Shown in pieces: positions 1 through 64,000 of a DNA stretch of 64,000 bases (within the stretch, counting starts at the first letter, position 1; every line of letters starts with the position of its first letter). The stretch covers positions 310,001 to 374,000 of the forward strand of contig BPIC01000001.1 in assembly GCA_026003895.1 (NCBI GenBank), written 5' to 3'. Source of the stretch: Dehalococcoidia bacterium. GTDB lineage: Bacteria; Chloroflexota; Dehalococcoidia; SpSt-223. A model generated the notes under the pieces. The model was given only the letters and a program-made list of their open reading frames with translations. It searched no databases and was not told where the DNA came from. Both the position numbers and the translations under genes were made by a program.

Positions 1-156
1 CAGCGCCGCCAGCAGCCTGACGGTTACTCGCTCGATGGCGCGGGCCTTCCCGGCATACCATCGGAGCGCCGGCAGGCGGGCGGCGAGCGCCGAACCGAGC
101 GCGTCCTGCGCTACCAGCGTCTCAAGGTGACCGGCCAGCACCGGCAGGGCGCTCAT
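1..156 (-). CDS. mak: Maltokinase N-terminus (partial, runs off window)
   Basis: Only the first 52 codons are inside the window. The reading frame begins at an ATG that overlaps the glgE stop codon (ATGA arrangement, 153-156), so the two proteins are translationally coupled. Residues 32-42 (RWYAGKARAIE) match the RW(F/Y)xGK(A/G)R signature of the N-terminal cap domain of maltokinases (Mak/Pep2, and the kinase part of TreS-Mak fusions). Family knowledge: Mak phosphorylates maltose to maltose-1-phosphate with ATP, which is the donor substrate of GlgE, so order and overlap fit the pathway. The catalytic kinase domain lies outside the window, and whether the protein is fused to another domain cannot be seen. 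Confidence 0.72.
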   Translation of the reverse strand, partial: MSALPVLAGHLETLVAQDALGSALAARLPALRWYAGKARAIERVTVRLLAAL

Positions 157-2150
157 CCCGCCCGCTCGACGCGGAAGAGGTGCGCCGGCAGGTGGTGGGG
201 GTTGAGCTCGACGTAATTGTGTGGTCCGCGCCAATGGTAGCGCGCGTCGGTCAAGAGGTCGTGCACCACAAAGGCGTCGTCCCAGCCGAGCCCGAGGTCG
301 GGCATGGTCAGGCGTGTCCATCCCGCCTGCGTATACACGGGATCGAGATTGACGACAACGAGGATGACGTTCTGCCCCATTGGGTCGCGCTTGCTGTAGA
401 TCAAAAACTGATCGTTGTCGCTGCTGTGGAAGCGGATGCTGTTGTAGTGAAGTGCTGGCTGCTCCCGTCGGATCGCGTTGACCCGGGCGATCAGCGGCTT
501 GAGACTGCCGGGCTGGTCAAGATCCCAGCGTTTGATCTCGTACTTCTCGGAGTGCAGGTACTCCTCTTTGCCGGGCGCGACGGCGACATGCTCGCCCAGT
601 TCGAAGGCAGGGCCGTAAATGCCGTAATTCGAGGAGAGGGTCGCGGCGAGAATGAGGCGGGCCATGAAGGCGGGCCGGCCGCCGTGTTGGAGCTGGTCGG
701 TCAGGATGTCCGGCGTGTTCGGCCAGAAGTTGGGGCGGAAGAACTCGCGCACCGGGCCCTGCGTTAGCTCGGTGACGTAGTCGGTCAGCTCCCAGCGGCT
801 CGTCCGCCACGCGAAATAGGTGTACGACTGGGTGAAGCCGAGCTTGGCGAGGTGATACATCACTTTCGGGCGCGTGAATGCCTCGGACAGGAAGATCGTC
901 TCGGGATACGACCGCCGGATCTCGGCGATGAGCCATTCCCAAAAGCGGAACGGCTTGGTGTGCGGATTGTCCACCCGAAAGATGCGTACCCCTTGCTCAC
1001 ACCAGAACTCGACAACGCTCAACAGCTCACGCCAGAGGGCTGAACGGTGCGGCTCGGGCAATTCGAACTCGAAGGGGTAGATATCTTCGTATTTCTTGGG
1101 CGGGTTCTCGGCGTATTGCACGACGCCATCTGGCCGCCAGCGGAACCACTCGGGATGCTCTTTGACATAGGGATGGTCGGGCGAGCATTGAAAGGCGAGG
1201 TCGAGCGCGATTTCAAGGCCGCGTGCCTTGGCAGAAGCGAGGAGTCGGCGAAAGTCCTCCAATGTCCCGAGCTGGGGATGGATCGCCTTGTGACCGCCTG
1301 CGGCGCTGCCAATCGCCCAAGGACTGCCGGGGTCGCCAGGTTCGGCAGTGGTGGCGTTGTTCTTGCCCTTGCGGTTGGTCACCCCGATCGGATGGATCGG
1401 CGGGAGATAGAGGACATCGAAGCCCATTTCCGCGACGTAGTCGAGGTGGCGCTCGAGATCGGCGAAGGTCCCGTGCTCGCCGGGGATGGCGGCATAGGAG
1501 CGTGGAAACAACTCGTACCAAGCGCTGAAGCGTGCCCGCTCGCGGTCGACCCAGAGGGGCAGATCACGGGCATAGCGGCTGGAGGTGGTGTGATCGGTCC
1601 AGCGGCGCATCAATTCGGCAAGGTGGGGCGAGGCTGCCTTGTCGATGGCAGCGGCGCGGCCGGTGCGCAGGGTCTTGGCAGCGGCAGCGAGGAGTTTGGC
1701 ATCGCGGCCAGTGGCACGCTCGGCCGCCTCATCGACGAGCCGCGCCCCGATCTCGAGGTCGACGCGGATGTCCTGACCGGCGGCGACGCGCTTGACGAGA
1801 TCGGCCGCCCACGTGCCAAACCGATCGCGCCAAGCGAGGATGGTGTAGCGGTGTTCGCCAACGCGCTCGACGGTGAAGGCAGCGCGCCAGCGGTCATTGC
1901 CGAGCGGAGTCATCGGCACAGCGTTGCGTTGGCCGTCGACATGCCACCAGATGAGATCCGCGGCGACCTGCTCGTGGCCGTAGGTGAAGATATCGGCCTC
2001 GACGACGACCTGTTCGCCCACCGTCCGCTTGATGGCGAAGCGGCCGGCGTCGATCTCGGGCCAGACCCCCTCAATGACGACAGACTGGGTGAGAGGCGAG
2101 GCGGTTGGCTCGGCGCGCTCCGGCAGCGGTCGCGTGGCAATGTCCACCAT
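153..2150 (-). CDS. glgE: Alpha-1,4-glucan:maltose-1-phosphate maltosyltransferase GlgE
   Basis: A 665-residue GH13 (subfamily 3) enzyme that extends alpha-1,4-glucan chains with maltosyl units from maltose-1-phosphate. An N-terminal beta-domain (about 20-130) precedes the catalytic barrel. Visible motifs are YLPPIHPIG, LDLAFQCSPDHPYV, FRVDNPHTKP and FLSEAFTRP. The nucleophile Asp falls at residue 394 and the acid/base Glu at 423, the same numbers I recall for the Streptomyces enzyme. The start at 2150 is chosen because AGAGGAG lies just upstream and residue 1 begins the conserved region; a longer open frame upstream is Arg/Ser-rich and non-homologous. A TATCCT -10-like element sits at 2219-2224. 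The maltokinase gene overlaps its stop codon, giving a GlgE-pathway operon. Confidence 0.95.
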   Translation of the reverse strand: MVDIATRPLPERAEPTASPLTQSVVIEGVWPEIDAGRFAIKRTVGEQVVVEADIFTYGHEQVAADLIWWHVDGQRNAVPMTPLGNDRWRAAFTVERVGEHRYTILAWRDRFGTWAADLVKRVAAGQDIRVDLEIGARLVDEAAERATGRDAKLLAAAAKTLRTGRAAAIDKAASPHLAELMRRWTDHTTSSRYARDLPLWVDRERARFSAWYELFPRSYAAIPGEHGTFADLERHLDYVAEMGFDVLYLPPIHPIGVTNRKGKNNATTAEPGDPGSPWAIGSAAGGHKAIHPQLGTLEDFRRLLASAKARGLEIALDLAFQCSPDHPYVKEHPEWFRWRPDGVVQYAENPPKKYEDIYPFEFELPEPHRSALWRELLSVVEFWCEQGVRIFRVDNPHTKPFRFWEWLIAEIRRSYPETIFLSEAFTRPKVMYHLAKLGFTQSYTYFAWRTSRWELTDYVTELTQGPVREFFRPNFWPNTPDILTDQLQHGGRPAFMARLILAATLSSNYGIYGPAFELGEHVAVAPGKEEYLHSEKYEIKRWDLDQPGSLKPLIARVNAIRREQPALHYNSIRFHSSDNDQFLIYSKRDPMGQNVILVVVNLDPVYTQAGWTRLTMPDLGLGWDDAFVVHDLLTDARYHWRGPHNYVELNPHHLPAHLFRVERAG

Positions 2151-2833
2151 GGATGGCTCCTCTGGGATGCTTCGCGTCACCACGCGGCAGGAACGAACGC
2201 GCGGCGTCGGTCCACTCCAGGATAGCCGACATCGGACCACGTCGCGCGAGTGCCACATGGGGCGCCGATGGCACCGGCCGCGAATGGCTCGAGGTCCGGA
2301 GCGGAGGCAATCGGGCTGACCGCTGGAATTGACGACGAGCGGGCTTGGCGCACGGTGAGAAGCCAATTCGGCGCAGACAGCCAGCGGAGCACGCCGCCTC
2401 GTCATGCTCGACGATGGCAGGCAGCGTGGCCGTGCTGCACTCGAGGCCGTCTGGTGTGCTCTCGGTCCGATGGTGCCTCTCGCCATCGCTGGCCAGAGCG
2501 TGTCCGCGCGGCTTGCGGTTTCGCCGCTGGGGCGGCCTCGGCTTGACGCTGTACGGCTGGGCGTGCTATCTGTAGGTGACGCACGGGAGCGCCCCGTGCG
2601 TTGCTGCGTCTTGGAGCGATCGTTGATGAACCTGGAGCGCCTGCCAGCGTTCTCGTGCGCCGGCATCCCCGCCGGCGGGGTCGCCCTGCTCCCTCCACTC
2701 GCTATTCGCTAGCTCGGCCGCGACTGCCGGGCAGCCCCGAGCACGCGGTCGAGCGGGTCCATCGGACCAAGCAGCGGCTACGATCCGGCAAACCGTGGTG
2801 TGTTGCCCCGTCGCCTGGGGCAGTAGAGGAGCT
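2151..2833. other. 683-bp divergent intergenic region between glgE and ileS
   Basis: No open frame here has coding character. It holds divergent promoters: TATCCT (2219-2224) for glgE on the minus strand and GGCTACGAT, with -10 TACGAT at 2779-2784, for ileS on the plus strand. One strong hairpin lies at 2579-2601. I looked for the conserved T-box sequence that would suggest tRNA-responsive control of ileS and did not see it. Confidence 0.6.
2579..2601. other. Perfect 9-bp G+C-rich hairpin, terminator-like
   Basis: The arms ACGCACGGG (2579-2587) and CCCGTGCGT (2593-2601) pair perfectly around a 5-nt loop. No T-tract follows on either strand, so this may be a remnant terminator or a structured leader element between two divergent genes rather than a classic intrinsic terminator. 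Confidence 0.4.
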
Positions 2834-5800
2834 ATGTTCCGCGACGTGAACAGCCGGGCGAAGTTCCCGGAGCTTGAGACGCGCATCCTCGACTTCTGGA
2901 AACAGCACGACATCTTCGCCAAAAGCGTCGCGCAGCGCCGCGACGGCCCCGAGTTTGTTTTCTATGAAGGGCCGCCAACCGCCAACGGCCGTCCCGGCGT
3001 CCATCACGTCTTGGCGCGGGTGTTCAAGGACCTCTTTCCGCGCTACAAGACGATGAAGGGGTACCGCGCCGAGCGCAAAGGCGGCTGGGACACCCACGGG
3101 CTGCCGGTCGAGCTCGAGGTCGAGAAGGAACTCGGGCTGACCTCAAAGCGCGACATCGAGGCGTTCGGCGTCGCGGAGTTCAACGCTCGCTGCAAGGAGA
3201 GTGTCTTCCGCTACGTCCAAGACTGGGAGAAGATGACCGACCGGATCGGCTTCTGGATCGACATGACCGATCCCTACGTCACCTTCCACAACAGCTACAT
3301 CGAAAGTTGCTGGTGGATCTTGAAGCAGCTGTGGGACAGCGGTCTGATTTACCGCGACTACAAGGTGACACCGCACTGCCCGCGCTGCGGCACCTCGCTC
3401 TCGTCCCACGAAGTGGCGCTCGGCTACGATGAGGCAGACGACCCCTCCGTCTATGTCCGCTTCCGGCTGCTCCCCGGCCAGACTTCGCCTGCCGCCGCCC
3501 TGACCGACGCGCTCGCCAGTGACCGGCCCGTGTCGCTCCTCGTCTGGACGACGACGCCATGGACGCTCCCAGCGAACGTCGCTACCGCCGTGAACCGGAG
3601 CGCCGCGTATGCCCTCGTCGAAAGCGTGGGGGCAGACGGCCAACCGGAATACCTCGTGCTGGCGGCAGCACGGGTCGAGGCCGTAACTGGCGGGCGTGTG
3701 CTGGCGACCTTCCCTGGCGCTGACCTGCTCGGATTGCGCTATGCGCCGCTCTTTCCGCCGGCGAGCGAGCCCGACCAGCCGGCTTGGCGAGTCGTTGCCG
3801 GCGACATGGTGAGCGGCCCGGCGCTGGATGACGAGCCGGCAAAACCGTTTGTCTCGCTCGACGATGGCACCGGCATCGTTCACCTTGCACCGGCGTATGG
3901 GGCGATCGACCTCGAGGTTGGCCGGGCCGAGAACCTGCCGTTGATCCATACCGTCGACCTGAAAGGCGAGGTGACGGGGGTCGACCCAGCCTTCGACGGG
4001 CGCTTCGTGAAGGACGCCGACCCGCTGATCATCGACCGGCTGCGCGAGCGCGGCGTGCTCTATCGCAGCGAGCGCTACCGGCACCGCTATCCCTTCTGCT
4101 GGCGGTGCAGCACGCCGCTCATCTATTACGCGAAGGCATCGTGGTACATCCGCACCACCGCCCGCAAAGCGGAATTGCTGAAGAACAACAGCCAGATCAA
4201 TTGGTACCCGGAGCACATCAAGGAAGGCCGCTTCGGGAACTGGTTGGCCAACAACATCGATTGGGCCTTCTCGCGCGAGCGCTACTGGGGCACGCCGATC
4301 CCGATCTACCTGTGCGACTCGTGCGGGGCCTACGACTGCCTCGGCTCGCTGCGCGAGCTGGAAGAGCGGTCGGGCCGCGACCTCAAGGATCTCGATCTCC
4401 ACCGGCCGTATGTCGATGAGGTGACGATCGCCTGCGCGAGCTGTGGCGGCACGGCGCGGCGGGTCCCCGAGGTCTGCGACGCCTGGTTCGACTCGGGAGC
4501 GATGCCAGTCGCCCAGTGGCACTATCCGTTCGAAAACGAGGAGACGTTTCGCAAGAAGTTCCCGGCGGACTTCATTTGCGAGGGGATCGATCAGACGCGC
4601 GGCTGGTTCTACACGCTGCTCGCCGAGTCGACACTGTTGTTCGACGAGCCATGTTATCGCAACGTGATCTGCCTTGGCCTCATCCTCGACGGCAAGGGCG
4701 AGAAGATGAGCAAGTCGCGTGGCAACGTCGTCGATCCGTGGTCGGTTCTGAACGTCCAAGGCGCGGACGCGCTGCGCTGGTATCTCTACACGGCCGCACC
4801 GCCCGGCAATGCCCGCCGGTTTTCGGCCGAGCTCGTCGATGAGTCCCTCCGGAAGTTTTTGCTGACGCTCTGGAACACCTATGCGTTCTTCGTCACCTAC
4901 GCCAATCTCGATGGCTGGACGCCAGGCAGCGAGCCGGGTCAGCGTTCGGACCTCGACCGCTGGGTGCTCGCCGAACTCCATCGAACGGTCCAGACGGTGA
5001 CGGAGCGGCTCGACCACTACGACCCGACGGACGCCGGCCGCGCCATCGAGGCGTTCGTCGATCGGCTGTCGAATTGGTACGTCCGTCGCAGCCGTCGGCG
5101 CTTTTGGAAGTCGGAAAACGACGCCGACAAGGCGGCCGCCTATGCCACGCTCTACGAGTGTTTGGTGACGACAGCGAAATTACTCGCGCCGTTCACGCCG
5201 TTCCTCGCCGAGGAGGTGTATCAAAACCTGGTCCGGACGCAGGACGCGAGTGCGCCGGAGAGCGTCCACCTCTGCGATTACCCAGTTGCCGACGAGCGGT
5301 GGATCGACCGCCGACTGCTGGACGATGTCGCGCTGGTGATGCGCATCGTCGGCTTGGGCCGAGCGGCGCGGGCGAAGGCGAATTTGAAGGTACGCCAGCC
5401 CCTGAGCGTGCTCTATGTTCGGCCAAAGACGGTGGACGAAGAGGCGATTTTGAGGCGGCTGGGCACCCAGATCACCGAGGAGCTGAACGTCAAGCGGTTG
5501 GTAGTCGTCCACGACGCCGGTGAGCTGTTCGAGTATCGCATTCGACCGACCTTTCAGGTGCTCGGCCCGCGGCTCGGGAAGGCGGTGCAGGCCGTTGCCA
5601 AAGGCCTCGAGGAGATCGACGCCGCGCACGCCGTCCAAGTGTGGCAAGGCGGAGGGACAGTGACCGTCGCCGGCCACGCTATCGGGGCCGGGGATGTCGT
5701 GGTGACCGCCGTACAGCGGCCAGGCGTCGTTGCCGCCGAGGAGGATGGCTATGTCGTCGGCATCGCGACCGATCTGACGCCGGACCTGATCGCGGAAGGG

Positions 5801-6049
5801 CAAGCGCGGGAGATCGTGCACCTGATCCAGACGATGCGCCGCAACGCTGGCTTTGAGATCGCCGACCGCATTGAGACGGTGATCGCCGCGTCGCCAGCGC
5901 TCGCGGCAGTGGTGGACCGCTTCGCGGAATACATCGCCGGCGAGACGCTGTCGGTGCAGCTCGGGCCCGGCGAGGCCACCGACGGCGCCTATCGCGAGAC
6001 GCACACCATCGATGGGGAGACGATAACGATCGCGGTACGGCGGGTGTAG
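2834..6049 (+). CDS. ileS: Isoleucyl-tRNA synthetase (IleRS)
   Basis: A 1071-residue class I synthetase that charges tRNA-Ile in the cytoplasm. The HIGH-type motif is present as GVHH (His57-His58) in PPTANGRPGVHHVLAR, and KMSKS is intact at 624-628. Cys pairs at HCPRCG (about residue 190) and CDSCG/CASCG (about 495-540) look like zinc knuckles. The editing domain lies between roughly 210 and 410. The length and HIGH-region wording resemble the large type-2 (eukaryotic-like) IleRS, often linked to mupirocin resistance, but I infer this from length and motifs only. The start is at ATG 2834, where AGAGGAG precedes it; the upstream in-frame ATG has no SD and precedes the conserved N-terminus. Confidence 0.96.
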   Translation: MFRDVNSRAKFPELETRILDFWKQHDIFAKSVAQRRDGPEFVFYEGPPTANGRPGVHHVLARVFKDLFPRYKTMKGYRAERKGGWDTHGLPVELEVEKELGLTSKRDIEAFGVAEFNARCKESVFRYVQDWEKMTDRIGFWIDMTDPYVTFHNSYIESCWWILKQLWDSGLIYRDYKVTPHCPRCGTSLSSHEVALGYDEADDPSVYVRFRLLPGQTSPAAALTDALASDRPVSLLVWTTTPWTLPANVATAVNRSAAYALVESVGADGQPEYLVLAAARVEAVTGGRVLATFPGADLLGLRYAPLFPPASEPDQPAWRVVAGDMVSGPALDDEPAKPFVSLDDGTGIVHLAPAYGAIDLEVGRAENLPLIHTVDLKGEVTGVDPAFDGRFVKDADPLIIDRLRERGVLYRSERYRHRYPFCWRCSTPLIYYAKASWYIRTTARKAELLKNNSQINWYPEHIKEGRFGNWLANNIDWAFSRERYWGTPIPIYLCDSCGAYDCLGSLRELEERSGRDLKDLDLHRPYVDEVTIACASCGGTARRVPEVCDAWFDSGAMPVAQWHYPFENEETFRKKFPADFICEGIDQTRGWFYTLLAESTLLFDEPCYRNVICLGLILDGKGEKMSKSRGNVVDPWSVLNVQGADALRWYLYTAAPPGNARRFSAELVDESLRKFLLTLWNTYAFFVTYANLDGWTPGSEPGQRSDLDRWVLAELHRTVQTVTERLDHYDPTDAGRAIEAFVDRLSNWYVRRSRRRFWKSENDADKAAAYATLYECLVTTAKLLAPFTPFLAEEVYQNLVRTQDASAPESVHLCDYPVADERWIDRRLLDDVALVMRIVGLGRAARAKANLKVRQPLSVLYVRPKTVDEEAILRRLGTQITEELNVKRLVVVHDAGELFEYRIRPTFQVLGPRLGKAVQAVAKGLEEIDAAHAVQVWQGGGTVTVAGHAIGAGDVVVTAVQRPGVVAAEEDGYVVGIATDLTPDLIAEGQAREIVHLIQTMRRNAGFEIADRIETVIAASPALAAVVDRFAEYIAGETLSVQLGPGEATDGAYRETHTIDGETITIAVRRV

Positions 6050-6126
6050 CGAATCTGGCCTGGGCGCCCTGTCCGAGCACGCCGTTCGAGCGGGCGCCGT
6101 TTCATCGGCTGCTTAGCGTCCGCGAT

Positions 6127-6417
6127 TCAGAAGACCTCGGTCACCTGCGCGACCTTCCGCTCGGCGATCGCCTCGCGAACGCGCGTCTCGGCGATCGCCC
6201 GCTCGAACTCGGGGTCCTCGGTGAACGCGGTGTGGTGCGCCTTACTCTCCCAGAAGCAGACAAAATAGAAGACATTGGGTAGCTCGAGGTCGCGCGTCAT
6301 CGCCCGCTTTATGAAGCCGGGCGAGCGGTGCTGCAACTCGCCTTCGCGTCGCTTCCATTCTAGGAAGTCGGCTTCCTTGCCGGGGTGGATGGTGAACTCG
6401 ACGTGCACGCCGTACAA
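6127..6417 (-). CDS. ABM-fold (antibiotic biosynthesis monooxygenase-type) protein
   Basis: A 96-residue single-domain dimeric alpha/beta-barrel protein. It has the N-terminal strand VHVEFTIHPGKEADFLEW, a central FYFVCFWESKAHHTAF segment and a C-terminal helix/strand, typical of the ABM superfamily (quinol monooxygenases, heme-degrading relatives). The start is a TTG at 6417 with GGAGG five bases upstream, better than any ATG. It lies 10 bp after the MetE-like gene on the same strand and so is probably co-transcribed with it. The substrate is unknown. Confidence 0.75.
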   Translation of the reverse strand: MYGVHVEFTIHPGKEADFLEWKRREGELQHRSPGFIKRAMTRDLELPNVFYFVCFWESKAHHTAFTEDPEFERAIAETRVREAIAERKVAQVTEVF

Positions 6418-6427
6418 AGACGCCTCC

Positions 6428-7444
6428 TCAAGGGCGGACGAGCGCCGCAGCGGCGGTCAACGCTGCCAGCTTGGCCTTGGCGACGGAGCGTGGCAGGAAC
6501 TTCATCCCACAATCGGGGCCAATCAGCAGCGATTCGAGCGGAACGTGGCGCGCCGCTTCGTGAATCCGCCCGGCGATCTGCTCCGGCGCCTCAATCGCCT
6601 CACGGCTCAGGTCGAGCAACCCGAGGAGGAATTGCTTGCCGGGGCAACGCGCGAGCACCGACAGGTCGACGTTAGGCTGCTCCAGTTCAAGCGAAAGGAT
6701 GTCTGGGCGGGCGTCTCGCAGCAGGGGAAGGATGGTGTGATAGGTCGTCTCCGCTCGGGCGGCGGACTTCTCGCGGACGACGAGGGCGTAGCCGAAGCAG
6801 AGATGCATGACGACAGGGACGGTTATCCCAGCGAGCGCCCGATCGACCAGCGACAGCCCCCAGTGGATCGTCTCAGGATCATGGGGACGTGCCGTCAAGG
6901 CAGGCTCGTCGATCTGAACGATGTCGCAGCCGGCGTCTTGGAGGGCGCGCAGCTCACCGTTGATCACGTCGGCGAGTGCCGCGCCGAAGCGAGCACGGTC
7001 GCGGTAGTAGTCGTCCACGATCCGGAAGGAGAGGGTAAACGGTCCGACGACGGTCAGCTTGATCGGCCGGTCGGTGAGCGCACGCAGTGGGGCGACGGCC
7101 TGCACCGCCAGCGGCTCGGCAAGCGCGAGTGGGCCGACGACGCGCGGCGGACTCACTTGGACCGGCGCGGGCGGGCCGACTGCGTGCGGTGAGGTGTCGA
7201 GGCCGGTCATCCCTTGCAAGAAGTAGTGCTGATAGCTCACCCGGTCCTGCTCGCCATCGCCGATGACGCCGAGGCCGGCCTCGATTTGGTCGCGCACCGC
7301 CGCCTCGCGAGCGCGGCGGACGCCTTCCGCAAAGGCGTCGCCCACCAGCCGAAAGCGAAGGGGCGGCATCGCGCCGGTCGGTTCTACGAGCCAGTCCGGC
7401 TGGGGATAGCTGCCGACGAGCATTCCGGTGAGCGGAGGGAGCAT
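6428..7444 (-). CDS. MetE C-terminal-domain family protein (cobalamin-independent methionine synthase-like)
   Basis: A 338-residue TIM-barrel protein of the UROD/MetE superfamily, about half the size of full MetE and lacking its N-terminal barrel. It starts LTGMLVGSYPQPDWLVEP. It keeps a His-x-Cys pair (MHLCFG, about residue 220), an acidic stretch (SLELEQPNVD) and a late Cys (GPDCGMK, about 313), which together match the zinc site that activates the thiol substrate in MetE. Without the tetrahydrofolate-binding tail its methyl donor cannot be predicted; such short paralogues use corrinoid or other donors. It is probably the first gene of a two-gene operon with the ABM protein. Confidence 0.82.
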   Translation of the reverse strand: MLPPLTGMLVGSYPQPDWLVEPTGAMPPLRFRLVGDAFAEGVRRAREAAVRDQIEAGLGVIGDGEQDRVSYQHYFLQGMTGLDTSPHAVGPPAPVQVSPPRVVGPLALAEPLAVQAVAPLRALTDRPIKLTVVGPFTLSFRIVDDYYRDRARFGAALADVINGELRALQDAGCDIVQIDEPALTARPHDPETIHWGLSLVDRALAGITVPVVMHLCFGYALVVREKSAARAETTYHTILPLLRDARPDILSLELEQPNVDLSVLARCPGKQFLLGLLDLSREAIEAPEQIAGRIHEAARHVPLESLLIGPDCGMKFLPRSVAKAKLAALTAAAALVRP

Positions 7445-7495
7445 CCGTCGCCTCGCTGGGAGTTGGGCGCAGTCTGCGCCGCGGCCGACGGGCTG

Positions 7496-9574
7496 TCAAG
7501 ACGAGCGTTCTCCGAGCTGGAGCGAGGCGGTCTGAAGACGGGCCTGCCAGCGCTTGATCAGCTGATAGACCGCTGGTGCGCCGTGGAGATCGCGCACGGG
7601 CTCGGCGTCATCGAGCCAGACGGGATACAGCAGGAAAGGTTGGTTTTGCGTCCCGCCGAGGCCGCCGTGCGAGCCGACCAGTTCTTCGAATGCCGCTACC
7701 TCGCCAGTCGCCGGGTCGTACAGGCTGTTAACGACGAGATCGCCGCAGTTTGGGTAGCTCGCGAGCTCGGCAAGGTAGCGCGCCGCATTCGGACCGAACG
7801 GGAGAAGCGGGTCGTCGCCGTCAACCTCACCCGTCGCAAGATAGTGTGCACCGTTCCTGCCGATTGCGATTGGGCCATGCTGCTGGGAGAGCACAAGAAC
7901 GAACGCGATGCCAGGATGCGTCCGCAGTCCTTCGATGAGGCGAGGATGGCGCGTCAGCAGCGCCTCGAACGTCAGGCGCTCCGGGGTGTCGGTGAAATAG
8001 ATATGCGCCAGATTCCCGGAAGGACAGACGACGACGTTGCCGAGCTCGCTCGGGTGCATTTCGCGCTCGCCGAGCCGCACCTCGCCGCCGTGCATCTGCC
8101 CGCCGAGCACCCGGTGAAGCAGCCGCGAGCGCCAGCTTTGCTCCATCATCAATTCGGTCAGCGCGAGGTTGAGGTTCGCGAGGCCCTCGTCGGCGGTGTC
8201 GGTCGTCTGGGTTGTCTGCTGGGGATCGGCGATGAGCGAGTCGACGAGGTCGGCGAGACGGTAGCCGTAGCGTTGGCGGAAGGTCGCGCCCTGGCTCTGG
8301 CCATGGTCGGAAAGGACGACGATTTCGTAGCGCCGGTCGGCGAAGGCGGCCGCCTCGGCGATATGGCGAATTTGGCCATCGATCTGGCGCAGAATGCGCA
8401 GCGAATCGGGCCGCTCGATGCCGGCGTGGTGCGCCACTTCGTCGTAGCTGACGAGGGTGGTATAGGCGGCGGAGATGCCCTCGAACATCTTCTGAATGAG
8501 CAGGTATTCGCTTAGGCGCGGGAGGAGCACCGTCGTCGCAGCGCGGACGAGCGGGTACGGAAAGCCACGGTGCACCCGTGGTTGGACGTTTGTGATCCGT
8601 TGTCGCCAGCCTTCCCACAGCTCGACACCGACCTCGATCAGCATGCTCAGGAGCGCGAGCTGCAGGGAGCTTGCCTGGGCGAAATAGCCGTAGAGATTGC
8701 CCGCCTGCGGGATGACGCCTCGCGTCTTGTCGCCGACGGTCGTGAAGTTGAGGACGACCTCGTCGGCATCGCCATGAGCCCAATTGTTCATGCTGAAGCC
8801 GCGCTCCTTGAGCAGTCCCTGGCCCGTTTCGTTCGGCTTGAGGATGAGCCTGGCGTCACGGGCGCGGTTCGAAACGAGCAACCGGCCGAGCTTCTTGTCA
8901 TAAAACCGAAACGCAGGGATGGCAAAGTGAGCGCCGTGGAGGATGCCGGCCTGCATCGAGGAAGTCTGGGCTGGCAAGCTTGTCTCCCAGGGGATGAGGC
9001 GGTGGGTGCCTTCGTCCAGCCAGCGCTTGAGGGTCGGCAGGTAGCCGGCGTCGATCGCCCGCCGCAAGATCGGCTCGGCGAGGCCGTCGATCTCGATCAG
9101 GATCAACCCCGGCGGGGCATCCGGCTGGAGGGCGCCGGGGCGTCGCGCGAAGCGGCGGATGGCGGCATAGTTGTGCGCCTCGCGACTGGGGCCATGGAGG
9201 ACGATCGCCGTTGCGGCGGCAGTGCAGAGTGCGAGCACGAAGGAGAGAAGGAGCGCGATCCAAAAGTCCGCGATCTGAAAGCCGGGAACGATCGCACCAA
9301 CGACGAAGACGAGCAAGCCGTTGAGGAGCAGCCCGGGGAGACCGAGCGTGAGCAGATTAAGCACAAGGGTGACGCGGATGATCAGCGGACGAACGAGCCC
9401 GTTCAACAAGCCGATGACGATGACGGCAGCCGCGCCGGATTGGAAGTCGGCAATGACAATCCCGGGGACAACCCGCGCCAGCAGCGAGATGACCGCGACG
9501 GTGACGACGAGCTGGACGAGGTAGAGGAGCGCCGTGCGCAGCGGTCCTGCGCCGAGGTTTAGCATCGGGGCCAT
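7496..9574 (-). CDS. Fusion: phage-holin-IV/YvlD-type membrane domain + alkaline-phosphatase-superfamily phosphodiesterase
   Basis: A 692-residue two-part protein. Residues 1 to about 125 hold four hydrophobic helices with GIVIADFQSGAAAVIVIG and LNGLVRPLI, as in the YvlD/phage-holin-IV membrane family. After a short linker, a soluble alkaline-phosphatase-superfamily domain begins (LILIEIDGLAEPILRRA). It has a nucleophile region (SLPAQTSSMQAGILHG), YDEVAHHAG and LSDHGQSQG metal-ligand motifs, and NCGDLVVNS near the end, so it probably hydrolyses phosphodiester or phosphoglycerol-type substrates at the membrane. The start is uncertain: ATG 9574 or ATG 9565, both overlapping the end of the upstream EEP gene, which suggests translational coupling. 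Confidence 0.82.
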   Translation of the reverse strand: MAPMLNLGAGPLRTALLYLVQLVVTVAVISLLARVVPGIVIADFQSGAAAVIVIGLLNGLVRPLIIRVTLVLNLLTLGLPGLLLNGLLVFVVGAIVPGFQIADFWIALLLSFVLALCTAAATAIVLHGPSREAHNYAAIRRFARRPGALQPDAPPGLILIEIDGLAEPILRRAIDAGYLPTLKRWLDEGTHRLIPWETSLPAQTSSMQAGILHGAHFAIPAFRFYDKKLGRLLVSNRARDARLILKPNETGQGLLKERGFSMNNWAHGDADEVVLNFTTVGDKTRGVIPQAGNLYGYFAQASSLQLALLSMLIEVGVELWEGWRQRITNVQPRVHRGFPYPLVRAATTVLLPRLSEYLLIQKMFEGISAAYTTLVSYDEVAHHAGIERPDSLRILRQIDGQIRHIAEAAAFADRRYEIVVLSDHGQSQGATFRQRYGYRLADLVDSLIADPQQTTQTTDTADEGLANLNLALTELMMEQSWRSRLLHRVLGGQMHGGEVRLGEREMHPSELGNVVVCPSGNLAHIYFTDTPERLTFEALLTRHPRLIEGLRTHPGIAFVLVLSQQHGPIAIGRNGAHYLATGEVDGDDPLLPFGPNAARYLAELASYPNCGDLVVNSLYDPATGEVAAFEELVGSHGGLGGTQNQPFLLYPVWLDDAEPVRDLHGAPAVYQLIKRWQARLQTASLQLGERSS

Positions 9575-10263
9575 CGGATATCGGCGAGAACGGGCAGATG
9601 ATCCGAGCCGGCGTCCGGGCCGACGTGGGCAACGACCGGCTCGAGCTGGGGCGACAGCCAAATGTAATCAAGCCGGAGCACCGGCAGGAGGGGGATGCGG
9701 CCGCGGCGCAACGGAAAGGTGCGGCCGAAGCCTCGACCGGCGGCCAAAAAGGCATCGATAAGGCCCGTCGCGGCGACGCGCCGGTACTGCGCTTGGAGAC
9801 GGGTCATGTTGAAATCCCCGAGCAGGACAAGCGGGAGATCGTGGCCGAGCAGGGAGACGAGTCGATCGAGTTGGACGGCCGTGTGCGTCCGGGGCCGGAG
9901 GCCGCGCGCCGCGAGGCGAGGCGGTTCCGGGTGGACAACCGCGACGTGGAGAGTGCGGCCGTCCACATCGAGCGTGGCGCGGAGGTCCGGCCGCTCGGGG
10001 TGGCCGTGCAGTTGCTCCCCTTCGAGGATGGGATAGCGGCTCAGCAGCCCTTTGCCGGGGATGCCCGTGCCATGGAGGATGTGATAGGGATAGGCATCGG
10101 CAAGGTCGCGCCGCAGGCTCATCTCCTGGGCGGCAGATACCTCTTGAAGCCCGATGATATCGGCCTTGCTGGCGCGGGCTACCTCGGCGATCCGCTCGGG
10201 CACAGCCAAGCCGTTGCCGACGTTATAGGTCATCAGGCGGAGGGTCGGCGGGCGCGCACTCAC
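9559..10263 (-). CDS. Endonuclease/exonuclease/phosphatase (EEP) family hydrolase
   Basis: A 234-residue metal-dependent hydrolase. Characteristic motifs in order are LMTYNVGNG, ADIIGLQEVS (metal Glu), HVAVVHPE, LVLLGDFNM (catalytic Asp/Asn), LDYIWLS and GSDHLPVLADI (catalytic His). No signal peptide is seen, so it acts in the cytoplasm or on the membrane face. The gene overlaps the phosphodiesterase fusion, pointing to a joint role in phosphodiester or lipid-headgroup turnover (inference). The start is GTG at 10263, seven bases after a TACAAT -10 box, which indicates a leaderless mRNA. Confidence 0.88.
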   Translation of the reverse strand: MSARPPTLRLMTYNVGNGLAVPERIAEVARASKADIIGLQEVSAAQEMSLRRDLADAYPYHILHGTGIPGKGLLSRYPILEGEQLHGHPERPDLRATLDVDGRTLHVAVVHPEPPRLAARGLRPRTHTAVQLDRLVSLLGHDLPLVLLGDFNMTRLQAQYRRVAATGLIDAFLAAGRGFGRTFPLRRGRIPLLPVLRLDYIWLSPQLEPVVAHVGPDAGSDHLPVLADIRWPRC

Positions 10264-10270
10264 TGGATCT

Positions 10271-10276
10271 ATTGTA
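10271..10276 (-). promoter_or_regulatory. -10 box TACAAT for EEP gene (leaderless start)
   Basis: TACAAT on the minus strand is preceded by GGCC and followed after 7 nt by the GTG start at 10263. This is the spacing expected if transcription begins at the start codon. Confidence 0.55.
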
Positions 10277-10377
10277 GGCCGGACGGCGCCGGCAAGACGC
10301 TCCGATCTGGGGCGGAGGGCGGTGGCGATCGGCTACGCTGGCTGCGGCGAGCGCGGGAACTCGCCAAAGGAGGACCG

Positions 10378-10674
10378 GTGGCCGTCGTTCGTGTGACACT
10401 GTTTCGTGCTCATCCCGGGCAAGCGGATGCGCTCGCCCGCCAATTGGCCGAGAATGTCCGCGAGGTGCGGGAGGGCATCCCGAATGTCCTCGACATCACG
10501 ACGGGAGCGAAACTAGCCGGCTCGGCTGCCTACCACTGCGCGATCGTGGCGCGCTATCCCGATCTCGCGGCGCTTGCGGCCTACGACGAGCACCCGGTGC
10601 ACCTCGCCACCCGCGCCAAGATGAACGACTATGTCGCCGAGCGGCTGACGTTTGTGTACGCGGTGGCCGACTGA
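10378..10674 (+). CDS. Dabb-domain (stress-responsive A/B barrel) protein
   Basis: A 98-residue protein with one Dabb dimeric alpha/beta-barrel. It shows VTLFRAHPGQ, the conserved SAAYHCAIVARYPD segment and the terminal YDEHPVHLATRAKM helix. The start is GTG at 10378, where a strong AAAGGAGG lies four bases upstream; longer upstream open frames are antisense to the EEP gene and rejected. GGCTACGCT (-10 TACGCT at 10334-10339) is a likely promoter. Dabb proteins include plant stress proteins and small aromatic-polyketide enzymes; no substrate can be named. Confidence 0.85.
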   Translation: MAVVRVTLFRAHPGQADALARQLAENVREVREGIPNVLDITTGAKLAGSAAYHCAIVARYPDLAALAAYDEHPVHLATRAKMNDYVAERLTFVYAVAD

Positions 10675-10799
10675 TCGAGGAAGCGGCGCTCAGCCGCGCC
10701 GCCCGGAGGCGAGGACGCCTGTCCTCGGCCCACGGGTAGCGGCTTCATCGGGCCGCCGCAAGGTGTGTGCACAGGTGGCCGGACTGCGCCCGAACGGGC

Positions 10800-12518
10800 T
10801 TACCGCCTCGCCTTGGGTCGGGGAGGGCGGTGACTCGGTTCGCGGCGCCCCGTCGGGCGTTTCGGGGGGCGTTCGGCGGGCGCGGCGCCAGGGCGGCGTG
10901 TCTCGCGGAAGGGCGGCCGTGCCGGCCGGCGCTCGGTGTCGGTCTCCGGACGGGCGATCGAGGGGTGGACCGGCCGGCCCTTGATGGTGGTACCGCTGAG
11001 CGCGTCGATCACGCGCTGGACACGATCTTCCGGCACGTCGACGAAGGAAGAGGTGTCGAAGATGTCGATTGCGCCGATTTCGCGGCCGGGGATGTCGGCC
11101 TCGTTGGCGATCGCGCCGACGAGATCGCCCGGGCGGACGCCAGCGCGGCGTCCGATGTCGAGAACGAGCCGGACCATGCCCGGTTCGCCACCACCGGCGG
11201 CCATCTCGGCCGGCGGCGCGTCCACCGGCAGCGGACGCTCGGCCTCGACGGCGAGCTTTGCCGCCGCCGCGGCGATCTCCGCCGCCGAGAACTCTTCGCT
11301 TAGGCTTTCGACGAGCAACAGATAGGGGTCATAGCTCGCTTCTTGGAGGGTGCGCCGCAGCGTCTCGCGGAAGCTGTCGATGCGGCGAGCGGCGACATCG
11401 GCGGCGGAGGGCAGTCGCATCGGGGCGATCTTCTTGCCGATCGTCCGTTCGATGAAGCGCAGGAGCCGGATTTCGCGCGGCGTGACGAAGGTAATGGCGA
11501 CGCCATAGCGACCGGCGCGGCCGGTGCGGCCGATCCGGTGGACGTACGCTTCGGGGTCCTCGGGAATGTCATAGTTGATGACGTGGCTGACGCCGGCGAT
11601 GTCCAGCCCGCGCGCCGCGACGTCGGTGGCGACGAGGATCTCGGTCCCCCCTTCGCGAAACCGGCGGAGGACGCGCTCGCGCATCATTTGGTTGAGATCG
11701 CCATGCAGAACGTCGACGGCGTAGCCGCGGCCGGCGAGACTCTCGCCGAGGTCGTCGACTTCACGCTTCGTCCGGCAGAAGACCATCGCCGAACTGGGAG
11801 TTTCGACATCGAGAATCCGGGTGAGGGCGTCGAGCTTCGTGGCCGTTGCCACCTCGACGTACCACTGATCGGTTTGGGGAAGTGTGAGCTTCTCCTGCGA
11901 GACGCTGATGCGCACCGGTTCGTGCAAGTAGCGCTCGGCAAGGGCGGCGATTCTCGGCGGCAAGGTGGCGGAAAAGAGCGCGATCTGCCGGTCGGCGGGA
12001 ACCTGATCGAGAATCCATTCCACGTCCTCGACGAAGCCCATGTTCAGCATTTCGTCGGCCTCGTCGAGGACGACGAAGCGAACGGTGGAGAGATCGAGTG
12101 TCTCGCGGCGAACGTGGTCCATCACTCGGCCCGGTGTACCGACGACGACCTGTGCGCCGTGACGCAGCCCGCTGATTTGGCGGGCGTAGCTTTGGCCGCC
12201 ATAGATCGGCAGGACGTCCACACCGCGATGGCGGCCCAGTCGGTGAGTGTGTTCGGCGACCTGGACGGCGAGTTCGCGCGTCGGGGCGAGGACAAGCGCT
12301 TGGACCACGCGCTCGGTCGGGTCCACGAGTTCGAGAAGCGGAATGGCGAAGGCGGCGGTTTTGCCGGTGCCGGTCTGGGCTTGGCCAATGACGTCGCGGC
12401 CAGCGAGCAGCGGCGGGATGGTTTGCGCCTGGATCGGCGTGGGTTCCTCGAATCCAAGTTCCTGGATCGCCCGCAGGATCTCTTGGCTGATTCCTAGGTC
12501 GGCGAACGTCGTTGGCAT
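10800..12518 (-). CDS. deaD: DEAD-box ATP-dependent RNA helicase, DeaD/CsdA type
   Basis: A 572-residue helicase that unwinds RNA duplexes, typically in ribosome assembly and cold adaptation. Visible motifs: Q-motif TPIQAQ (27-32), Walker A AQTGTGKT (47-54), PTREL, TPGRVMD, DEAD (152-155), SAT (183-185), ARGLDI and HRIGRTGR. Residues about 455-530 form a DbpA-type RNA-binding domain, which defines the DeaD/DbpA group, and the last 50 residues are an Arg/Pro-rich basic tail. It starts at ATG 12518 with AGAAGGAG upstream. It is monocistronic. Confidence 0.95.
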   Translation of the reverse strand: MPTTFADLGISQEILRAIQELGFEEPTPIQAQTIPPLLAGRDVIGQAQTGTGKTAAFAIPLLELVDPTERVVQALVLAPTRELAVQVAEHTHRLGRHRGVDVLPIYGGQSYARQISGLRHGAQVVVGTPGRVMDHVRRETLDLSTVRFVVLDEADEMLNMGFVEDVEWILDQVPADRQIALFSATLPPRIAALAERYLHEPVRISVSQEKLTLPQTDQWYVEVATATKLDALTRILDVETPSSAMVFCRTKREVDDLGESLAGRGYAVDVLHGDLNQMMRERVLRRFREGGTEILVATDVAARGLDIAGVSHVINYDIPEDPEAYVHRIGRTGRAGRYGVAITFVTPREIRLLRFIERTIGKKIAPMRLPSAADVAARRIDSFRETLRRTLQEASYDPYLLLVESLSEEFSAAEIAAAAAKLAVEAERPLPVDAPPAEMAAGGGEPGMVRLVLDIGRRAGVRPGDLVGAIANEADIPGREIGAIDIFDTSSFVDVPEDRVQRVIDALSGTTIKGRPVHPSIARPETDTERRPARPPFRETRRPGAAPAERPPKRPTGRREPSHRPPRPKARR

Positions 12519-13264
12519 GACTGGCGCTCCTTCTGCGGTGATCCAATGCTACGCCGCGTGCAGAGCGGCAATCCGTGAGGTGACCGCCCTCCCGTGCTGG
12601 AGGCGACGGCAGTCATCGCGAGAGGCGCCGTAGGCGGCAGCACCCGACGAGGAACCCTTGGCCGACGTCCCGCCCGAGGCGGCACGCCGCCGCTTCACGT
12701 GGCGGTGTCCGTCTAGAGCCGACGAGACGAGGTCCGGAGAGACTGCACTCTCCCTGCCATGCTCAATCTATAGCCCACGGGGGGACTGGCGACAAGCCCC
12801 GGGTGGTGCGGCACAATCGCTCGCCCCGACCAGCATCGACGGAGCTTGGAGGAGGCCCGTGGTGGTGACGTTTCGGTTGGGCACCGGGATCGCGCTGATC
12901 CGGGAAGATTCGGGACCTCAAACGTTGGGGTGCCGTCCGCGGGAGCAAACGACGGCGACGCTTCACGGTTACCGCATGATGTTCCCTCTGTTCGAACCGG
13001 TTACTCGCACTTGGCCGGGGCAGCGCGACGACCTTCCAAGCCAAAACCCGCGCGATCGTCACCAGCGAGGTCTCCGTCGTCGTCGCGGTGAACACACCGC
13101 CGACGCCGTCGCTTCACTCGGCGATCGATGGTCGCTTCGTGCCGCCAGCCGGTGGACCGGGCGCGCTCCCGCCGGCGATGAAGCAGGGCTGAGGTCACTC
13201 CTCCCGAAAGCCGACGACGAGATGGCCGCAATCACACCACGAGGTGGTGGACGGCTGGCGTGCC
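12519..13264. other. 746-bp intergenic region holding one probable gene remnant
   Basis: The first 340 bp have no coding signal apart from the promoter region of the helicase gene (TAGCAT-like -10 at 12547-12552, minus strand). A CACAAT -10-like box (12812-12817) and a GGAGGAGG SD precede the broken frame described at 12859-13192. No tRNA is present, although GTTCGAACC at about 12988 mimics a T-loop. Confidence 0.5.
12859..13192 (+). pseudogene. Possible frameshifted small gene of unknown function
   Basis: GTG codons at 12859-12867 follow GGAGGAGG and a CACAAT -10-like box. The first frame encodes TFRLGTGIALIREDSG and continues to about 13020. A second frame then runs to TGA 13190 with about 84% G+C at third positions (FQAKTRAIVTSEVSVVVAVN). 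Removing one base near 13021 would join the two into a 110-residue protein. I recognise no family. It may be a decayed gene, a sequencing indel, or chance, and the first half has weaker coding bias. Confidence 0.3.
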
Positions 13265-14182
13265 TCAGAGAAGACGTTGGTAGCGGTATTCCCGGCCTTC
13301 GTAGAGATTCGCCTTCAGCGCGTCGTAGAAGATGGCGGTTTGCTCCTCGCCGAGGAAGCGGGCATAGCCGTAATAGCCCATCTCGCCGAGCGCCCCCAGC
13401 TCTGGCACGGCATTCGGCTTCAGTCCGTAGAAGAAGACCTCGCGGCCAAGGAAGTAGTGCTCGCTGGCGACCGCACCGTGCTCTTCGAGGTTGAACGCGC
13501 CGTAGGCGCTGGCGCTTTCGAAGGTCGGCTGGCCGCTGCGGTCGCGAGTTAGGATCGAGGCGTAGACGCGGTTGAGGTCGGCTTGAGTGCGCATTCCCGT
13601 GGGGCGAAACAGCGCCTCGTAGGAGTCGCGCCGCTCGAGGTTGCTCACTTTATGGGTCAGCTCGTGGACGATGACCGACCGCGAGTACGCTCGGCCGCGC
13701 GCGTTCACCGGGAACGAATTAATCAGGAAGATGACGACGGGGTCGGTGCTGAAGTAGGGACGCATTTCGGCGGCGATCGAGAAGCCACGGGCACGATCAA
13801 CTTGGCGAAGCAGCCCAAGATGGACATAGAGCGGCTCGCCACTGCGACGATCGGCTCTCCCCCGGTAGAAGGCTTCGGGCAGCAACCGCAGCGTCTCGTC
13901 GAGCACGTGGATGCGCTCGTCGTCCCAGTCGATGACGAGGTTCTCGCCATTGGGACCGGGGTTGATCAGGCGGCGATCCTCGTTCAGGGCGCGAGTAATG
14001 AGACGAACGTTGTAGCGCTCTTCGAATGCCGCGGCGACGGGCGAACGGCTGGCGGCAGCAGAAGAGGCGGAAGGAGCGAGCGCAGGGAGAGAGGGCGAAT
14101 TCAGCAGCCGGCAGCCGGAGACGGTCAGGCCGACCCCGGCGAGCCCGGCGGCAATGAGCGCCTCCCGTCGCGACCACGTCAT
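13265..14182 (-). CDS. Exported lipoprotein with HExxH metallohydrolase motif
   Basis: A 305-residue protein. The N-terminus SRREALIAAGLAGVGLTVSGC combines a twin-arginine-like SRRE start, a hydrophobic core and a lipobox ending at Cys24, suggesting a Tat-exported, membrane-anchored lipoprotein. VIVHELTHKV (about residue 168) is an HExxH zinc-protease signature. The rest is rich in Tyr and Arg and matches no family I can name; the third zinc ligand is not obvious, so protease activity is an inference. The start ATG 14182 lies six bases after a TAGATT -10 box, so the mRNA is probably leaderless. Confidence 0.75.
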   Translation of the reverse strand: MTWSRREALIAAGLAGVGLTVSGCRLLNSPSLPALAPSASSAAASRSPVAAAFEERYNVRLITRALNEDRRLINPGPNGENLVIDWDDERIHVLDETLRLLPEAFYRGRADRRSGEPLYVHLGLLRQVDRARGFSIAAEMRPYFSTDPVVIFLINSFPVNARGRAYSRSVIVHELTHKVSNLERRDSYEALFRPTGMRTQADLNRVYASILTRDRSGQPTFESASAYGAFNLEEHGAVASEHYFLGREVFFYGLKPNAVPELGALGEMGYYGYARFLGEEQTAIFYDALKANLYEGREYRYQRLL

Positions 14183-14188
14183 AGCCAG

Positions 14189-14194
14189 AATCTA
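14189..14194 (-). promoter_or_regulatory. -10 box TAGATT (GGCTAGATT) for lipoprotein gene
   Basis: The minus-strand GGCTAGATT ends six bases before ATG 14182, the leaderless geometry also seen at several other genes in this window. Confidence 0.5.
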
Positions 14195-14360
14195 GCCGCG
14201 ATCGGCCGTCGGCGTCGAGAATTGCACGGCCGTTCAGGAAATGCAACCAACATCACTTCGCAGCCGTGCATCCCTATGCTAGCCTGAAGGAAGCGCCGAA
14301 CGGAAAGATAGGCAGCTTGTCTTGTCTGAGCGTTCGCCGCGCTCGCCGAGGATCGCGTCG

Positions 14361-15935
14361 ATGCAGTTGAGCTTTTGGTTTATCCCGGCAGCGTTGTTTT
14401 GCGTGGTGAACGCGGCGCTGTTTGCCTACGGTTGGCGGCTGCGGAACCGACCCGGCGGGTGGCCCTTCCTTGGCTTTATCGTGAGCGGCTTGGTCTGGGC
14501 GATCAGCCAGATTGTGCTGGTCGGCGGGGTCTCGCTGCCGGTGAAGGTGGGCGCCCTTGGCGTGAGGGCCATTGCCGGGATCGCGCTTTCCGTGATGTGC
14601 TTCGCCTTCGTCGCGACGTTGACCGGCCACGCTCGGTGGGCGACTCGGCGCTGGCTCGTTGCGCTTGCCACCTTTCCGCTGGCGATGACGCTCCTGTTAG
14701 TCGTCAACCCTGGTCAGGTTGTGCTGAGCGAGATTCAGGTTCGCGTGGTCGACGGGGTAAGCGAATTGCAGTACCAGCGGGGTCCGGCTGGGCTGGCCGG
14801 AGTCCTGTACTGCTACGGACTGTTCGCCGTCTCCGCCGGGATGGTGCTCGTGGCAGCAGCGCGATCGCCAGAGCTGTACCGGCGGCAAGCCGCACCGCTG
14901 CTGATCGGGATCGTGCTCCCGGGGCTGCTACACGCGCTGACGATCAATGGCCTTCTCCGCTCGGTGACGCTCGATCCGACGACGCCGGGGATCACGGTCG
15001 CGAGCTTGGCGTTCCTTTGGGCGCTGCTCCATGACTACTTGCTCGATCTGACGCCGATTGCGCGGGCCGCGATCTTCACCAGCATGAGCGACGGCGTTGT
15101 CGTGCTCGACCAAGCACGGCGGATTGTGGACCTCAACCCAGCGGCGGAGCGCATTCTCGGCCGCTCGCTGCGCGACGTCCTTGGCGTAGCGGGGTCGAGT
15201 GTGCTGACGACGAACGTGCTGAACACGATCCGACCCGAAGGCCGCAAAATTACCCGGCACGATCTGACGCTGGGCGATGGCAACGAGCGGCGTGACTACG
15301 AAATGCGCTTTTCGCCGCTGCTCGATGCCGGCGAGCGCCACGTCGGCTGGCTGATCGTCTTGCGCGACGTCACCGACCGCAAGGCACTGGAGCGGCAGTT
15401 GCGCTACCAGGCCTTCCACGATGCGCTGACAGGGCTGGTGAACCGACGGATGTTTGTCGACCGGCTTGGTCAGGCGTTGGACAGCGACCAAGCAGAACGG
15501 CAGGCGGTGCTGTTCGTCGATCTCGATGGGTTTAAGCAGGTGAACGACACGCTCGGCCACCACGCTGGCGACGAGCTGCTGAAAGCGGTGGCTCGGCGGT
15601 TGGTCGGGTGCACCCGCAGCGAGGATGTCGTGGCGCGCTACGGCGGAGATGAGTTCGCCGTGCTGCTCGCGCCGGTCGAGCGGGAGAGCGATGTTCGGCG
15701 CGTGGCCGACCGGATTCTGCTGGCGCTGAGCGAGGCCTTCTCGATCGACGGCGACACGGTGCACATTGGGTGCAGCGTCGGCTACGTCTTCGGGTTCGCC
15801 GGTGCCCGGCCCGACGACCTCTTGCGCCGCGCTGATCTCGCGCTCTACGCGGCCAAGGCGGCAGGAAAAGGGTGCGCTGTCGCCTATTCCGCCAACCTCG
15901 AACCGCTTGCGACGTCCTCGGCAAAACCAGCATAG
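14361..15935 (+). CDS. Membrane diguanylate cyclase: 7TM sensor + PAS + GGDEF
   Basis: A 524-residue c-di-GMP synthase. Residues 1 to about 230 form seven hydrophobic helices of the histidine-kinase 7TM N-terminal type. A PAS domain follows (about 240-350; SMSDGVVVLDQARRIVDLNP), then a GGDEF domain (about 360-515) with HDALTGLVNRRMF, DLDGFKQVND and an intact RYGGDEF active site. RSED lies five residues before GGDEF, so the inhibitory I-site (RxxD) is present and product inhibition is expected. The start is ATG 14361 with GAGG upstream; a TTG at 14322 would add 13 polar residues. TATGCT at 14275-14280 is a likely -10. No EAL domain is attached. Confidence 0.92.
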   Translation: MQLSFWFIPAALFCVVNAALFAYGWRLRNRPGGWPFLGFIVSGLVWAISQIVLVGGVSLPVKVGALGVRAIAGIALSVMCFAFVATLTGHARWATRRWLVALATFPLAMTLLLVVNPGQVVLSEIQVRVVDGVSELQYQRGPAGLAGVLYCYGLFAVSAGMVLVAAARSPELYRRQAAPLLIGIVLPGLLHALTINGLLRSVTLDPTTPGITVASLAFLWALLHDYLLDLTPIARAAIFTSMSDGVVVLDQARRIVDLNPAAERILGRSLRDVLGVAGSSVLTTNVLNTIRPEGRKITRHDLTLGDGNERRDYEMRFSPLLDAGERHVGWLIVLRDVTDRKALERQLRYQAFHDALTGLVNRRMFVDRLGQALDSDQAERQAVLFVDLDGFKQVNDTLGHHAGDELLKAVARRLVGCTRSEDVVARYGGDEFAVLLAPVERESDVRRVADRILLALSEAFSIDGDTVHIGCSVGYVFGFAGARPDDLLRRADLALYAAKAAGKGCAVAYSANLEPLATSSAKPA

Positions 15936-15960
15936 GGTATCCTCGGCAGTCCGGCAGGGC

Positions 15961-16408
15961 ATGAGCATGCCGATGTCGCGTCGCCTGTCGCGCTGCGGCC
16001 TTCTGGCCGGGGGGCGCCGCTTTCGCCTCCCTGATCGCACGTCCGGCTCGGACGCATGCCGAGCCGCCCACTGATCTCGTCAGTCCCGCGGTTCGCGCTC
16101 TGATGGCGACACCGCCCTCCGTCGCCGGACGCTGGAGGATCCCGGTAGGTGAGCTGGAGACCGGTTCAGCGCTCGCCCGGCTTGCACCGAGAAACCAGTT
16201 TCTGACCGGCTCGACCGCCCAGAACGTTTCGGTCACCCCTGGGCGCTGAGCGCAGGGGAGCGGCTATCGCCTTCAGACGGCTGGCTTGCGGCGCGGGGGT
16301 TTGAATCCTTCCGGCGAGGTGGCCGGCGATCTCATTCTCGTGACGAAAGCGGTAGGGAGGCGCTTCATGGCATCTCCATCGATCGGCCCCCGTATCCTCG
16401 CACGATGA
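15961..16408 (+). pseudogene. Decayed gene for a Tat-exported protein (frameshift plus stop)
   Basis: ATG 15961 begins MSMPMSRRLSRCGLLAGG, a textbook twin-arginine signal start. The frame is lost in a run of six G (16009-16014). In the next frame it continues as AAFASLIARPARTHAEPP, which completes the hydrophobic core and the signal-peptidase site, and then LVSPAVRALMATPPSVAG up to TGA at 16247. Beyond that stop the same frame continues (GEVAGDLILVTKAVG) to 16408. One indel and one nonsense change would restore about 149 residues. I do not recognise the mature part. A homopolymer sequencing error could explain the frameshift but not the stop. Confidence 0.42.
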
Positions 16409-16422
16409 CAAGGGAAAACGGA

Positions 16423-18420
16423 TCAGACCGGCAGGCGGGGGGGCGGAGCGGCGGAGGTGAATCGCACCACGCCCCCGCCGAACCGGCGATAGCTGGCAAC
16501 GACCTTGCGCCGCTGTTCGAGTTCGGCGAGCTCGTGGCGCAGTTTCTCGTTCAGGTTTACTGCCTCCTGGGCCTTCATGCGCGCGATTTTTGCGTTATTG
16601 GCCGTGAGGGCGCGATTCCTAGCAAGCTGGATCTTTTGCTGATAGAACCGTTGGATACTGGCACGACGGGCCGCGAGGCGGGCGTCGTTCCGTCGTCGCT
16701 CCTCCTTCTCCCAAGCGTCGCGCTGGCGAGCGACGAAGGATTGCGCTCGCTGTTCGAGGCGCAGCCACTCAGAAACATTGACGGGTGGCGGCGGGACGCC
16801 CGGATCTGGCGAGAGCAGCGCCGCGAGAAGCGGAGCCTCCAACCACTCGACGGATTCGCCCGTGACGGGGTCGATGACAACCGCAACGAGCGATTGCATC
16901 GGAAGCACCGAGTGAACGGAGAGGAGATACAGAAAGAAGTAGGCGTCGCGTGGTCGTTCGACCGGCGCGTGCGCGGAAATCGCGATGAGCATCGCTTGAT
17001 TGTGATAGCGCGGCGCTACCCGATTGAGGATGGCGCGTGCAAGGGGGTGGCGAATCGTCACGAATTCGAGGTTTGCTCCCTCCCGGGCGCACTCTTGATC
17101 AAAGGTGATGGGTATCCATGCCGACCTGCGTCCCGGTTCGCAGTGGCTGAGGAAGCGAGTCACGACTTCGTCATTGGCATTCTGGTCCGGAAGCTGGCTG
17201 ATGATCAGATCGCGAAGCGCTTCGCTCGGCCGGAGGGCGAACGTTCCATCCTGGTTGTCTTCCCAAATGACATGACCGCATGTCTCCCTGAGACCGGTCT
17301 GCACGAGGGCGCGAACTTCCTCACTGCTGATGTAGTTCCCATTGCGGATGCGGTCCCGCACTTCTTCCTCAAGCAGCGAGTCCTGCCCCAGAAGCTCGCT
17401 CTTTTCCTGATCGAACGCCTCCTCATCTTGCCGCCGGCGTTCTATGACTTCGGCGATCTCGTCGGCTCGCCGTTGCTGCTCTTCTGGCGAGAGGTGACGC
17501 CGAAAGACATCACGTGAGAGCTCGCGCACCTTTTCGCCGAGAATCTCTTCCAAGTCGCCTATGGACTGTTCGAAGATCCGGATACGGTGATACAAGCGCT
17601 GAAAGATCCACGTCTCGATGGTATCGTCGATCACAAAGTTGAAGATTCGGATGCGAGGGCTCTTCTGACCAAACCGGTCGAGCCGCCCGATCCGCTGTTC
17701 AATCCTCATGGGGTTCCAAGGCAGGTCATAGTTGATAAGGATGTCGCAAAACTGAAAATCGAGGCCTTCTGCACCGACCTCAGACGAGAGGAGAATGCGT
17801 CGCGCGGGTTCGTTGCGAAACCGATCGATGATTTCATGGCGGGCCTGCACACTAACGCCGCCATGAATCACGAGGGGCTGAAATCCCTGTTCTTGCAACC
17901 GAGCGGCGAGGTAGTCCAACGTCCCTCTGAAGTAGGAGAAGACCAGCACTTTGCTATCGGGCGTCTCGGCCAATGCTGAATTCAGCGTGGCGATGAACTG
18001 ATCGAATTTCGAGTCGGTCCGGCCGATGCGTTGAGCGAGAGTCAGCAGCTTGCGCATGCGGTCGACGTCGTCCGCCCGAAGGTTTACGGCGTGGTCTGCC
18101 TCATCAGCGACCAAGATGGCGCCGCCCTCCTGCCCGAGAGACATGGCTCGATCTTGCAGTGCCTTCTGGAAATTCGCCACGCTCGCCGGAAGACAACTCG
18201 CCGCCTGCCGTTCGCGCATGATCAGGACCATCTCCTGTGCCCAATCGCCGGCGGTCCCCATCAAGAGCTCAACTTGGTGAACTAGGCTGTCGTAATACGC
18301 TCGCTCGGCCTCCGAAAACTCGACCGTAACCGTCTTGGCGACGCGAATCACGGCCGCCTCGTCGACCTCCCGCTTGCGTGTCCGGGTCACGACATGAGCG
18401 AGCGTATTGAGATCGAACAT
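16423..18420 (-). CDS. SNF2-type helicase, C-terminal part (helicase C lobe) after in-frame amber
   Basis: This frame is the same as that of the upstream N-terminal half. It is separated from it only by one TAG (18511-18513) and 30 intervening sense codons that also read as helicase (VENPYYVEVVETLSKPVL). The first ATG after the stop is at 18420, but it is not a natural gene start and no SD is evident. Content: helicase C lobe with VLVFSYFRGTLDYLA, LLSSEVGAEGLDFQFC and the motif VI region EQRIGRLDRFGQ, then a long basic coiled-coil-rich tail (about 500 residues) including EKEERRRNDARLAARRAS. Without read-through this part is probably not translated, and the gene would be a pseudogene. Confidence 0.75.
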   Translation of the reverse strand: MFDLNTLAHVVTRTRKREVDEAAVIRVAKTVTVEFSEAERAYYDSLVHQVELLMGTAGDWAQEMVLIMRERQAASCLPASVANFQKALQDRAMSLGQEGGAILVADEADHAVNLRADDVDRMRKLLTLAQRIGRTDSKFDQFIATLNSALAETPDSKVLVFSYFRGTLDYLAARLQEQGFQPLVIHGGVSVQARHEIIDRFRNEPARRILLSSEVGAEGLDFQFCDILINYDLPWNPMRIEQRIGRLDRFGQKSPRIRIFNFVIDDTIETWIFQRLYHRIRIFEQSIGDLEEILGEKVRELSRDVFRRHLSPEEQQRRADEIAEVIERRRQDEEAFDQEKSELLGQDSLLEEEVRDRIRNGNYISSEEVRALVQTGLRETCGHVIWEDNQDGTFALRPSEALRDLIISQLPDQNANDEVVTRFLSHCEPGRRSAWIPITFDQECAREGANLEFVTIRHPLARAILNRVAPRYHNQAMLIAISAHAPVERPRDAYFFLYLLSVHSVLPMQSLVAVVIDPVTGESVEWLEAPLLAALLSPDPGVPPPPVNVSEWLRLEQRAQSFVARQRDAWEKEERRRNDARLAARRASIQRFYQQKIQLARNRALTANNAKIARMKAQEAVNLNEKLRHELAELEQRRKVVASYRRFGGGVVRFTSAAPPPRLPV

Positions 18421-18510
18421 TCGACGCTGGGCCGCAACGACATCGCTGCGGGAAAGGACCGGCTTGCTCAGTGTCTCGACGACTTCGACGTAATAGGGGT
18501 TTTCGACAAA

Positions 18511-18513
18511 CTA
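18511..18513 (-). other. In-frame TAG that splits the SNF2 helicase
   Basis: Codon 644 of the helicase frame reads TAG (context ALGQ-TAG-FVENPYYVEV). Both sides are in phase and clearly homologous parts of one helicase. TAG is an ordinary terminator here (for example ileS ends in TAG), so the code is not reassigned. Confidence 0.9.
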
Positions 18514-20442
18514 CTGTCCGAGGGCAGTCTGCTTGACCTCCTGAAGCGCTCGCAACGCGCCCTTCGCGTCATTGGCGCGAAGGAGCCGTGAGGCGTGCGT
18601 GATATGTTTGTTTGGCTCGATCTGCTGCTCGAAGAGCCACGAAGAGACATACTCATCCGGCTTGAGGAGCCTCAGCAGATTGAACAAGTCGGGCGTGCCT
18701 AGGTGGATCGGCGTTGCCGTCAGAAAGAGTAAGGCGTCCGCTTGCGCCGAGAGGATCTCGCCGAGTCCATAGCTCTGTGTTCTTGAATTTCGCAGATGGT
18801 GGGCCTCATCGACGATAACGAGATCGAAGTGAACCGCCCTCTCTTCCAACTCGCGGCTATGCAGGCGAAGCAGCTCAAGCGAAATGATCCCGCGGAGCGT
18901 CGTCGCCTGTCCATATCGTTCGTAGTGCTCGAGGAAGTGTTTCAGCTTCGCTGAGTCCAGGATGGTGAAGTCCTCATCGAATCGGTTCAGCATCTCGAGG
19001 CGCCACTTTTCTCGCAAGGCCGAGGGACAGACGACGAGCGTTCGCATCCTTCGAAGCCGAGATTTCCATTCGAGATAGATGATCCCGGCCTCAATCGTTT
19101 TGCCAAGGCCAACCTCGTCCGCGATGAGGAGGCGATGGTCGGGCGAGCGAAGGAATTTCAATACCGGTTTGTACTGGTAGACCCGAAACAGCGTGCGGGA
19201 GGACGGAAAGGAATAGAGCACGTCGGAGATCTTGCCGCTCAGCTTGAACAGAAGAAGCTCCCGCAGGAATTCATCCCGCTCGACGACGGCATAGGCTGGC
19301 GAGTCTGCTGGCTCAAGAGCGGCTTCCGAGTACGTCTCCTCGTGCTCAGCTCCTTGCAACAGCACCGTGTAGTCGTAGCCGGTTGCGGTCTTGATTGGCC
19401 CGGCAACCACCCGGCCCACCTTCTCCGGCCGTTCGGCGAGACGCACCTTCGCTCCAAGTTGGAACTGCGGCGCCTGATCTCTCCGGAGCTGTTCTCGGAC
19501 TGTCTGCTTCGGTTCATCGGGGAGCGTTGGCGGTTTGACCGATTCCATCGGACCTCCGGAGCGCTCACTGTCGTTCTTCCACGGCTTTGTCTGCAAAGCA
19601 CTCTGGGTGTTCTCGGACACATCGCCCTGCGGATCGGGAGAAGATCCCGCTCGGGACGACCGTAGAGGCGGAAGACGTGGGGGGTCCGATGGAGGAAAGT
19701 CCACTCGGCAGAAGCGCCATTCTCTGAACTCGATGGTTCCCCGAGTCGCTTTCAAGAAGTCAACGCGATCTCGGTAGATGTAGATCCAGTGCCCGGGCTG
19801 CGGAGCGGCATTGTTCAGCTTAACGACGTCGGGGCCCAACGCCAGCGCGAAATCTCGGCCCGTGGCAGCGATCATGAGGCGATTCAGTTCGTGCCACGCT
19901 CGGCCGCGATCGACCGCCGCTGAAAAGGCTCGTCCGTTATACAGAAAGACGATGGCGCCGCTGATGGTGTCGGATGCCCCGATTACCGCGCTCAGAGGAA
20001 CGCGACGGGCTGGAACCTTGGGGGGCATGTTGACTGGCGCTTGCGATGCCACTGCCTCCACGGAATCGCCTCCCTGCTCCGGAAACTGTGCGAGCTGCTC
20101 GCTGGACGGACGCTCGACGGTGTCTTCTTGCCGCCGTTCACCCTGCTCTTCCGCAGGAATGACCGACTCTGCGACAGGGCGGGCGTCTTGTACGGGTTCC
20201 GGCTTGGCTGAGGCGACGCCGTCGGGCAGCCCGCGGTCCCGCTCGATGAACTCGATTTCCAGCCGTTCACCCTGCCCTTCCGCAGGTACGAACGGCGCTG
20301 CGACAGCGCGGGGGGCTTGGATGGGTTCCGGATTGGAGCTTGGAGGCGGGTGACCTAGCGAGGCTGCGCGTGAGGGTTCTGCGTCAGACCCCTTCCACGA
20401 GAGCAAGCGTCGGAGCGTGGCGAACAGCGACTGAGCGGACAT
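18511..20442 (-). CDS. SNF2-type DNA-dependent ATPase/helicase, N-terminal part, ends at in-frame amber
   Basis: 643 residues before a TAG. Residues 1 to about 300 are a low-complexity, Pro/Glu-rich region with a duplicated 35-residue unit. The ATPase N lobe follows: ADEVGLGKTIEAG (Walker A), VVCPSALREKW, VIVDEAHHLRN (DEAH box) and LFLTATPIHLG. The layout resembles RapA and the DrmD helicase of DISARM defence systems; neither identity is proven and no DISARM partners (DrmA, DrmB, DrmC) are nearby. The start is ATG 20442, since GGAGG lies five bases upstream; ATG 20466 has no SD. The full gene without the amber would encode about 1339 residues. Base composition looks less G+C-biased than neighbours, so transfer is possible. 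Confidence 0.85.
   Translation of the reverse strand: MSAQSLFATLRRLLSWKGSDAEPSRAASLGHPPPSSNPEPIQAPRAVAAPFVPAEGQGERLEIEFIERDRGLPDGVASAKPEPVQDARPVAESVIPAEEQGERRQEDTVERPSSEQLAQFPEQGGDSVEAVASQAPVNMPPKVPARRVPLSAVIGASDTISGAIVFLYNGRAFSAAVDRGRAWHELNRLMIAATGRDFALALGPDVVKLNNAAPQPGHWIYIYRDRVDFLKATRGTIEFREWRFCRVDFPPSDPPRLPPLRSSRAGSSPDPQGDVSENTQSALQTKPWKNDSERSGGPMESVKPPTLPDEPKQTVREQLRRDQAPQFQLGAKVRLAERPEKVGRVVAGPIKTATGYDYTVLLQGAEHEETYSEAALEPADSPAYAVVERDEFLRELLLFKLSGKISDVLYSFPSSRTLFRVYQYKPVLKFLRSPDHRLLIADEVGLGKTIEAGIIYLEWKSRLRRMRTLVVCPSALREKWRLEMLNRFDEDFTILDSAKLKHFLEHYERYGQATTLRGIISLELLRLHSRELEERAVHFDLVIVDEAHHLRNSRTQSYGLGEILSAQADALLFLTATPIHLGTPDLFNLLRLLKPDEYVSSWLFEQQIEPNKHITHASRLLRANDAKGALRALQEVKQTALGQ
20132..20331. 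repeat. Two imperfect ~70-bp direct repeats inside the helicase gene
   Basis: The units at about 20132-20202 and 20262-20331 share GCCGTTCACCCTG and GGGTTCCGG ends. They encode two versions of a Pro/Glu-rich linker (PAEGQGER and PAEEQGER). This is an in-frame tandem duplication in the disordered N-terminal region. Confidence 0.7.
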
Positions 20443-20512
20443 CGGCCCCTCCAACAGAGAGACCATACACCAATTGCTCGTTCATTCGATTTCTTTTCTG
20501 AACGGCAGGCGC

Positions 20513-21325
20513 TTAGAACCGGATGGACGGCAAGACGAGGTGCTCAGCGCCGCGGGTCCAACGGACAGCGAGGCAGCCGGTCTCGGAGAAGTCCTTTGCG
20601 CCGCCTTCGACGTAGCGGTCCGGGGAACAGTAGTAGCTGCCGGCGGTCAGCCGGACGGGCCCGGCGCCGTGATCGATCGTGAGATCGCCATCCACGACGA
20701 ACAGCTCGTCTCCCGCCGGCCAACTGCGCCGCGGGCCGACGCCACGCCAGCCGGCGGGCAAGCGCATCAGCCACGTCGTCCAGCCGGTCGCTTCGTTGCG
20801 GTAGAGCGTCTTTGCCTCGTAATTCTGGATCGGCCGCATATCTTGGCTGAAGACGGGCTCCCACGGAATGTCGTCGAGGTTGACGCCGGTGACGCCGCGC
20901 AGCCGTGGATCGGCGCGATCCGCGCCAGCCGGCGCGATGAATTCAACGCCATCCCACCCATCCGGAAACGGGAGGTAGTCGATATCGAAGGGGCCGGCGT
21001 ACTTCACCAGCAGCCGCAGCCCGGTCTCGGTCGATTCGTCGGAGGGATGCACCCAGTAGGGGGGGTGGTTCAAATAGCCCGGAGCGGTGAAGTCGCGCCA
21101 CTGGCCAAAGTGCAAGATGCCTTCGAGGTTGATCACTTCCTCGTGGCAGGAATGGAACTCGAGACCGTTGCCCGCATACGGCGAAGTCCAGCCGGGCGGC
21201 AGCGTGAGGAGCGACAAGCGAAACCCCTCGGTTCCTTCGTTCAGGACGACACGCCGACTGCCCGTTGGACTGGCCTGCTCGGGCAGATCGGCGACATTGA
21301 TCGGGTCGACCTTCGCCCAGCTCAT
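20513..21325 (-). CDS. Bicupin-domain protein
   Basis: A 270-residue protein with two cupin barrels. The first (about 25-130) has FHSCHEEVINLEGILHFG, a His/Glu metal-binding cupin motif 1; the second (about 165-265) has WPAGDELFVVDGDLTIDHG and LTAGSYYCSPD. Many such proteins are dioxygenases or sugar-modifying enzymes, but the substrate cannot be read from the sequence. Its ATG overlaps the stop of the upstream nucleotide-binding gene (ATGA), so the two are co-translated. Confidence 0.8.
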   Translation of the reverse strand: MSWAKVDPINVADLPEQASPTGSRRVVLNEGTEGFRLSLLTLPPGWTSPYAGNGLEFHSCHEEVINLEGILHFGQWRDFTAPGYLNHPPYWVHPSDESTETGLRLLVKYAGPFDIDYLPFPDGWDGVEFIAPAGADRADPRLRGVTGVNLDDIPWEPVFSQDMRPIQNYEAKTLYRNEATGWTTWLMRLPAGWRGVGPRRSWPAGDELFVVDGDLTIDHGAGPVRLTAGSYYCSPDRYVEGGAKDFSETGCLAVRWTRGAEHLVLPSIRF

Positions 21326-21822
21326 CGTCGCTCCTCGCGGGGCCTGAAGTAGACCGGATAGCGTGACCCCGGCATAAAGCCTTCGACGCGCACGAGTGTC
21401 GGATGGAGGATGATGCCGCAGCGCGTCCGCTGGATCGTCTCGTCGTCGAGATGATGTGGGAAGAGGATGTTCGAGAGGGCGCGGATGCCGGCGCCCGTTT
21501 CGACCAGCTCCGCCTCACCGGTGATGACGACAAAGCGGACGCCCTCTTCGTTGTCTTCGTTGAAGACCTCGCGGTAGTGGAAGATCGCCGCGAGATACGG
21601 GTCCCGCTTCAAGTCGTCGATTTTGGACGACGGGCGGATCGAGATCAGCCGATAGGTGAAATCCTCGTCGACCTTGCCGCCCATCAGGCGGTAACGAGGC
21701 AGGCCGCGCTCATCGCGCGTCACAATCGTCGCCGTCTGCGGCGGTTGGATGAGATCGAGCACCTTGCGTTTCAGGGCCGCTCGCTCGGCGGCGTCGAGCT
21801 CGATGCGAGGATGCACGCGCAT
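21322..21822 (-). CDS. Pyridoxamine-5'-phosphate-oxidase-fold (FMN/F420-binding) protein
   Basis: A 166-residue split-barrel flavin/deazaflavin-binding protein with QTATIVTRDERGLPRYR, YRLISIRPSSKIDDLKRDP and VRFVVITGEAELV. The start is ATG 21822, where AGGAGG lies eight bases upstream; the longer frame begins in a divergent promoter region. It is the first gene of a two-gene unit with the bicupin protein. The plus-strand promoter of the neighbouring propeller gene lies about 100 bp away. Confidence 0.8.
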   Translation of the reverse strand: MRVHPRIELDAAERAALKRKVLDLIQPPQTATIVTRDERGLPRYRLMGGKVDEDFTYRLISIRPSSKIDDLKRDPYLAAIFHYREVFNEDNEEGVRFVVITGEAELVETGAGIRALSNILFPHHLDDETIQRTRCGIILHPTLVRVEGFMPGSRYPVYFRPREERR

Positions 21823-21916
21823 CCGCCCCTCCTGCCGTGCGCACGATAGCACAACTTGGCCGCGCTCGCGCGCAGCGGGCACTCAGCGCGAAACCCGGGA
21901 CGAGGGAGCCACCACG

Positions 21917-21922
21917 TACAAT
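21917..21922 (+). promoter_or_regulatory. -10 box TACAAT for propeller glycosidase-like gene
   Basis: TACAAT overlaps an apparent ATG (21921). Transcription should start near 21929, which rules out that ATG as the translation start and favours the TTG at 21945 behind a perfect GGAGGTGA. Confidence 0.6.
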
Positions 21923-21944
21923 GGCCGGGACGGAGGTGAGCGAG

Positions 21945-22976
21945 TTGAACGGACCTGGATTTCTGTTCGGCCCCGGCCCCGCCGGCTGGTGGGACGACGC
22001 CAAATGCTCGTGTCCAGTCGTCCATCGAGAAGCGGACGGCTATCGGATGTGGTACTACGGGTTCGAGCGCGGCTTTCCGGGAATGCTCGCGGAAGAGATG
22101 AGCAGCATCCCGATGGGACGGAGCGGCACGGCGCGCTCGGCAGACGGCGTCGTCTGGGAGAAGGTGGCGGGGCCCGGCGTGCGGGGCTCGGTGTTGGACC
22201 CGAGCGGCGACCCGGGCCGGTTCGACCAGTTTCAGGTCGGGGTGACCGAGGTGATTCGGGTCGGCGACGAATACCGCCTCTACTTCATGGGCACCCAGGA
22301 CGGCATCCGCCAGCTTCGCGGCCGCATCCGGAAAGGCAGCCCCTGCGCCATCGGGCTCGCAGTCTCGAACGACGGGCTCCATTTCCGGAAAGTCGATGGC
22401 CCGGCTTGGGGCGGGGCGGTCGTCGCGCCGAACGCCCCGGAGGAGTGGGCGGTCCACTTTCCGCGCGTCACACAGCTCCCCGATGGAACGTTCCGGATGT
22501 ACTTCGGGGTTGGCCGCGAGGATGGAAGCGGGGGAACGCAAGTCGCCGAATCGGCCGATGGAATCCATTGGGAACGGCGCGGCCAGGTGTTTGGCGCAAA
22601 CCCGGACCACACCGCCTTTGACTCGCTGGGCGCTGGTGGAGGGCGGGTGATCCCTTGGCAGGGCGGCTGGCTGATGGCCTACGAAGGCATCACGGCGGCA
22701 GGCTCCGGCACGAACTTTCGCATTGGGTTGGCCACCTCGCCGGACGGGCTGCGCTGGGAGCGGCTGCCCGGGCCAGGCACCGGCGGAGCGATCCTCGACC
22801 TTGGCATGCCAGGCAGTTGGGACGAGATCGCGATCGGCACGCCGTATCTCGTCGCCGAGCCAGACGGCAGCCTAAAGCTGTATTACGTCGGCTTTAGCAG
22901 CCGGATCGTCCCCGGCATTGGCCTTGCGCTTTGTGACGGACACGACCTCCGGCGCTGGCAGAAGATCGAGCGCTAG
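21945..22976 (+). CDS. Five-bladed beta-propeller, glycoside-hydrolase-43/32-like protein
   Basis: A 343-residue cytoplasmic protein. WDDAKCSCPVVHREADGYRM and repeated blade motifs (GYRMWYYG, EYRLYFMG, TFRMYFGVG, LKLYYVGF; IGLAVSNDG, VAESADGIHW, IGLATSPDGLRW) are typical of the GH43/GH32/GH130-like propeller fold. The likely nucleophile and acid residues (WDDAK, SWDEIAIGTPY) can be seen, but the substrate is unknown. The start is TTG at 21945, with the anti-SD complement GGAGGTGA five bases upstream and a TACAAT -10 at 21917. An in-frame ATG at 21921 is rejected because it overlaps the -10 box. Confidence 0.82.
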   Translation: MNGPGFLFGPGPAGWWDDAKCSCPVVHREADGYRMWYYGFERGFPGMLAEEMSSIPMGRSGTARSADGVVWEKVAGPGVRGSVLDPSGDPGRFDQFQVGVTEVIRVGDEYRLYFMGTQDGIRQLRGRIRKGSPCAIGLAVSNDGLHFRKVDGPAWGGAVVAPNAPEEWAVHFPRVTQLPDGTFRMYFGVGREDGSGGTQVAESADGIHWERRGQVFGANPDHTAFDSLGAGGGRVIPWQGGWLMAYEGITAAGSGTNFRIGLATSPDGLRWERLPGPGTGGAILDLGMPGSWDEIAIGTPYLVAEPDGSLKLYYVGFSSRIVPGIGLALCDGHDLRRWQKIER

Positions 22977-23276
22977 TGCTCAGCCAACTTCGCCGTCGAA
23001 CGCGAGGCCCGCGCCGGGAGTGCCCGAGTCCACCGCCACCGTCCCGGAACGGCGGGCGCCACACCCGTCCCGACTGCCACCGTGCTGGATGGCGCGGCGC
23101 GTGTGACGGGGCCGTCGACCTCCGCGAGGCTCGGAGGGGAAACGAGTGATTTGGAACGCCGCGGTTGCCTTCCTCCTGCATCCCTTGGCTCGTCGGCACG
23201 CCCCGGAGATGAGCCGGCATGCGCGCGGGCAGAGTAGGCGGCGTCCGCAATGCCGGCCCAGCCGCTACAGCGTGGT
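22977..23276. other. 300-bp intergenic region, nothing recognised
   Basis: No coding frame or repeat is supported. The only signal is the promoter of the rhodanese gene at its right end. Confidence 0.5.
23266..23271 (+). promoter_or_regulatory. -10 box TACAGC (CCGCTACAGC) for sulfurtransferase gene
   Basis: It is placed five bases before ATG 23277, consistent with a leaderless transcript. Confidence 0.4.
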
Positions 23277-24161
23277 ATGAGCGAGCTTGTCGAGCCCGCA
23301 TGGCTGGCGGAACGGCTCAGCGATCCGTCCGTGCGCATCGTCGATTGCCGGTGGCGGGGCGATGGATCAGGAGCGGCGCGCTTTGCGGCCGGTCACCTTC
23401 CCGGTGCGGTGCACGTCGACTGGAGCCAGGATCTCCGAACCAGCGGCCCGCTCCCGCGCGGTGTCCCGCCTCTCGAGGAATTGGCGCTGCTCGTCGGCCG
23501 CCTCGGTATCGACCACGAGACGACGGTGGTCGCCTACGCCGATGAGGATTTCTCGGGAGCGGCGCGGCTCTGGTGGGCGCTGCGCTATGCCGGACACGAC
23601 CGGGTACTGGTGCTCGACGGCGGGATCGACCAGTGGATCGCCGAAGGGCGGCCGGTGACGCGCGATATCGCTGCTCCGCCAGCGCGGAGGTTCATCCCGC
23701 GGCCGCGACCGGCGCTGCGAGTCACGACCGAGGAGGTGATGGAGGCGCTTGGCCAGCCAGGCGTTGCCATCGTCGACACACGTCCGCCCGAGCAGTACGC
23801 AGGCCGAGCGGTCTGGACTCCCCTCGGGAGCCGCTTCCCGAGGGCGGGTGAGGAGCGCGTCATCGTCAATGGCGTCGCGATTCGCCCGGGCCGCATCCCT
23901 GGCGCCTGCAGTCTCGTCTCGTCCAGTCTGCTGGATCCAAGCACTTGGCGCTACCTGCCGCCGGCGGCGATCCGGGCACGAGCGGTTGCCGCCGGCATTC
24001 GCCCCGGCGATCGGGTGATCGCCTATTGCGGCGTCGGGATCTCGGCGTCGCTCGGGCTGTTTGCGCTCTCCCTCGCCGGTTGGACAGACCTCGCCCTCTA
24101 CGATGCCTCGTGGGAATCGTGGGGAGCCGATCCCTCGCTCCCGCTCGAACGGAACGGGTAG
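23277..24161 (+). CDS. Sulfurtransferase with tandem rhodanese domains
   Basis: A 294-residue thiosulfate/3-mercaptopyruvate sulfurtransferase-type enzyme. The N-terminal inactive rhodanese domain has VRIVDCRWRGDGSGAARFAAGHLPGAVHVDW. The C-terminal catalytic domain has VAIVDTRPPEQYAG, GRIPGACSLV and the active-site Cys loop AYCGVGISAS. That loop deviates from the CGSGVTA of mercaptopyruvate-specific enzymes, so donor preference is uncertain. It starts at ATG 23277 directly after a -10-like TACAGC, probably leaderless. The DUF1835 gene follows 16 bp later. Confidence 0.92.
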   Translation: MSELVEPAWLAERLSDPSVRIVDCRWRGDGSGAARFAAGHLPGAVHVDWSQDLRTSGPLPRGVPPLEELALLVGRLGIDHETTVVAYADEDFSGAARLWWALRYAGHDRVLVLDGGIDQWIAEGRPVTRDIAAPPARRFIPRPRPALRVTTEEVMEALGQPGVAIVDTRPPEQYAGRAVWTPLGSRFPRAGEERVIVNGVAIRPGRIPGACSLVSSSLLDPSTWRYLPPAAIRARAVAAGIRPGDRVIAYCGVGISASLGLFALSLAGWTDLALYDASWESWGADPSLPLERNG

Positions 24162-24165
24162 CGGG

Positions 24166-24171
24166 TACCCT
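24166..24171 (+). promoter_or_regulatory. -10 box TACCCT for DUF1835 gene (leaderless start)
   Basis: TACCCT is followed by exactly six bases and then ATG 24178. There is no SD sequence, so the mRNA probably starts at the initiation codon. Confidence 0.5.
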
Positions 24172-24177
24172 TCGGCG

Positions 24178-25143
24178 ATGCTCCACATTACCAACGGCGA
24201 CTACGCCGGCGAGACGTTGCAGGCCGTCGTTCGCGGAACGGTGCTGCCGTGGCGCGATGCGCTCCACGACGGACCGGTCCCGGCCGTGCCGGATGACGCG
24301 CTGCGGCGGATTCGTGCCCGCTTTCTCGCCTCGGCGCCGGGTTACGCCGGCGGGCTGAGCGAAGCCGACATCCTCGGTAGCTTCGAGCAGCGTGACGCGA
24401 CAATCGCGGGCGCGGCGCGGGAAGACGAAGTCGTCCTCTGGTTCGAGCACGATCTGTACGATCAGCTGCAACTGATCCAAGTGCTCGACCGGCTTGCCAA
24501 GGAGCGGCCGGCGCGACTCTCGCTCATCTGCCTGAGCACGCATCCCGAGGTTCCCGACTTCTCCGGGCTGGGCCAACTCTCGGCGGCGCAGCTTGCAGCA
24601 CTCTTCCCGACACGCCAGCCGGTGACCGAAGGGCAGATAGCGCTGGCACGGGGCGCTTGGCGCGCCTTTTGCGCCCCCGAACCCTCCGGCCTCGCGGCGC
24701 TCGCGACTGAAACAGCGTTGCCGTCGTTGCCGGCCGCGATTCGCCGTCACCTCGAAGAGTATCCCGGCCTGCACGACGGACTCTCGCGCACCGAGCGGCA
24801 GATCCTCCGGCTCGTCGCTGAGGGGGTCGTGACGCCGGCCGCGCTGTTCCGTGCGAATCAGCGGCTGGAGGAGGCTGTCTGGCAGGGAGATGTCTCTTTC
24901 TTCGCCGTCGTTGCCCGGCTGACGCGAGGCGAGGACCCGCCTCTCCGCTGGAACGGGCAGCTGGCTGGCGCAGTCCAGATCACGCCCAGTGGCCTTCGGC
25001 TGCTCGCCGGGGAGGATGATCACGTTCGCCTCAATGGCATCGACCGCTGGCTGGGTGGCGTCCACCTCGTGGGAACGACAGTGCGCTGGCGCTGGAATGG
25101 CGAGCGCATCGTCCGCGCCGGGTCGACCGGGGGAAGCGAGTAG
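24178..25143 (+). CDS. DUF1835-family protein
   Basis: A 321-residue protein. The N-terminal DUF1835 domain (about 1-120) has LHITNGDYAGETL, VLPWRDALHDGPVP and DEVVLWFEHDLYDQLQL. A C-terminal helical part (about 190-300) has LSRTERQILRLVAEG and repeats a winged-helix-like pattern. The function of the family is unknown. It starts at ATG 24178; an alternative start upstream would overlap the rhodanese gene in another frame and is rejected. Confidence 0.82.
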   Translation: MLHITNGDYAGETLQAVVRGTVLPWRDALHDGPVPAVPDDALRRIRARFLASAPGYAGGLSEADILGSFEQRDATIAGAAREDEVVLWFEHDLYDQLQLIQVLDRLAKERPARLSLICLSTHPEVPDFSGLGQLSAAQLAALFPTRQPVTEGQIALARGAWRAFCAPEPSGLAALATETALPSLPAAIRRHLEEYPGLHDGLSRTERQILRLVAEGVVTPAALFRANQRLEEAVWQGDVSFFAVVARLTRGEDPPLRWNGQLAGAVQITPSGLRLLAGEDDHVRLNGIDRWLGGVHLVGTTVRWRWNGERIVRAGSTGGSE

Positions 25144-25310
25144 CTTTGGCGGGCGCCCACCCGTCGGCGCGGTCGCAGCGAGAGAGGGAATGGCCCGCCG
25201 GGCCGGTTCGCGCCGACAGACCGGGTGGACGCACCGGCCGAGTCGGGCGGGGAACGAACGCTCGCACCGGCAGCGGGAGAGGCGAGGGTGGATCTCCCGC
25301 GCAGCACTGG

Positions 25311-26570
25311 TTAGCGGCGGCAGGCGGCGGCGCGGCCAAGGAGGAGCGCTCGCTCGCGGGCGTTGCGAGTGAGCGCCGCCGCCTGCTCAAACTCCGTTCG
25401 CGCCTCCTCGAGCCGGCCAAGCTTCATGAGGAGGTCGCCGCGCACGCTGGGCAGCAGGTGGTAACCGCGCAGCGCCGGCTCGTTGCGCAGGGTATCCACC
25501 ACCTCGAGCCCGGTTGCTGGCCCGAAGGCCATCGCCAGCGCGACCGCCCGGTTCAGCTCGACGATCGGCGAGGGGGCGAGCTGGGCGAGCGCGTCATAGA
25601 GTGCCGCAATCCGCTCCCAGTCGGTCTCCTCGGCAGTGGGAGCGCGGGCGTGGCAGGCCGCGATCGCCGCTTGAAGGGCATAGGGGCCGAGGGCTCTGCC
25701 GAGCCGCTCGGCGCGATCGAGCGCGGCGAGGCCGCGACGGATGAGCAGGTGGTCCCACCGTGCCCGATTCTGATCGAGCAGGAGGATCGGCTCGCCGTCG
25801 GGACCGAGGCGCGCCCGGATGCGCGACGCCTGGATCTCCATCAAGGCCACGAGGCCATGGACTTCCGGCTCGTCGGGCATCAGCGCGGCGAGCATCCGCC
25901 CGAGGCGGAGCGCATCCTCGCAGAGTGCCGGCCGCATCCAGTCATCGCCCGCTGTCGCGGCATAGCCTTCGTTGAAGATCAGGTAGATCACCTCGAGCAC
26001 CGAGGCGAGACGGACGGCCCGATCCGCCCCGTGCGGGGTTTCGAAGGGGACGCGCGCCGCGGCAAGCGTTCGTTTGGCGCGGACGATTCGCTGGGCAATC
26101 GTCGGCTCGGGAACGAGAAAGGCGCGAGCGATCTCGGCGGTCGTCAATCCGCCGAGCAGTCGAAGGGTGAGCGCGACGCGCGCCTCGCGCGAGAGGACAG
26201 GATGGCAGGCGATAAACAGCAGCCGGAGCAGGTCATCCCCAAAATCGTTATCGCTGGCGTCATCCTTGGGCATGTCGACCGTCCGGAGCAGCGTCGGGTC
26301 GCGGCCGAGCTGGTCCTGTTTCTTGCGGAGGGTGGCAGTGCGGCGAAGCAAGTCGATGGCGCGGCGCTTGCCGATTGCCATCAACCATGCGCCGGGGTTA
26401 CGGGGAACGCCGTCACGCGGCCACTGTTCGAGCGCCGCCACGAGGGCGTCCTGCGCGAGGTCTTCGGCCAGCCCGACATCGCGCACCAGCCGGGTCAGGC
26501 CTGCGATGAGGCGCGGCGCTTCGATGCGCCAGACCGCCTCGATTGCCCGTTGGGTGTCCGTCTCGCTCAT
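25311..26570 (-). CDS. ECF sigma factor with long C-terminal TPR-like domain (ECF42/SigJ-like group)
   Basis: A 419-residue sigma-70 family regulator. Region 2 (LVRDVGLAEDLAQDALVAAL, NPGAWLMAIGKRRAIDLLRR) and region 4 (LTTAEIARAFLVPEPTIAQR) lie in the first 180 residues. The remaining 240 residues are helical, TPR-like (DLLMKLGRLEEARTEFEQAA), with the FNEGY motif seen in this group. In ECF42-type systems the C-terminal domain replaces an anti-sigma factor and a DGPF/YciI protein gene lies alongside; such a gene lies at 27171-27593. The start is ATG 26570, seven bases after a TATCCT -10 (26578-26583), so it is probably leaderless. Confidence 0.9.
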   Translation of the reverse strand: MSETDTQRAIEAVWRIEAPRLIAGLTRLVRDVGLAEDLAQDALVAALEQWPRDGVPRNPGAWLMAIGKRRAIDLLRRTATLRKKQDQLGRDPTLLRTVDMPKDDASDNDFGDDLLRLLFIACHPVLSREARVALTLRLLGGLTTAEIARAFLVPEPTIAQRIVRAKRTLAAARVPFETPHGADRAVRLASVLEVIYLIFNEGYAATAGDDWMRPALCEDALRLGRMLAALMPDEPEVHGLVALMEIQASRIRARLGPDGEPILLLDQNRARWDHLLIRRGLAALDRAERLGRALGPYALQAAIAACHARAPTAEETDWERIAALYDALAQLAPSPIVELNRAVALAMAFGPATGLEVVDTLRNEPALRGYHLLPSVRGDLLMKLGRLEEARTEFEQAAALTRNARERALLLGRAAACRR

Positions 26571-27170
26571 CGATCCAAGGATACGGCGCCGCCGCGGGCC
26601 GGGAGGCGTGCGGCGCGGCCCCGGTCTGGCACGTTTTGGCATCGACGAGGGTGATACGACGGCGTGGATCGGCGCCGGAGAAGCAGCCCGTCCAGTGGCC
26701 GGCAACAACCGAAAGGAAGAGCTGCGTCCCGTCATCGCGCAGCCGCTGGTCGACGAGCAAGGGGAGAAGCCGGAGACTGCCGGCGAGGCAGATGACCTCG
26801 TTCGACCGGGGCTTGGCGATTGTCCGCCCGCACGCCGCGACCGATCCACGCGTTTTTCTGCCGGTCGAGCTGCTCGAGCGGTGTCGAGGGGACGGATCGG
26901 AGGACACGGTAGATGTCGCGGGCTACCGGATGGTCGGTCGCCGGCGGCCCGCCGTCCGCCCACTCTGGGGAGCTGACGCGGCTGAGCACGAAGGCGCCCT
27001 CGGTGGCGCACGTCACCGCCGAGGACGCCCTCCTTTCGTCGTCGAGGTGGTCGACGTGCCAGCGGACCGGCAAATCGACGAGGCCAGCGCACGAATTGCG
27101 CAGCCCAGTGTCATCCGTGGGCGCAGTCTCGTTGCGCCATGACCCCGTCTTGGGGGTTGTCACCGAGCGT
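26571..27170. other. 600-bp non-coding interval between sigma factor and its DGPF partner
   Basis: The right-hand end carries the sigma-factor promoter (TATCCT, 26578-26583, minus strand). Several open frames cross the interval, but none has recognisable motifs or a plausible start, and different stretches look mildly coding in different frames. It may contain a heavily decayed gene; I cannot identify one. Confidence 0.45.
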
Positions 27171-27593
27171 TTAGACCTTGCTGGTGATGTCGCGCATGCG
27201 CTGCTCACGCTCGCGCAGTTCGGGGGTCAACGCTTCGCCGAAGTCCTCGTCCTCGAGGATCGGACGAATTTCGAGCTCGCCCTCGATGCCGGTGGGGTTC
27301 GGGCAGCGCTTTGCCCAGGCGATGGCTTCGTCCATCGAGCGCACTTGCCAAATCCAAAAGCCCGCAATCAACTCTTTCGTCTCAGTGAATGGCCCATCAA
27401 TAACCGTGCGCTCGTCGCCCTTGAAGCGGACGCGGACGCCCTTGGAGCTGGGGTGCAACCCATCACCGGCCAGCATGACGCCGGCTTTGACCAGTTCCTC
27501 GTTGAACTCGGTCATCTCGGTGATCTGCTGCTCGGTCGGCAGGACGCCGGCCTCGGTCTCCGGGGACGCCTTGACGATGACCATGACGCGCAT
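27171..27593 (-). CDS. DGPF/YciI-family protein
   Basis: A 140-residue protein of the YCII-related family. The family-naming motif VIDGPFTETKELIAGFWI is at about residues 65-82. The N-terminal strand MRVMVIVKA and a C-terminal acidic helix complete the dimeric ferredoxin-like fold. The start is ATG 27593, because AAGGAGAA precedes it; the TTG one codon earlier is unlikely. Genes of this family accompany ECF42 sigma factors, and here the sigma-factor gene lies downstream on the same strand, though separated by 600 bp. Confidence 0.88.
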   Translation of the reverse strand: MRVMVIVKASPETEAGVLPTEQQITEMTEFNEELVKAGVMLAGDGLHPSSKGVRVRFKGDERTVIDGPFTETKELIAGFWIWQVRSMDEAIAWAKRCPNPTGIEGELEIRPILEDEDFGEALTPELREREQRMRDITSKV

Positions 27594-27725
27594 CAACTTC
27601 TCCTTGTGGAGCCGTTTGTCCGGCTCTCCATCAATGCGTCGAACGGGACACGCCCGAATCGACAGGAAATGGGGTGATGAGTTTGCGAGATGGATCGCCG
27701 AGGCGAACGACGGACACGCCAGCAG

Positions 27726-28103
27726 CTAGCGCTGGTGGAGCTGGATCAGGTTCCCGCAGCCATCCTCGATCAGAGCGACGAGGCCGGCCTCGGTGGCGGT
27801 CGGCGGCTGGCGAAAACGCACCCCGCGGGTCGTGAGCCGTGAGTATTCGGCGACAAGGTCGTCCACCCCGAAGACGATCGGCGGCAGCCCAGCCGCGTAG
27901 AGCGCCTGTTGATACTGTTTGGCGATCGGGTTGTCGCTCGGCTCGAGCAGAAGCATCGTCCCGTCGGGGTCCTCTGGCGAGACAACGATGGCAAGGTTGG
28001 CCTCTGGGACGCGTAGCGTTTCGACGAAGCCGAGCACCTCGGTATAGAAAGCGAATGCCTTGGCGACATCGTGGACGAAGACACTCGTCAGCGCGATTCT
28101 CAC
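27726..28103 (-). CDS. VOC/glyoxalase-family protein
   Basis: A 125-residue single-domain protein (two beta-alpha-beta-beta-beta modules). It has ALTSVFVHDVAKAFAFYTEVLG, LAIVVSPEDPDGTMLLLEP, a middle QALYAAGLPPIVFGVDD and a terminal EDGCGNLIQLHQR. The start is GTG at 28103, with GGAGGA four bases upstream; a TTG at 28145 has no SD. It follows the MoaD-like gene on the same strand by 48 bp and is probably the third gene of the BNR/MoaD operon. The substrate is unknown (glyoxalase, resistance or dioxygenase roles are all possible). Confidence 0.82.
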   Translation of the reverse strand: MRIALTSVFVHDVAKAFAFYTEVLGFVETLRVPEANLAIVVSPEDPDGTMLLLEPSDNPIAKQYQQALYAAGLPPIVFGVDDLVAEYSRLTTRGVRFRQPPTATEAGLVALIEDGCGNLIQLHQR

Positions 28104-28151
28104 GAACTCCTCCGAACGGGCGCCTGAACTGGTTGCCGGCGACAAGCCGTT

Positions 28152-28448
28152 TTAGCCACCAGCCATCGCGCCGACCACCAACAGGGGCTCCTCGCCGGCG
28201 GCGACGGCCGCCGGGAGCGCCAGCTCCGGTGGTTCATGCGAGAGATCTTCTTCGCAGGCGAAGAATCGAATGAATGCGCGGCGCTGGCGGGTAATCTGGT
28301 CGCGGATCGTCCCGCGCAGGACCGGATACCGCGCCTCGAGCGCATCGAGCACGGCGGCGAGCGTGACCGGACCGTCGACGTCGAGCAGCACCTCGCCGTC
28401 GACGTGCGCCAGTGTCCGCAGGTGCGCCGGCAGGACGACACGGATCAT
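28152..28448 (-). CDS. MoaD/ThiS-type ubiquitin-fold sulfur carrier
   Basis: A 98-residue protein with strands [14 protein letters not shown] and [22 protein letters not shown]-terminal di-glycine tail (VVGAMAGG) is the adenylation and thiocarboxylation site in MoaD/ThiS proteins. An insertion of about 15 residues with [10 protein letters not shown] makes it longer than the usual 80-90. Its ATG overlaps the stop of the BNR-propeller gene (ATGA). The genomic partner is not a molybdopterin or thiamine gene, so it probably serves another sulfur transfer pathway (inference). Confidence 0.82.
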
Positions 28449-29560
28449 CGCAGCGTCTGTACTTCGACCGAGAGCACCGGCGGCAGGTCACGGACAATCG
28501 CTTGCCATGTGTCACCGCCATCGGCCGAAGCGTAGACCTGCCCGCCCGTCGTGCCGAAGTAGACGCCGCAGGAATCGAGGGAGTCGACCGCCATCGCGTC
28601 GCGCAAGACATTGACGTAACAATCGCGCTGTGGCAGGCCGTTGGTCAGGGCCTCCCACTCGTGGCCGCCAGTGCGGCTGCGATAGACCCGTAATTGGCCA
28701 TCGAGCGGGAAATGCTCCGAGTCGCTCTTGATCGGCACGACGTAGATCGTCTCCGGCTCGTGGGCGTGGACATCGATGACGAAGCCGAAATCGGTCGGCA
28801 GGTTGCCGCTCACTTCATACCAGTGGTCGCCGCCATCGTCGCTGCGCATGACATCCCAATGCTTTTGCATGTAGAGGACATCCGGGCGCGCCGGGTGCAT
28901 CGCGATGTGATGGACGCAGTGACCAACCTCGGCATCGGTGTCCGGGATCTCGCGCGAGCGCAAACCGCGATTGATGGGGCGCCAGTGTACCCCGCCGTCT
29001 TCGGTGCGAAACGCGCCGGCAGCCGAGATGGCGATCGTTAGCCGATTTCGGTCGGTCGGGTGCTGAATGATGGTGTGAAGACAAAGGCCCCCGGCGCCCG
29101 GCTGCCAGTGCGGTCCTGAGCCGTGACCGCGCAGCCCCGACAGCTCGTGCCACGAGAGGCCGCCATCGGTCGAGCGGAAGATCGCGGCATCCTCGACGCC
29201 GGCATACACGGTGTTGGGATCGGTCAGGCTCGGCTCGAGATGCCAGACGCGCGCGAACTCCCACGGGTGCGGCGACCCATCGTACCACTGATGGGTGCCC
29301 GGCACGCCATCGTAGACAAACTGGTTACCGACCGGCGTCCATGTCTGCCCGCCATCGTCAGATCGCTGAATCAGTTGACCGAACCAGCCGCTGCTTTGCG
29401 AGGCATAGATCCGGTTCGGATCGGCGGGCGACCCTTTGAGGTGGTAGATTTCCCAGCCGGCAAAATAGGGCCCGCCCACCTCCCAATGTTCGCGCCGCTC
29501 ATCTGACTGGAGAATGAACGCGCCTTTGCGCGTCCCGACGAGGACCCGTACTCCCGCCAT
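28445..29560 (-). CDS. BNR/Asp-box repeat beta-propeller protein
   Basis: A 371-residue protein made of repeated Asp-boxes ([69 protein letters not shown]), one per blade, as in sialidase, sortilin and YVTN-type propellers. No signal peptide is visible (start [17 protein letters not shown]), so it is probably cytoplasmic. The start is ATG 29560, with AAAGGAGTG upstream. It is the first gene of an operon with a MoaD-like carrier that it overlaps by ATGA. No catalytic residues of sialidases are evident. Confidence 0.85.
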
Positions 29561-29782
29561 CTGGCACTCCTTTCCTAACAGGCCTGTTCGGCCCGGCGCC
29601 CGCCGACTCGGGCCGACATGGGCTCGGGCGCGGCAACCCTCGTGAGGGTTGCCGTGCTGGAGCATCTCGCCTCGCGATCCGAACGAACGAGCGGAACACG
29701 TTCCAGCCTAGCGACCGCTTCGCGCGGCCGCTAGGGCTTGTTGGACAAAAGTTCGAATTCCCAGGCGATGTGGCACAGCGAT

Positions 29783-30760
29783 TCAGCGTATCGTTCCGAG
29801 CAGCGCGTCCAGCCGTTCGTAGGAATCCCGGATGCCGTGTTCCATCCCACCGTTCGCCAGCAGAGCGTCGCGCGCCTCGCGCGAGGGATACACCGATCGC
29901 GCGGTGAGATAGGTCAGGCCGTTTCGTTCCTCGAGAGTCATCGTCTCGATCGAGACGACGCCCGGCATCGCTTCGTATTCGAAGGTCTGGACGATCCGTA
30001 CCGGCGAAACGATCTCACGGAACTCGCCGCGAAAGGCGTACTCGGCGCCATCGGTGTCGCGCTGGACGTAGCGATAGTGACCACCCGGCCGAAAGTCCAT
30101 CTCGCAGAAGGCCAGGGTGAGCTGACGCGGACCAAGCCAGTGCGCGAGGTGCTCGCACCGGGTATGGACCTCGAAGACGAGGGTGCGGGGCGCCGCAAAG
30201 GCGCGCTGAATCTCGATCTCGGTATCGGATGGCAAGGTGAAGCGCAAGGTGTCGCGTGGGTCGATCCTGTTGGAGCGGTGGTCCATCGCCTCACGCAACG
30301 CGGCAAGTCGCTCCGCCAGCCGATCGAGGGTCTGATTGCCGAGCTCAATCGCGCCGAAAGCGAGTGTGGCATCGCGCTGCTCGACTGTCGGGAACACGGT
30401 TCGCATCGTCAGGTCGGTCGCGCCGGCGCGATCGGTGAAAGTGACGATGACGAGGAATGCTGTCGGATCGTCATCGATGTCGTAGCCGTGGCGGTAGACG
30501 ATCCGCTCAGGCGGCGTGAGCTCGAGATAGTCGATACGGTTGTCGTAGTCGGTGCCGTCTGGACCGTGGAGGATGAACCGGGCACGTCCGCCGGGGCGGA
30601 CGTCCATCTCGTGCATGGTGAGCGTGAAGCCGCGCGGCCCCCACCAGTGGGGAAGATGCGCCGGGTCGGTCCACGCGTGCCAGACGAGCGTGCGCGGCGC
30701 GTCGAGCGTTCGGCTGAGGATGACCTCGCGGTCGGCAGTGGCGGAGTTGGTGGCGTGCAT
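29783..30760 (-). CDS. Tandem SRPBCC (AHSA1-type) ligand-binding protein
   Basis: 325 residues made of two START-like domains. Both have the AHSA1 opening: LDAPRTLVWHAWTDPAHLPHWWGP at about 16-40 and FAAPRTLVFEVHTRCEHLAHWLGP at about 187-210. Both also have an MxxRPGGxxR(F/Y) strand. The two-domain form looks like a fusion of what are usually separate genes downstream of ArsR regulators. The start is ATG 30760, with AAAGGAG upstream; the frame is open up to ATG 30853. It belongs to the ArsR operon, with a decayed SRPBCC gene in between. Confidence 0.88.
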   Translation of the reverse strand: MHATNSATADREVILSRTLDAPRTLVWHAWTDPAHLPHWWGPRGFTLTMHEMDVRPGGRARFILHGPDGTDYDNRIDYLELTPPERIVYRHGYDIDDDPTAFLVIVTFTDRAGATDLTMRTVFPTVEQRDATLAFGAIELGNQTLDRLAERLAALREAMDHRSNRIDPRDTLRFTLPSDTEIEIQRAFAAPRTLVFEVHTRCEHLAHWLGPRQLTLAFCEMDFRPGGHYRYVQRDTDGAEYAFRGEFREIVSPVRIVQTFEYEAMPGVVSIETMTLEERNGLTYLTARSVYPSREARDALLANGGMEHGIRDSYERLDALLGTIR

Positions 30761-30815
30761 CGAGTGCTCCTTTCGTCGCTGGGCTGAGACGGGGCGCAAC
30801 GCCTCGAGAAGTTCC

Positions 30816-31242
30816 TCAAGGCGGTTGTTGGTGTCGGGCTTCCCTCCTTCCATACCCGGATTGCAGATGCCGGTCGCGATGCTCGGGCGATTGGGAGCGC
30901 AGATGGGAGCGGCGGGTTATCGTGCCGCCGCGCTCATCCGGCGTGACGAGATATCCAGCGTCTGGCATGGCTTCAAGCTCCTCGGTCGAGACGAGACGCA
31001 GCGGCGGAAGCTCGCGGTGCCAGCCCGAGAGGGCGAAGCGGTTGCCGTGGGCATCGAGCAGGACAGAGCGCCAGCGGGCGCCCAGCGGCAGATCGATGTC
31101 GCAGATGGAGTTGGTGACGTCGGGCTGTCCCCGCCAGCGAGCGAGCCGGGCCTAGCCGGTCGTGCCGCCCCAAACGAGGGGGGCACCTCGATGCTTCGGA
31201 CGAGGACGACGTCGAGGACTCATTCGCTGTCCGATGGGTCAT
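30816..31242 (-). pseudogene. Decayed SRPBCC (AHSA1-type) gene between ArsR and the tandem SRPBCC gene
   Basis: The fragments read in order but in different frames. VLDVVLVRSIEVPP continues from the ArsR stop. After a run of six C the frame changes to LVWGGTTG, then an in-frame TAG, then ARLARWRGQPDVTNSICDID and LLDAHGNRFALSGWHREL, EELEAMPDAGYLVTPDERGG, to a stop at 30816. Order, content (W-G/T-x-P-x-x-L-x-R-W pattern of AHSA1 proteins) and size (about 142 codons) match one SRPBCC domain. At least one frameshift and one nonsense codon disrupt it. The intended start could be the ATG at 31242, overlapping the arsR 3' end. Confidence 0.65.
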
Positions 31243-31576
31243 GCTGCTGCTCCTTTCCCTGGAGTTCGCGAAGATAGGCATCCAAGCGGTCGAAGCGCTC
31301 TTCCCAGTGACGGCGATAAGCGCCGAGCCAGTCGGAGGCTTCTTTGAGTGGAGCAGCCTGCAGCCGAGCGGGCCGCCACTGTGCGTCGCGGCCGCGGGCG
31401 ATCAGCCCGGCGCGTTCAAGCACCTTCAGGTGCTTGGTGATCGCCGGGAGTGTCATCGCAAACGGCTTGGCAAGCTCGGTAACGGTCGCCTCGCCTTGCG
31501 AGAGCCGCGCGAGGATCGCCCGCCGGGTCGGATCGGCGAGCGCCGCAAAGACGATGCTCAACCGATCGTCGGTCAC
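31220..31576 (-). CDS. ArsR-family winged-helix repressor
   Basis: A 118-residue regulator with ALADPTRRAILARLSQGEATVTELAKPF and a recognition helix MTLPAITKHLKVLERAGLIARGRDAQWR, as in the ArsR subgroup that controls SRPBCC genes. No Cys metal-binding site (CxC) is present, so it is not a metal sensor of the classical type. The start is GTG at 31576. A near-consensus promoter and a 10-bp palindrome lie directly upstream, pointing to autoregulation. It heads the operon that includes the decayed and the intact SRPBCC genes. Confidence 0.9.
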   Translation of the reverse strand: MTDDRLSIVFAALADPTRRAILARLSQGEATVTELAKPFAMTLPAITKHLKVLERAGLIARGRDAQWRPARLQAAPLKEASDWLGAYRRHWEERFDRLDAYLRELQGKEQQHDPSDSE

Positions 31577-31592
31577 CGTGCTTTACCTGCTG

Positions 31593-31602
31593 GTTAATTA
31601 AC
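31593..31602. promoter_or_regulatory. Palindrome GTTAATTAAC, candidate ArsR operator
   Basis: This perfect 10-bp palindrome, A+T-rich in a G+C-rich genome, lies between the predicted transcription start (about 31604) and the GTG start of the arsR gene, where a bound repressor would block transcription. Confidence 0.5.
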
Positions 31603-31610
31603 GCATCGGT

Positions 31611-31639
31611 AAAATACACCGCCGGTCGCTGACTGTCAA
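31611..31639 (-). promoter_or_regulatory. Sigma-70 promoter of the arsR operon
   Basis: On the minus strand TTGACA (31634-31639) and TATTTT (31611-31616) are separated by exactly 17 bp, the best housekeeping promoter match in the window. Confidence 0.7.
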
Positions 31640-31655
31640 GGGGGTAGGCCGAGAT

Positions 31656-33251
31656 TCAGACGTGCTGGCGAGCGGGCGCGGGCTGCGGCGCGGGCTCGGG
31701 GCGGCGGCGCAGCGGCGCTTCCTTGAGAAAGAGCGTGATGAGGAGGCCAGCGAGCAGCAGTGCGGCGACACCGAGAAAGAGATCGGCGATGGCGCTCGCT
31801 AAGCTGCTACGGACGGCGAAGAGCAGTTGATCGAGGAGCGCCTCGCCCGCTGGACCGAGCGCCGCGACGTGCTGGCGCAGCCGCTCGGCGGTTGCCGGGG
31901 ACAGCAGCGCCTGAGGGCTGGCGGCTTGCGTGAGCTGGCCTGGGGGAAGCACGCCCGCGAGGTCTGGCGGAATGGCGGCGGTGAGCCGGTCCGTGAGCCG
32001 AGCAAGGAGAAGCGACCCGAGGACGGCAACGCCGACGGTGCCGCCGAGTGAGCGGAAGAATTGGAGGCCGGCGGTCGCCTGGCCAAGCATGGAGGCCGGA
32101 AAGGCGTTTTGCACCGCGATCATGAAGATGGCGTTCAGGCCACCCATCCCGAGCCCGACGATCATCATGTTGCGGGCGACGATGCGTTCGTCGACTGCCG
32201 CCCTCAGTGTGGAGAGCAGCAGCATGCCGGCCGCTGCGATGACGAAACCAGCGAGGGCCATCAGCTTGTAGCGCCCTGTGCGGGCCATGATCTGGCCGCC
32301 GACCGTGCTGCTCACCACGAAGCCCGCCATCATTGGCGCCAGCACGAGCCCTGATCCGGTTGCCGTGGCGCCGAGCACGGCTTGGACAAACAGCGGCAGG
32401 TAGACCATGGTCGCGTACATGCCGACGGTCACCGCCGAGGTAGCGGCGATGGCGATCAGAAAGGTGCGGCTGCGGAAGAGGGCGAGGCTGATCATCGGCT
32501 CGGCGGCGCGGGCTTCCACGCGGACAAAGGCAACGAGCAGCACCGCGGAGAGCGCCAGCAGCCCGACGATCTCCAGAGAAAGCCAGCGAAAGGCGCTCCC
32601 AACGAGCGAACAGGCGATGAGCAGTGGGCTGGCCGCACCGACGAGCAACGCTGCACCGAGATAGTCGATCTGGTGGCGGCGCGTGGCTTGGTGGCGCGGT
32701 AGGGCAGCGGCGACAATGACGAAGGCAACCAGCCCAACTGGCATCGTCAAGTAGAAGATCGCGCGCCAACCGAAGCTGTCGGTCAGCCAGCCGCCGACGA
32801 GCGGACCTCCAATCGTCGAGAGGCCGAAGAAGGAGACGATGATCCCCTGCCACTTCCCGCGCTCGGCGGGAGAGAAGAGGTCGCCGATGACGGCTTGGGC
32901 GATTGGCAGCAGTCCGCCGCCGCCGATCCCCTGAATGAAGCGGAAGATGACGAGCTGTGGCATGTCTTGGGCGAGACCGGAGAGCGCCGATCCGGCGAGG
33001 AAGATTGCCATCGCGATCAGGAACATCCGTCGCCGGCCATAGAGGTCGGAGAGCTTGCCGTACATTGGCACGGTGACGGTCGAAGCGAGCATGTAGGCGG
33101 TGAAGACCCAAGCGTAATAGGCGAGGCCGTTCAGCTCGGCAACGATGCGCGGCAGCGCGGCGCCGACGACGGTGTAGTCGAGGGCGGCAAGCATCATCCC
33201 GGCAATGACTCCCGTCAGGATAATTGCCGTCCGCCGCCGGCTGCTGGTCAC
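31656..33251 (-). CDS. DHA2-family (14-TMS) MFS drug exporter
   Basis: A 531-residue EmrB/QacA-type proton antiporter of the inner membrane. It has the DYTVVGAALPRI motif of DHA2 TM1, GKLSDLYGRRRMF (motif A), FRFIQGIGGGGLLP (motif B) and GPLVGGWLTDSFGWRAIF (motif C), with fourteen hydrophobic segments. A long loop between TM13 and TM14 (PPDLAGVLPPGQLTQ region) is typical. The start is GTG at 33251 with GAGGGTG upstream. It is followed by the arsR gene, which has its own promoter, so joint regulation is not required. Confidence 0.93.
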   Translation of the reverse strand: MTSSRRRTAIILTGVIAGMMLAALDYTVVGAALPRIVAELNGLAYYAWVFTAYMLASTVTVPMYGKLSDLYGRRRMFLIAMAIFLAGSALSGLAQDMPQLVIFRFIQGIGGGGLLPIAQAVIGDLFSPAERGKWQGIIVSFFGLSTIGGPLVGGWLTDSFGWRAIFYLTMPVGLVAFVIVAAALPRHQATRRHQIDYLGAALLVGAASPLLIACSLVGSAFRWLSLEIVGLLALSAVLLVAFVRVEARAAEPMISLALFRSRTFLIAIAATSAVTVGMYATMVYLPLFVQAVLGATATGSGLVLAPMMAGFVVSSTVGGQIMARTGRYKLMALAGFVIAAAGMLLLSTLRAAVDERIVARNMMIVGLGMGGLNAIFMIAVQNAFPASMLGQATAGLQFFRSLGGTVGVAVLGSLLLARLTDRLTAAIPPDLAGVLPPGQLTQAASPQALLSPATAERLRQHVAALGPAGEALLDQLLFAVRSSLASAIADLFLGVAALLLAGLLITLFLKEAPLRRRPEPAPQPAPARQHV

Positions 33252-33359
33252 GCGGCGAGCACCCTCGTCATCCGTCCCCCACGCGCCAGTGTAGGCAATG
33301 ACTGAGCAGCCTTCAATTGCTCAGTTGGCACCGCGATTCGGGCGAAGGGCATTCGGCTA

Positions 33360-33596
33360 TCAGGATAGCTCCCAAGTGCGGTCTCCCCGCGTCTTCTTCA
33401 GCGTTCCCTCCGCACGGAGAGCAGTCGCCGCCCAACGAAGCTGGTACTGCCAGTCGTAAAAGAGATTGCCCGACCGCCGAAGGTCCGCTTCATGACGCTC
33501 CCAAATCACCCGACTCACCTCGATCGGAGTCCCCCGTCCGCCAAGCGCCTGCAGGGCCTCGATAATCCAGTTGCGCAAGTCCAATCGCGTTGCCAT
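33360..33596 (-). CDS. Small winged-helix protein, Mrr-N-like
   Basis: A 78-residue protein with LRNWIIEALQALGGRGTPIE, VSRVIWERHEADLRRSGNLF and WQYQLRWAATALRAEGTLKK, which resembles the N-terminal winged-helix domain of Mrr-type restriction proteins and a family of free-standing small homologues. No nuclease domain follows. It starts at ATG 33596 with GGAGGGAGC upstream. It may be a DNA-binding regulator; the target is unknown. Confidence 0.7.
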   Translation of the reverse strand: MATRLDLRNWIIEALQALGGRGTPIEVSRVIWERHEADLRRSGNLFYDWQYQLRWAATALRAEGTLKKTRGDRTWELS

Positions 33597-33730
33597 GCTC
33601 CCTCCACGACCGCACGCGAGGTGAGCGTGCAGCGGCGTGGACGAGACGTCAACTAAAGACGAGGCAGAAGCGCGTGTACCACTGGGACGAGCCAGCTAGG
33701 GCAAAGGATCCTCCCCTTGGAAACGCTGCG

Positions 33731-33899
33731 CTACAATCGCCGCTCGGCGCGGGGGTAGACGATGCGCGAGATTACGTGGTTCGCGGCGCTCGGTGCACTG
33801 CTTGTCTCGATCCTCGTTTCGTTTTCGTATCCCTCTATCGTGCTCAAGCTCGGCGAAGGGCCAAATGTTTCGCTGCTCTCGGCCTTTCTCGGCGCGGCT
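33731..33899 (+). repeat. Upstream copy of 169-bp direct repeat (OPT promoter and 5' coding end)
   Basis: Identical to 35061-35229 except for one base (33835 C versus 35165 A, which changes Tyr to Ser). It covers the TACAAT -10 box, the leader and the first 46 codons of the OPT transporter. The two copies lie 1330 bp apart and bracket the toxin-antitoxin cassette. Confidence 0.95.
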
Positions 33900-33953
33900 G
33901 TCACCTTGACAACCGAGTCACTCGTTCAATACAAGGGAATGAAAGGAGGATGA
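33762..33953 (+). CDS. Truncated OPT transporter N-terminus (63-codon frame)
   Basis: The first 46 codons are those of the OPT gene at 35092 (one Tyr-to-Ser change); the remaining codons (VTLTTESLVQYKG) come from the inserted sequence. It would encode a peptide with about one and a half membrane helices. It is not a functional transporter, but it has the original promoter and start. Its stop lies two bases before the antitoxin GTG, so it could act as a leader peptide that couples translation to the antitoxin. Confidence 0.6.
   Translation: MREITWFAALGALLVSILVSFSYPSIVLKLGEGPNVSLLSAFLGAAVTLTTESLVQYKGMKGG
33906..33935 (+). promoter_or_regulatory. Internal promoter of the toxin-antitoxin cassette
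   Basis: TTGACA (33906-33911) and TACAAG (33930-33935) with 18-bp spacing lie just past the repeat end and just upstream of the AGGAGG of the antitoxin gene. Confidence 0.6.
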
Positions 33954-33955
33954 CA

Positions 33956-34264
33956 GTGACTCGGCGCATGTCATCACGGGAGGCCCGCAGCAACTTTGGA
34001 GCGATGATCCGGTCGGTGCATTTGACCAACGAGCCGGTCATCGTTGAGCGAAACGGCAAGCCGTACGCTGTCGTGATGTCTTCCAGTCAGTACGAGCAGT
34101 GGAGACGGGACCGCGAGGCACGCCTGTGGAAGACCGTCGCCCATGTCCAGCAGCGCCATGCCGAGGAGGACCCGGAGGAGATCTACCGGGCCGTCACCGA
34201 GGTGGTCGAAGAGGTCCGCCAGGAGCGGTATGAGCGCGGCGAGGCTGCTAAGCGCGGTCGTTGA
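33956..34264 (+). CDS. Phd/YefM-type antitoxin
   Basis: A 102-residue protein. The N-terminal half (SSREARSNFGAMIRSVH, NEPVIVERNGKPYAVVMS) is the Phd/YefM DNA-binding and dimerisation domain, and the charged C-terminal tail (HAEEDPEEIYRAVTEVVEEV) is the flexible toxin-neutralising part. The start is GTG at 33956, six bases after AGGAGG; an ATG at 33950 touches the SD and is unlikely. The 3' end overlaps the PIN gene by 35 bp. Such antitoxins repress their own operon, so an operator near the 33906-33935 promoter is expected. Confidence 0.88.
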   Translation: MTRRMSSREARSNFGAMIRSVHLTNEPVIVERNGKPYAVVMSSSQYEQWRRDREARLWKTVAHVQQRHAEEDPEEIYRAVTEVVEEVRQERYERGEAAKRGR

Positions 34265-34688
34265 TACCAATATCTTCGTGAGCGCGGTCCTTTCCCCCCG
34301 CGGCACACCAGCGCGGATCCTCGCTGCGCTTCAGTCATCCTCGTTTCAGCTGATCTCCTCGCGCGACCAACAGCAGGAGCTCGCGGACGTGCTAGCCCGC
34401 GAAGCGCTCTTCGGGCGCTATCAGGTGAGCCGGGCAGAGCGCGACGACTTCATCGAGTTGTTTGGGTTGCGCGCTCGGCTCGTTGAACCCACCAAGAGGC
34501 TCCCAGTGTCAGTCCGCGACCCAAAAGATTCGATGCTGTTAGCTGCCGCGCTCGGCGGGAGGGCGGACTATCTGGTCAGCGGAGACAGCGACTTGCTCGA
34601 GCTTGCCGGAGACCCACGCCTCGGCCGGCTCTCAGTTCTGACCGCCGCCGCATTTGTTGCCGTGCTTGACGAAGCGCGGCGCTCGTGA
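34230..34688 (+). CDS. PIN-domain ribonuclease toxin (COG1569 type)
   Basis: A 152-residue PIN protein with the acidic active-site set: Asp12 (VVDTNIFVSAV), Glu50 (DQQQELADVL), Asp100 (RDPKDSMLLAAAL) and Asp119/121 (YLVSGDSDLLEL). It starts at ATG 34230 inside the end of the antitoxin gene, with AGGAG four bases upstream, the usual coupling in toxin-antitoxin operons. It is expected to cut RNA when unneutralised. The pair lies between the two OPT repeat copies and probably moved in together. Confidence 0.9.
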   Translation: MSAARLLSAVVDTNIFVSAVLSPRGTPARILAALQSSSFQLISSRDQQQELADVLAREALFGRYQVSRAERDDFIELFGLRARLVEPTKRLPVSVRDPKDSMLLAAALGGRADYLVSGDSDLLELAGDPRLGRLSVLTAAAFVAVLDEARRS

Positions 34689-35060
34689 CTGGTTGCCAGC
34701 GGAGAGGGCCGAGCGCATCTCGCCTGCCGCACTGCTCGTCCGGTAGCTGACCTTCAAAGCCAAGCGTGGCTCGCCTCCGCGATGTTTCGTCGCGATGTGA
34801 CGGCGAACGTTCCCCGTCCCGGCAGTCCGGCGCGAGCTGGCTCGCCTTTCCGATGCTTGGTCTCGCCGTGACGGCTCTCAGACAACCCGACAGCGCCAGC
34901 ACGGGACTTGCGAAGCGGCGCTCTGCACAAGCGCCGAGTGAGCACGACGATGAACAAGTTCGCTCCAGCACTGCGACAGCGCACGCGAAGCTCGACTGAC
35001 TTGTACGCATCGGTTACCTGATCGGGGGACTCTGCTCTTCCAGGGCACTGGCCGAGCGCA
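34689..35060. other. Non-coding tail of the toxin-antitoxin cassette (372 bp)
   Basis: No gene is supported. It contains an imperfect 38-bp direct repeat (34767-34804 and 34838-34875, about 79% identical, both opening TGGCTCGCCT and closing GTGACGGC) and an 11-bp word GGCCGAGCGCA present both at 34707-34717 and at 35050-35060, immediately before the second OPT repeat. These may mark the edges of the inserted segment. Confidence 0.5.
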
Positions 35061-35229
35061 CTACAATCGCCGCTCGGCGCGGGGGTAGACGATGCGCGAG
35101 ATTACGTGGTTCGCGGCGCTCGGTGCACTGCTTGTCTCGATCCTCGTTTCGTTTTCGTATCCCTATATCGTGCTCAAGCTCGGCGAAGGGCCAAATGTTT
35201 CGCTGCTCTCGGCCTTTCTCGGCGCGGCT
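35061..35229 (+). repeat. Downstream copy of 169-bp direct repeat, part of the intact OPT gene
   Basis: It begins at CTACAATCGC, so it includes the -10 box TACAAT (35062-35067), and ends inside codon 46 of the OPT gene. This copy drives and encodes the full-length transporter. Confidence 0.95.
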
Positions 35230-36894
35230 TTCCTCTTCATCGTCGCACGGCGTACGCACGGCCAAAACCGGCTGATGAACAACGTCATCCAGACTGCTGG
35301 GACGTCGGCCAGTATGACGGCCTTCATGTGTGTCATCGCCGCCGGCTTCGACTATTTGGCGCGCGATCAGCGAGTCAACGTTAGCATCAGCATCACGCCT
35401 ATCCAAATGTTCATCTGGCTCTCACTCGCCGGCGGCATCGGCGTGCTCTTCGTCCCAATCTTCCGGAAGTATTTCCTGGATGACCCGAGGATGATTTTTC
35501 CAGACGGCGTGTCGGCCGCTGAGACGGTGAAGACACTCGATTCTGAGCCGCGGGAGGCGCGAGGCAAGTTGTCGACGCTCGGCGCGAGCGGTCTGGTCGG
35601 CGGCGTCTTTGGGTTCTTGAACGATGGGCTCAACGCCATTCCAGCATGGTATTGGAACCGCGGGCTCATGATCGGGACCGACTGGAACCTGCTGTCGCTC
35701 GGCACCGGGATGATCATTCCGCTCTCGGTGGCGCTCTCTGGGCTGGCAGCGACCCTTTGCGTCTGGATCTTCGGGCCGTTGGTCATTCAGAACACCGGGC
35801 TGCAAATCGTCCAGAATAGCATCGCTTCCGAGTTCGTCCAGCCGTGCCTTGCGCTCATTGGTGTCAGCGAACTGACGACCCAGCAGCAGACCTTGTTGAA
35901 CACCAACTGCGGCACCTTGCCGGACTATCTGAGCGGGAACTATTTCGGACTGTTGCTTCAATGGACGATGTGGCCGGCGACCGGCATGCTGATCGCTTCG
36001 GCGTTCACCGCTGTCATCCTTCAGTGGCGATCGATCGTCCGTCTGTTCCGCACGCTCGGCCGGACGCGCACCAGTGCGGAGGATATCCCTCCCTCGGTCA
36101 CCATCGCTGGCGTGGCCATCTTCGGAGTCCTGCTCGCGATCTTCCAGAACACGAACTTCGGCCTGTCGTATATCGAAACGCTCCTCGCGATCGCGATCTC
36201 GCTGCCCTTGATGCTGATCGGCATCCACGTTTTGGGCGAGACGGACAATGGGCCGGTCTCGGTCACGGCGAACTCACTGCAGATCGTCTTCGGACTGATC
36301 TTTCCGGCGCAAATCGCGCACAACATGATCGCGGCGGGCATCGCCGGCAACACGAACGCTCAGGCCGAAGGGACGATGCAGGATTTCAAGACCGGCCAGA
36401 TCCTCGGCTCGACGCCACGCGTCCTTACGTGGGTGCAGCTTGCCGCCGTGCCGGTCGGCGCCGCAGGGGTCGCGATCATGTACCCGCTGCTTGTCGCCAA
36501 GTATGGTATCGGCCCGAACGGCTTGGTCGCGCCAACGGGGCTGAAGTTCGCCAACATGGCGGTGCTGATGTCGGAAGGCCTGTCGGCCTTCCCGGCGGGA
36601 GCGCTGCCGGCCACCGCCATCGCGGTTGTGCTCGGCATCCTGATCACGGTTGCCGCCCTGCGCTGGAACCTTCCTTGGCTGCCCAGCCCGGCCGGTTTTG
36701 GGTTTGGCCTGATTCTGCCCGGCACCCTGAACGTCATGATCGGCGCGGGCGGCATTCTCGGCTGGCTGTGGAAGCGGCGGTTTCTGAGCCAGTACGAAAA
36801 CTATCGCTTCACCGTCGCCGCTGGTCTGATTAGCGGCGAGGCGATTATTTCCGGCCTGTTGCTTCCTTTCCTCTCGCTCTTCGGCGTCCTCTAG
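35092..36894 (+). CDS. OPT-family oligopeptide/metal-chelate transporter
   Basis: A 600-residue membrane protein with about 14-16 hydrophobic segments. The OPT features GEGPNVSLLSAFLGAA, IFRKYFLDDPRMIFPDGVSAAETVKTL and MMIPLS/GTGMIIPLS-type helices are present. OPT carriers import small peptides or metal-chelate complexes by proton coupling. The length fits bacterial OPT proteins (about 600). The first 46 codons and the promoter are duplicated 1330 bp upstream, and the gene itself is complete. The neighbour on the right is a convergent binding-protein gene. Confidence 0.92.
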   Translation: MREITWFAALGALLVSILVSFSYPYIVLKLGEGPNVSLLSAFLGAAFLFIVARRTHGQNRLMNNVIQTAGTSASMTAFMCVIAAGFDYLARDQRVNVSISITPIQMFIWLSLAGGIGVLFVPIFRKYFLDDPRMIFPDGVSAAETVKTLDSEPREARGKLSTLGASGLVGGVFGFLNDGLNAIPAWYWNRGLMIGTDWNLLSLGTGMIIPLSVALSGLAATLCVWIFGPLVIQNTGLQIVQNSIASEFVQPCLALIGVSELTTQQQTLLNTNCGTLPDYLSGNYFGLLLQWTMWPATGMLIASAFTAVILQWRSIVRLFRTLGRTRTSAEDIPPSVTIAGVAIFGVLLAIFQNTNFGLSYIETLLAIAISLPLMLIGIHVLGETDNGPVSVTANSLQIVFGLIFPAQIAHNMIAAGIAGNTNAQAEGTMQDFKTGQILGSTPRVLTWVQLAAVPVGAAGVAIMYPLLVAKYGIGPNGLVAPTGLKFANMAVLMSEGLSAFPAGALPATAIAVVLGILITVAALRWNLPWLPSPAGFGFGLILPGTLNVMIGAGGILGWLWKRRFLSQYENYRFTVAAGLISGEAIISGLLLPFLSLFGVL

Positions 36895-37010
36895 GTCATC
36901 GCATCAGGTGCGGACCGCCGACCTCCTCTGGCATGCCACCGCCGGTTCGCCGAAGGTGGCGAAGCCCCTCGCCCGCCCCGCCGTCCACGCCCAGAGAAGG
37001 TGAGGGAGCG

Positions 37011-38237
37011 CTACCGCCGGGCGAAACCGGCGCCGCTCTCCGGCTCGGCGGTGTAGCGGGCGACGCGCACCCAAGCGTAGGAGCCACCGATATCGCGAAC
37101 GGCGTAGAAGTCGTAGTCGCCAAAATCGCGATCGCCGGCGGCGTTGAGGACAGTGCGGCCAGTGACGCCAGTGTACGCCGCGGCGGTCGTCACCAGCGCC
37201 GCCTTGTACGCGTCGACGTTCGAGACGCCACCGGCCACCGCCGCGGCGAGTGCGGCGACGAAGACCGCATCGTAGGCGATCAGCGCCACGTTGGACGGGG
37301 CAAGACCGGTCTGCGCTCGCACTTGCGAGGCGACCTGATCGTAGTGTTCGAGGCTGCCCTCCTCGCCGTAGACCGAGTTGGGGAAGTCGACCGTCACTGC
37401 AAACTGTGCGGCGCGCGGATTGTCGACGAGGGCGAGCACTTCTGCTGTGCCATCGGTGCCGTACCAGCGCACCGACACGAGCGCGGGATACTCGAGAGCG
37501 GCGTCGAAGATCGGGACAACTTCTTCGAACGCGACGAGCAGGACACCGACCTTCTCGGAGCCGGCGCGGCGGGCGGCGGCATCGACTCGGCTGTTCAGGG
37601 CCTGCAGCGGCTCGGCGAACGATGTGGCGGCCGGATCGTAGCGAACCGCCGGCTCGACCGTCCCGCCAGCCGCCCGGAACGCCAGCGTGAACTGCTCGAC
37701 GAAGTCGTTGCCGAAGACGTCGTCGCGGATGAGGGGCACGATCGTGGTCACACCACTGTCGATTACGTAGGCGGTGAGGGCGGCGGCCTGCTGGGAGTCG
37801 TCGGCAATGAGCCGAAACAGATTGTCACCGGGGATGGCAAGCGAGGTTGCGGTGCTGGCATAGCTGATCAAGACGATGCCGTTCGCGTTCGCGTAAGGAA
37901 GAACGGCGGCGGCCTGTTCGCTCGTCTCAGGACCGATGATGACGCGAATGCCCTGAGCGGCAAGCCGCTGCACGGCTGCGAGGGCACGCTGGGGGTCCTT
38001 GCCGACATCCTCCTGAACGATGCGGACACGGTAGGGCTGATTCTGGCCGAGCAGATAGGCGTTGATTTCGCGCTCGGCGATCGTCAGGGTAAGGTCGACG
38101 AGCAGGTTGGAAGACTTGTCGACCAATGCGCCGAGCACGAGCTCGGTGCCGCCCTGGGCGGCGGCTGGGCGAGCCGGAGCCGCCAGCGCCAGCAGTGTCA
38201 CCACTGCCACCATCCATCGTAGCGCTCGAACGATCAC
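37011..38237 (-). CDS. Periplasmic-type binding protein, branched-chain amino acid (LivK) family
   Basis: A 408-residue exported protein with an N-terminal signal (MVAVVTLLALAAPARPAAAQ) and a type-I periplasmic-binding fold: ELVLGALVDKSSNLLVD, IRVIIGPETSEQAAAVLPYA and VTTIVPLIRDDVFGNDFVEQF. There is no lipobox. The start is GTG at 38237 with AAGGGAGCG upstream. No Liv permease or ATPase gene is nearby, so its partner transporter is elsewhere or it serves a sensing role. It lies 21 bp downstream of the modular secreted protein and may be co-transcribed with it. Confidence 0.88.
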   Translation of the reverse strand: MIVRALRWMVAVVTLLALAAPARPAAAQGGTELVLGALVDKSSNLLVDLTLTIAEREINAYLLGQNQPYRVRIVQEDVGKDPQRALAAVQRLAAQGIRVIIGPETSEQAAAVLPYANANGIVLISYASTATSLAIPGDNLFRLIADDSQQAAALTAYVIDSGVTTIVPLIRDDVFGNDFVEQFTLAFRAAGGTVEPAVRYDPAATSFAEPLQALNSRVDAAARRAGSEKVGVLLVAFEEVVPIFDAALEYPALVSVRWYGTDGTAEVLALVDNPRAAQFAVTVDFPNSVYGEEGSLEHYDQVASQVRAQTGLAPSNVALIAYDAVFVAALAAAVAGGVSNVDAYKAALVTTAAAYTGVTGRTVLNAAGDRDFGDYDFYAVRDIGGSYAWVRVARYTAEPESGAGFARR

Positions 38238-38258
38238 GGTTGCGCTCCCTTCAGCAGC

Positions 38259-40322
38259 TTAGCGCGAGACGCGCCCAGAGCTTGCCGGCGTGACCGAAGC
38301 CGGCGGACCGGTAACTTCGAATGTGTTGGAGGCGAGATTTGCGCCGCCGGTCACCTTCCAGACGATGCTGTAGGAACCTGGCTGAAGCGCCGGTGCGCCG
38401 CGGAAGGCGTTTGGGTAGATCAGCGTCGCCTGCTGGTTGCCGGTCACGGTCGTGTCGGCATCGTACGCCTTGCCGCCCGGCGCCGAGACGATTGCGGTCA
38501 CGCGCGTCGTTTGGCCGGGTTGGCCGGTCCGATTGAGCAGCCCAAGCGAGACCTGCCCAGCGCTGACTGGCACCGGGCCGGGTGGGCCGACGGCCACCCA
38601 CTGCGCCGGCTGCGGTCCCGAGGTCGGCGTCGCCGTGGGCGGAACGGGAGTGTTCGTCCGCACCGGCGTCGCCGTGGGCGGAACCGGCGTGCTGGTCGGG
38701 ACGATGACGCTGCCGCTCACTTGGAGCACGCCAGTCTGACAGACGAAGCCATTGATGGTAAATCGATAGTAGTACTCGCCGTTAGCGTTCGGTGTCACGC
38801 GCCACGTCCAGATTGTGCCGAGCCCGCCACCGCTCGACCCGACGAACTGGGGATTGAACGGCCCGGCCAGCCCAACGTTCGTCGAGGCGCGGCGCGAGGT
38901 AACCTGAATGGTGACGGTCGTTCCCGGCGGCGGGCTGGCCGGTGAAAAGGTGATCTGCTCATCGCCGTTGCAGACGGTCGTCTGCCCCGAGACGCTAAAC
39001 GAATCGCCAGCCACCTGGCCGCCGCCTTGCACACGCCACTGCACGGTGTAGTTGCCCGGCTGGAGTGCGGGGGCGCCGCGGAAGCTCGACGGGTAGAAGA
39101 CATTTGCCCACTGGTCGGCGACTGCCGTCACGTCGGCGTCGTAGCCGACATTGTTCGGCGCAACGACACGAACGGTCAGCCGGGTCGAGTTGCCACCTTG
39201 GCCAAACTTGTTGCGGATGCCAAGCTCGACCGATCCGGCATTGGGAGCGACGGGCTGGCGCGGTACGCTCGTCTGCCACGAGGTATCGGTGACGGTCACC
39301 GAGCCCGAGGTGCAGGTCACGCCGCCGATCGTGAAGGTATAGGCGTAGGTTCCGGCGCCGGATGGGGTGAATCGCCAGGCCCAAATCGTTCCCCGGCCAC
39401 CGCCGCGCACCCCGTCGAACTGTGGGCTGAACGGTCCGCTCAGGCCAACGTTGGCCGAAGCGCGCGCCGAGGTGACTTCGACCCGAATCGGCTGGCCGAC
39501 AACGGGCTGCGCCGGGATGAAGGAGAGCTGCTCGTCGCCGTTGCAGGCCGCCGGCGGGACGGGGGTCGGTGTGACGTTGCGGTAGGGCGGCTGGACGCCC
39601 GGTGCGGCCGGTTGGGTCGCAAAGGCCGGGTAGAGCCCCGCTTCCTTGCCGAGGTCGCCGCCGTTGGCGATAACCACCTGGCCGGCAGCCGCCCACGGCA
39701 CCGCGACCCGCCATTGCTGAAAGACAACCCGCTGTGCCCGGACGACGAACACGGTGCCGAAGTCTTGGGACGCCATCGGCAGGCCATAGTAGAGGACCGG
39801 GTCCGGTTGGCTGAAGTAGACCTGGCGAATCGCCGGGTTGGCATCGAGGATCGCTTGGTGGCGAGCGGCCACCGCCGAAAAGGGCAGCCCGGAATCGCCT
39901 GACCAATCGAATGGTTTCGGCACTTGCTTGTTTTGAAGCAGCCAGTCGTCCCGGCCGGCAGCGGACAGCTCGTCCAGCACATTAACGAAGAGGACCGCCC
40001 CGCCTTGATCCGGCCGATATTGGAAGACGACCTTCTGGAAGGCTTGGACGACAAACCCGTTCCAGACGAAGCGGTGGGAAACCGGATACCCCACTTGGCT
40101 GACGCCACCGAAGCGTTGGAAGGCAGTCCAGAAGGGGATGCCATCGTTGTTCGTCACGGAATAGCCGAGCTGGCCGCCGCCGTTTTGGCCGTTGGCTTGG
40201 CTATAGAACCAGCCATTGGCAATGGGAAAGTCGTTCGCTGACTGCGCCCTGGACAGTGCTGGAACGAGGAAGGTCCCGCAGAGCGCGAGGGCGGCCACCA
40301 GCCCAAGTGATCGTCGGAGCAC
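38259..40322 (-). CDS. Secreted modular protein with two alternating repeat domains
   Basis: 687 residues with a signal peptide (SLGLVAALALCGTFLVPALSRA). The first 280 residues form a domain with WFYSQANGQNGGGQLGYSV and QVGYPVSHRFVWNGFVVQAFQK, a pattern common in Chloroflexota extracellular proteins. Four modules then follow in the order A-B-A-B. A begins CNGDEQ and contains NVG(L)(S/A)GPF(S/N)PQF; B contains FRGAPALQPG(N/S)Y. A Thr/Pro-rich linker (TPVPPTATP type) separates the second A from the second B. The start is GTG at 40322 with AGGAGAAGG upstream. It probably binds cell-surface polymer or substrate; the function is unknown. Confidence 0.82.
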   Translation of the reverse strand: MLRRSLGLVAALALCGTFLVPALSRAQSANDFPIANGWFYSQANGQNGGGQLGYSVTNNDGIPFWTAFQRFGGVSQVGYPVSHRFVWNGFVVQAFQKVVFQYRPDQGGAVLFVNVLDELSAAGRDDWLLQNKQVPKPFDWSGDSGLPFSAVAARHQAILDANPAIRQVYFSQPDPVLYYGLPMASQDFGTVFVVRAQRVVFQQWRVAVPWAAAGQVVIANGGDLGKEAGLYPAFATQPAAPGVQPPYRNVTPTPVPPAACNGDEQLSFIPAQPVVGQPIRVEVTSARASANVGLSGPFSPQFDGVRGGGRGTIWAWRFTPSGAGTYAYTFTIGGVTCTSGSVTVTDTSWQTSVPRQPVAPNAGSVELGIRNKFGQGGNSTRLTVRVVAPNNVGYDADVTAVADQWANVFYPSSFRGAPALQPGNYTVQWRVQGGGQVAGDSFSVSGQTTVCNGDEQITFSPASPPPGTTVTIQVTSRRASTNVGLAGPFNPQFVGSSGGGLGTIWTWRVTPNANGEYYYRFTINGFVCQTGVLQVSGSVIVPTSTPVPPTATPVRTNTPVPPTATPTSGPQPAQWVAVGPPGPVPVSAGQVSLGLLNRTGQPGQTTRVTAIVSAPGGKAYDADTTVTGNQQATLIYPNAFRGAPALQPGSYSIVWKVTGGANLASNTFEVTGPPASVTPASSGRVSR

Positions 40323-40546
40323 GGCCTTCTCCTGTCCTGCGCGGAATAGCGTCCGAAGCGAGATCCTCTCGGGAACGGGCGGATTATGCCACACCGGGCG
40401 CACGCTCGCGGCGGGGCGCATCCGATGGTGGTTGCAGGGCAGGGGAGCGACGAGTGGCTGGCCAGCGTCTTGCCGGCACAGCGGGTGTCCCAAGGCGTGA
40501 AGCGGGGTGGGGCTGGCCGTGAGCGGAGATCGGTCGAGGCGAAAGG

Positions 40547-41614
40547 TCAGGGCCGGTTGGGCGCGACGAGATCCTTGACTGGCGGCTCAGCAATGAGCGC
40601 GTGGAGCGGCCCTGGCTCCGGCAGCGTCGGGTCGACGAGGGCAAGTCCAGTCTCCTCCTCGTGCTGGCGAATGCGGTCTAGTGCCCGGCGCACATCGCGG
40701 TCCAGTTGCGGGACGTCGAGCACCTCCGCGGCGATAGTGTGGCGCAGGTTGCCGTCCTCGTCTGGGACAAGCCGCAACCGGCGGATGCCGTCGCGCAGCG
40801 CCCGCCGGCTCTCGACGCCGAGCTGGCCGAGCGCCACTTGAAGAACATCAAGGAAGAAGGTGCGCGGACCATACACGCCAGTGCGCAGAATCGCCTCCTG
40901 AATCTCGGGCCAGTTGGGGACGATGGCTTGCGCGGGCATCGCAAACTCGCGCATCACATCTTCGAGCGCCTCGAGCGCCTCGACGGGCGTGTAGGTGAGG
41001 AGAATACGAGCGAGGTCCAGATAGAAGGCGTAATGGGCAGCTTCGTCGGCGACGATGGTCCGGCAGATTGCGAGGAGCACGGGGTCGTGATGGCGAGCAG
41101 TCTCCGGGGTGCTACCTGCGGCCAACCGGGCGAGGTTGGCGTAGTTCAGCTTCGTCGCCAACTCTTGGAAGACGGTGTAAAAGACGATGTGGACTGGGTC
41201 GTCCCACGGCAGCTCCCAACTGGCGGAGCGGAGGTCGGCGGCGTACTGCTCGACGCGATCGGGCGACCAGCGTCCGGCGAAGAGCAACGCATTGCGCCAG
41301 AGGTCGGCATGCTTCGCCTCTTCAGCCCCCCACCGGATTTGGAACTGGCTGCGTCCGTAGCTCTCGCGGAGGAGCAACACACCTTTGGCGGTGTAGTCTG
41401 GGACGTATTGCTCGACGGCGAAATAGCCCTCGATCAGCCGGAGGATATCCGGATCGTGATCGGTGCGGATCGCCCGCCAGTCAAAGCTGGAATCGACTCG
41501 CCAAGCACGTTTCGCTTGAGAGCGATCGACGTACCAACGGTAGAGCCCACGCGTGGCGCGTTCAATCCGACGGGCGCGCTCCTCGCGCGACAGAAGCCCG
41601 ACGGGTGTCTGCAT
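40547..41614 (-). CDS. Acyl-ACP desaturase-family diiron enzyme
   Basis: A 355-residue ferritin-like diiron protein. Ligand residues are all visible: Glu68 (VEQYVPDYT), Glu99/His102 (WGAEEAKHADLW), Glu151 (FQELATKLNYANL), Glu191 and His194 (VADEAAHYAFYLDL). This is the acyl-ACP desaturase (DesA) arrangement; such enzymes introduce cis double bonds into carrier-bound fatty acids using O2. A relationship to R2-like oxidases was considered, but the EExxH/DExxH sets and length fit desaturase better. The start is ATG 41614 with GAGGG upstream; TTG 41623 is the alternative. Confidence 0.86.
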   Translation of the reverse strand: MQTPVGLLSREERARRIERATRGLYRWYVDRSQAKRAWRVDSSFDWRAIRTDHDPDILRLIEGYFAVEQYVPDYTAKGVLLLRESYGRSQFQIRWGAEEAKHADLWRNALLFAGRWSPDRVEQYAADLRSASWELPWDDPVHIVFYTVFQELATKLNYANLARLAAGSTPETARHHDPVLLAICRTIVADEAAHYAFYLDLARILLTYTPVEALEALEDVMREFAMPAQAIVPNWPEIQEAILRTGVYGPRTFFLDVLQVALGQLGVESRRALRDGIRRLRLVPDEDGNLRHTIAAEVLDVPQLDRDVRRALDRIRQHEEETGLALVDPTLPEPGPLHALIAEPPVKDLVAPNRP

Positions 41615-41808
41615 CGTTGCCAACCCTCGCCAGCCATCCCGAGAGGCTGAAGGAAACTGCAGCAGGGCACTCGTCGAGCGGCGCAGCGAGGCGGGATCGC
41701 GAGCGTGCCGGGCCCAACCTGACGGCTGGGATCTCAGAGCGGTTCTGCTAAGGAGAAGTCTACGGGATCGCTCGAAATTGTGAAAGCATGCACAAGTGCC
41801 AGATCCGG

Positions 41809-42558
41809 TTAGGCAGCAACGATATCGAGACTGACCGGCCGTCCGGCCGCATCCGCGAGCGCTGCGGCGAGCGCCGAGCCGAATCGCCCGCGCACCCAGT
41901 CTGCCACGAACGGGTTGGGGGCACGCAGCACGGCGCGGCCGTGATCCCAGCCGGCAAACGTCAGCGGCGCGATATAGGTCTCCCAGTTGGCGCGGCTGAA
42001 CCGGCTGCGCAGCCGGTCGCGGATTGCAGGCCAGTCGATCTGGGTGGAAGTTGGTTCTTGGGGGCTGTCTGTTGTGGAACGTGGATCTTGTCGGTCGGCC
42101 TCCCCGACCGGGACGGCATCGGTGTGGCCGACCGGGGGAGTCGGCTTCGCGGCTGGGGGGGAGTCGGATCGGTCGACCGGGGGAGTCGGGATTCCCGACT
42201 GGCCCCGAAAGCGGATGCGATAGACGGTGGTGCCCGTGCCGCCGTCGGGGCGCACCTGCGGCTCGCGAAGGATCAGTCCCTTTCGCTCGAGGGAGCGGAG
42301 GGCGTTGGCGGCGGTCTCGCGGGTGACGCCGGCGCCGCCATCGAGCCGCGTGCCGTCACGACGGACGATCCCGTCGGTCAGCTGGGAGAGGGAGACGGCG
42401 TCACTCTCTTTTTTCCAACCGAACGTGCGGCGGAAGAGATAGCACATGACCTTCGTTTCGGCGCCGGTAAGGTGGGGCAAGCAGACATCGAAGAACTCGT
42501 CGGGCACTTGGGTATAGCCCGGAGCGGAAAATCCCTCGAATAAGAACGGTTCAGTCAT
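41809..42558 (-). CDS. Winged-helix replication-type protein fused to a DnaA N-terminal domain
   Basis: 249 residues. Residues 15-100 (FDVCLPHLTGAETKVMCYLF, FGWKKESDAVSLSQLTDGIV, VTRETAANALRSLERKGLI) match the winged-helix domain of plasmid and phage replication initiators. A low-complexity Pro/Ser/Thr linker (110-170) follows. Residues about 178-249 (IRDRLRSRFSRANWETYIAPL, LRAPNPFVADWVRGRF) are the DnaA domain-I fold used for helicase and protein contacts. ATPase (AAA+) and DNA-binding domain IV of DnaA are absent. It starts at ATG 42558. The strong promoter and inverted-repeat array upstream suggest tight self-control. The function is inferred as a replication accessory or regulator. Confidence 0.78.
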   Translation of the reverse strand: MTEPFLFEGFSAPGYTQVPDEFFDVCLPHLTGAETKVMCYLFRRTFGWKKESDAVSLSQLTDGIVRRDGTRLDGGAGVTRETAANALRSLERKGLILREPQVRPDGGTGTTVYRIRFRGQSGIPTPPVDRSDSPPAAKPTPPVGHTDAVPVGEADRQDPRSTTDSPQEPTSTQIDWPAIRDRLRSRFSRANWETYIAPLTFAGWDHGRAVLRAPNPFVADWVRGRFGSALAAALADAAGRPVSLDIVAA

Positions 42559-42609
42559 GGCATGCACCGGGAGCAGGTGACCCGTGATCCAGCTCGCCGC
42601 CTGCTTGGC

Positions 42610-42639
42610 AGCATAGCGGCGGATCAACCGGCGTGTCAA
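42610..42639 (-). promoter_or_regulatory. Sigma-70 promoter of the DnaA-domain fusion gene
   Basis: Minus-strand TTGACA (42634-42639) and TATGCT (42610-42615) are separated by 18 bp; the predicted start of transcription is about 45 nt upstream of ATG 42558. Confidence 0.65.
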
Positions 42640-42640
42640 G

Positions 42641-42705
42641 CAACCAAGTTGACCAAACCACAATATGTTGTGCCGATTTCCACAAGTCCAGCATATAGGT
42701 TGTGG
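42641..42705. promoter_or_regulatory. Array of inverted repeats upstream of DnaA-domain gene
   Basis: Three inverted repeats lie in 65 bp: CAAC-caa-GTTG (42641-42651), CACAA-TATG-TTGTG (42659-42672) and CCACAA-N14-TTGTGG (42680-42705). The CCACAA half-sites resemble DnaA-box cores (TTATNCACA). They sit just upstream of the -35 box, so they may be binding sites for the encoded protein or for DnaA. Confidence 0.55.
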
Positions 42706-42903
42706 GGCAGTCCGCAATGACGAGGGCGCTCGGACTGCGCCGGCGGGCTGACAACATTGGGCGGGACGATTGTTGGCCGTGTGAAGTCGGCTGCCGCGCT
42801 GCCTATCGGTGTGACTATCGTCGGCTGGCAGGAGACCGCTGTTGACGGCAGCAGGTCTCTGCCGAGAAACTTCCGGGAGCGCAGTCGGTGCCTGGAGAGC
42901 AGG

Positions 42904-43983
42904 GTGGAGCGACGACGCGAAGGGCCAAATGCCGACGTTCTCGCGCCGGGGGAGACGAAACGCTCGGTTCCGACCCGTTTCGTCCTTCTGGGGGTGGCCG
43001 TGCTCTTACTCGCGGTCGGTCTCCTGTTCGGCGAGCCGGTGGCTGCGCCGGCAGGCTCACCGGAACTCGGGGTCTCGCCGATCGTGCGCCGGTCGATCCA
43101 AGAGGCGCGGAGCGCCCCGCGTCAGCAGGTGCTGGCGCCTGGTTTGGAAGCGCCGCGGGCGCGCGGGACAATCGTCGAAGACTCGTTTTTCAGCGAGATC
43201 CTCGCTCGTGAGATGCCGTATGCGATCTACTTGCCGCCAGGCTACGAGACGAGCGGTCAACGCTACCCGGTGCTGTATGCGTTGCATGGGCTGGCGGGCT
43301 ATTACGCCGAGTGGGTGGACTTTGGCGCGGTGGACGTCGCGGACAGCCTGTTTAGCAACGCCAAGGTGCCCTCGTTCATTATGGTCTTTCCCCAAGGCGA
43401 CCAGTCGTACTGGTTCAATCATCCGCAGGGCGGCGACGCCTGGGCCGACTACTTGACCGAGGAGGTCGTGCCGCTTATCGACTCGCGGTACCGGACGATC
43501 CCGCGCCGGGCAGGCCGGGCGATTGGCGGCCTTTCGATGGGGGCGACGGGTGCGCTGCAGATCGCGCTGCGCCGGCCCGATTTGTTCTCGGTTGTCGGCG
43601 CTCACAGCCCCAGCTTCCGCACGACGCCCGATGCTGATGTGTTTTGGTTCTTCAGTGACCCGATCTACTACCGGCAGTACGATCCGTTCGTGCTGGTGCG
43701 AACCACGCGCGCGGCGGAGCGGCTGCGGATCTGGCTGGACGTTGGCGATGCCGACCCGTGGCGGGATCGCACCGAGCAGTTCGACGCGCTGCTCACCTCG
43801 CGCGGCATTCCGCATCGCTTCACAATCGGCCAGGGGGAGCATGAGGGGACGTATTGGGGCGCCCGGATGGCGGACTACCTCACGTTTTATGGCTACGCGC
43901 TGATCAGTCCCGCTGGCGGCCCCGAGACGCTCGACCCGGCGTCTGTACCACCGACGCGTGTCCCGACCCGCCCTCCGAGCTAG
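42904..43983 (+). CDS. Membrane-anchored esterase (esterase D / acyltransferase alpha/beta-hydrolase family)
   Basis: 359 residues with an N-terminal uncleaved helix (RFVLLGVAVLLLAVGLLF) and a putative esterase domain: MPYAIYLPPGYETSGQRYPV, LYALHGLAGYYAEW, the nucleophile elbow GGLSMGATG, an acid residue in WLDVGDADPW and the catalytic His in GEHEGTYWG. It is probably exported and faces outside. The end is Pro/Thr-rich. The start is GTG at 42904; the open frame continues upstream to 42757, but those residues look non-homologous. Substrates could be acyl esters or mycolate-like groups; this cannot be decided. Confidence 0.85.
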   Translation: MERRREGPNADVLAPGETKRSVPTRFVLLGVAVLLLAVGLLFGEPVAAPAGSPELGVSPIVRRSIQEARSAPRQQVLAPGLEAPRARGTIVEDSFFSEILAREMPYAIYLPPGYETSGQRYPVLYALHGLAGYYAEWVDFGAVDVADSLFSNAKVPSFIMVFPQGDQSYWFNHPQGGDAWADYLTEEVVPLIDSRYRTIPRRAGRAIGGLSMGATGALQIALRRPDLFSVVGAHSPSFRTTPDADVFWFFSDPIYYRQYDPFVLVRTTRAAERLRIWLDVGDADPWRDRTEQFDALLTSRGIPHRFTIGQGEHEGTYWGARMADYLTFYGYALISPAGGPETLDPASVPPTRVPTRPPS

Positions 43984-44449
43984 ACGTTCCCCGTCGAACA
44001 CGTCGCGCCAGCGGTAGGGTGACTCCTTCGAAAATCCCTTCGCCGCGCAGCGTGTCGTCTTCGCCCACGCGCGGGTCCTCCGTCGGCGCGTGGGAGACGG
44101 AGACGCGCCCTTGGGCGTCGGCGATTGAGACGTGCACGGCGCCGGCCGCGGGGTCCTCTTCGATCTTGGGGTGCATCGCGATCCAGCAAGTGAAGGGCGA
44201 GACGATCTCGATCCCGAGCTCGGGAACGGCGTCGAGAATGCCGTCTGGCAAGGGGTCCGGCCAACCGGTCGGCGGAGAGGAACGCGATATCGGGAACGCG
44301 GCCGGTGTCCGGATTGCGTGGGCGGAGAAGCTCAGTTCGGTGAAGACGCGCCAAAGTCGGCGTTGGCGGACGAAGAAGCCGAGATCGATTGTGAGGCTGG
44401 CTCGTTCGCCGGTGTAACGCCCTTTGGCAGCGCTTCTCCCAAACGACAC
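43904..44449 (-). CDS. Hypothetical protein, possibly damaged at both ends
   Basis: A 181-codon frame. Codons 10-150 look coding (IDLGFFVRQRRLWRVFTELS, LGIEIVSPFTCWIAMHPKIE, VHVSIADAQGRVSVSHAPTE) and match no family I know. It begins with GTG 44449, which has only a weak SD. A neighbouring frame begins with ATG 44486 (MSIDGKAELVARSVV) and would fit as the true N-terminus if one indel were removed. The last 27 codons run antisense through the 3' end of the esterase gene, which is unusual and suggests another frameshift near 43990. The exact ends are uncertain. Confidence 0.45.
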   Translation of the reverse strand: MSFGRSAAKGRYTGERASLTIDLGFFVRQRRLWRVFTELSFSAHAIRTPAAFPISRSSPPTGWPDPLPDGILDAVPELGIEIVSPFTCWIAMHPKIEEDPAAGAVHVSIADAQGRVSVSHAPTEDPRVGEDDTLRGEGIFEGVTLPLARRVRRGTSSSEGGSGHASVVQTPGRASRGRQRD

Positions 44450-44541
44450 TCCGAGCGACGAGTTCCGCCTTGCCGTCGATGCTCATCGCAAGAACCTCGT
44501 CGCGGGCCGGCAGCCGGGTTTCCGCCGTCCTGGCGTGCTAC

Positions 44542-45453
44542 TCACGCCGATGGTTCCGTGAGTCCGCGCGCCCGCAGCAGGCGTTGCCAGCGGCGGCCGG
44601 CCTCGTCCTCCTCGGCGCGGAGGCCGTCCGGCGGGTGGTCTTGGATGCCGACGAGGCGGTTTTCGGGGTCGGCGATGTAGCACAGCCGGCCGCCGGTCAA
44701 CTCGAACACCTCGTTGACGAACCGCACGCCCTGTGCTTTGAGGTCGGCGACGATCCCATCGAGATCGCGGACTCGCAGCATCCAAACGTTCGCCACTTCG
44801 GTGCGCTCGGCCGGCAGCCGCGCCGGTGCGCCGCCCGGCAGGATCTCGAGCACGAGGGTGTCGCCGAGCGCGAGCAGGCCACGCTCTGGCCGCTCATCGA
44901 TCGCAGCGAGGCCGATGCTGTCGCGGTAGAACGCCGTTTCGGCGGCAACGTCTTGGACGCGCAGCGCGACCCAACCGATTCCGTGAAGGTCGGGCGGCAT
45001 CGGCCCCACGCCCGGGATGCGCGTTTCGCCGGTGTCGTAGCGCCGCCAGGCTTCGTGGTCGTCCCACCATGGCGACGTGCGGCGGCGCTCGCGCAGGCCG
45101 GTCAGGTGGCCGTGCGGGTCGAGGAAATAGGCGGTTCGGCCGTCGGGCTCGTCGTCGGCGTGGTCGAGAAAGCGCGCCCCTCCAGCGCCCAGCCGTGCCC
45201 GCGCCGCGTCGAAATCCACGGTGCGCAGGATGGGAATGCACGGGGCATCCTCGGGCTGGGAGATCGGCGGGGGTGGCGATCCGCCCAGCAGGATTTCGAA
45301 GCTCGTTGCTTCGCCGCCCCAAAAAATGTGGACGTCCTCGCGGGGCGTGCGGATTACGGGGAGCCCGACAACGTCGCGGTAAAAGGCGGCCAGATCGGCC
45401 GGATCGTGCGTCCGTCTCATGAACCAGCCGAGGCATTGGATGGTCGGTCGCAT
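44542..45453 (-). CDS. Two-domain VOC (glyoxalase/dioxygenase-type) protein
   Basis: 303 residues with two vicinal-oxygen-chelate domains: about 1-115 (CLGWFMRRTHDPADLAAFYR, YFLDPHGHLTGL) and about 155-270 (GIGWVALRVQDVAAETAFYR, YIADPENRLVGIQDH). Metal ligands vary between copies. The start ATG 45453 has GGGGGAGGG upstream, and a -10-like TAGGAT lies at 45471-45476. The substrate is unknown; two-domain VOC proteins include ring-cleaving dioxygenases and resistance proteins. Confidence 0.85.
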   Translation of the reverse strand: MRPTIQCLGWFMRRTHDPADLAAFYRDVVGLPVIRTPREDVHIFWGGEATSFEILLGGSPPPPISQPEDAPCIPILRTVDFDAARARLGAGGARFLDHADDEPDGRTAYFLDPHGHLTGLRERRRTSPWWDDHEAWRRYDTGETRIPGVGPMPPDLHGIGWVALRVQDVAAETAFYRDSIGLAAIDERPERGLLALGDTLVLEILPGGAPARLPAERTEVANVWMLRVRDLDGIVADLKAQGVRFVNEVFELTGGRLCYIADPENRLVGIQDHPPDGLRAEEDEAGRRWQRLLRARGLTEPSA

Positions 45454-45512
45454 GCTGTCCCTCCCCCGCCATCCTAGCCGACAGTGTGCTACAAGTGGGA
45501 CGGAGGATCACG

Positions 45513-46682
45513 ATGCCGAGCCCACTGCTGAACTATCTCGACTGGGAGCTGTCGCCGGCGCAGCAGAGTGTGCAGCGCACGGTGCGCGCGTTTGTCGAGG
45601 AAGAGGCGCTGCCGCTGATCGCTGATTGCTTCGAAGCGGGGCGCTTTCCGAAGGAGCTGATCCCGCGCCTCGGTGCGCTTGGCCTGCTGGGGCCGACCAT
45701 TCCTCTCGATGGCCCGGGCGCCGACGCGACGTCGGCCGGCTTGATCTGCCAAGAACTGGAGCGCGGCGATTCGGCCTTGCGCTCGTTCGCCTCGGTGCAG
45801 GGCAGCTTGGTCATGTACCCCATCTGGCGCTATGGCTCGGACGAGCAGAAGGCGCGCTACCTTCCCGGGATGGCGAGCGGCACGATCGTTGGCTGCTTCG
45901 GGCTGACCGAGCACGATCACGGCAGCGACCCGGCACGGATGGAGACACGCGCCTACCCCGATGGCGACGGCTGGGTGCTCAACGGCGTCAAGATGTGGAT
46001 CACCAACGCCCCGCTGGCGGATGTGGCCCTGATTTGGGCGAAGGTCGACGAGGAAGGGCGGGACGTGGTGCGCGGGTTCCTCGTCGAGGCGGGGTCCCCC
46101 GGCTACCGGGTCAACGAGGTGCATCACAAGCTGAGCCTGCGCGCGTCGGCGACGGGCGAGATCGTGCTGGAGGATTGCCGCGTGCCCGGGGATGCGATCC
46201 TGCCCGGTGTGCGCGGGATGCGCGGACCGCTCTCCTGCCTGACGGAGGCGCGCTTTGGAATTGCGTTCGGCGTGGTTGGAGCGGCGATGGCGTGCTACGA
46301 GTCAGCGCTGGAGTATGCCAAGAGCCGAGAGCAATGGGGGCGGCCGATCGCCGGCTTCCAACTGACGCAGGCGAAGCTGGTCGATGCGCTCGAATGGATC
46401 ACCCAAGGCCAGCTCGTTGCCTACCAGCTTGGCCGGCTGAAGGACGCTGGCCGGCTGACGCCGCAGCAAGTGTCGCTCGCTAAGCGGGCGAACTGCCGGA
46501 TGGCGCTGGAGGTGGCCCGCTCGATGCGCAGCATCCTCGCTGGCAACGGCATCCTGCTTGCCTATCCCGTCTTCCGCCACATGGTGAATCTCGAGACCGT
46601 CTTTACGTACGAAGGCACCCACGAGATCCACACCCTCATTTTGGGGGCGGACATCACCGGGCTCGAGGCGTACCGCGGCTGA
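45513..46682 (+). CDS. Acyl-CoA dehydrogenase, glutaryl-CoA dehydrogenase-like
   Basis: A 389-residue FAD enzyme. FGLTEHDHGSDPARMETRA, WVLNGVKMWITNAPLADVALIW, RFGIAFGVVGAAMACYESAL and the C-terminal TYEGTHEIHTLILGADITG are typical of the glutaryl-CoA dehydrogenase branch, where the Glu of YEG is the catalytic base. It starts at ATG 45513 with GGAGG upstream, and TACAAG (45490-45495) is a likely -10. The nearest genes are unrelated, so the exact acyl substrate remains open. Confidence 0.9.
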   Translation: MPSPLLNYLDWELSPAQQSVQRTVRAFVEEEALPLIADCFEAGRFPKELIPRLGALGLLGPTIPLDGPGADATSAGLICQELERGDSALRSFASVQGSLVMYPIWRYGSDEQKARYLPGMASGTIVGCFGLTEHDHGSDPARMETRAYPDGDGWVLNGVKMWITNAPLADVALIWAKVDEEGRDVVRGFLVEAGSPGYRVNEVHHKLSLRASATGEIVLEDCRVPGDAILPGVRGMRGPLSCLTEARFGIAFGVVGAAMACYESALEYAKSREQWGRPIAGFQLTQAKLVDALEWITQGQLVAYQLGRLKDAGRLTPQQVSLAKRANCRMALEVARSMRSILAGNGILLAYPVFRHMVNLETVFTYEGTHEIHTLILGADITGLEAYRG

Positions 46683-46751
46683 GCGCAGCTTCACAGAGGA
46701 ATGGACTCGCTGGGCGGGCGCCGCGCTTCCTCGTTGTTGTCCGAACACCCG

Positions 46752-47453
46752 CTAGGCGGAGTTCATGGAAGACGTCTCGGGAGGACGCCGGAGGCGCTCG
46801 ATCGCGCGTGTTTGCGCTGCTGTGATGCGGTGGACGAGCAGGATCGCGAGCAGCGCCGCGAGCACCGAGATGGGTGCCCAACCGATGGTGAATAGCAGGG
46901 CCAGCTGCATCTCCCCTATCTCATCTGCTCGCAAGAACCCCCGGTTCGAGGCTCTGGTGCCGCAGGAATGCAAGACGAAGAAGATCCACCACGAGCGGAC
47001 CAGCCAACTGTTCGGCACCTGCCGCCACGATAGGCGGACAACGGTGCCGGCAAGCCACTGAGAGCCCTTCCAGACCTCTTTCATGATGAGGTAAGGAAGA
47101 ACGAGATTGACGAGTGGGATCACGAACCCCAACACGATCCAGACGCCGGACCACGTGGTATCGGGAATTCCTCCGCGTTTCAGGTTCCTGTGGGCATCGA
47201 CGAACCACACAAGGAAAACCATCGCACAGACAAAGACGACGAACATCCATAAGACAAACAGGTAGAAGTAGGCGCCCTGCAGAGCCGACGCAACATCTTC
47301 AATCGCTTGGCCACTTGCCCCCGGAGCAGCCTGCAGGCGGGCGGCGTTTTCGAGAAGCCAGACGAAATCCGCGCCCGCCTCGACCACTCTCAGGACAATG
47401 ACAGCCACAAAACATCCAATCAGGATCTGAGCAGTCGAGCGAAGGGCGATCAC
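46752..47453 (-). CDS. DUF4328-like multi-pass membrane protein
   Basis: 233 residues with six hydrophobic segments: ILIGCFVAVIVLRVV, FYLFVLWMFVVFVCAMVFLVWF, WIVLGFVIPLVNLVLPYLI, SWWIFFVLHS and ISVLAALLAILLVHRI among them. The conserved WFVDAHRNLKRGG segment between TM2 and TM3 and the Trp-rich VWIVLGFVIP match DUF4328 proteins. The start is GTG 47453, close behind a TATATA -10-like element (47462-47467); a TTG at 47513 is an alternative. Its function is unknown. Confidence 0.75.
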   Translation of the reverse strand: MIALRSTAQILIGCFVAVIVLRVVEAGADFVWLLENAARLQAAPGASGQAIEDVASALQGAYFYLFVLWMFVVFVCAMVFLVWFVDAHRNLKRGGIPDTTWSGVWIVLGFVIPLVNLVLPYLIMKEVWKGSQWLAGTVVRLSWRQVPNSWLVRSWWIFFVLHSCGTRASNRGFLRADEIGEMQLALLFTIGWAPISVLAALLAILLVHRITAAQTRAIERLRRPPETSSMNSA

Positions 47454-47653
47454 ATTATCCGTATATACGCTAACGAAACAAATAGCAATACGTCTGGCGG
47501 CGTGCGTGACCAAACCGCCCCATTCGGTCGGCCACGCCCTGCTAGTAGCGTGTCAGAGCAGACCTTCGCTCTCGGGTTTTTGCTGTGGCCTATCTCGGCA
47601 GGCACCTCAGCTCGACATCGCCGTAGGGTGAGCAACGCCTTGCGGCTGCGCCT

Positions 47654-48553
47654 TCACGGCTCGTGCTCGACGATACCGAGCGCGGCGAGCGCCGGCCGGA
47701 GCTCGAGGAGCGCGAGGTCCTTGCGCTTGCATTCAAGCATGCAGTCGAAGGGGCGCGGCGGCGCAGCGGCCAGAAAGGCGGCGCAGGCGACCGGATCGAC
47801 GTCGTCAGCGTGGGCGCCGGCTGGCTTGCCCGGCGCTTGGCTGCTGAAATGGACCTCGGGTGGTCCGTCCGCCGGCTGCCACGTGGCGAACACCCGCGGG
47901 AGCAGGTCACCGGGCGACGGCAGCACGGCGTCATGCAGGGCATCGAAGACGACCGGAATGCCCGTCTCGTCGTGGATCGCGAGCACGTCGGCAGCGGAAT
48001 AGACCCGCTCATCGTTCTCGAGGACGAGATGCTCACGCCAACTCTCCGGCAAGGCGCGGTAGCGCGCAACGAAGCGGCGCATCGCGGCGGCTTTGTCGCC
48101 GTAGGCGCCGCCACCGTGGATCACGATCTTTGCTTCACGGCCGAGGCCGAGCGCCCGCAGCAACCGGACGTGCCAAGCAAGGTCGGCGAGGGCGGTGGCA
48201 GTCACCTGCTCGTCCGGCGAGGTGAGGAGGGTGTACTGCCCAGGGTGCATGCTGCAGCGGACGCCGTCGCGCTGGATCGTGGCGCCGATCGTCGCGAGCG
48301 TTTCCGCTTCCTCTCGCCACCACTCGAGGGTGTTGACCGGGTGGGACGCGAAGGGAATGAGCTGGCTCGAGATGCGGTAGAACCGGACGCTGATGGCCCG
48401 GTTATACTCGAGCGTTGCGGCCAGCCCAGCGAGGTTGGCGCGGGTGAGGCTGCGGAGCCGCTCGGGCGTGGCATTGCGGAGGAGGCAGCGTTTGTCCGTC
48501 ACCGCGCCGCTCCCGAGCGCGGTTGTGATATAGCCGAGGCGTCGTACTGCCAT
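47654..48553 (-). CDS. uvsE: UV damage endonuclease UvsE/UvdE
   Basis: A 299-residue TIM-barrel DNA-repair enzyme that nicks 5' of UV photoproducts and other lesions. It has RLGYITTALGSG at the start and FYRISSQLIPFASHP, MHPGQYTLLTSPDEQ, KIVIHGGGAYGDKAAAM, LVLENDERVYSA and VVFDALHD, which carry the His/Glu/Asp metal ligands of the family. The start ATG 48553 is preceded by CAGGAG. It complements nucleotide excision repair in bacteria exposed to light. Confidence 0.95.
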   Translation of the reverse strand: MAVRRLGYITTALGSGAVTDKRCLLRNATPERLRSLTRANLAGLAATLEYNRAISVRFYRISSQLIPFASHPVNTLEWWREEAETLATIGATIQRDGVRCSMHPGQYTLLTSPDEQVTATALADLAWHVRLLRALGLGREAKIVIHGGGAYGDKAAAMRRFVARYRALPESWREHLVLENDERVYSAADVLAIHDETGIPVVFDALHDAVLPSPGDLLPRVFATWQPADGPPEVHFSSQAPGKPAGAHADDVDPVACAAFLAAAPPRPFDCMLECKRKDLALLELRPALAALGIVEHEP

Positions 48554-49239
48554 CGTGCTCCTGCAGCCAGGGACTGCGGCGATCGTATCGCAGGCAGTCC
48601 TCGGGCGGTTGAGCATGGCGGCGGCGGGGGCGCCGCGCCAAACCGCTCAGGGTAGACGGAGGAAGACCGAGCGGCTGGGACTCCTCGTTGGGCGTTGTCA
48701 CGCAGAAACCGATGGCTCGGCATGACCGTGCGCCCACGGCGCCCATGCTCGCGCACGTCTGCCGAACGACGCGCCGGTGAGCAACCACCGTGCGCCCGGG
48801 GCCTGACGGCGAGGGCGCCGGCCACCACCGAGCAGGCAGCCCTCATCGATGGAGGATCTGAACCGAGACGTCGTCGTGCCATCCGGCGCGTCGAGCGCGC
48901 CCGTCGCTATGGCGGTCAGCGCGATCCAAGGTGGGTCCAACAATTGTGGCCGTTCACCAACGCGCCTGCGCCGCTGGGCGGGGTAGTCGCGTTGTTCAGC
49001 GAGAGGTCGCTGTCTTCAGGGAGAAGCGGCGCACGGTCCTTGCGCCGATCCTGAGCGCCAGGCGTGCGCGTCTCGGAGGGCGAGCACGCTGCGGCCTGCC
49101 GGTCTGGTCTCGGGCTCGCCAGAGGAATTGGAGCGACGATCCCGGCGGCTGGGATGGCGGCACGAGGCTCGTTGTCCTCTTCGGTGCCCTGCCGGTCTCT
49201 GGGGCGTGGGTGAGGCGGAGTCGCCCTCGTGGCGGATCG
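48554..49239. other. 686-bp region between uvsE and the DNA methyltransferase gene
   Basis: No gene is convincingly supported. Short frames exist (for example a 45-codon ATG frame beginning at about 48849), but they have no recognised motif. No tRNA-like fold was seen. Confidence 0.45.
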
Positions 49240-50517
49240 TCATCGCGCCGTGCCGGCACCGGCGAGGCGTGCCGGGGCAGCGACGGGGGCACGGCGCTCG
49301 AGGAGCAGGATGTATTCGTGGCTCATTGTCTCGGCGACGGCGCCGGGCACATTGCTCGGGCTGTTGCGGCTGGGGAGGCGCTTGGTGGGGATGCGGCGGA
49401 TGATCACCTCGCAGGGCTCAAGCCCCAGCGGGGCCGCGAGGTCGGCCAAGATGAGATCCGTCGGGAGTTGGACGTCCTTGACGCGCCGGTTGCCCACGAC
49501 GAGCGCTGCCACGCCGCCCGGTCGCAGTAGCCGCGCGATCTCGGTGAGACAGGATGCCATATCGACATAAAAGGAGGCGACTGCCGTTGCACGGCGCGTG
49601 TCGCGGCGTGCGATGGCCGCCACGGCCGCTTCAAGGTTGGGCGATGGCGGCAGCGGCGCGTCGACGGGTTCGCCGCCGAGCAGGCGGAGGTCGAGGTCGC
49701 GGTCGCTGGCGAGGCCGAGCCACTGGGCCGAGAGCCGCGAGAACTGCCCATAGGCGACCGTCGTTCGGCTGTCGCCGTATGGGGGAGAGGTGATGACGGC
49801 GTCGACCGATCCGGGCGCAAGGTCGGCGAGCGGCCGGCGCGAATCGGCGAGGCGGATCTCGGCATCGGCCGTTGGGGTGAAGGTGGCGACGAGCGCGGCG
49901 TTGCGGGCGGCGCGGGCGCGAAAAAGCGCGATTGGGTCCGGTCGGTGACGGGCGAGGCGAGCCGCCGGGTAGCGGTAGAGCTTGAACTCGGAAGCGCGGG
50001 TGTTCGAAGCGAGGCGGACGACTTCGGAGAAGGTCGCGAGGAGCATCGTGCGAGCAGGCTCATCGGTAGTGCGGATGGCGGCATGGAGGGCGCTGAGCGG
50101 CGGGATTACCTCGGGCTTGAACCAGAATTCAAGGCGGGGGATCGGTGGCGGTGGCGGCGGCGCGGCGAGGAGCGCAGGAAGCGCTGCCTCAACGTGTTCG
50201 AGCGCAGCGTTCACAGCCGCTGGGGCGATGGGGGTGGTCTTGGCGCGGGCGATGAGCGCCGCGAGAGGGTTGAGGTCGATGCCGAGCGCTCGGCGTCCTG
50301 CGGCGATGGCCTCGACGAGGACGCTTCCCGATCCGCAAAACGGATCGAGGATTCGGTCGCCCGGCCGGGAGAGCTGGGCGACAAGCCTCGCTGCGACCTG
50401 CGGGATCATCATCGCCGGATAGGAATGGAGGGCGTGGGTGAGCCGTTTCGTAGGTTCGCCGGCATAGTCCCAGCTCGGATCGCGGCGGCGGATCACTGGG
50501 GAGGCGGCGACGAGCAT
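49240..50517 (-). CDS. DNA methyltransferase, N4/N6 type (SPPY motif)
   Basis: A 425-residue SAM-dependent enzyme. Motif I, LDPFCGSGSVLVEA, lies at about 57-70 and the catalytic motif IV, TSPPYGDS, at about 250-257. The SPPY form is typical of N4-cytosine methyltransferases, and motif I before IV gives the gamma-like order. A conserved Arg/Tyr-rich stretch (YAGEPTKRLTHALHSYPAMM) opens the protein. No restriction endonuclease gene is adjacent, so it is an orphan modification enzyme. The start ATG 50517 lies six bases after a TACCCT -10, so it is probably leaderless. Confidence 0.86.
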   Translation of the reverse strand: MLVAASPVIRRRDPSWDYAGEPTKRLTHALHSYPAMMIPQVAARLVAQLSRPGDRILDPFCGSGSVLVEAIAAGRRALGIDLNPLAALIARAKTTPIAPAAVNAALEHVEAALPALLAAPPPPPPIPRLEFWFKPEVIPPLSALHAAIRTTDEPARTMLLATFSEVVRLASNTRASEFKLYRYPAARLARHRPDPIALFRARAARNAALVATFTPTADAEIRLADSRRPLADLAPGSVDAVITSPPYGDSRTTVAYGQFSRLSAQWLGLASDRDLDLRLLGGEPVDAPLPPSPNLEAAVAAIARRDTRRATAVASFYVDMASCLTEIARLLRPGGVAALVVGNRRVKDVQLPTDLILADLAAPLGLEPCEVIIRRIPTKRLPSRNSPSNVPGAVAETMSHEYILLLERRAPVAAPARLAGAGTAR

Positions 50518-50523
50518 AGCAGA

Positions 50524-50529
50524 AGGGTA
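50524..50529 (-). promoter_or_regulatory. -10 box TACCCT for the DNA methyltransferase gene
   Basis: Minus-strand TACCCT, six bases before ATG 50517, without SD; leaderless geometry. Confidence 0.5.
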
Positions 50530-50557
50530 GGGCAGGCGTACCGGCGGGGGGTAGGAG

Positions 50558-51313
50558 CTAGGTCATGATCTGCTGGGCAATCCGGCGGATTTCGGCGCTC
50601 CACGGGTCGTCGGGGAAGCGGATGCTGAACAGGTCGCTCGAGGCGAGGCGGACGACTTCTTCAGAGAGGGGGAGGATGCCGGCGACGGGGGCGTGATAGG
50701 CATCCTCGACCTGCTTCTTGAGTTGGGCGAAGTCGAACGACGGCAGGGCTTTATTGATCACCAGCAGCATTTTGGGCACGTCGAGCTTGCGCGCGACGTC
50801 CACGGTCACGGCAGTGCCTTGGAAGTCCTGACGGTCCGGCCGCATGATGAGCACCAGAATCTCGGAGATGGCGATCGACAGCAGCGTCTCTTCGTTCAGC
50901 CCGGGGTGGGTGTCGATCAGGAGATAGTCGAGCCGAAGACGGGAGCCGAGATCTTGAAAGCCGTCGTTCAGCAGTGAGACGTCGTAGCCTTCGCGCAAGA
51001 CGCGCGCGATCTCACCGGCTTTGATGCTGGAAGGGATGAGAAAGAGCGCCCCTTGGGTGGCTTGGCCGAGGCGGTTGGTCACGTCGTAGGCGGTTTCCTC
51101 GATACGGCAGCGGCCCCAGAGATAGTCGTTCAGCGACCGGACCATCTGCTTTTCGTCCATGCCGAACAGCACGTGAATGCCGGGCGACTGGATATCGGTA
51201 TCGACGACTCCGACGCGCTTCCCCGCGAGGGCGATATTGGCCGCGAGGTTGGACGTAAGGTTGGACTTGCCTGTGCCGCCGCGGAAGGAGTGAATCGAAA
51301 TGATCGTCGTCAC
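50558..51313 (-). CDS. MinD/ParA-family ATPase
   Basis: A 251-residue P-loop ATPase with a deviant Walker A, RGGTGKS, at residues 11-17, a switch I region DTDIQSPGIHVLFG and Walker B LDYLLIDTHPGLN. The signature Lys of the ParA/MinD deviant Walker A is Arg here (R11). Residues 160-190 contain a membrane-reading-like helix MRPDRQDFQGTAVTVDVARK. The start is GTG 51313 with TAGGAG upstream. No ParB or MinC/MinE is next to it, so it may position another complex. Confidence 0.86.
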   Translation of the reverse strand: MTTIISIHSFRGGTGKSNLTSNLAANIALAGKRVGVVDTDIQSPGIHVLFGMDEKQMVRSLNDYLWGRCRIEETAYDVTNRLGQATQGALFLIPSSIKAGEIARVLREGYDVSLLNDGFQDLGSRLRLDYLLIDTHPGLNEETLLSIAISEILVLIMRPDRQDFQGTAVTVDVARKLDVPKMLLVINKALPSFDFAQLKKQVEDAYHAPVAGILPLSEEVVRLASSDLFSIRFPDDPWSAEIRRIAQQIMT

Positions 51314-51506
51314 AGATACTCCTAAGGGGGCGCAATCAGAGTCGGACGACCCGGGCGAGGACTGGCCCCCTTCCGGATGCAGCCACTCCTGCCGCAGCGG
51401 GTTCCGGGCAGGAGTTTAGCGCTTCGGCGAGGAAAGTTCCTGCGGTTTGGTTGGGCCGCCGTCGCTGCGCTCAGGCGGGACCTCGGTCGTGCGCTCGGTC
51501 AACAGG

Positions 51507-51586
51507 GCCGCCATCACGCCCACCGCGTCGGTCTGGACAACCAGAGAGAGGCGGGAGGTCTGACGTGCCGCCATCACGCCCACCGC
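51507..51586. repeat. 20-bp direct repeat spaced by 60 bp
   Basis: GCCGCCATCACGCCCACCGC occurs at 51507-51526 and again, identical, at 51567-51586 in the non-coding region between the ParA-like and methyltransferase genes. Confidence 0.85.
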
Positions 51587-51840
51587 CGCAAGCGCCGCCT
51601 CCCCCGACTGGCGGTCAGCGGAAACTCGGCGACGGTTCGGCGGTGTCTCGCGCTCCGAGGCCCGCGGGTGAGGGTTGCGCCGACCGCGTGCTCCCACTGG
51701 TCGCGCCCGTGCCCGGTTGCTGGTGCGCCGTGGCGTGCCGCCCAGCGTCCCATGCCGTTCGTGCTTGTGGTGCCACGGCTGTCGAATCCGCGGTCGCTCC
51801 ACGGGTCGCGCAGCCGAACGCCACCCTCGGAGCAACGAGG

Positions 51841-51864
51841 CGGCCCGCTCAAACGAGCGGGCCG
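51841..51864. terminator. Perfect 10-bp stem hairpin downstream of methyltransferase gene
   Basis: CGGCCCGCTC (51841-51850), loop AAAC, GAGCGGGCCG (51855-51864), 20-45 bp past the stop of the minus-strand gene. There is no T-tract, so termination would rely on stem strength. Confidence 0.5.
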
Positions 51865-51883
51865 GGAGGCCAGACGGCGCCCC

Positions 51884-52819
51884 CTAAAGTTTGATCCCGG
51901 TGATCGCCATGCAGTCCCAGCTCGGGTCGCGCAGCTTGGCGACATTGACGAAGCCGGTGGCTCGCACGGTCTGCTCGAGATTGAGCTTCATGTATTCGCC
52001 GAGGAACGGCTCCGGCCCTTTGGTGCGCTGCACGCGGGCTTGGCGCTCCTCTTCGGTGTCGTCGTAGATGACATCGACCCAGCTGGCGCGGCCACCGCTC
52101 CGCAGAAGCCGCTTCATCTCGTGGACAATCTTGTTGCTCTCGGTCTGTGGCATCTCGTGGAGGACATAGCTTTCGTTGACGATGTCGAAGCTGCCGTCTG
52201 GGAAGCAGGTCTCGCCGGCGTGTTGCAAATAGAAGGTGACGTTCGGGATCTGTTCGCGCTCGGCCCACTTGCGGGCGAAGCGAACGAAGTGCGGCGCGAG
52301 GTCGATGCCGATCACCTCGGCATTGGGGAAGAGACGGGCGAGGGCCATGGCCGACGTGCCGAGGCCGGTGCCGAGATCGAGGATGCGCTTTGGCCTCCAG
52401 CCGGCATAGATCCGGGCGAACAGCTCTTGGGCTGGCTCGATGCGCGTGAAGGTGAAGTAATTCTTGGCGATGTAGACCGCGCGGGTGTAACGCGGGTCCG
52501 GCAGCGGGGTAAAGTGGATCGGCGTCTTCAACCAGTGCAGCGGCACGTTCGGCGGTGGCGCGCCAGGTGGAAGGATGTCCGAATTGTCGGCCGGACCGTC
52601 GAAGTAGGGGAGACCGGCAATCCACTCGTTTCGCACCTGCTGGCCACGCTCGCGATCCGTCCAGACGAGGCGCATCATCCATTTCTCATAGTCGGTCTCG
52701 GGGTCAAAGATCGTGTCGAGCGTGATGACTGGCTTGGGCGGGATGACATCCAGCGGGACCTGCTCCATCGCCATTCGCGCGCGGGGGTCCTGCGGGGCTC
52801 GGGCGGGCTGCGCGTTCAT
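51884..52819 (-). CDS. Class I SAM-dependent methyltransferase
   Basis: A 311-residue Rossmann methyltransferase. Motif I, LDLGTGLGTSAMALA, is at about residue 147, followed by AEVIGIDLAPHFVRFA, FDIVNESYVLHEMPQTESNK and the post-III strand ASWVDVIYDD. An N-terminal extension of about 140 residues (DYEKWMMRLVWTDRERGQQ, NYFTFTRIEPAQELFAR) replaces the usual start. The substrate is unknown. The start is ATG 52819, with AAGGAGG upstream, and an inverted repeat lies 75 bp upstream. Confidence 0.84.
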   Translation of the reverse strand: MNAQPARAPQDPRARMAMEQVPLDVIPPKPVITLDTIFDPETDYEKWMMRLVWTDRERGQQVRNEWIAGLPYFDGPADNSDILPPGAPPPNVPLHWLKTPIHFTPLPDPRYTRAVYIAKNYFTFTRIEPAQELFARIYAGWRPKRILDLGTGLGTSAMALARLFPNAEVIGIDLAPHFVRFARKWAEREQIPNVTFYLQHAGETCFPDGSFDIVNESYVLHEMPQTESNKIVHEMKRLLRSGGRASWVDVIYDDTEEERQARVQRTKGPEPFLGEYMKLNLEQTVRATGFVNVAKLRDPSWDCMAITGIKL

Positions 52820-53174
52820 CGGTCCTCCTTCGAACATCGTCACCGCCAAGTCTAGCACGTCTATGCTGAGCGCCTCGCTCACAAGGTCTGAACGATAGAC
52901 TGACTCTATCGAAAGCAGCCGGTGCCGCCAGCGCGCCGAGCGGTCGCACGATGATGGGTCGTCGTGGGCCTCGGACCTCGATGTCCCTCGTCACCGCACG
53001 GGCCTCGCCGAGGCGGCGCCAGCGCCCCGGACGTGGAACGAGGAGGGGGCACGAAGCGCTGATTGCCACGACGTCGCCTGCTCCCAGCGACCCGATCGCG
53101 GCGCTCGCCCGGTGGCCGGGCGGCGGTATGCGGACGGGCAGGATCGGCTACCCTCAAGGCGAGCGGGGTGCGGC
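52820..53174. other. 355-bp divergent intergenic region
   Basis: It carries the promoter of the methyltransferase gene (TAGACT, 52849-52854, minus strand), a palindrome at 52893-52911 and, at the right end, TACCCT (53149-53154) for the plus-strand carrier. No gene is seen. Confidence 0.5.
52893..52911. promoter_or_regulatory. Inverted repeat CGATAGA-N5-TCTATCG
   Basis: Seven-base perfect arms around CTGAC, A+T-richer than the surroundings, upstream of the methyltransferase promoter. It looks like a dimeric regulator operator; the regulator is not identified. Confidence 0.45.
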
Positions 53175-54392
53175 GTGCAACTGACGTTCTTGGGCGGAAG
53201 CTTTGCCGTCGGCGTGTTCAACGCCTTCAATGTCTACACCATTTCACTTTGGCTGACTGCCTTCACAACGTCCTACGTTCTAATCAGCCTAATCTCCAAC
53301 TCGCGCTCGTTCGCGGGGGCGCTGGTCTCACCGCTTGCTGGGGCGTGGTCCGACCGAGTCTATCTTGGCTGGCTCGGTCGCCGGCGACCGTTCATTCTCG
53401 TCGGCGGGCTGCTCGGGGCGCTGGGGCTTGCCCTGACCCCCGCGATCGGCCGCCTCGATCTGGGGGCTGGCTGGCTGCCGGCCGATGCCTCTCGTCTCGC
53501 GCCGGCGCTCGTCGCCATCGGGCTGGTTACGCTCGCGTTCAATCTGCAGGACGATGTCCAGAAGGCGTTGCTCGCCGATTTGACGGAAGGTCCGGCGCGA
53601 GAACGGTTGTCGTCGTTTGCCGTCGTCACCGACATGGGTGGGCAGGTGCTCATCCTGGGGCTGGGCTTTCTGCTCAGCCGGGGTGGGATCGACGATGGGT
53701 TCTTCCTCGTCGCCGCTGGCCTGATCGCCGGCGGGGTGGTGCTGACCGTCCTCGGTGTGCGGGAGCCGCCACCGGCTCAGTGGGACCGCGGGACGCTCGT
53801 CCACCGTCGGCGTCCACCGCTCCGCCGCTTCCTCGCCGACTACCGCGCGGCGGCCATCTTCTGTCTGGCCGTCTTCTGCTACTGGTCGGGCGTGAACGCG
53901 GTGCTGCCGTTGGTGGCGATTTACACGCGCGACATCCTTGGCGCTGACCCCGGCGAAGCGCAGTTGTTGCCAGCGCTGCTCTTGCTCAGCACGACGCTCT
54001 TCGCCATCCCCGCCGGGCTGCTCGGCACGCGCTTGGGCAAGCGGCGGGTGCTGGCGGCAGGCTACGCCATCCTCGCGATCGCCGCGCTCTTCGCGCTCGT
54101 TATTACGACGCGCGAGCAGGGCGCCCTCGTCTTCCTCTTCGCCGGGATTGGCAATGCGGCGAGCATGGTGCTCACCGTTCCGCTGCTTGCCGACCTTGTG
54201 CCGCGTCACCAGATGGGTACGGCGACTGGTGTGCTCGCGGCGTGCACCTCGCTGTCGGCGCCGCTCTCCAGCCTTGTCTCGGGTGCGCTCGCCGATGCGC
54301 TCGGCCCGCGTTCCATCTTTCTCCTGATGACCGTCCTGACGCTGGCTGCACTCGCGCTGTTGCCGGCAGTCCAACCGTCGTCAGCATCCTGA
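53175..54392 (+). CDS. MFS carrier, sugar-transporter (GPH/SLC45-like)
   Basis: A 405-residue inner-membrane carrier with about 12 helices. SPLAGAWSDRVYLGWLGRRRPFI matches the GRRRPFI signature of the SLC45/sucrose-transporter and GPH branches, and a second, degenerate copy (GLLGTRLGKRRVLAAGY) is present. The cytoplasmic loop is basic (HRRRPPLRR). The start is GTG 53175 (VQLTFLGGSFAVG). An FGGY sugar kinase gene lies 165 bp past its end on the opposite strand. Confidence 0.86.
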   Translation: MQLTFLGGSFAVGVFNAFNVYTISLWLTAFTTSYVLISLISNSRSFAGALVSPLAGAWSDRVYLGWLGRRRPFILVGGLLGALGLALTPAIGRLDLGAGWLPADASRLAPALVAIGLVTLAFNLQDDVQKALLADLTEGPARERLSSFAVVTDMGGQVLILGLGFLLSRGGIDDGFFLVAAGLIAGGVVLTVLGVREPPPAQWDRGTLVHRRRPPLRRFLADYRAAAIFCLAVFCYWSGVNAVLPLVAIYTRDILGADPGEAQLLPALLLLSTTLFAIPAGLLGTRLGKRRVLAAGYAILAIAALFALVITTREQGALVFLFAGIGNAASMVLTVPLLADLVPRHQMGTATGVLAACTSLSAPLSSLVSGALADALGPRSIFLLMTVLTLAALALLPAVQPSSAS

Positions 54393-54556
54393 CGAGCGTT
54401 CGGCGACTGACGGGATGCTGCAGCTCGGCCCGATCACCTTTGGGAAATGGCGGTGCGTCTCCTTGCCGCGTCCTGTGAGCACGTTCAGAGGTTCTCTCGC
54501 GCCAAAGGTAGTCGCGGCGCTCGCTCGGAACGCATCCCCGGGCGATGCACCGGTCT

Positions 54557-56053
54557 TTACGCGCCTTCCGCTCGGCCTTTGAGGGTCGCCGCCTCGCTGC
54601 CGCCGAAGATGGCGCGCTCGGCGGCGAGCATCCGTGCCAGCGCCTCGCGGTAAATCGCGGTGTGAGCGGCGACCGGCTCTGCGGTCCCGGCGATGGGTGG
54701 CTGCAGCGCGTCGAGTGAGGTGAGCAGCCCCAGCCGCTCGGCGGCGAGGAGGGCGACGCCGCGGCTCGACCCTTCGGGCACGGCCGAGCGCAGCACCGGG
54801 CGGCCCAGCACGTCGGCGACGATCTGGCGGAAGGCCGCCGAGCCGAGCAGTGCGCCGCCGGTCGCTACGACGGTTGTGGTCGGCATCGGGAGGGCGCTGT
54901 CGACCGCGGCGGCGACCCGGCCGATGAGCAAGGCGATCGCCTCGAGGGCGGCGCGGTAGATCTCGATGGGCGAGCTGTTGATCCGGAGGCCGAGGAGGGC
55001 GCCGGCCACGTCCGTCCGCCAGTGTGGGCTGCGTTCGCCAGCCCAGTAGGGGAGGAGGGTGAGGTGGTGGGCGGCTGGCGGGAGGGCAGCGACCGCTTGC
55101 TCCACCTCGGGGTGCGCTGGCAGCCGCAGGGTCCGGCGCAGCCAGTCGAGCAGGCTGCCGCCGTCATTCATCGCGCCACCGAGCACAACGCGCGTCTCGT
55201 CCAGCCGATACCGCCAGAGTCCGATCGGGGCGACGGCGCTGCCGCGCCAAGCGGCGCGAACCGCGGCGGAGGTGCCGACCATAATCGCCAGCCGGTCCGG
55301 TGTGAGACAGCCAGCGCCGGCGTTGCTCGCTGCTCCGTCGCCAATGGCTGGCAGCCATGGAACGTCCGCGAGGGCAGGCCAGCGCCCCGCCAGCGCCGGC
55401 ACGAGCCCGCGTCGGACCACGTCCAACGAGACGACTGGTGGGAGTTGTTCCGGTCGCACACCGACGGCGGCGCAAAGCTCGGGGTCCCAGCGGCCGGCGT
55501 CTTGATCGAAGAGACCCGTTGCGGACACCATCGAGAGGCTCGTGCTGGCAGGCTGGCCGCTCAACTGCTCGGCGAGGTAGTCGGCGAAGGAGAGCCACCG
55601 CACGGTGGCAGCGAACGCTGTCGGCTGGGTTCGTCGCAGCCAGATGAGCTTCGCCGGCCAGTAAGAAGCGTGGATCAGGCAGCCGGTGCGAGCGTGGACG
55701 GCGGCGGCATCAAGCGTTGCGCGCAGCGTCTCAGCGTCCGGGCCGCTGCGACCGTCCATCCAGAGCAGGAGCGGCGTCACCGGCCGGCCGTCGCGCCCGA
55801 CGCCGAGCAGGCTGTGCCAGAACGTTGTTACCCCGACTGCCGCCACCGGCCGGTCGATCCGGACGCCATCGATGGCGCGCACGACGTCGGCAACCAGCGC
55901 CTCGGGGTCGAGGGTTGCGCCGCCATCGGTGGTGGTCGCCGGCCGATAGCGCACGCTTGACACACTACCAAGGCCCCGACCGCGCGGGCTAAAGAGCAGG
56001 GCGCGGCAGGACGACGTGCCGATATCGAGGGCAAGCAAAGCAGGGCGGCTCAC
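54557..56053 (-). CDS. FGGY-family carbohydrate kinase (gluconokinase/xylulokinase-like)
   Basis: A 498-residue two-domain kinase. ALLALDIGTSSCRALLF is the phosphate-binding strand of the N-terminal FGGY domain. LLLWMDGRSGPDAETL carries the conserved W-x-D-x-R, and the C-terminal domain has the FGGY-C signature TTVVATGGALLGSAAFRQIVAD. The start is GTG 56053 with GGTGGAG upstream. The closest reading is gluconokinase, by the DGR loop and length; xylulose and ribulose kinases cannot be excluded. Confidence 0.88.
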   Translation of the reverse strand: MSRPALLALDIGTSSCRALLFSPRGRGLGSVSSVRYRPATTTDGGATLDPEALVADVVRAIDGVRIDRPVAAVGVTTFWHSLLGVGRDGRPVTPLLLWMDGRSGPDAETLRATLDAAAVHARTGCLIHASYWPAKLIWLRRTQPTAFAATVRWLSFADYLAEQLSGQPASTSLSMVSATGLFDQDAGRWDPELCAAVGVRPEQLPPVVSLDVVRRGLVPALAGRWPALADVPWLPAIGDGAASNAGAGCLTPDRLAIMVGTSAAVRAAWRGSAVAPIGLWRYRLDETRVVLGGAMNDGGSLLDWLRRTLRLPAHPEVEQAVAALPPAAHHLTLLPYWAGERSPHWRTDVAGALLGLRINSSPIEIYRAALEAIALLIGRVAAAVDSALPMPTTTVVATGGALLGSAAFRQIVADVLGRPVLRSAVPEGSSRGVALLAAERLGLLTSLDALQPPIAGTAEPVAAHTAIYREALARMLAAERAIFGGSEAATLKGRAEGA

Positions 56054-56441
56054 GCCACTCCACCACTCGAGCTGAGAGGAGAGAACGCCTCCTCGGGATT
56101 CCCGTCGGTGTGCAGCGCGAGGTTGGCGCTCAACTCGTCGCTCGCCTCCTGAGCGCCCTGAAGCCTGTCGGTGCGTGGCCGCTGCCGACGGGAATAGCCG
56201 GACCGGGTCGGCGCCGACACCGTCGGCCACGTTTCGTCCGGCGCACGGGCGATCATGATCGGAGTCTGGCGCATGGCCTCCTCGCTCTGCATCGCTTCGG
56301 TTGGTGGGGCCGCCTTCGATGGCGATCCGCCGCTGCGTCGATACCGCGAGCGAGCTGGACGGCGGGGCGGCAGGCGATCAGCGTGCTCCCCTCGTGTCAC
56401 CCCCACGTGGTGCGGCGTCGCCTGCTCCAGCAGGAGCTTCG
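56054..56441. other. 388-bp intergenic region, no gene recognised
   Basis: A 118-codon minus-strand frame exists but is Arg/Ser/Pro-rich without motifs, overlaps the kinase start and is not supported. I see no repeat or strong hairpin. Confidence 0.45.
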
Positions 56442-57182
56442 CTATTGCTGCTGGATGCTATAGGTGATGCCGGTGTATGGGTCATACAGGCCGGCTTGGC
56501 CGGAGCCGTCGTGGAAGCCGAGAAAGCCCCGCAGCGGCTTCGTTACCGATAGCGGGGCGTCGGGAACGATCAGCTCGAGGCGCGGCTGGGACGGTCCGCC
56601 AGTATCGAGCAGGACGATCCGAATGGCGACATCATCTGGTAGCTTGGTGAGTTGGCGCATCGGGCCGGAACTGACCGGCGTATCGCTCACCACCCGCCAG
56701 CCGAGCTGGCCGGTGTAGAAGTCGATCGCCTCGGGCGGAGCGCCGATCGGGCAGAGACCCGGCTCGGAGAAGAGGGTTTCGCCGCGCCAGGTGGCGAAGG
56801 CGGGACTCTCGATCTGCATGAGGCCGAGCCGCTCCCCGTCCGGACCGAGCACCATGGCGTGGCGCACCGGTTTCGCACCGAAGTGGTACGCGACCGGCCC
56901 AGACCAAAGCGCCGCGCCTTGAGCCGTCAGCGTGGCGATCGCTTGGTCGAGGTCGTGAGTGTAGAAGTCGATTGCGAGCACGCCGCGGGAGAGGAAGTCC
57001 GGCGCGGGATCGCCACTGGTGGTCGGCGTAATGATGAGCCGGCAATCGGGCCGCCGCTCGAGCGCGAGCGTATTGGGTGCGCCAGCGAGGGGCCGGTAGC
57101 CGAGCGCAGCGTAGAAGGCGCGCGAGCGGTCGGGGTCGCGCGCCGCGAGATGCACGTCGAGCAGCGTGCCGGTGCGGCTCAC
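56442..57182 (-). CDS. Two-domain VOC protein
   Basis: A 246-residue protein with domain 1 (LLDVHLAARDPDRSRAFYAA, HDLDQAIATLTAQGAALWS) and domain 2 (GAPPEAIDFYTGQLGWRVVS, GQAGLYDPYTGITYSIQQ). It starts at GTG 57182, whose GTGA overlaps the TGA of the binding lipoprotein gene, so the two are translationally coupled. The role of a VOC protein beside a peptide-type binding protein is unclear. Confidence 0.85.
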   Translation of the reverse strand: MSRTGTLLDVHLAARDPDRSRAFYAALGYRPLAGAPNTLALERRPDCRLIITPTTSGDPAPDFLSRGVLAIDFYTHDLDQAIATLTAQGAALWSGPVAYHFGAKPVRHAMVLGPDGERLGLMQIESPAFATWRGETLFSEPGLCPIGAPPEAIDFYTGQLGWRVVSDTPVSSGPMRQLTKLPDDVAIRIVLLDTGGPSQPRLELIVPDAPLSVTKPLRGFLGFHDGSGQAGLYDPYTGITYSIQQQ

Positions 57183-58741
57183 TTGAGCTTGTAGATCGCC
57201 GCGAGATCGAGCGAGGTGTCTGGCGCGGCAAAGACGTCCTTCACTTTGGGGTTTGTCGTCCAGGCGAGCGTAGGGTAGTAGACGGGCGCAACGGGCGCTT
57301 CCTCGTAAACGAGGGTGACCATGTCCTTCAGGAGCTGTGCTCGCCGGTTCGGATCGACCTCGGTGCGTTGGGCGGTGTAGAGCTGGGCGAAGCGCTCGTT
57401 GCGCCACGTGACGCGCGCCTCGACGCGGTTAGCGACGTTTTCGACGAACTGGTAGGCTGCGTCGGCGTCGCGCACATCGCCGTCGGTCGAGCGGCTGATC
57501 CAAATGTCGTCGATCGGGCCAAGGTTCGAGCGCTCGACGAACACGGCGAAGTCGACGAGCTGCAGCTCGAGCTCGATACCGAGCTCCTTCCACATCCCAC
57601 CGACCGCCTCGGCAAAGGTGCGGCCGCCGGCGGTCAGTGTCGCCTTCATCTTGATGTTGGCGTTGGCGTAGCCGGCCTCGGCCATCAGTTGCTTCGCCTG
57701 CTGGACGTTGTATGGGTAGTTGCGGAGATCTTTTTGGTAGCCGTTTGCTGCCGGGCTTGCCATCTGCCACGCTGGCGTCACGAGGCCGCGGAAGAGGGTC
57801 TTGGCGATCGTCTCGCGGTCGATGGCGTAGTTCAGGGCAAGGCGGACGCGCTTGTCGCGCAATGCTGGATGCCCGCCGATGGTGTTGAACTCCATGTACC
57901 ACGCGCCGGGGAAGACGCCCTCGGAGACGTTGTAGCCCATGCCCTTGAGGGCGATGATCTGATCGGCCATCAGATCGTAGGCGGCGTCGAGGTCGCCGGT
58001 GCGCATCCCGGCTTGCAAGGTGGTGCGGTCGGGCGTAAAGCGCAGCTCGAGCCGCTTGGTCTTGCCCTTGCCGCGCCAAGAGCCGTCCCACGCCTCGAAG
58101 ACGACGCGATCGCCTGCCACGTACTGGACCACCTTGTAGGGCCCGCTGCCGACGGCCTTCGCCCCCTGGAACTCGGCGACGCCAGTCGCCTCAAAATACT
58201 TCGGCGGGATCATGCGCAGCAGATTGAAGCGGCGGACGAGCAGCGGATCTTCGCTCTTGGTGATGACACGGAACGTCGTCGGGTTTGGCGCTTCGACACG
58301 GTCGACGGTGGCGAAGGTAGGCCGCTCGATCGCCCGGGTCTCGGGGTTCATGAAGCGGTCGAAGTTCCACTTCGCGGCGGCAGCGTCAAACACCTCACCA
58401 TTCGAGAACTTGACGTCGTCGCGCAAGGTGAACTCCCACGTGGTTCGGTCGACGGAGCGCCACGAGCGTGCTAGCCACGGCTGAATCTGGCCATTGCGGT
58501 CGTAGCGCACGAGCTGGTCGTAGATCGGGTCGAAGGCAAAGGCGCCGGTTTGGGCGACGACGGGGTGCGGATCGAGGCTTGGCAACGAAACTGGGTAGCC
58601 GATCGCAATGGTATCGGCGATCTCGGCAGCGGGTGCGCTGGTCGCGCCGGCCGCTGGCCCAGTCGAGCCGGATGGTGCCGTCGGCGCACACGCGATGGTG
58701 ACGATCGCAAGTAGTGCGAGCAGGTGCGCGAAGCGAGGCAT
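57179..58741 (-). CDS. ABC-type peptide/nickel-family (SBP_bac_5) substrate-binding lipoprotein
   Basis: A 520-residue exported protein. The lipobox LLAIVTIACAP places the lipid on Cys18. The SBP_bac_5 (DppA/OppA) features are present: NGQIQPWLARSWRSVDRTTWEFTLRDDVKFSNG, NYPYNVQQAKQLMAEAGY and the terminal EEAPVAPVYYPTLAWTTNP. The start is ATG 58741 with AGGAGGAG upstream. No permease or ATPase genes are next to it, and a VOC gene overlaps its end. Confidence 0.93.
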   Translation of the reverse strand: MPRFAHLLALLAIVTIACAPTAPSGSTGPAAGATSAPAAEIADTIAIGYPVSLPSLDPHPVVAQTGAFAFDPIYDQLVRYDRNGQIQPWLARSWRSVDRTTWEFTLRDDVKFSNGEVFDAAAAKWNFDRFMNPETRAIERPTFATVDRVEAPNPTTFRVITKSEDPLLVRRFNLLRMIPPKYFEATGVAEFQGAKAVGSGPYKVVQYVAGDRVVFEAWDGSWRGKGKTKRLELRFTPDRTTLQAGMRTGDLDAAYDLMADQIIALKGMGYNVSEGVFPGAWYMEFNTIGGHPALRDKRVRLALNYAIDRETIAKTLFRGLVTPAWQMASPAANGYQKDLRNYPYNVQQAKQLMAEAGYANANIKMKATLTAGGRTFAEAVGGMWKELGIELELQLVDFAVFVERSNLGPIDDIWISRSTDGDVRDADAAYQFVENVANRVEARVTWRNERFAQLYTAQRTEVDPNRRAQLLKDMVTLVYEEAPVAPVYYPTLAWTTNPKVKDVFAAPDTSLDLAAIYKLK

Positions 58742-59054
58742 AGCTCTCCTCCTGAACTGCTACCCCTGCCGGCGGCGAGCATCGGAACGGTAGCGAGCGG
58801 GCGTACCGAATGCCGATATTTTTGCACAGACTTGCACGACTACTGCAATCCGACGGCGGATCGTCGCAAAACGACGGGGATCGTGGTTGCCCCGCTATCG
58901 GCTGATCGCCGGTGGGTGACCGGCTGTCAGCTGGCCCGCCGATCTGGCCGAAGGCTGGCGCGGCGCTGCGATCGCAGCCGAATGACGGGCTTGGACGAGG
59001 GCGTCGCGCTCGGCCAGCGAACGTGTGGGGCGCCACGGCGCCCCGCGCTTCTCG
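58742..59054. other. 313-bp region between ABC permease gene and binding lipoprotein gene
   Basis: No gene is seen. It contains the lipoprotein promoter region (GCTACCGT, with -10 TACCGT at 58787-58792 on the minus strand) and a TTGCAC repeat cluster at 58822-58848. Confidence 0.5.
58822..58848. promoter_or_regulatory. TTGCAC/TGCAA repeat cluster upstream of the binding lipoprotein
   Basis: TTGCAC at 58822-58827 and 58832-58837, with TGCAA at 58844-58848, gives a direct repeat plus an inverted TTGCA-N7-TGCAA. It lies 30 bp upstream of the predicted -10 box and may be an operator. Confidence 0.4.
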
Positions 59055-59897
59055 CTACCGCTCCCGACCATAGAGGCGCATCGTCAGCGGTCCGAAGACA
59101 GCAACGAGGACGGCGCTCGCGATCAGGACCAGAGCGATTTCGGGCTGCGCCGTGCCGGCCATCAGGCCCCGGACGGCCGTTGCGAGGTGGGAGATCGGGT
59201 TGGCGTTGACGAACGCTTGGAGCCAACCGGGCATCGTCGCCGGGTCGACGAAGATGTTGCTGGCGAAGGTGAGCGGGAAGAGGAACAGCATGCTGGTCAT
59301 CATCACGGCGTTCTGGGTGCGCACCACCAGCCCGAGCGATGTCCAGGCCCACGAGAGGCTGAACGAGAAGACAAGCAGCAGCGCCACGCCGAGCAGCACC
59401 CCGATGACGCCGCCGGCTGGCCGGAAGCCGAGGACGAGACCGAGGACGATCACGATCGTCGAGGCCATGGTGTAGCGCGCGGCGTCGCCGAGCAACATGC
59501 CGACGATCGCCGCCGGTCGCCAGATTGGCAAAGTCCGAATGCGGTCGAAAAAGCCCTTCTCGATGTCGATATTCAGCCCAAGCCCGGTGTACATCGTGAT
59601 GAGGACGACCGTCTGGACCAGTACGCCCGGTAGCAGGTACTGCAAATAGGCGTCCGTCGATCCGGCGAGCGCACCGCCAAAGAGGTAGGTGAACATCAGG
59701 GTGAACATCACCGGAAAGATGGTGACATCAATCAGTTGTTCTGGGACGTGCTTGATCTTCAGCATCGCCCGCCAGAAGAACGTGAGCGAAGCGGTAAGCG
59801 CGTTCGCTCGTGGCGGACGGACGCGGGGGGAGAGCGCTGCCCGGAGGGTGTCGTCGACGATCGGTCGGGCGGGGGTCAGGATGGGAGTCGAAGTCAT
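59055..59897 (-). CDS. ABC-2 type exporter permease (DrrB-like)
   Basis: A 280-residue permease with six hydrophobic helices ([79 protein letters not shown] loop). The [15 protein letters not shown] end is typical of DrrB/ABC-2 membrane proteins. Its ATG overlaps the end of the ATPase gene (ATGA), so the pair is co-translated. The function is export of a hydrophobic compound or drug. Confidence 0.92.
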
Positions 59898-60862
59898 GCC
59901 GCGTCCTCCAATGGTTCTTCGGCGCGGTGGCCGGTGAGGGCAAGAAACACCTCGTCAAGGCTGGGCCGGCCGAGCGAAAAGTCGGTCACTGCGATGCCGG
60001 CCTGCGCCAGCGCGGCGAGTGCGTGCGCCGCCCGCTCGGCGTCGGACACGCGGGCTGAGAGCGCCGCCGGATCTGGTTCGCGGTAGAGCGCGACGCCGAG
60101 CGCCCGTTCGAGGATCTGTTCGGCCTGCGGCCGCTGTTCGGGGTCAAGAAGGCGAAGGTGGAGGGCCCCCGTGCCGACTGAGGCCTTAAGTTCGCTTGGA
60201 GTCCCCTCGGCGATCACCCGGCCGTGGTCGATGACGGCGACCCGGTCGGCAAGCTGATCGGCTTCTTCAAGGTATTGCGTGGTGAGCAGGACGGTCGTGC
60301 CGCCGGCGACGAGGGCGCGGACGATCTCCCAGACCTGGCTGCGGCTGCGCGGGTCGAGGCCGGTGGTTGGCTCATCGAGGAAGATGAGGTCGGGGGTAAC
60401 GACGATGCTGGCGGCGATGTCGAGCCGACGGCGCATTCCACCCGAGTAGGTCTTCACCCGCCGCCCGGCGGCCTCGGCGAGGCCGAAGGCCTCGAGCAGC
60501 TCTGCTGCGCGCGCCCGGGCTTGGCTGCCTGAGGAGCCGAGCAGCCGCCCGAGCAGGATGAGGTTTTCCTGCCCGGTCAGGTCTTCGTCGACCGAGGCGT
60601 ACTGGCCGGTGAGGCTGACGCGAGCGCGCACGGCATCTGCCTCTCGGACGACGTCGTGACCAAAGACGCGTGCCCACCCGCCGTCGGGCCGGAGCAGAGT
60701 CGTGAGCATGCGGATGGTCGTCGTCTTTCCTGCGCCGTTGGGGCCGAGAACGCCGTAGACGAGGCCTTGGCTGACAGTCAGGTCGACGCCGTCGACCGCC
60801 CGGGTCGTACCGAACCGTTTGGTGAGCCCGGCGGTTTCGATCGCGAGTTCGCGCGAGGTCAT
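59894..60862 (-). CDS. ABC transporter ATPase (DrrA-like)
   Basis: A 322-residue ATPase with Walker [16 protein letters not shown]-loop [15 protein letters not shown], signature [14 protein letters not shown], Walker [14 protein letters not shown]-loop [15 protein letters not shown] and a C-terminal DrrA-type regulatory extension ([17 protein letters not shown]). The start is ATG 60862; the open frame further upstream is Arg-rich and lacks an SD. Together with the permease it makes a complete homodimer-type efflux ABC system. Confidence 0.94.
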
Positions 60863-61014
60863 GGCTGCCTTTCTGCGCCGCGCGGAGGGGCGGCGTCGAA
60901 CGTTTGTTCGCTGCTCATCGTACTGGCTGGCCTCGGTTCGGTCAACTCCTTCGATGAATGATTTTCGGCGGCGCCGGCGGCGGGTATGATGCGCCGGATG
61001 GCCGGAGCGAGACG

Positions 61015-61755
61015 ATGATCCGTGCGACGGTGACAATGTGGCGCTCTCCCCGCATGATTGCCTACGTGGTGCTGTCGGCGGTGGTGTATGCCGTGCCGCT
61101 CGTCGCCTTCAAGACGGCGTTGGTGTTGATTCCGGGGGTGACGGAACTCCGGGCGGCGGGTCTTGTGCCACCGGCGCTCTCGCTCCTCTTCGGCCCGGCG
61201 GCGGCGTGGGGCTGTGCGCTTGGCAACTTGGCTGGCGACGTGCTCGGCGGCACGCTCACGGCCGGGTCGATCGCTGGGTTTGTCGGGAATTTCCTGCTGG
61301 GCTTCCTTCCCGCGGCACTCTGGGGACGGCTCGGGCTCGCCTCGAGCGGCGAAGAACCGGCGCTGCGGTCGGTTGGCTCGTGGCTGGAGTATGTCATCGT
61401 CGTCTTTCTCGCCGCAACGGCGACCGGCACGACGATCGGCTGGGGGGTGGAGGCGGCCGGGCTGGTGCCATTCGGCGTCTTAGCGAGCATCATCGTTTTC
61501 AACGACACGCTGGCAGGTGTGGCAGGCGGCATCATCGTCGCGTTGCTCTACCGGCCGCTGAAGGCGCGTGGCCTGACGTGGGATCGCACGATCGAGCGAC
61601 CGGAGCCGCGGCGTGGCTTTCTCGGCCAAGCGCTGGTCGCGCTTGGCGGCGCGGGTGGTTGGATCCTCGGCACGACTTGGGTCGCGCCGCCGTTGGTGCT
61701 CCCCGTGGTCGGGGTGTGCGTCTTCGGTGTCGTAGTCGGCGCGGCGCTGCTGTAG
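61015..61755 (+). CDS. ECF-type (QueT-like) S-component membrane protein
   Basis: 246 residues with six hydrophobic helices. [20 protein letters not shown] and [18 protein letters not shown] match the substrate-binding S component (QueT-like) of energy-coupling-factor importers. The C-terminal tail, including a seventh hydrophobic stretch ([20 protein letters not shown]), is longer than usual. The start is ATG 61015 behind GGAG, and TATGAT (60985-60990) is a -10 box. EcfA/EcfT genes are not nearby, so it would share a common energising module. The cargo (queuosine precursor or another vitamin) is not determined. Confidence 0.65.
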
Positions 61756-61759
61756 CGGC

Positions 61760-63025
61760 TTAGCGCAGCGGCGCGATGCTCGCCACGATCGGCAAGCCGA
61801 GCTCGGGGTTGCCATCGGCGCCAGCGCGGTCGTTGCGGACGTGAGCGACCAGCACCTGCTCGGGCGAGAGCTGAATGAGATAGCCCCAGCTTGGGGTGTT
61901 GTTCTGCGTGTTGGTCCCCTGAAAGCGGCGCACTTGGAGCCCGCCGAAGGTGGCAGCCCCAACCTGACGGACATTGCGCCCGAAGCTGTCGAGAGTCTGA
62001 CGCTCCGCCTCCGCCAGGGTCGAGACGCCGGTTGCAGCGAATGAGACGCTGCGACTGGCCGGTCCGATTCGACCAGGGGCGGTGACGGTCGCGCCGGCGC
62101 CGTCGTTGAAGACGATCGTCCAGTCCTCCGGATATTGGAACCGGTAGCCAATGATGGGATCGAGATAGGACGAGAGCGGGCGAATGACCGATCCGGGGCC
62201 GATGAGCAGCGTCTGGAGGATGAGCGTGAGGGCGAGCTCGGCCGGCGTCAAGACCGCTCGGTTTGGCGCAAGGCGGGGAAGGGTAACGCGGACGCTCCAG
62301 ACCTGCCCGCCGAGCTTCGGGGCGACGAAATAGGTGCGGCTGATGCTCTGACCGCTCGCGTCTTCAATTAAAAAGATGTTGGCGGTGGGAGACTGAAAGT
62401 ACTCGGCGGCGAGGGTCGCCGGGTTGGAGAGGGTTTGCATCTCGTCAAATGCCCATTCGTCGAGGGCGGGGCCGACAATCGCCGTCAACGGGGTGAGCGT
62501 GATCTGATAGGTGGCGGTTGGCGGTCCTGCGACGACGATGCTACCGCCTTGGACCGTCGCGCTCGCGTCGAGGGGGAAGCGGAAGGCGACGTTCGTCCCT
62601 TCGGCGATCCAGTGGCGCACCGCGCCGGGCGATACTTGCTCGGGCTGAATCGCTGGGCTGCCGTAGAGGCCGCTGACGGAGAAGATCTCCTCCGGCCACT
62701 GTTCGGGCAGACTGAGATCGGGCGGGAACGCGGTGCCGGGGCCGGCGACGGCGTTCCAGACGCCGTTCTTGCGCTGGAGAATGACGGTCGAGGGATCGGT
62801 GATCCCCGGCTTCGGGAAGAACCGGACGAGAGCCCAATTGCCGAGGACGCGCGTGATGTCGACGCGGACAGGGACGAGCGACGCGCCGCTCTCGCGCAGG
62901 CGGTCCAGCGCCGCCTGCTTGAGCTGCTGGGCGCTTTGGGCGGGTGGCGCGGCGTGGGCATGGGGAAGCAGCGTCAGCAGCAGCGCTGCCAGCAGGCTCG
63001 TGCGGAGCAATCGTCCGAGGGCCAT
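61760..63025 (-). CDS. Secreted protein of unknown function with two-part beta-rich region
   Basis: 421 residues with a cleavable signal peptide (LLRTSLLAALLLTLLPHAHA). Notable stretches are LVPVRVDITRVLGNWALVRFF, IVGPALDEWAFDEMQTLSNP and YLDPIIGYRFQYPEDWTIVF, the last resembling the PsbP/DUF1795-like fold entry. No enzyme motif is seen. The start is ATG 63025. It converges with the S-component gene, ending 4 bp from its stop. Confidence 0.72.
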   Translation of the reverse strand: MALGRLLRTSLLAALLLTLLPHAHAAPPAQSAQQLKQAALDRLRESGASLVPVRVDITRVLGNWALVRFFPKPGITDPSTVILQRKNGVWNAVAGPGTAFPPDLSLPEQWPEEIFSVSGLYGSPAIQPEQVSPGAVRHWIAEGTNVAFRFPLDASATVQGGSIVVAGPPTATYQITLTPLTAIVGPALDEWAFDEMQTLSNPATLAAEYFQSPTANIFLIEDASGQSISRTYFVAPKLGGQVWSVRVTLPRLAPNRAVLTPAELALTLILQTLLIGPGSVIRPLSSYLDPIIGYRFQYPEDWTIVFNDGAGATVTAPGRIGPASRSVSFAATGVSTLAEAERQTLDSFGRNVRQVGAATFGGLQVRRFQGTNTQNNTPSWGYLIQLSPEQVLVAHVRNDRAGADGNPELGLPIVASIAPLR

Positions 63026-63080
63026 CGGAGGAATCGTAGCAGCCGTGCCGGCGAGGCGCTGCTCCCGAGCGACGAAATGC

Positions 63081-63131
63081 TTGACAGGTGAACGACCTGC
63101 GGCACTACAGTACCCGTATCGCCCATACAAT
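63081..63131 (+). promoter_or_regulatory. Promoter region of binding lipoprotein gene
   Basis: TTGACA (63081-63086) is followed by TACAGT (63106-63111, 19-bp spacing) and by TACAAT (63126-63131), the recurring -10 word of this genome. The latter lies 41 bp before ATG 63172. Confidence 0.5.
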
Positions 63132-63171
63132 CTTCGGCCCCGCTGGAGGGGGCCATCGTCAAGGGGGAGTG

Positions 63172-64000
63172 ATGGTCTCGCTCGTTGGACGCCTCGGCCT
63201 GGTGCTGGTGTTGGCGCTGGTTGCCTGCAGCCCGGCCGCGTCGCCGCAGCCTGGTGCGCCGGCACCCCAGGAAACTCGCGCCGAACGGCAGAACTTGCGT
63301 GTTGCGGTGAAGGGTATTTTCGGCAACCCAACGCCGCAATCGTCCGCGACACTGCACTTCGTCTACTACCCGCTGTACGACAATCTGACCAAGCTGACCG
63401 AAGGGTATCGGGTGGTGCCGTGGGTGGCCGAACGGTGGGAGCTTCAAGGCAACGCTGCCGCTTGGCGTTTCTTCCTGCGCAAGGATATGACGTGGCCGGA
63501 CGGCTCAAAGCTGACGGCGGAGGATGTTGCGTTCACGGTCGATACGATTATGAAGAGCCGCTGGCCGCAACTGCCCTACCTTGAAAACGTCTCGGGTGCG
63601 CAAGTCGTCGACGAGTTCACCGTGGACCTGCTGCTTCGCGCGCCCGATATGAGCATTCCGGCGGCCGGCAATTTCCTCTGGATTGTTCCGAAGCGCTACT
63701 TCGAGAGCGTCGGCTTCGATGGATACGTCCAAAAGCCGGTTGGGAGCGGTCCGTACGAGCTCGTGTCATTCCGGAACGCCGACAGCGTCCAGTTCCGCAA
63801 GCGGAGCCAGCCGCACGCCTTCCGTAAGGCGATCGCCGAGGAAGTAGTCTTTACCGTGATCAGCGAAAACTCGCAGATCATCAACGGGCTGCGTACCGGT
63901 GAGATCGACCTCGCGCTCGATGTCAACTTCACCGGCGAGCAAGCCAACACGTTGAAGCAAGCCGGGATGGACCTTCACGTTGGCCTGAACACCCTGCAGT
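63172..64000 (+). CDS. ABC-type peptide-family (SBP_bac_5) substrate-binding lipoprotein, 3' end outside window
   Basis: 276 codons are visible. The lipobox LVLALVACS places the lipid on Cys18, followed by a Pro/Ala spacer. SBP_bac_5 features are present: LTEGYRVVPWVAERWELQGNAAAWRFFLRKDMTWPDGSKL, AEDVAFTVDTIMKSRW and KPVGSGPYELVSF. The start is ATG 63172 with GGGGGAG upstream. It may be the first gene of a complete transporter operon continuing past 64000. Confidence 0.9.
   Translation, partial: MVSLVGRLGLVLVLALVACSPAASPQPGAPAPQETRAERQNLRVAVKGIFGNPTPQSSATLHFVYYPLYDNLTKLTEGYRVVPWVAERWELQGNAAAWRFFLRKDMTWPDGSKLTAEDVAFTVDTIMKSRWPQLPYLENVSGAQVVDEFTVDLLLRAPDMSIPAAGNFLWIVPKRYFESVGFDGYVQKPVGSGPYELVSFRNADSVQFRKRSQPHAFRKAIAEEVVFTVISENSQIINGLRTGEIDLALDVNFTGEQANTLKQAGMDLHVGLNTLQ

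Follow-up and report, generated by a model that had tools for sequence, protein, structure and literature searches.

Phage lambda O binds iterons that lie mid-way in its own gene, beside an AT-rich region (PMC7466680). In pSK41 Rep, a winged-helix N-domain binds Rep boxes within rep, the origin codes for the linker of the protein, and a host-specific C-domain contacts host replication proteins (PMC5703833). Origin-in-gene initiators seem to be assembled from swappable parts, namely a head that reads DNA and a tail that faces the host. E. coli DnaA domain I contacts DnaB via Glu21 and Phe46 and self-associates via Trp6; the contact with DnaB has been demonstrated in E. coli alone (PMC5448010). 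Here, we analyzed a gene of a Dehalococcoidia bacterium in which a lambda O-like winged helix is combined with DnaA domain I. The gene lies in a 64,000-nucleotide stretch of contig BPIC01000001.1, referred to below as the window. In the literature searched, the coverage of which was partial, no description was found of a DnaA-domain-I-fused initiator with an intragenic origin.

The initiator-like gene codes for 249 aa on the reverse strand (positions 41,809–42,558; ATG at 42,558, stop codon at 41,809–41,811). This ATG is the probable true start, the orthologous frame of G002, a genome of the same genus, being open for just 251 codons. A 302-aa version beginning with TTG at 42,717 was rejected because the upstream in-frame starts are not conserved in the 251-aa frame of G002. 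The G002 ortholog is 79% identical over its full length (residues 1–249), with a dN/dS of 0.19 for the whole gene. The sequence-only reading had proposed a winged helix fused to DnaA domain I without AAA+ or domain IV, and this architecture was confirmed by Pfam matches above the cut-offs, by an AlphaFold model and by comparison with PDB structures. The winged helix occupies residues 1–118 (42,205–42,558, reverse strand) and shows a dN/dS of 0.031 against G002. Residues 14–99 match PF04492, Phage_rep_O (E = 3.7e-8, 34.2 bits against a curated cut-off of 28.7), the protein matches PHROG 678, 'replication initiation O-like', at 4e-14, and structure comparison showed that residues 13–122 resemble many winged helices in the PDB. 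The model consists of two folded units joined by a disordered linker (residues 124–172, pLDDT below 50), whose coding DNA lies at 42,043–42,189 (reverse strand). The Pfam scan of the protein gave no AAA+ match, no domain IV match and, at E ≤ 1, zero matches to the RepA_N domain PF06970. Foldseek also returned matches with weak E-values to the DciA helicase loader and the DnaD N-domain.

DnaA domain I forms the C-terminus (residues 174–249; 41,812–42,039, reverse strand). A DnaA_N domain had been placed at residues 178–249, and the profile search found PF11638 at residues 176–235, above its cut-off (E = 6.8e-12, 45.4 bits against 24.6). In the PDB comparison, residues 170–249 matched domain I of B. 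subtilis DnaA (4tps_B) with a Z of 13.6 and an rmsd of 1.9 over 80 residues. The alignment revealed that Trp176, Asn215, Phe217 and Trp221, the equivalents of E. coli W6, N44, F46 and W50, are retained. The position of E. coli E21 holds Asn191 in this domain and Ser in the host's own DnaA. Between the window and G002, the DnaA_N part has a dN/dS of 0.25 at a synonymous divergence of 0.89. A search of 31 genomes of the class detected DciA (PF05258) in just one, and the genus gave no hit, with 7 of 14 control genomes positive; therefore, the C-terminal domain may partner with DnaB directly or with a loader as yet unrecognised.

Like lambda O with ori-lambda, the window gene has an N-terminal Phage_rep_O-type winged helix and, directly after it, iterons about 20–24 bp apart. 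Its C-terminus, however, is DnaA domain I in place of lambda's P-binding domain, and the gene is chromosomal, without a clear AT-rich region and with no P- or DnaC-type helicase-loader gene found adjoining it. RepA_N initiators (pSK41 Rep and the chimeric pPR9 Rep) share with it the winged helix, the origin-coded linker, the host-facing C-domain and the modular exchange of domains (PMC5703833), but here the N-domain is Phage_rep_O, and DnaA domain I takes the place of a DnaD-like primase-binding C-domain. The C-domain has the α1-α2-β1-β2-α3-β3 fold of DnaA and the four equivalent residues listed above, whereas the protein is without AAA+ and the DnaA-box-binding domain IV and carries domain I at the opposite, C-terminal end. 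Six Chloroflexota proteins of the RepO type with a C-terminal DnaA_N (L041, L039, L138, L050, L040 and L042) share this domain pair and its order. They differ from the window gene in locus; L041 and L039 lie on short contigs, and the winged helix is doubled in L040 and L050. The protein is best filed as one that works like lambda O or the RepA_N initiators but bears a new module at its C-terminus; for want of defining features, it belongs to neither RepA_N nor DnaA.

An array of iteron-like repeats, which we consider candidate initiator-binding sites, was located inside the gene at 42,090–42,199 (reverse strand) with a spacing of 22–23 bp. It is a much stronger feature than the repeats upstream of the gene and had escaped the sequence-only reading. 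In both the window and G002, it falls in the linker-coding DNA that separates the sequences of the two domains. CCGAC cores occur at 42,189, 42,167 and 42,144 (also at 42,098 and 42,094), and GTCGG at 42,199, 42,132 and 42,108. TRF reported a period of 23 at 42,128–42,199, and a repeat finder a 45-bp pair. The repeats were assessed by codon shuffles, in which synonymous codons were permuted and the protein sequence preserved. The best direct repeat of the window begins directly after the winged helix, with 17 of 18 positions identical at a lag of 45 bp (p = 0.0025). The CCGAC cores at gene offsets 369, 391 and 414 gave p = 0.014 in the core-count test. In G002, cores at offsets 369, 391, 414 and 436 (spacing 22/23/22) gave p = 0.0005; the G002 array passes the core-count test alone, having no long repeat and not passing the 18-bp repeat test. 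For the conservation test, the cores were defined from the G002 sequence alone. They are identical at 34 of 35 positions between the two genomes, against 81 of 130 (62%) in the remaining linker (p = 1.7e-5). Synonymous divergence is 0.49 in the linker, compared with 0.93 in the winged helix and 0.89 in the DnaA_N part (Fisher p = 0.04 for the linker reduction), and the linker protein shows 56% aa identity and a dN/dS of 0.73. Judged by the kept cores, the low synonymous divergence and this dN/dS, the linker is conserved as DNA in its own right, whereas the amino acid sequence that it encodes is drifting.

Relatives of the winged helix were found in 9 of 400 sampled Chloroflexota genomes, a minority, and in 13 of 158 genomes in the class of G345. 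Their contexts include viral contigs, a place beside parA (L008) and one near a ParB-like gene (L010). Their C-termini vary: DnaA_N is present in the window, G002 and the six proteins named above, and other domains elsewhere. Of 34 ORFs, 28 had their best direct repeat 0–300 nt past the last winged helix, against 19.3 expected (p = 5e-4); the lag was mostly 22–24 or 42–48 bp. A codon-shuffle p ≤ 0.05 was obtained for 20 of the 34, including 12 of 20 validation ORFs (1 expected) that had not been used in forming the idea and among which lambda O served as a positive control; the same test recovered the annotated lambda O iterons, at codon 116. L133 carries five repeats CCCCTGTCCACAGGnGTnGACA of 22–23 bp each. 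The repeat test was not significant in L041, L039, L007, L008 and L138. A further motif, ACAAGAAACAGT, is exact in nine relatives; there it follows the iterons, 73–200 nt from the winged helix, and appears in two codon phases. In the window and G002, it is degenerate (a 9/12 match only, p = 0.15). The window form belongs to a weak, low-confidence candidate unwinding segment after the iterons (42,035–42,090, reverse strand), which is A/C-rich with modestly lower local GC. The use of ACAAGAAACAGTTNNACAA as a specific origin tag was rejected: 79 viral contigs match it, nearly all in other phage genes (e.g., LQETVLQYA-coding) and one in a rep gene. The motif was kept solely to back comparisons within the family; there, it is present in two reading phases.

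One relative, L038, lies on a 1.07-Mb megaplasmid (G209:C2) with zero tRNA genes; parA and the gene that follows it are 5 kb away. The GC skew of this replicon is mostly positive up to 620 kb and then mostly negative to about 1,025 kb; the initiator gene, at 1,029 kb, stands at the edge of the skew minimum. The skew fits an origin there at a resolution short of the gene level, as the minimum is a shallow basin, about 100 kb broad, which runs across the contig ends. Since relatives with this winged helix and with intragenic iterons are found on viral contigs, beside parA and on a megaplasmid without tRNA genes, the lineage is one of initiators of mobile or secondary replicons, with interchangeable C-termini.

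Several side observations concern other RepO-like and DnaA_N-like proteins. In L107 (6052–10803), from the 815-kb plasmid of Miltoncostaea oceani (Actinomycetota), genes for a RepO-like protein, an AAA ATPase and a DnaB-like helicase are consecutive, a lambda O-P-like module. L047 (1–1935) is a Chloroflexota ORF of 645 aa with a different N-terminal region and a C-terminal Pfam DnaA_N; by eye, a second DnaA_N-like stretch lies further upstream. This layout suggests that DnaA domain I was recruited repeatedly. In L010 (5914–7478), the ORF that comes after a RepO-like gene with two winged helices looks DnaA_N-like at its end, so both modules may be split across adjacent genes.

Upstream of the window gene, a sigma-70-like promoter was located at 42,610–42,639 (reverse strand), with TTGACA as the -35 element (42,634–42,639), TATGCT as the -10 element (42,610–42,615) and an 18-bp spacer. 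This promoter had been noted from the sequence alone, and it is kept in G002, where it and about 130 bp of surrounding DNA are 83% conserved. The same reading described three inverted repeats with CCACAA half-sites. A half-site cluster does exist, as the four CACAA/TTGTG sites within 60 bp (42,659–42,704) are the densest in the window; 'three' was overstated, since a single dyad, CCACAATATGTTGTG, is conserved in congeners. This dyad (42,658–42,672), upstream of the promoter, is a likely operator; it is kept in G001 and has one change in G002. A second dyad, CCACAA-N14-TTGTGG (42,680–42,705), is lost in both G001 and G002; its arms are not conserved, and its core AGTCCAGCATATA is. No exact copies of the upstream dyad were found elsewhere in the genome. 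A reading of the CCACAA sites as DnaA boxes was discarded, as the box-like site is absent from G002; a simple pattern search found no TTWTMCACA-type boxes in the window or around dnaA. The upstream array is probably operator or promoter DNA, and the intragenic iterons are the stronger candidate binding sites. In G001 (locus L110, G001:C133 26680–26830), the upstream dyad is 85% conserved beside an esterase homolog. The initiator gene was not found in the G001 assembly, whose contig ends about 90 bp past the conserved dyad, so the locus is cut off.

The window copy resides in the chromosome. On its contig, C1, there are many tRNAs (Trp, Cys, Phe and others) together with core genes, ileS among them, and no GC-skew inversion was seen at the initiator gene (352 kb on C1); on these grounds, a chromid was rejected. 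Next to the gene are a desaturase-like gene and an esterase gene, and the locus is partly syntenic with G002. As the neighbours scanned included no integrase, relaxase or phage gene, the present locus was also rejected as a mobile element. We propose, with a probability of roughly 0.7, that the gene encodes a self-contained replicon initiator with its origin inside its own gene, captured in the chromosome and now a resident gene, whose DnaA domain I tail probably recruits a helicase. Its capture and settlement follow from the core-chromosome locus shared with the congener together with purifying selection. Against this reading stand the lack of a GC-skew inflection at the chromosomal copy, the degenerate unwinding motif and the replacement of Glu21.

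The sequence-only reading had offered both a domesticated plasmid or phage initiator that recruits DnaB, which is favoured here, and a replication regulator or DnaA competitor. The latter gained no positive support because near-exact candidate sites occur nowhere else in the genome (80.5% complete); in G002 they are likewise confined to the initiator gene, and two one-mismatch matches in G001 are about the control level. Such a regulator would bind the promoter dyads and titrate or contact DnaA, DnaB or other domain-I partners, tuning initiation at oriC. The main-chromosome site, conserved synteny and strong purifying selection would suit it, as would the conserved upstream dyad and the kept Asn-Phe-Trp surface of domain I. 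Besides the confinement of the iterons, the distribution of the gene speaks against this role: it was found in 2 of the 3 genus members examined and in no other sampled member of the class, and its relatives are replicon initiators. We regard the regulator as unlikely.

Still less credible is a functionless relic of an integrated plasmid or phage, retained by chance in two species. It would account for the missing skew signature and for the core at gene offset 436, which is mutated to CCGAT in the window. It would also agree with the degenerate state of the unwinding motif. However, a relic is hard to reconcile with a winged-helix dN/dS of 0.031 at a dS of about 0.9, with the conserved promoter and with the near-identity of the iteron cores. 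That the repeats merely mirror a proline-rich, repetitive linker protein and are not binding sites is very improbable: the linker does carry a repeated PTPPV motif and the genome is GC-rich, but codon shuffles preserving the protein still reject this (p = 0.0025 for the window and 0.0005 for the G002 core count), the cores are spread over three codon phases, and relatives carry quite different repeats at the same place.

For the captured initiator, we infer iteron binding and helicase recruitment from the precedents of lambda O, pSK41 Rep and E. coli DnaA, and the chromosomal copy may still initiate. The winged helix (residues 1–118) would probably bind the ~22-bp iterons in its own linker-coding DNA, and DnaA domain I would probably pass the assembled complex to the helicase-loading machinery of the host, either to DnaB directly or to a loader. 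A bolder proposal, to which we give little credence, is that the chromosome of this genus has a second, oriC-independent origin in the gene, where the borrowed domain I would load the replicative helicase without an AAA+ initiator domain, in a class with scarcely any detected DciA, the common loader. As a natural experiment, the family can show what DnaA domain I recruits by itself, and the chimera could reveal the function of this domain in a little-studied phylum. The placement of iterons directly after the winged helix also provides a sequence rule for locating megaplasmid and phage origins in Chloroflexota, no description of which was found in the literature searched.

The organism has a separate dnaA on another contig, C9. 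There (L002 1450–2965; about 51.2–52.7 kb of C9), dnaA lies in two overlapping frames because a G-rich run in the part coding for the P-loop is frameshifted. The frameshift is likely an assembly error because the dnaA of the congener is intact (a 496-aa frame). In the window, a ParA/MinD-like ATPase gene adjoins a DNA methylase gene at 49,243–51,313, about 7–9 kb from the initiator gene; the pair is also nearby in G002 and is possibly part of a captured replicon. On C1, the GC skew between 300 and 495 kb climbs to +0.26 and flips to -0.20 near 470–485 kb, and a tRNA-free stretch from about 207 to 592 kb contains the window. This is perhaps the terminus region.
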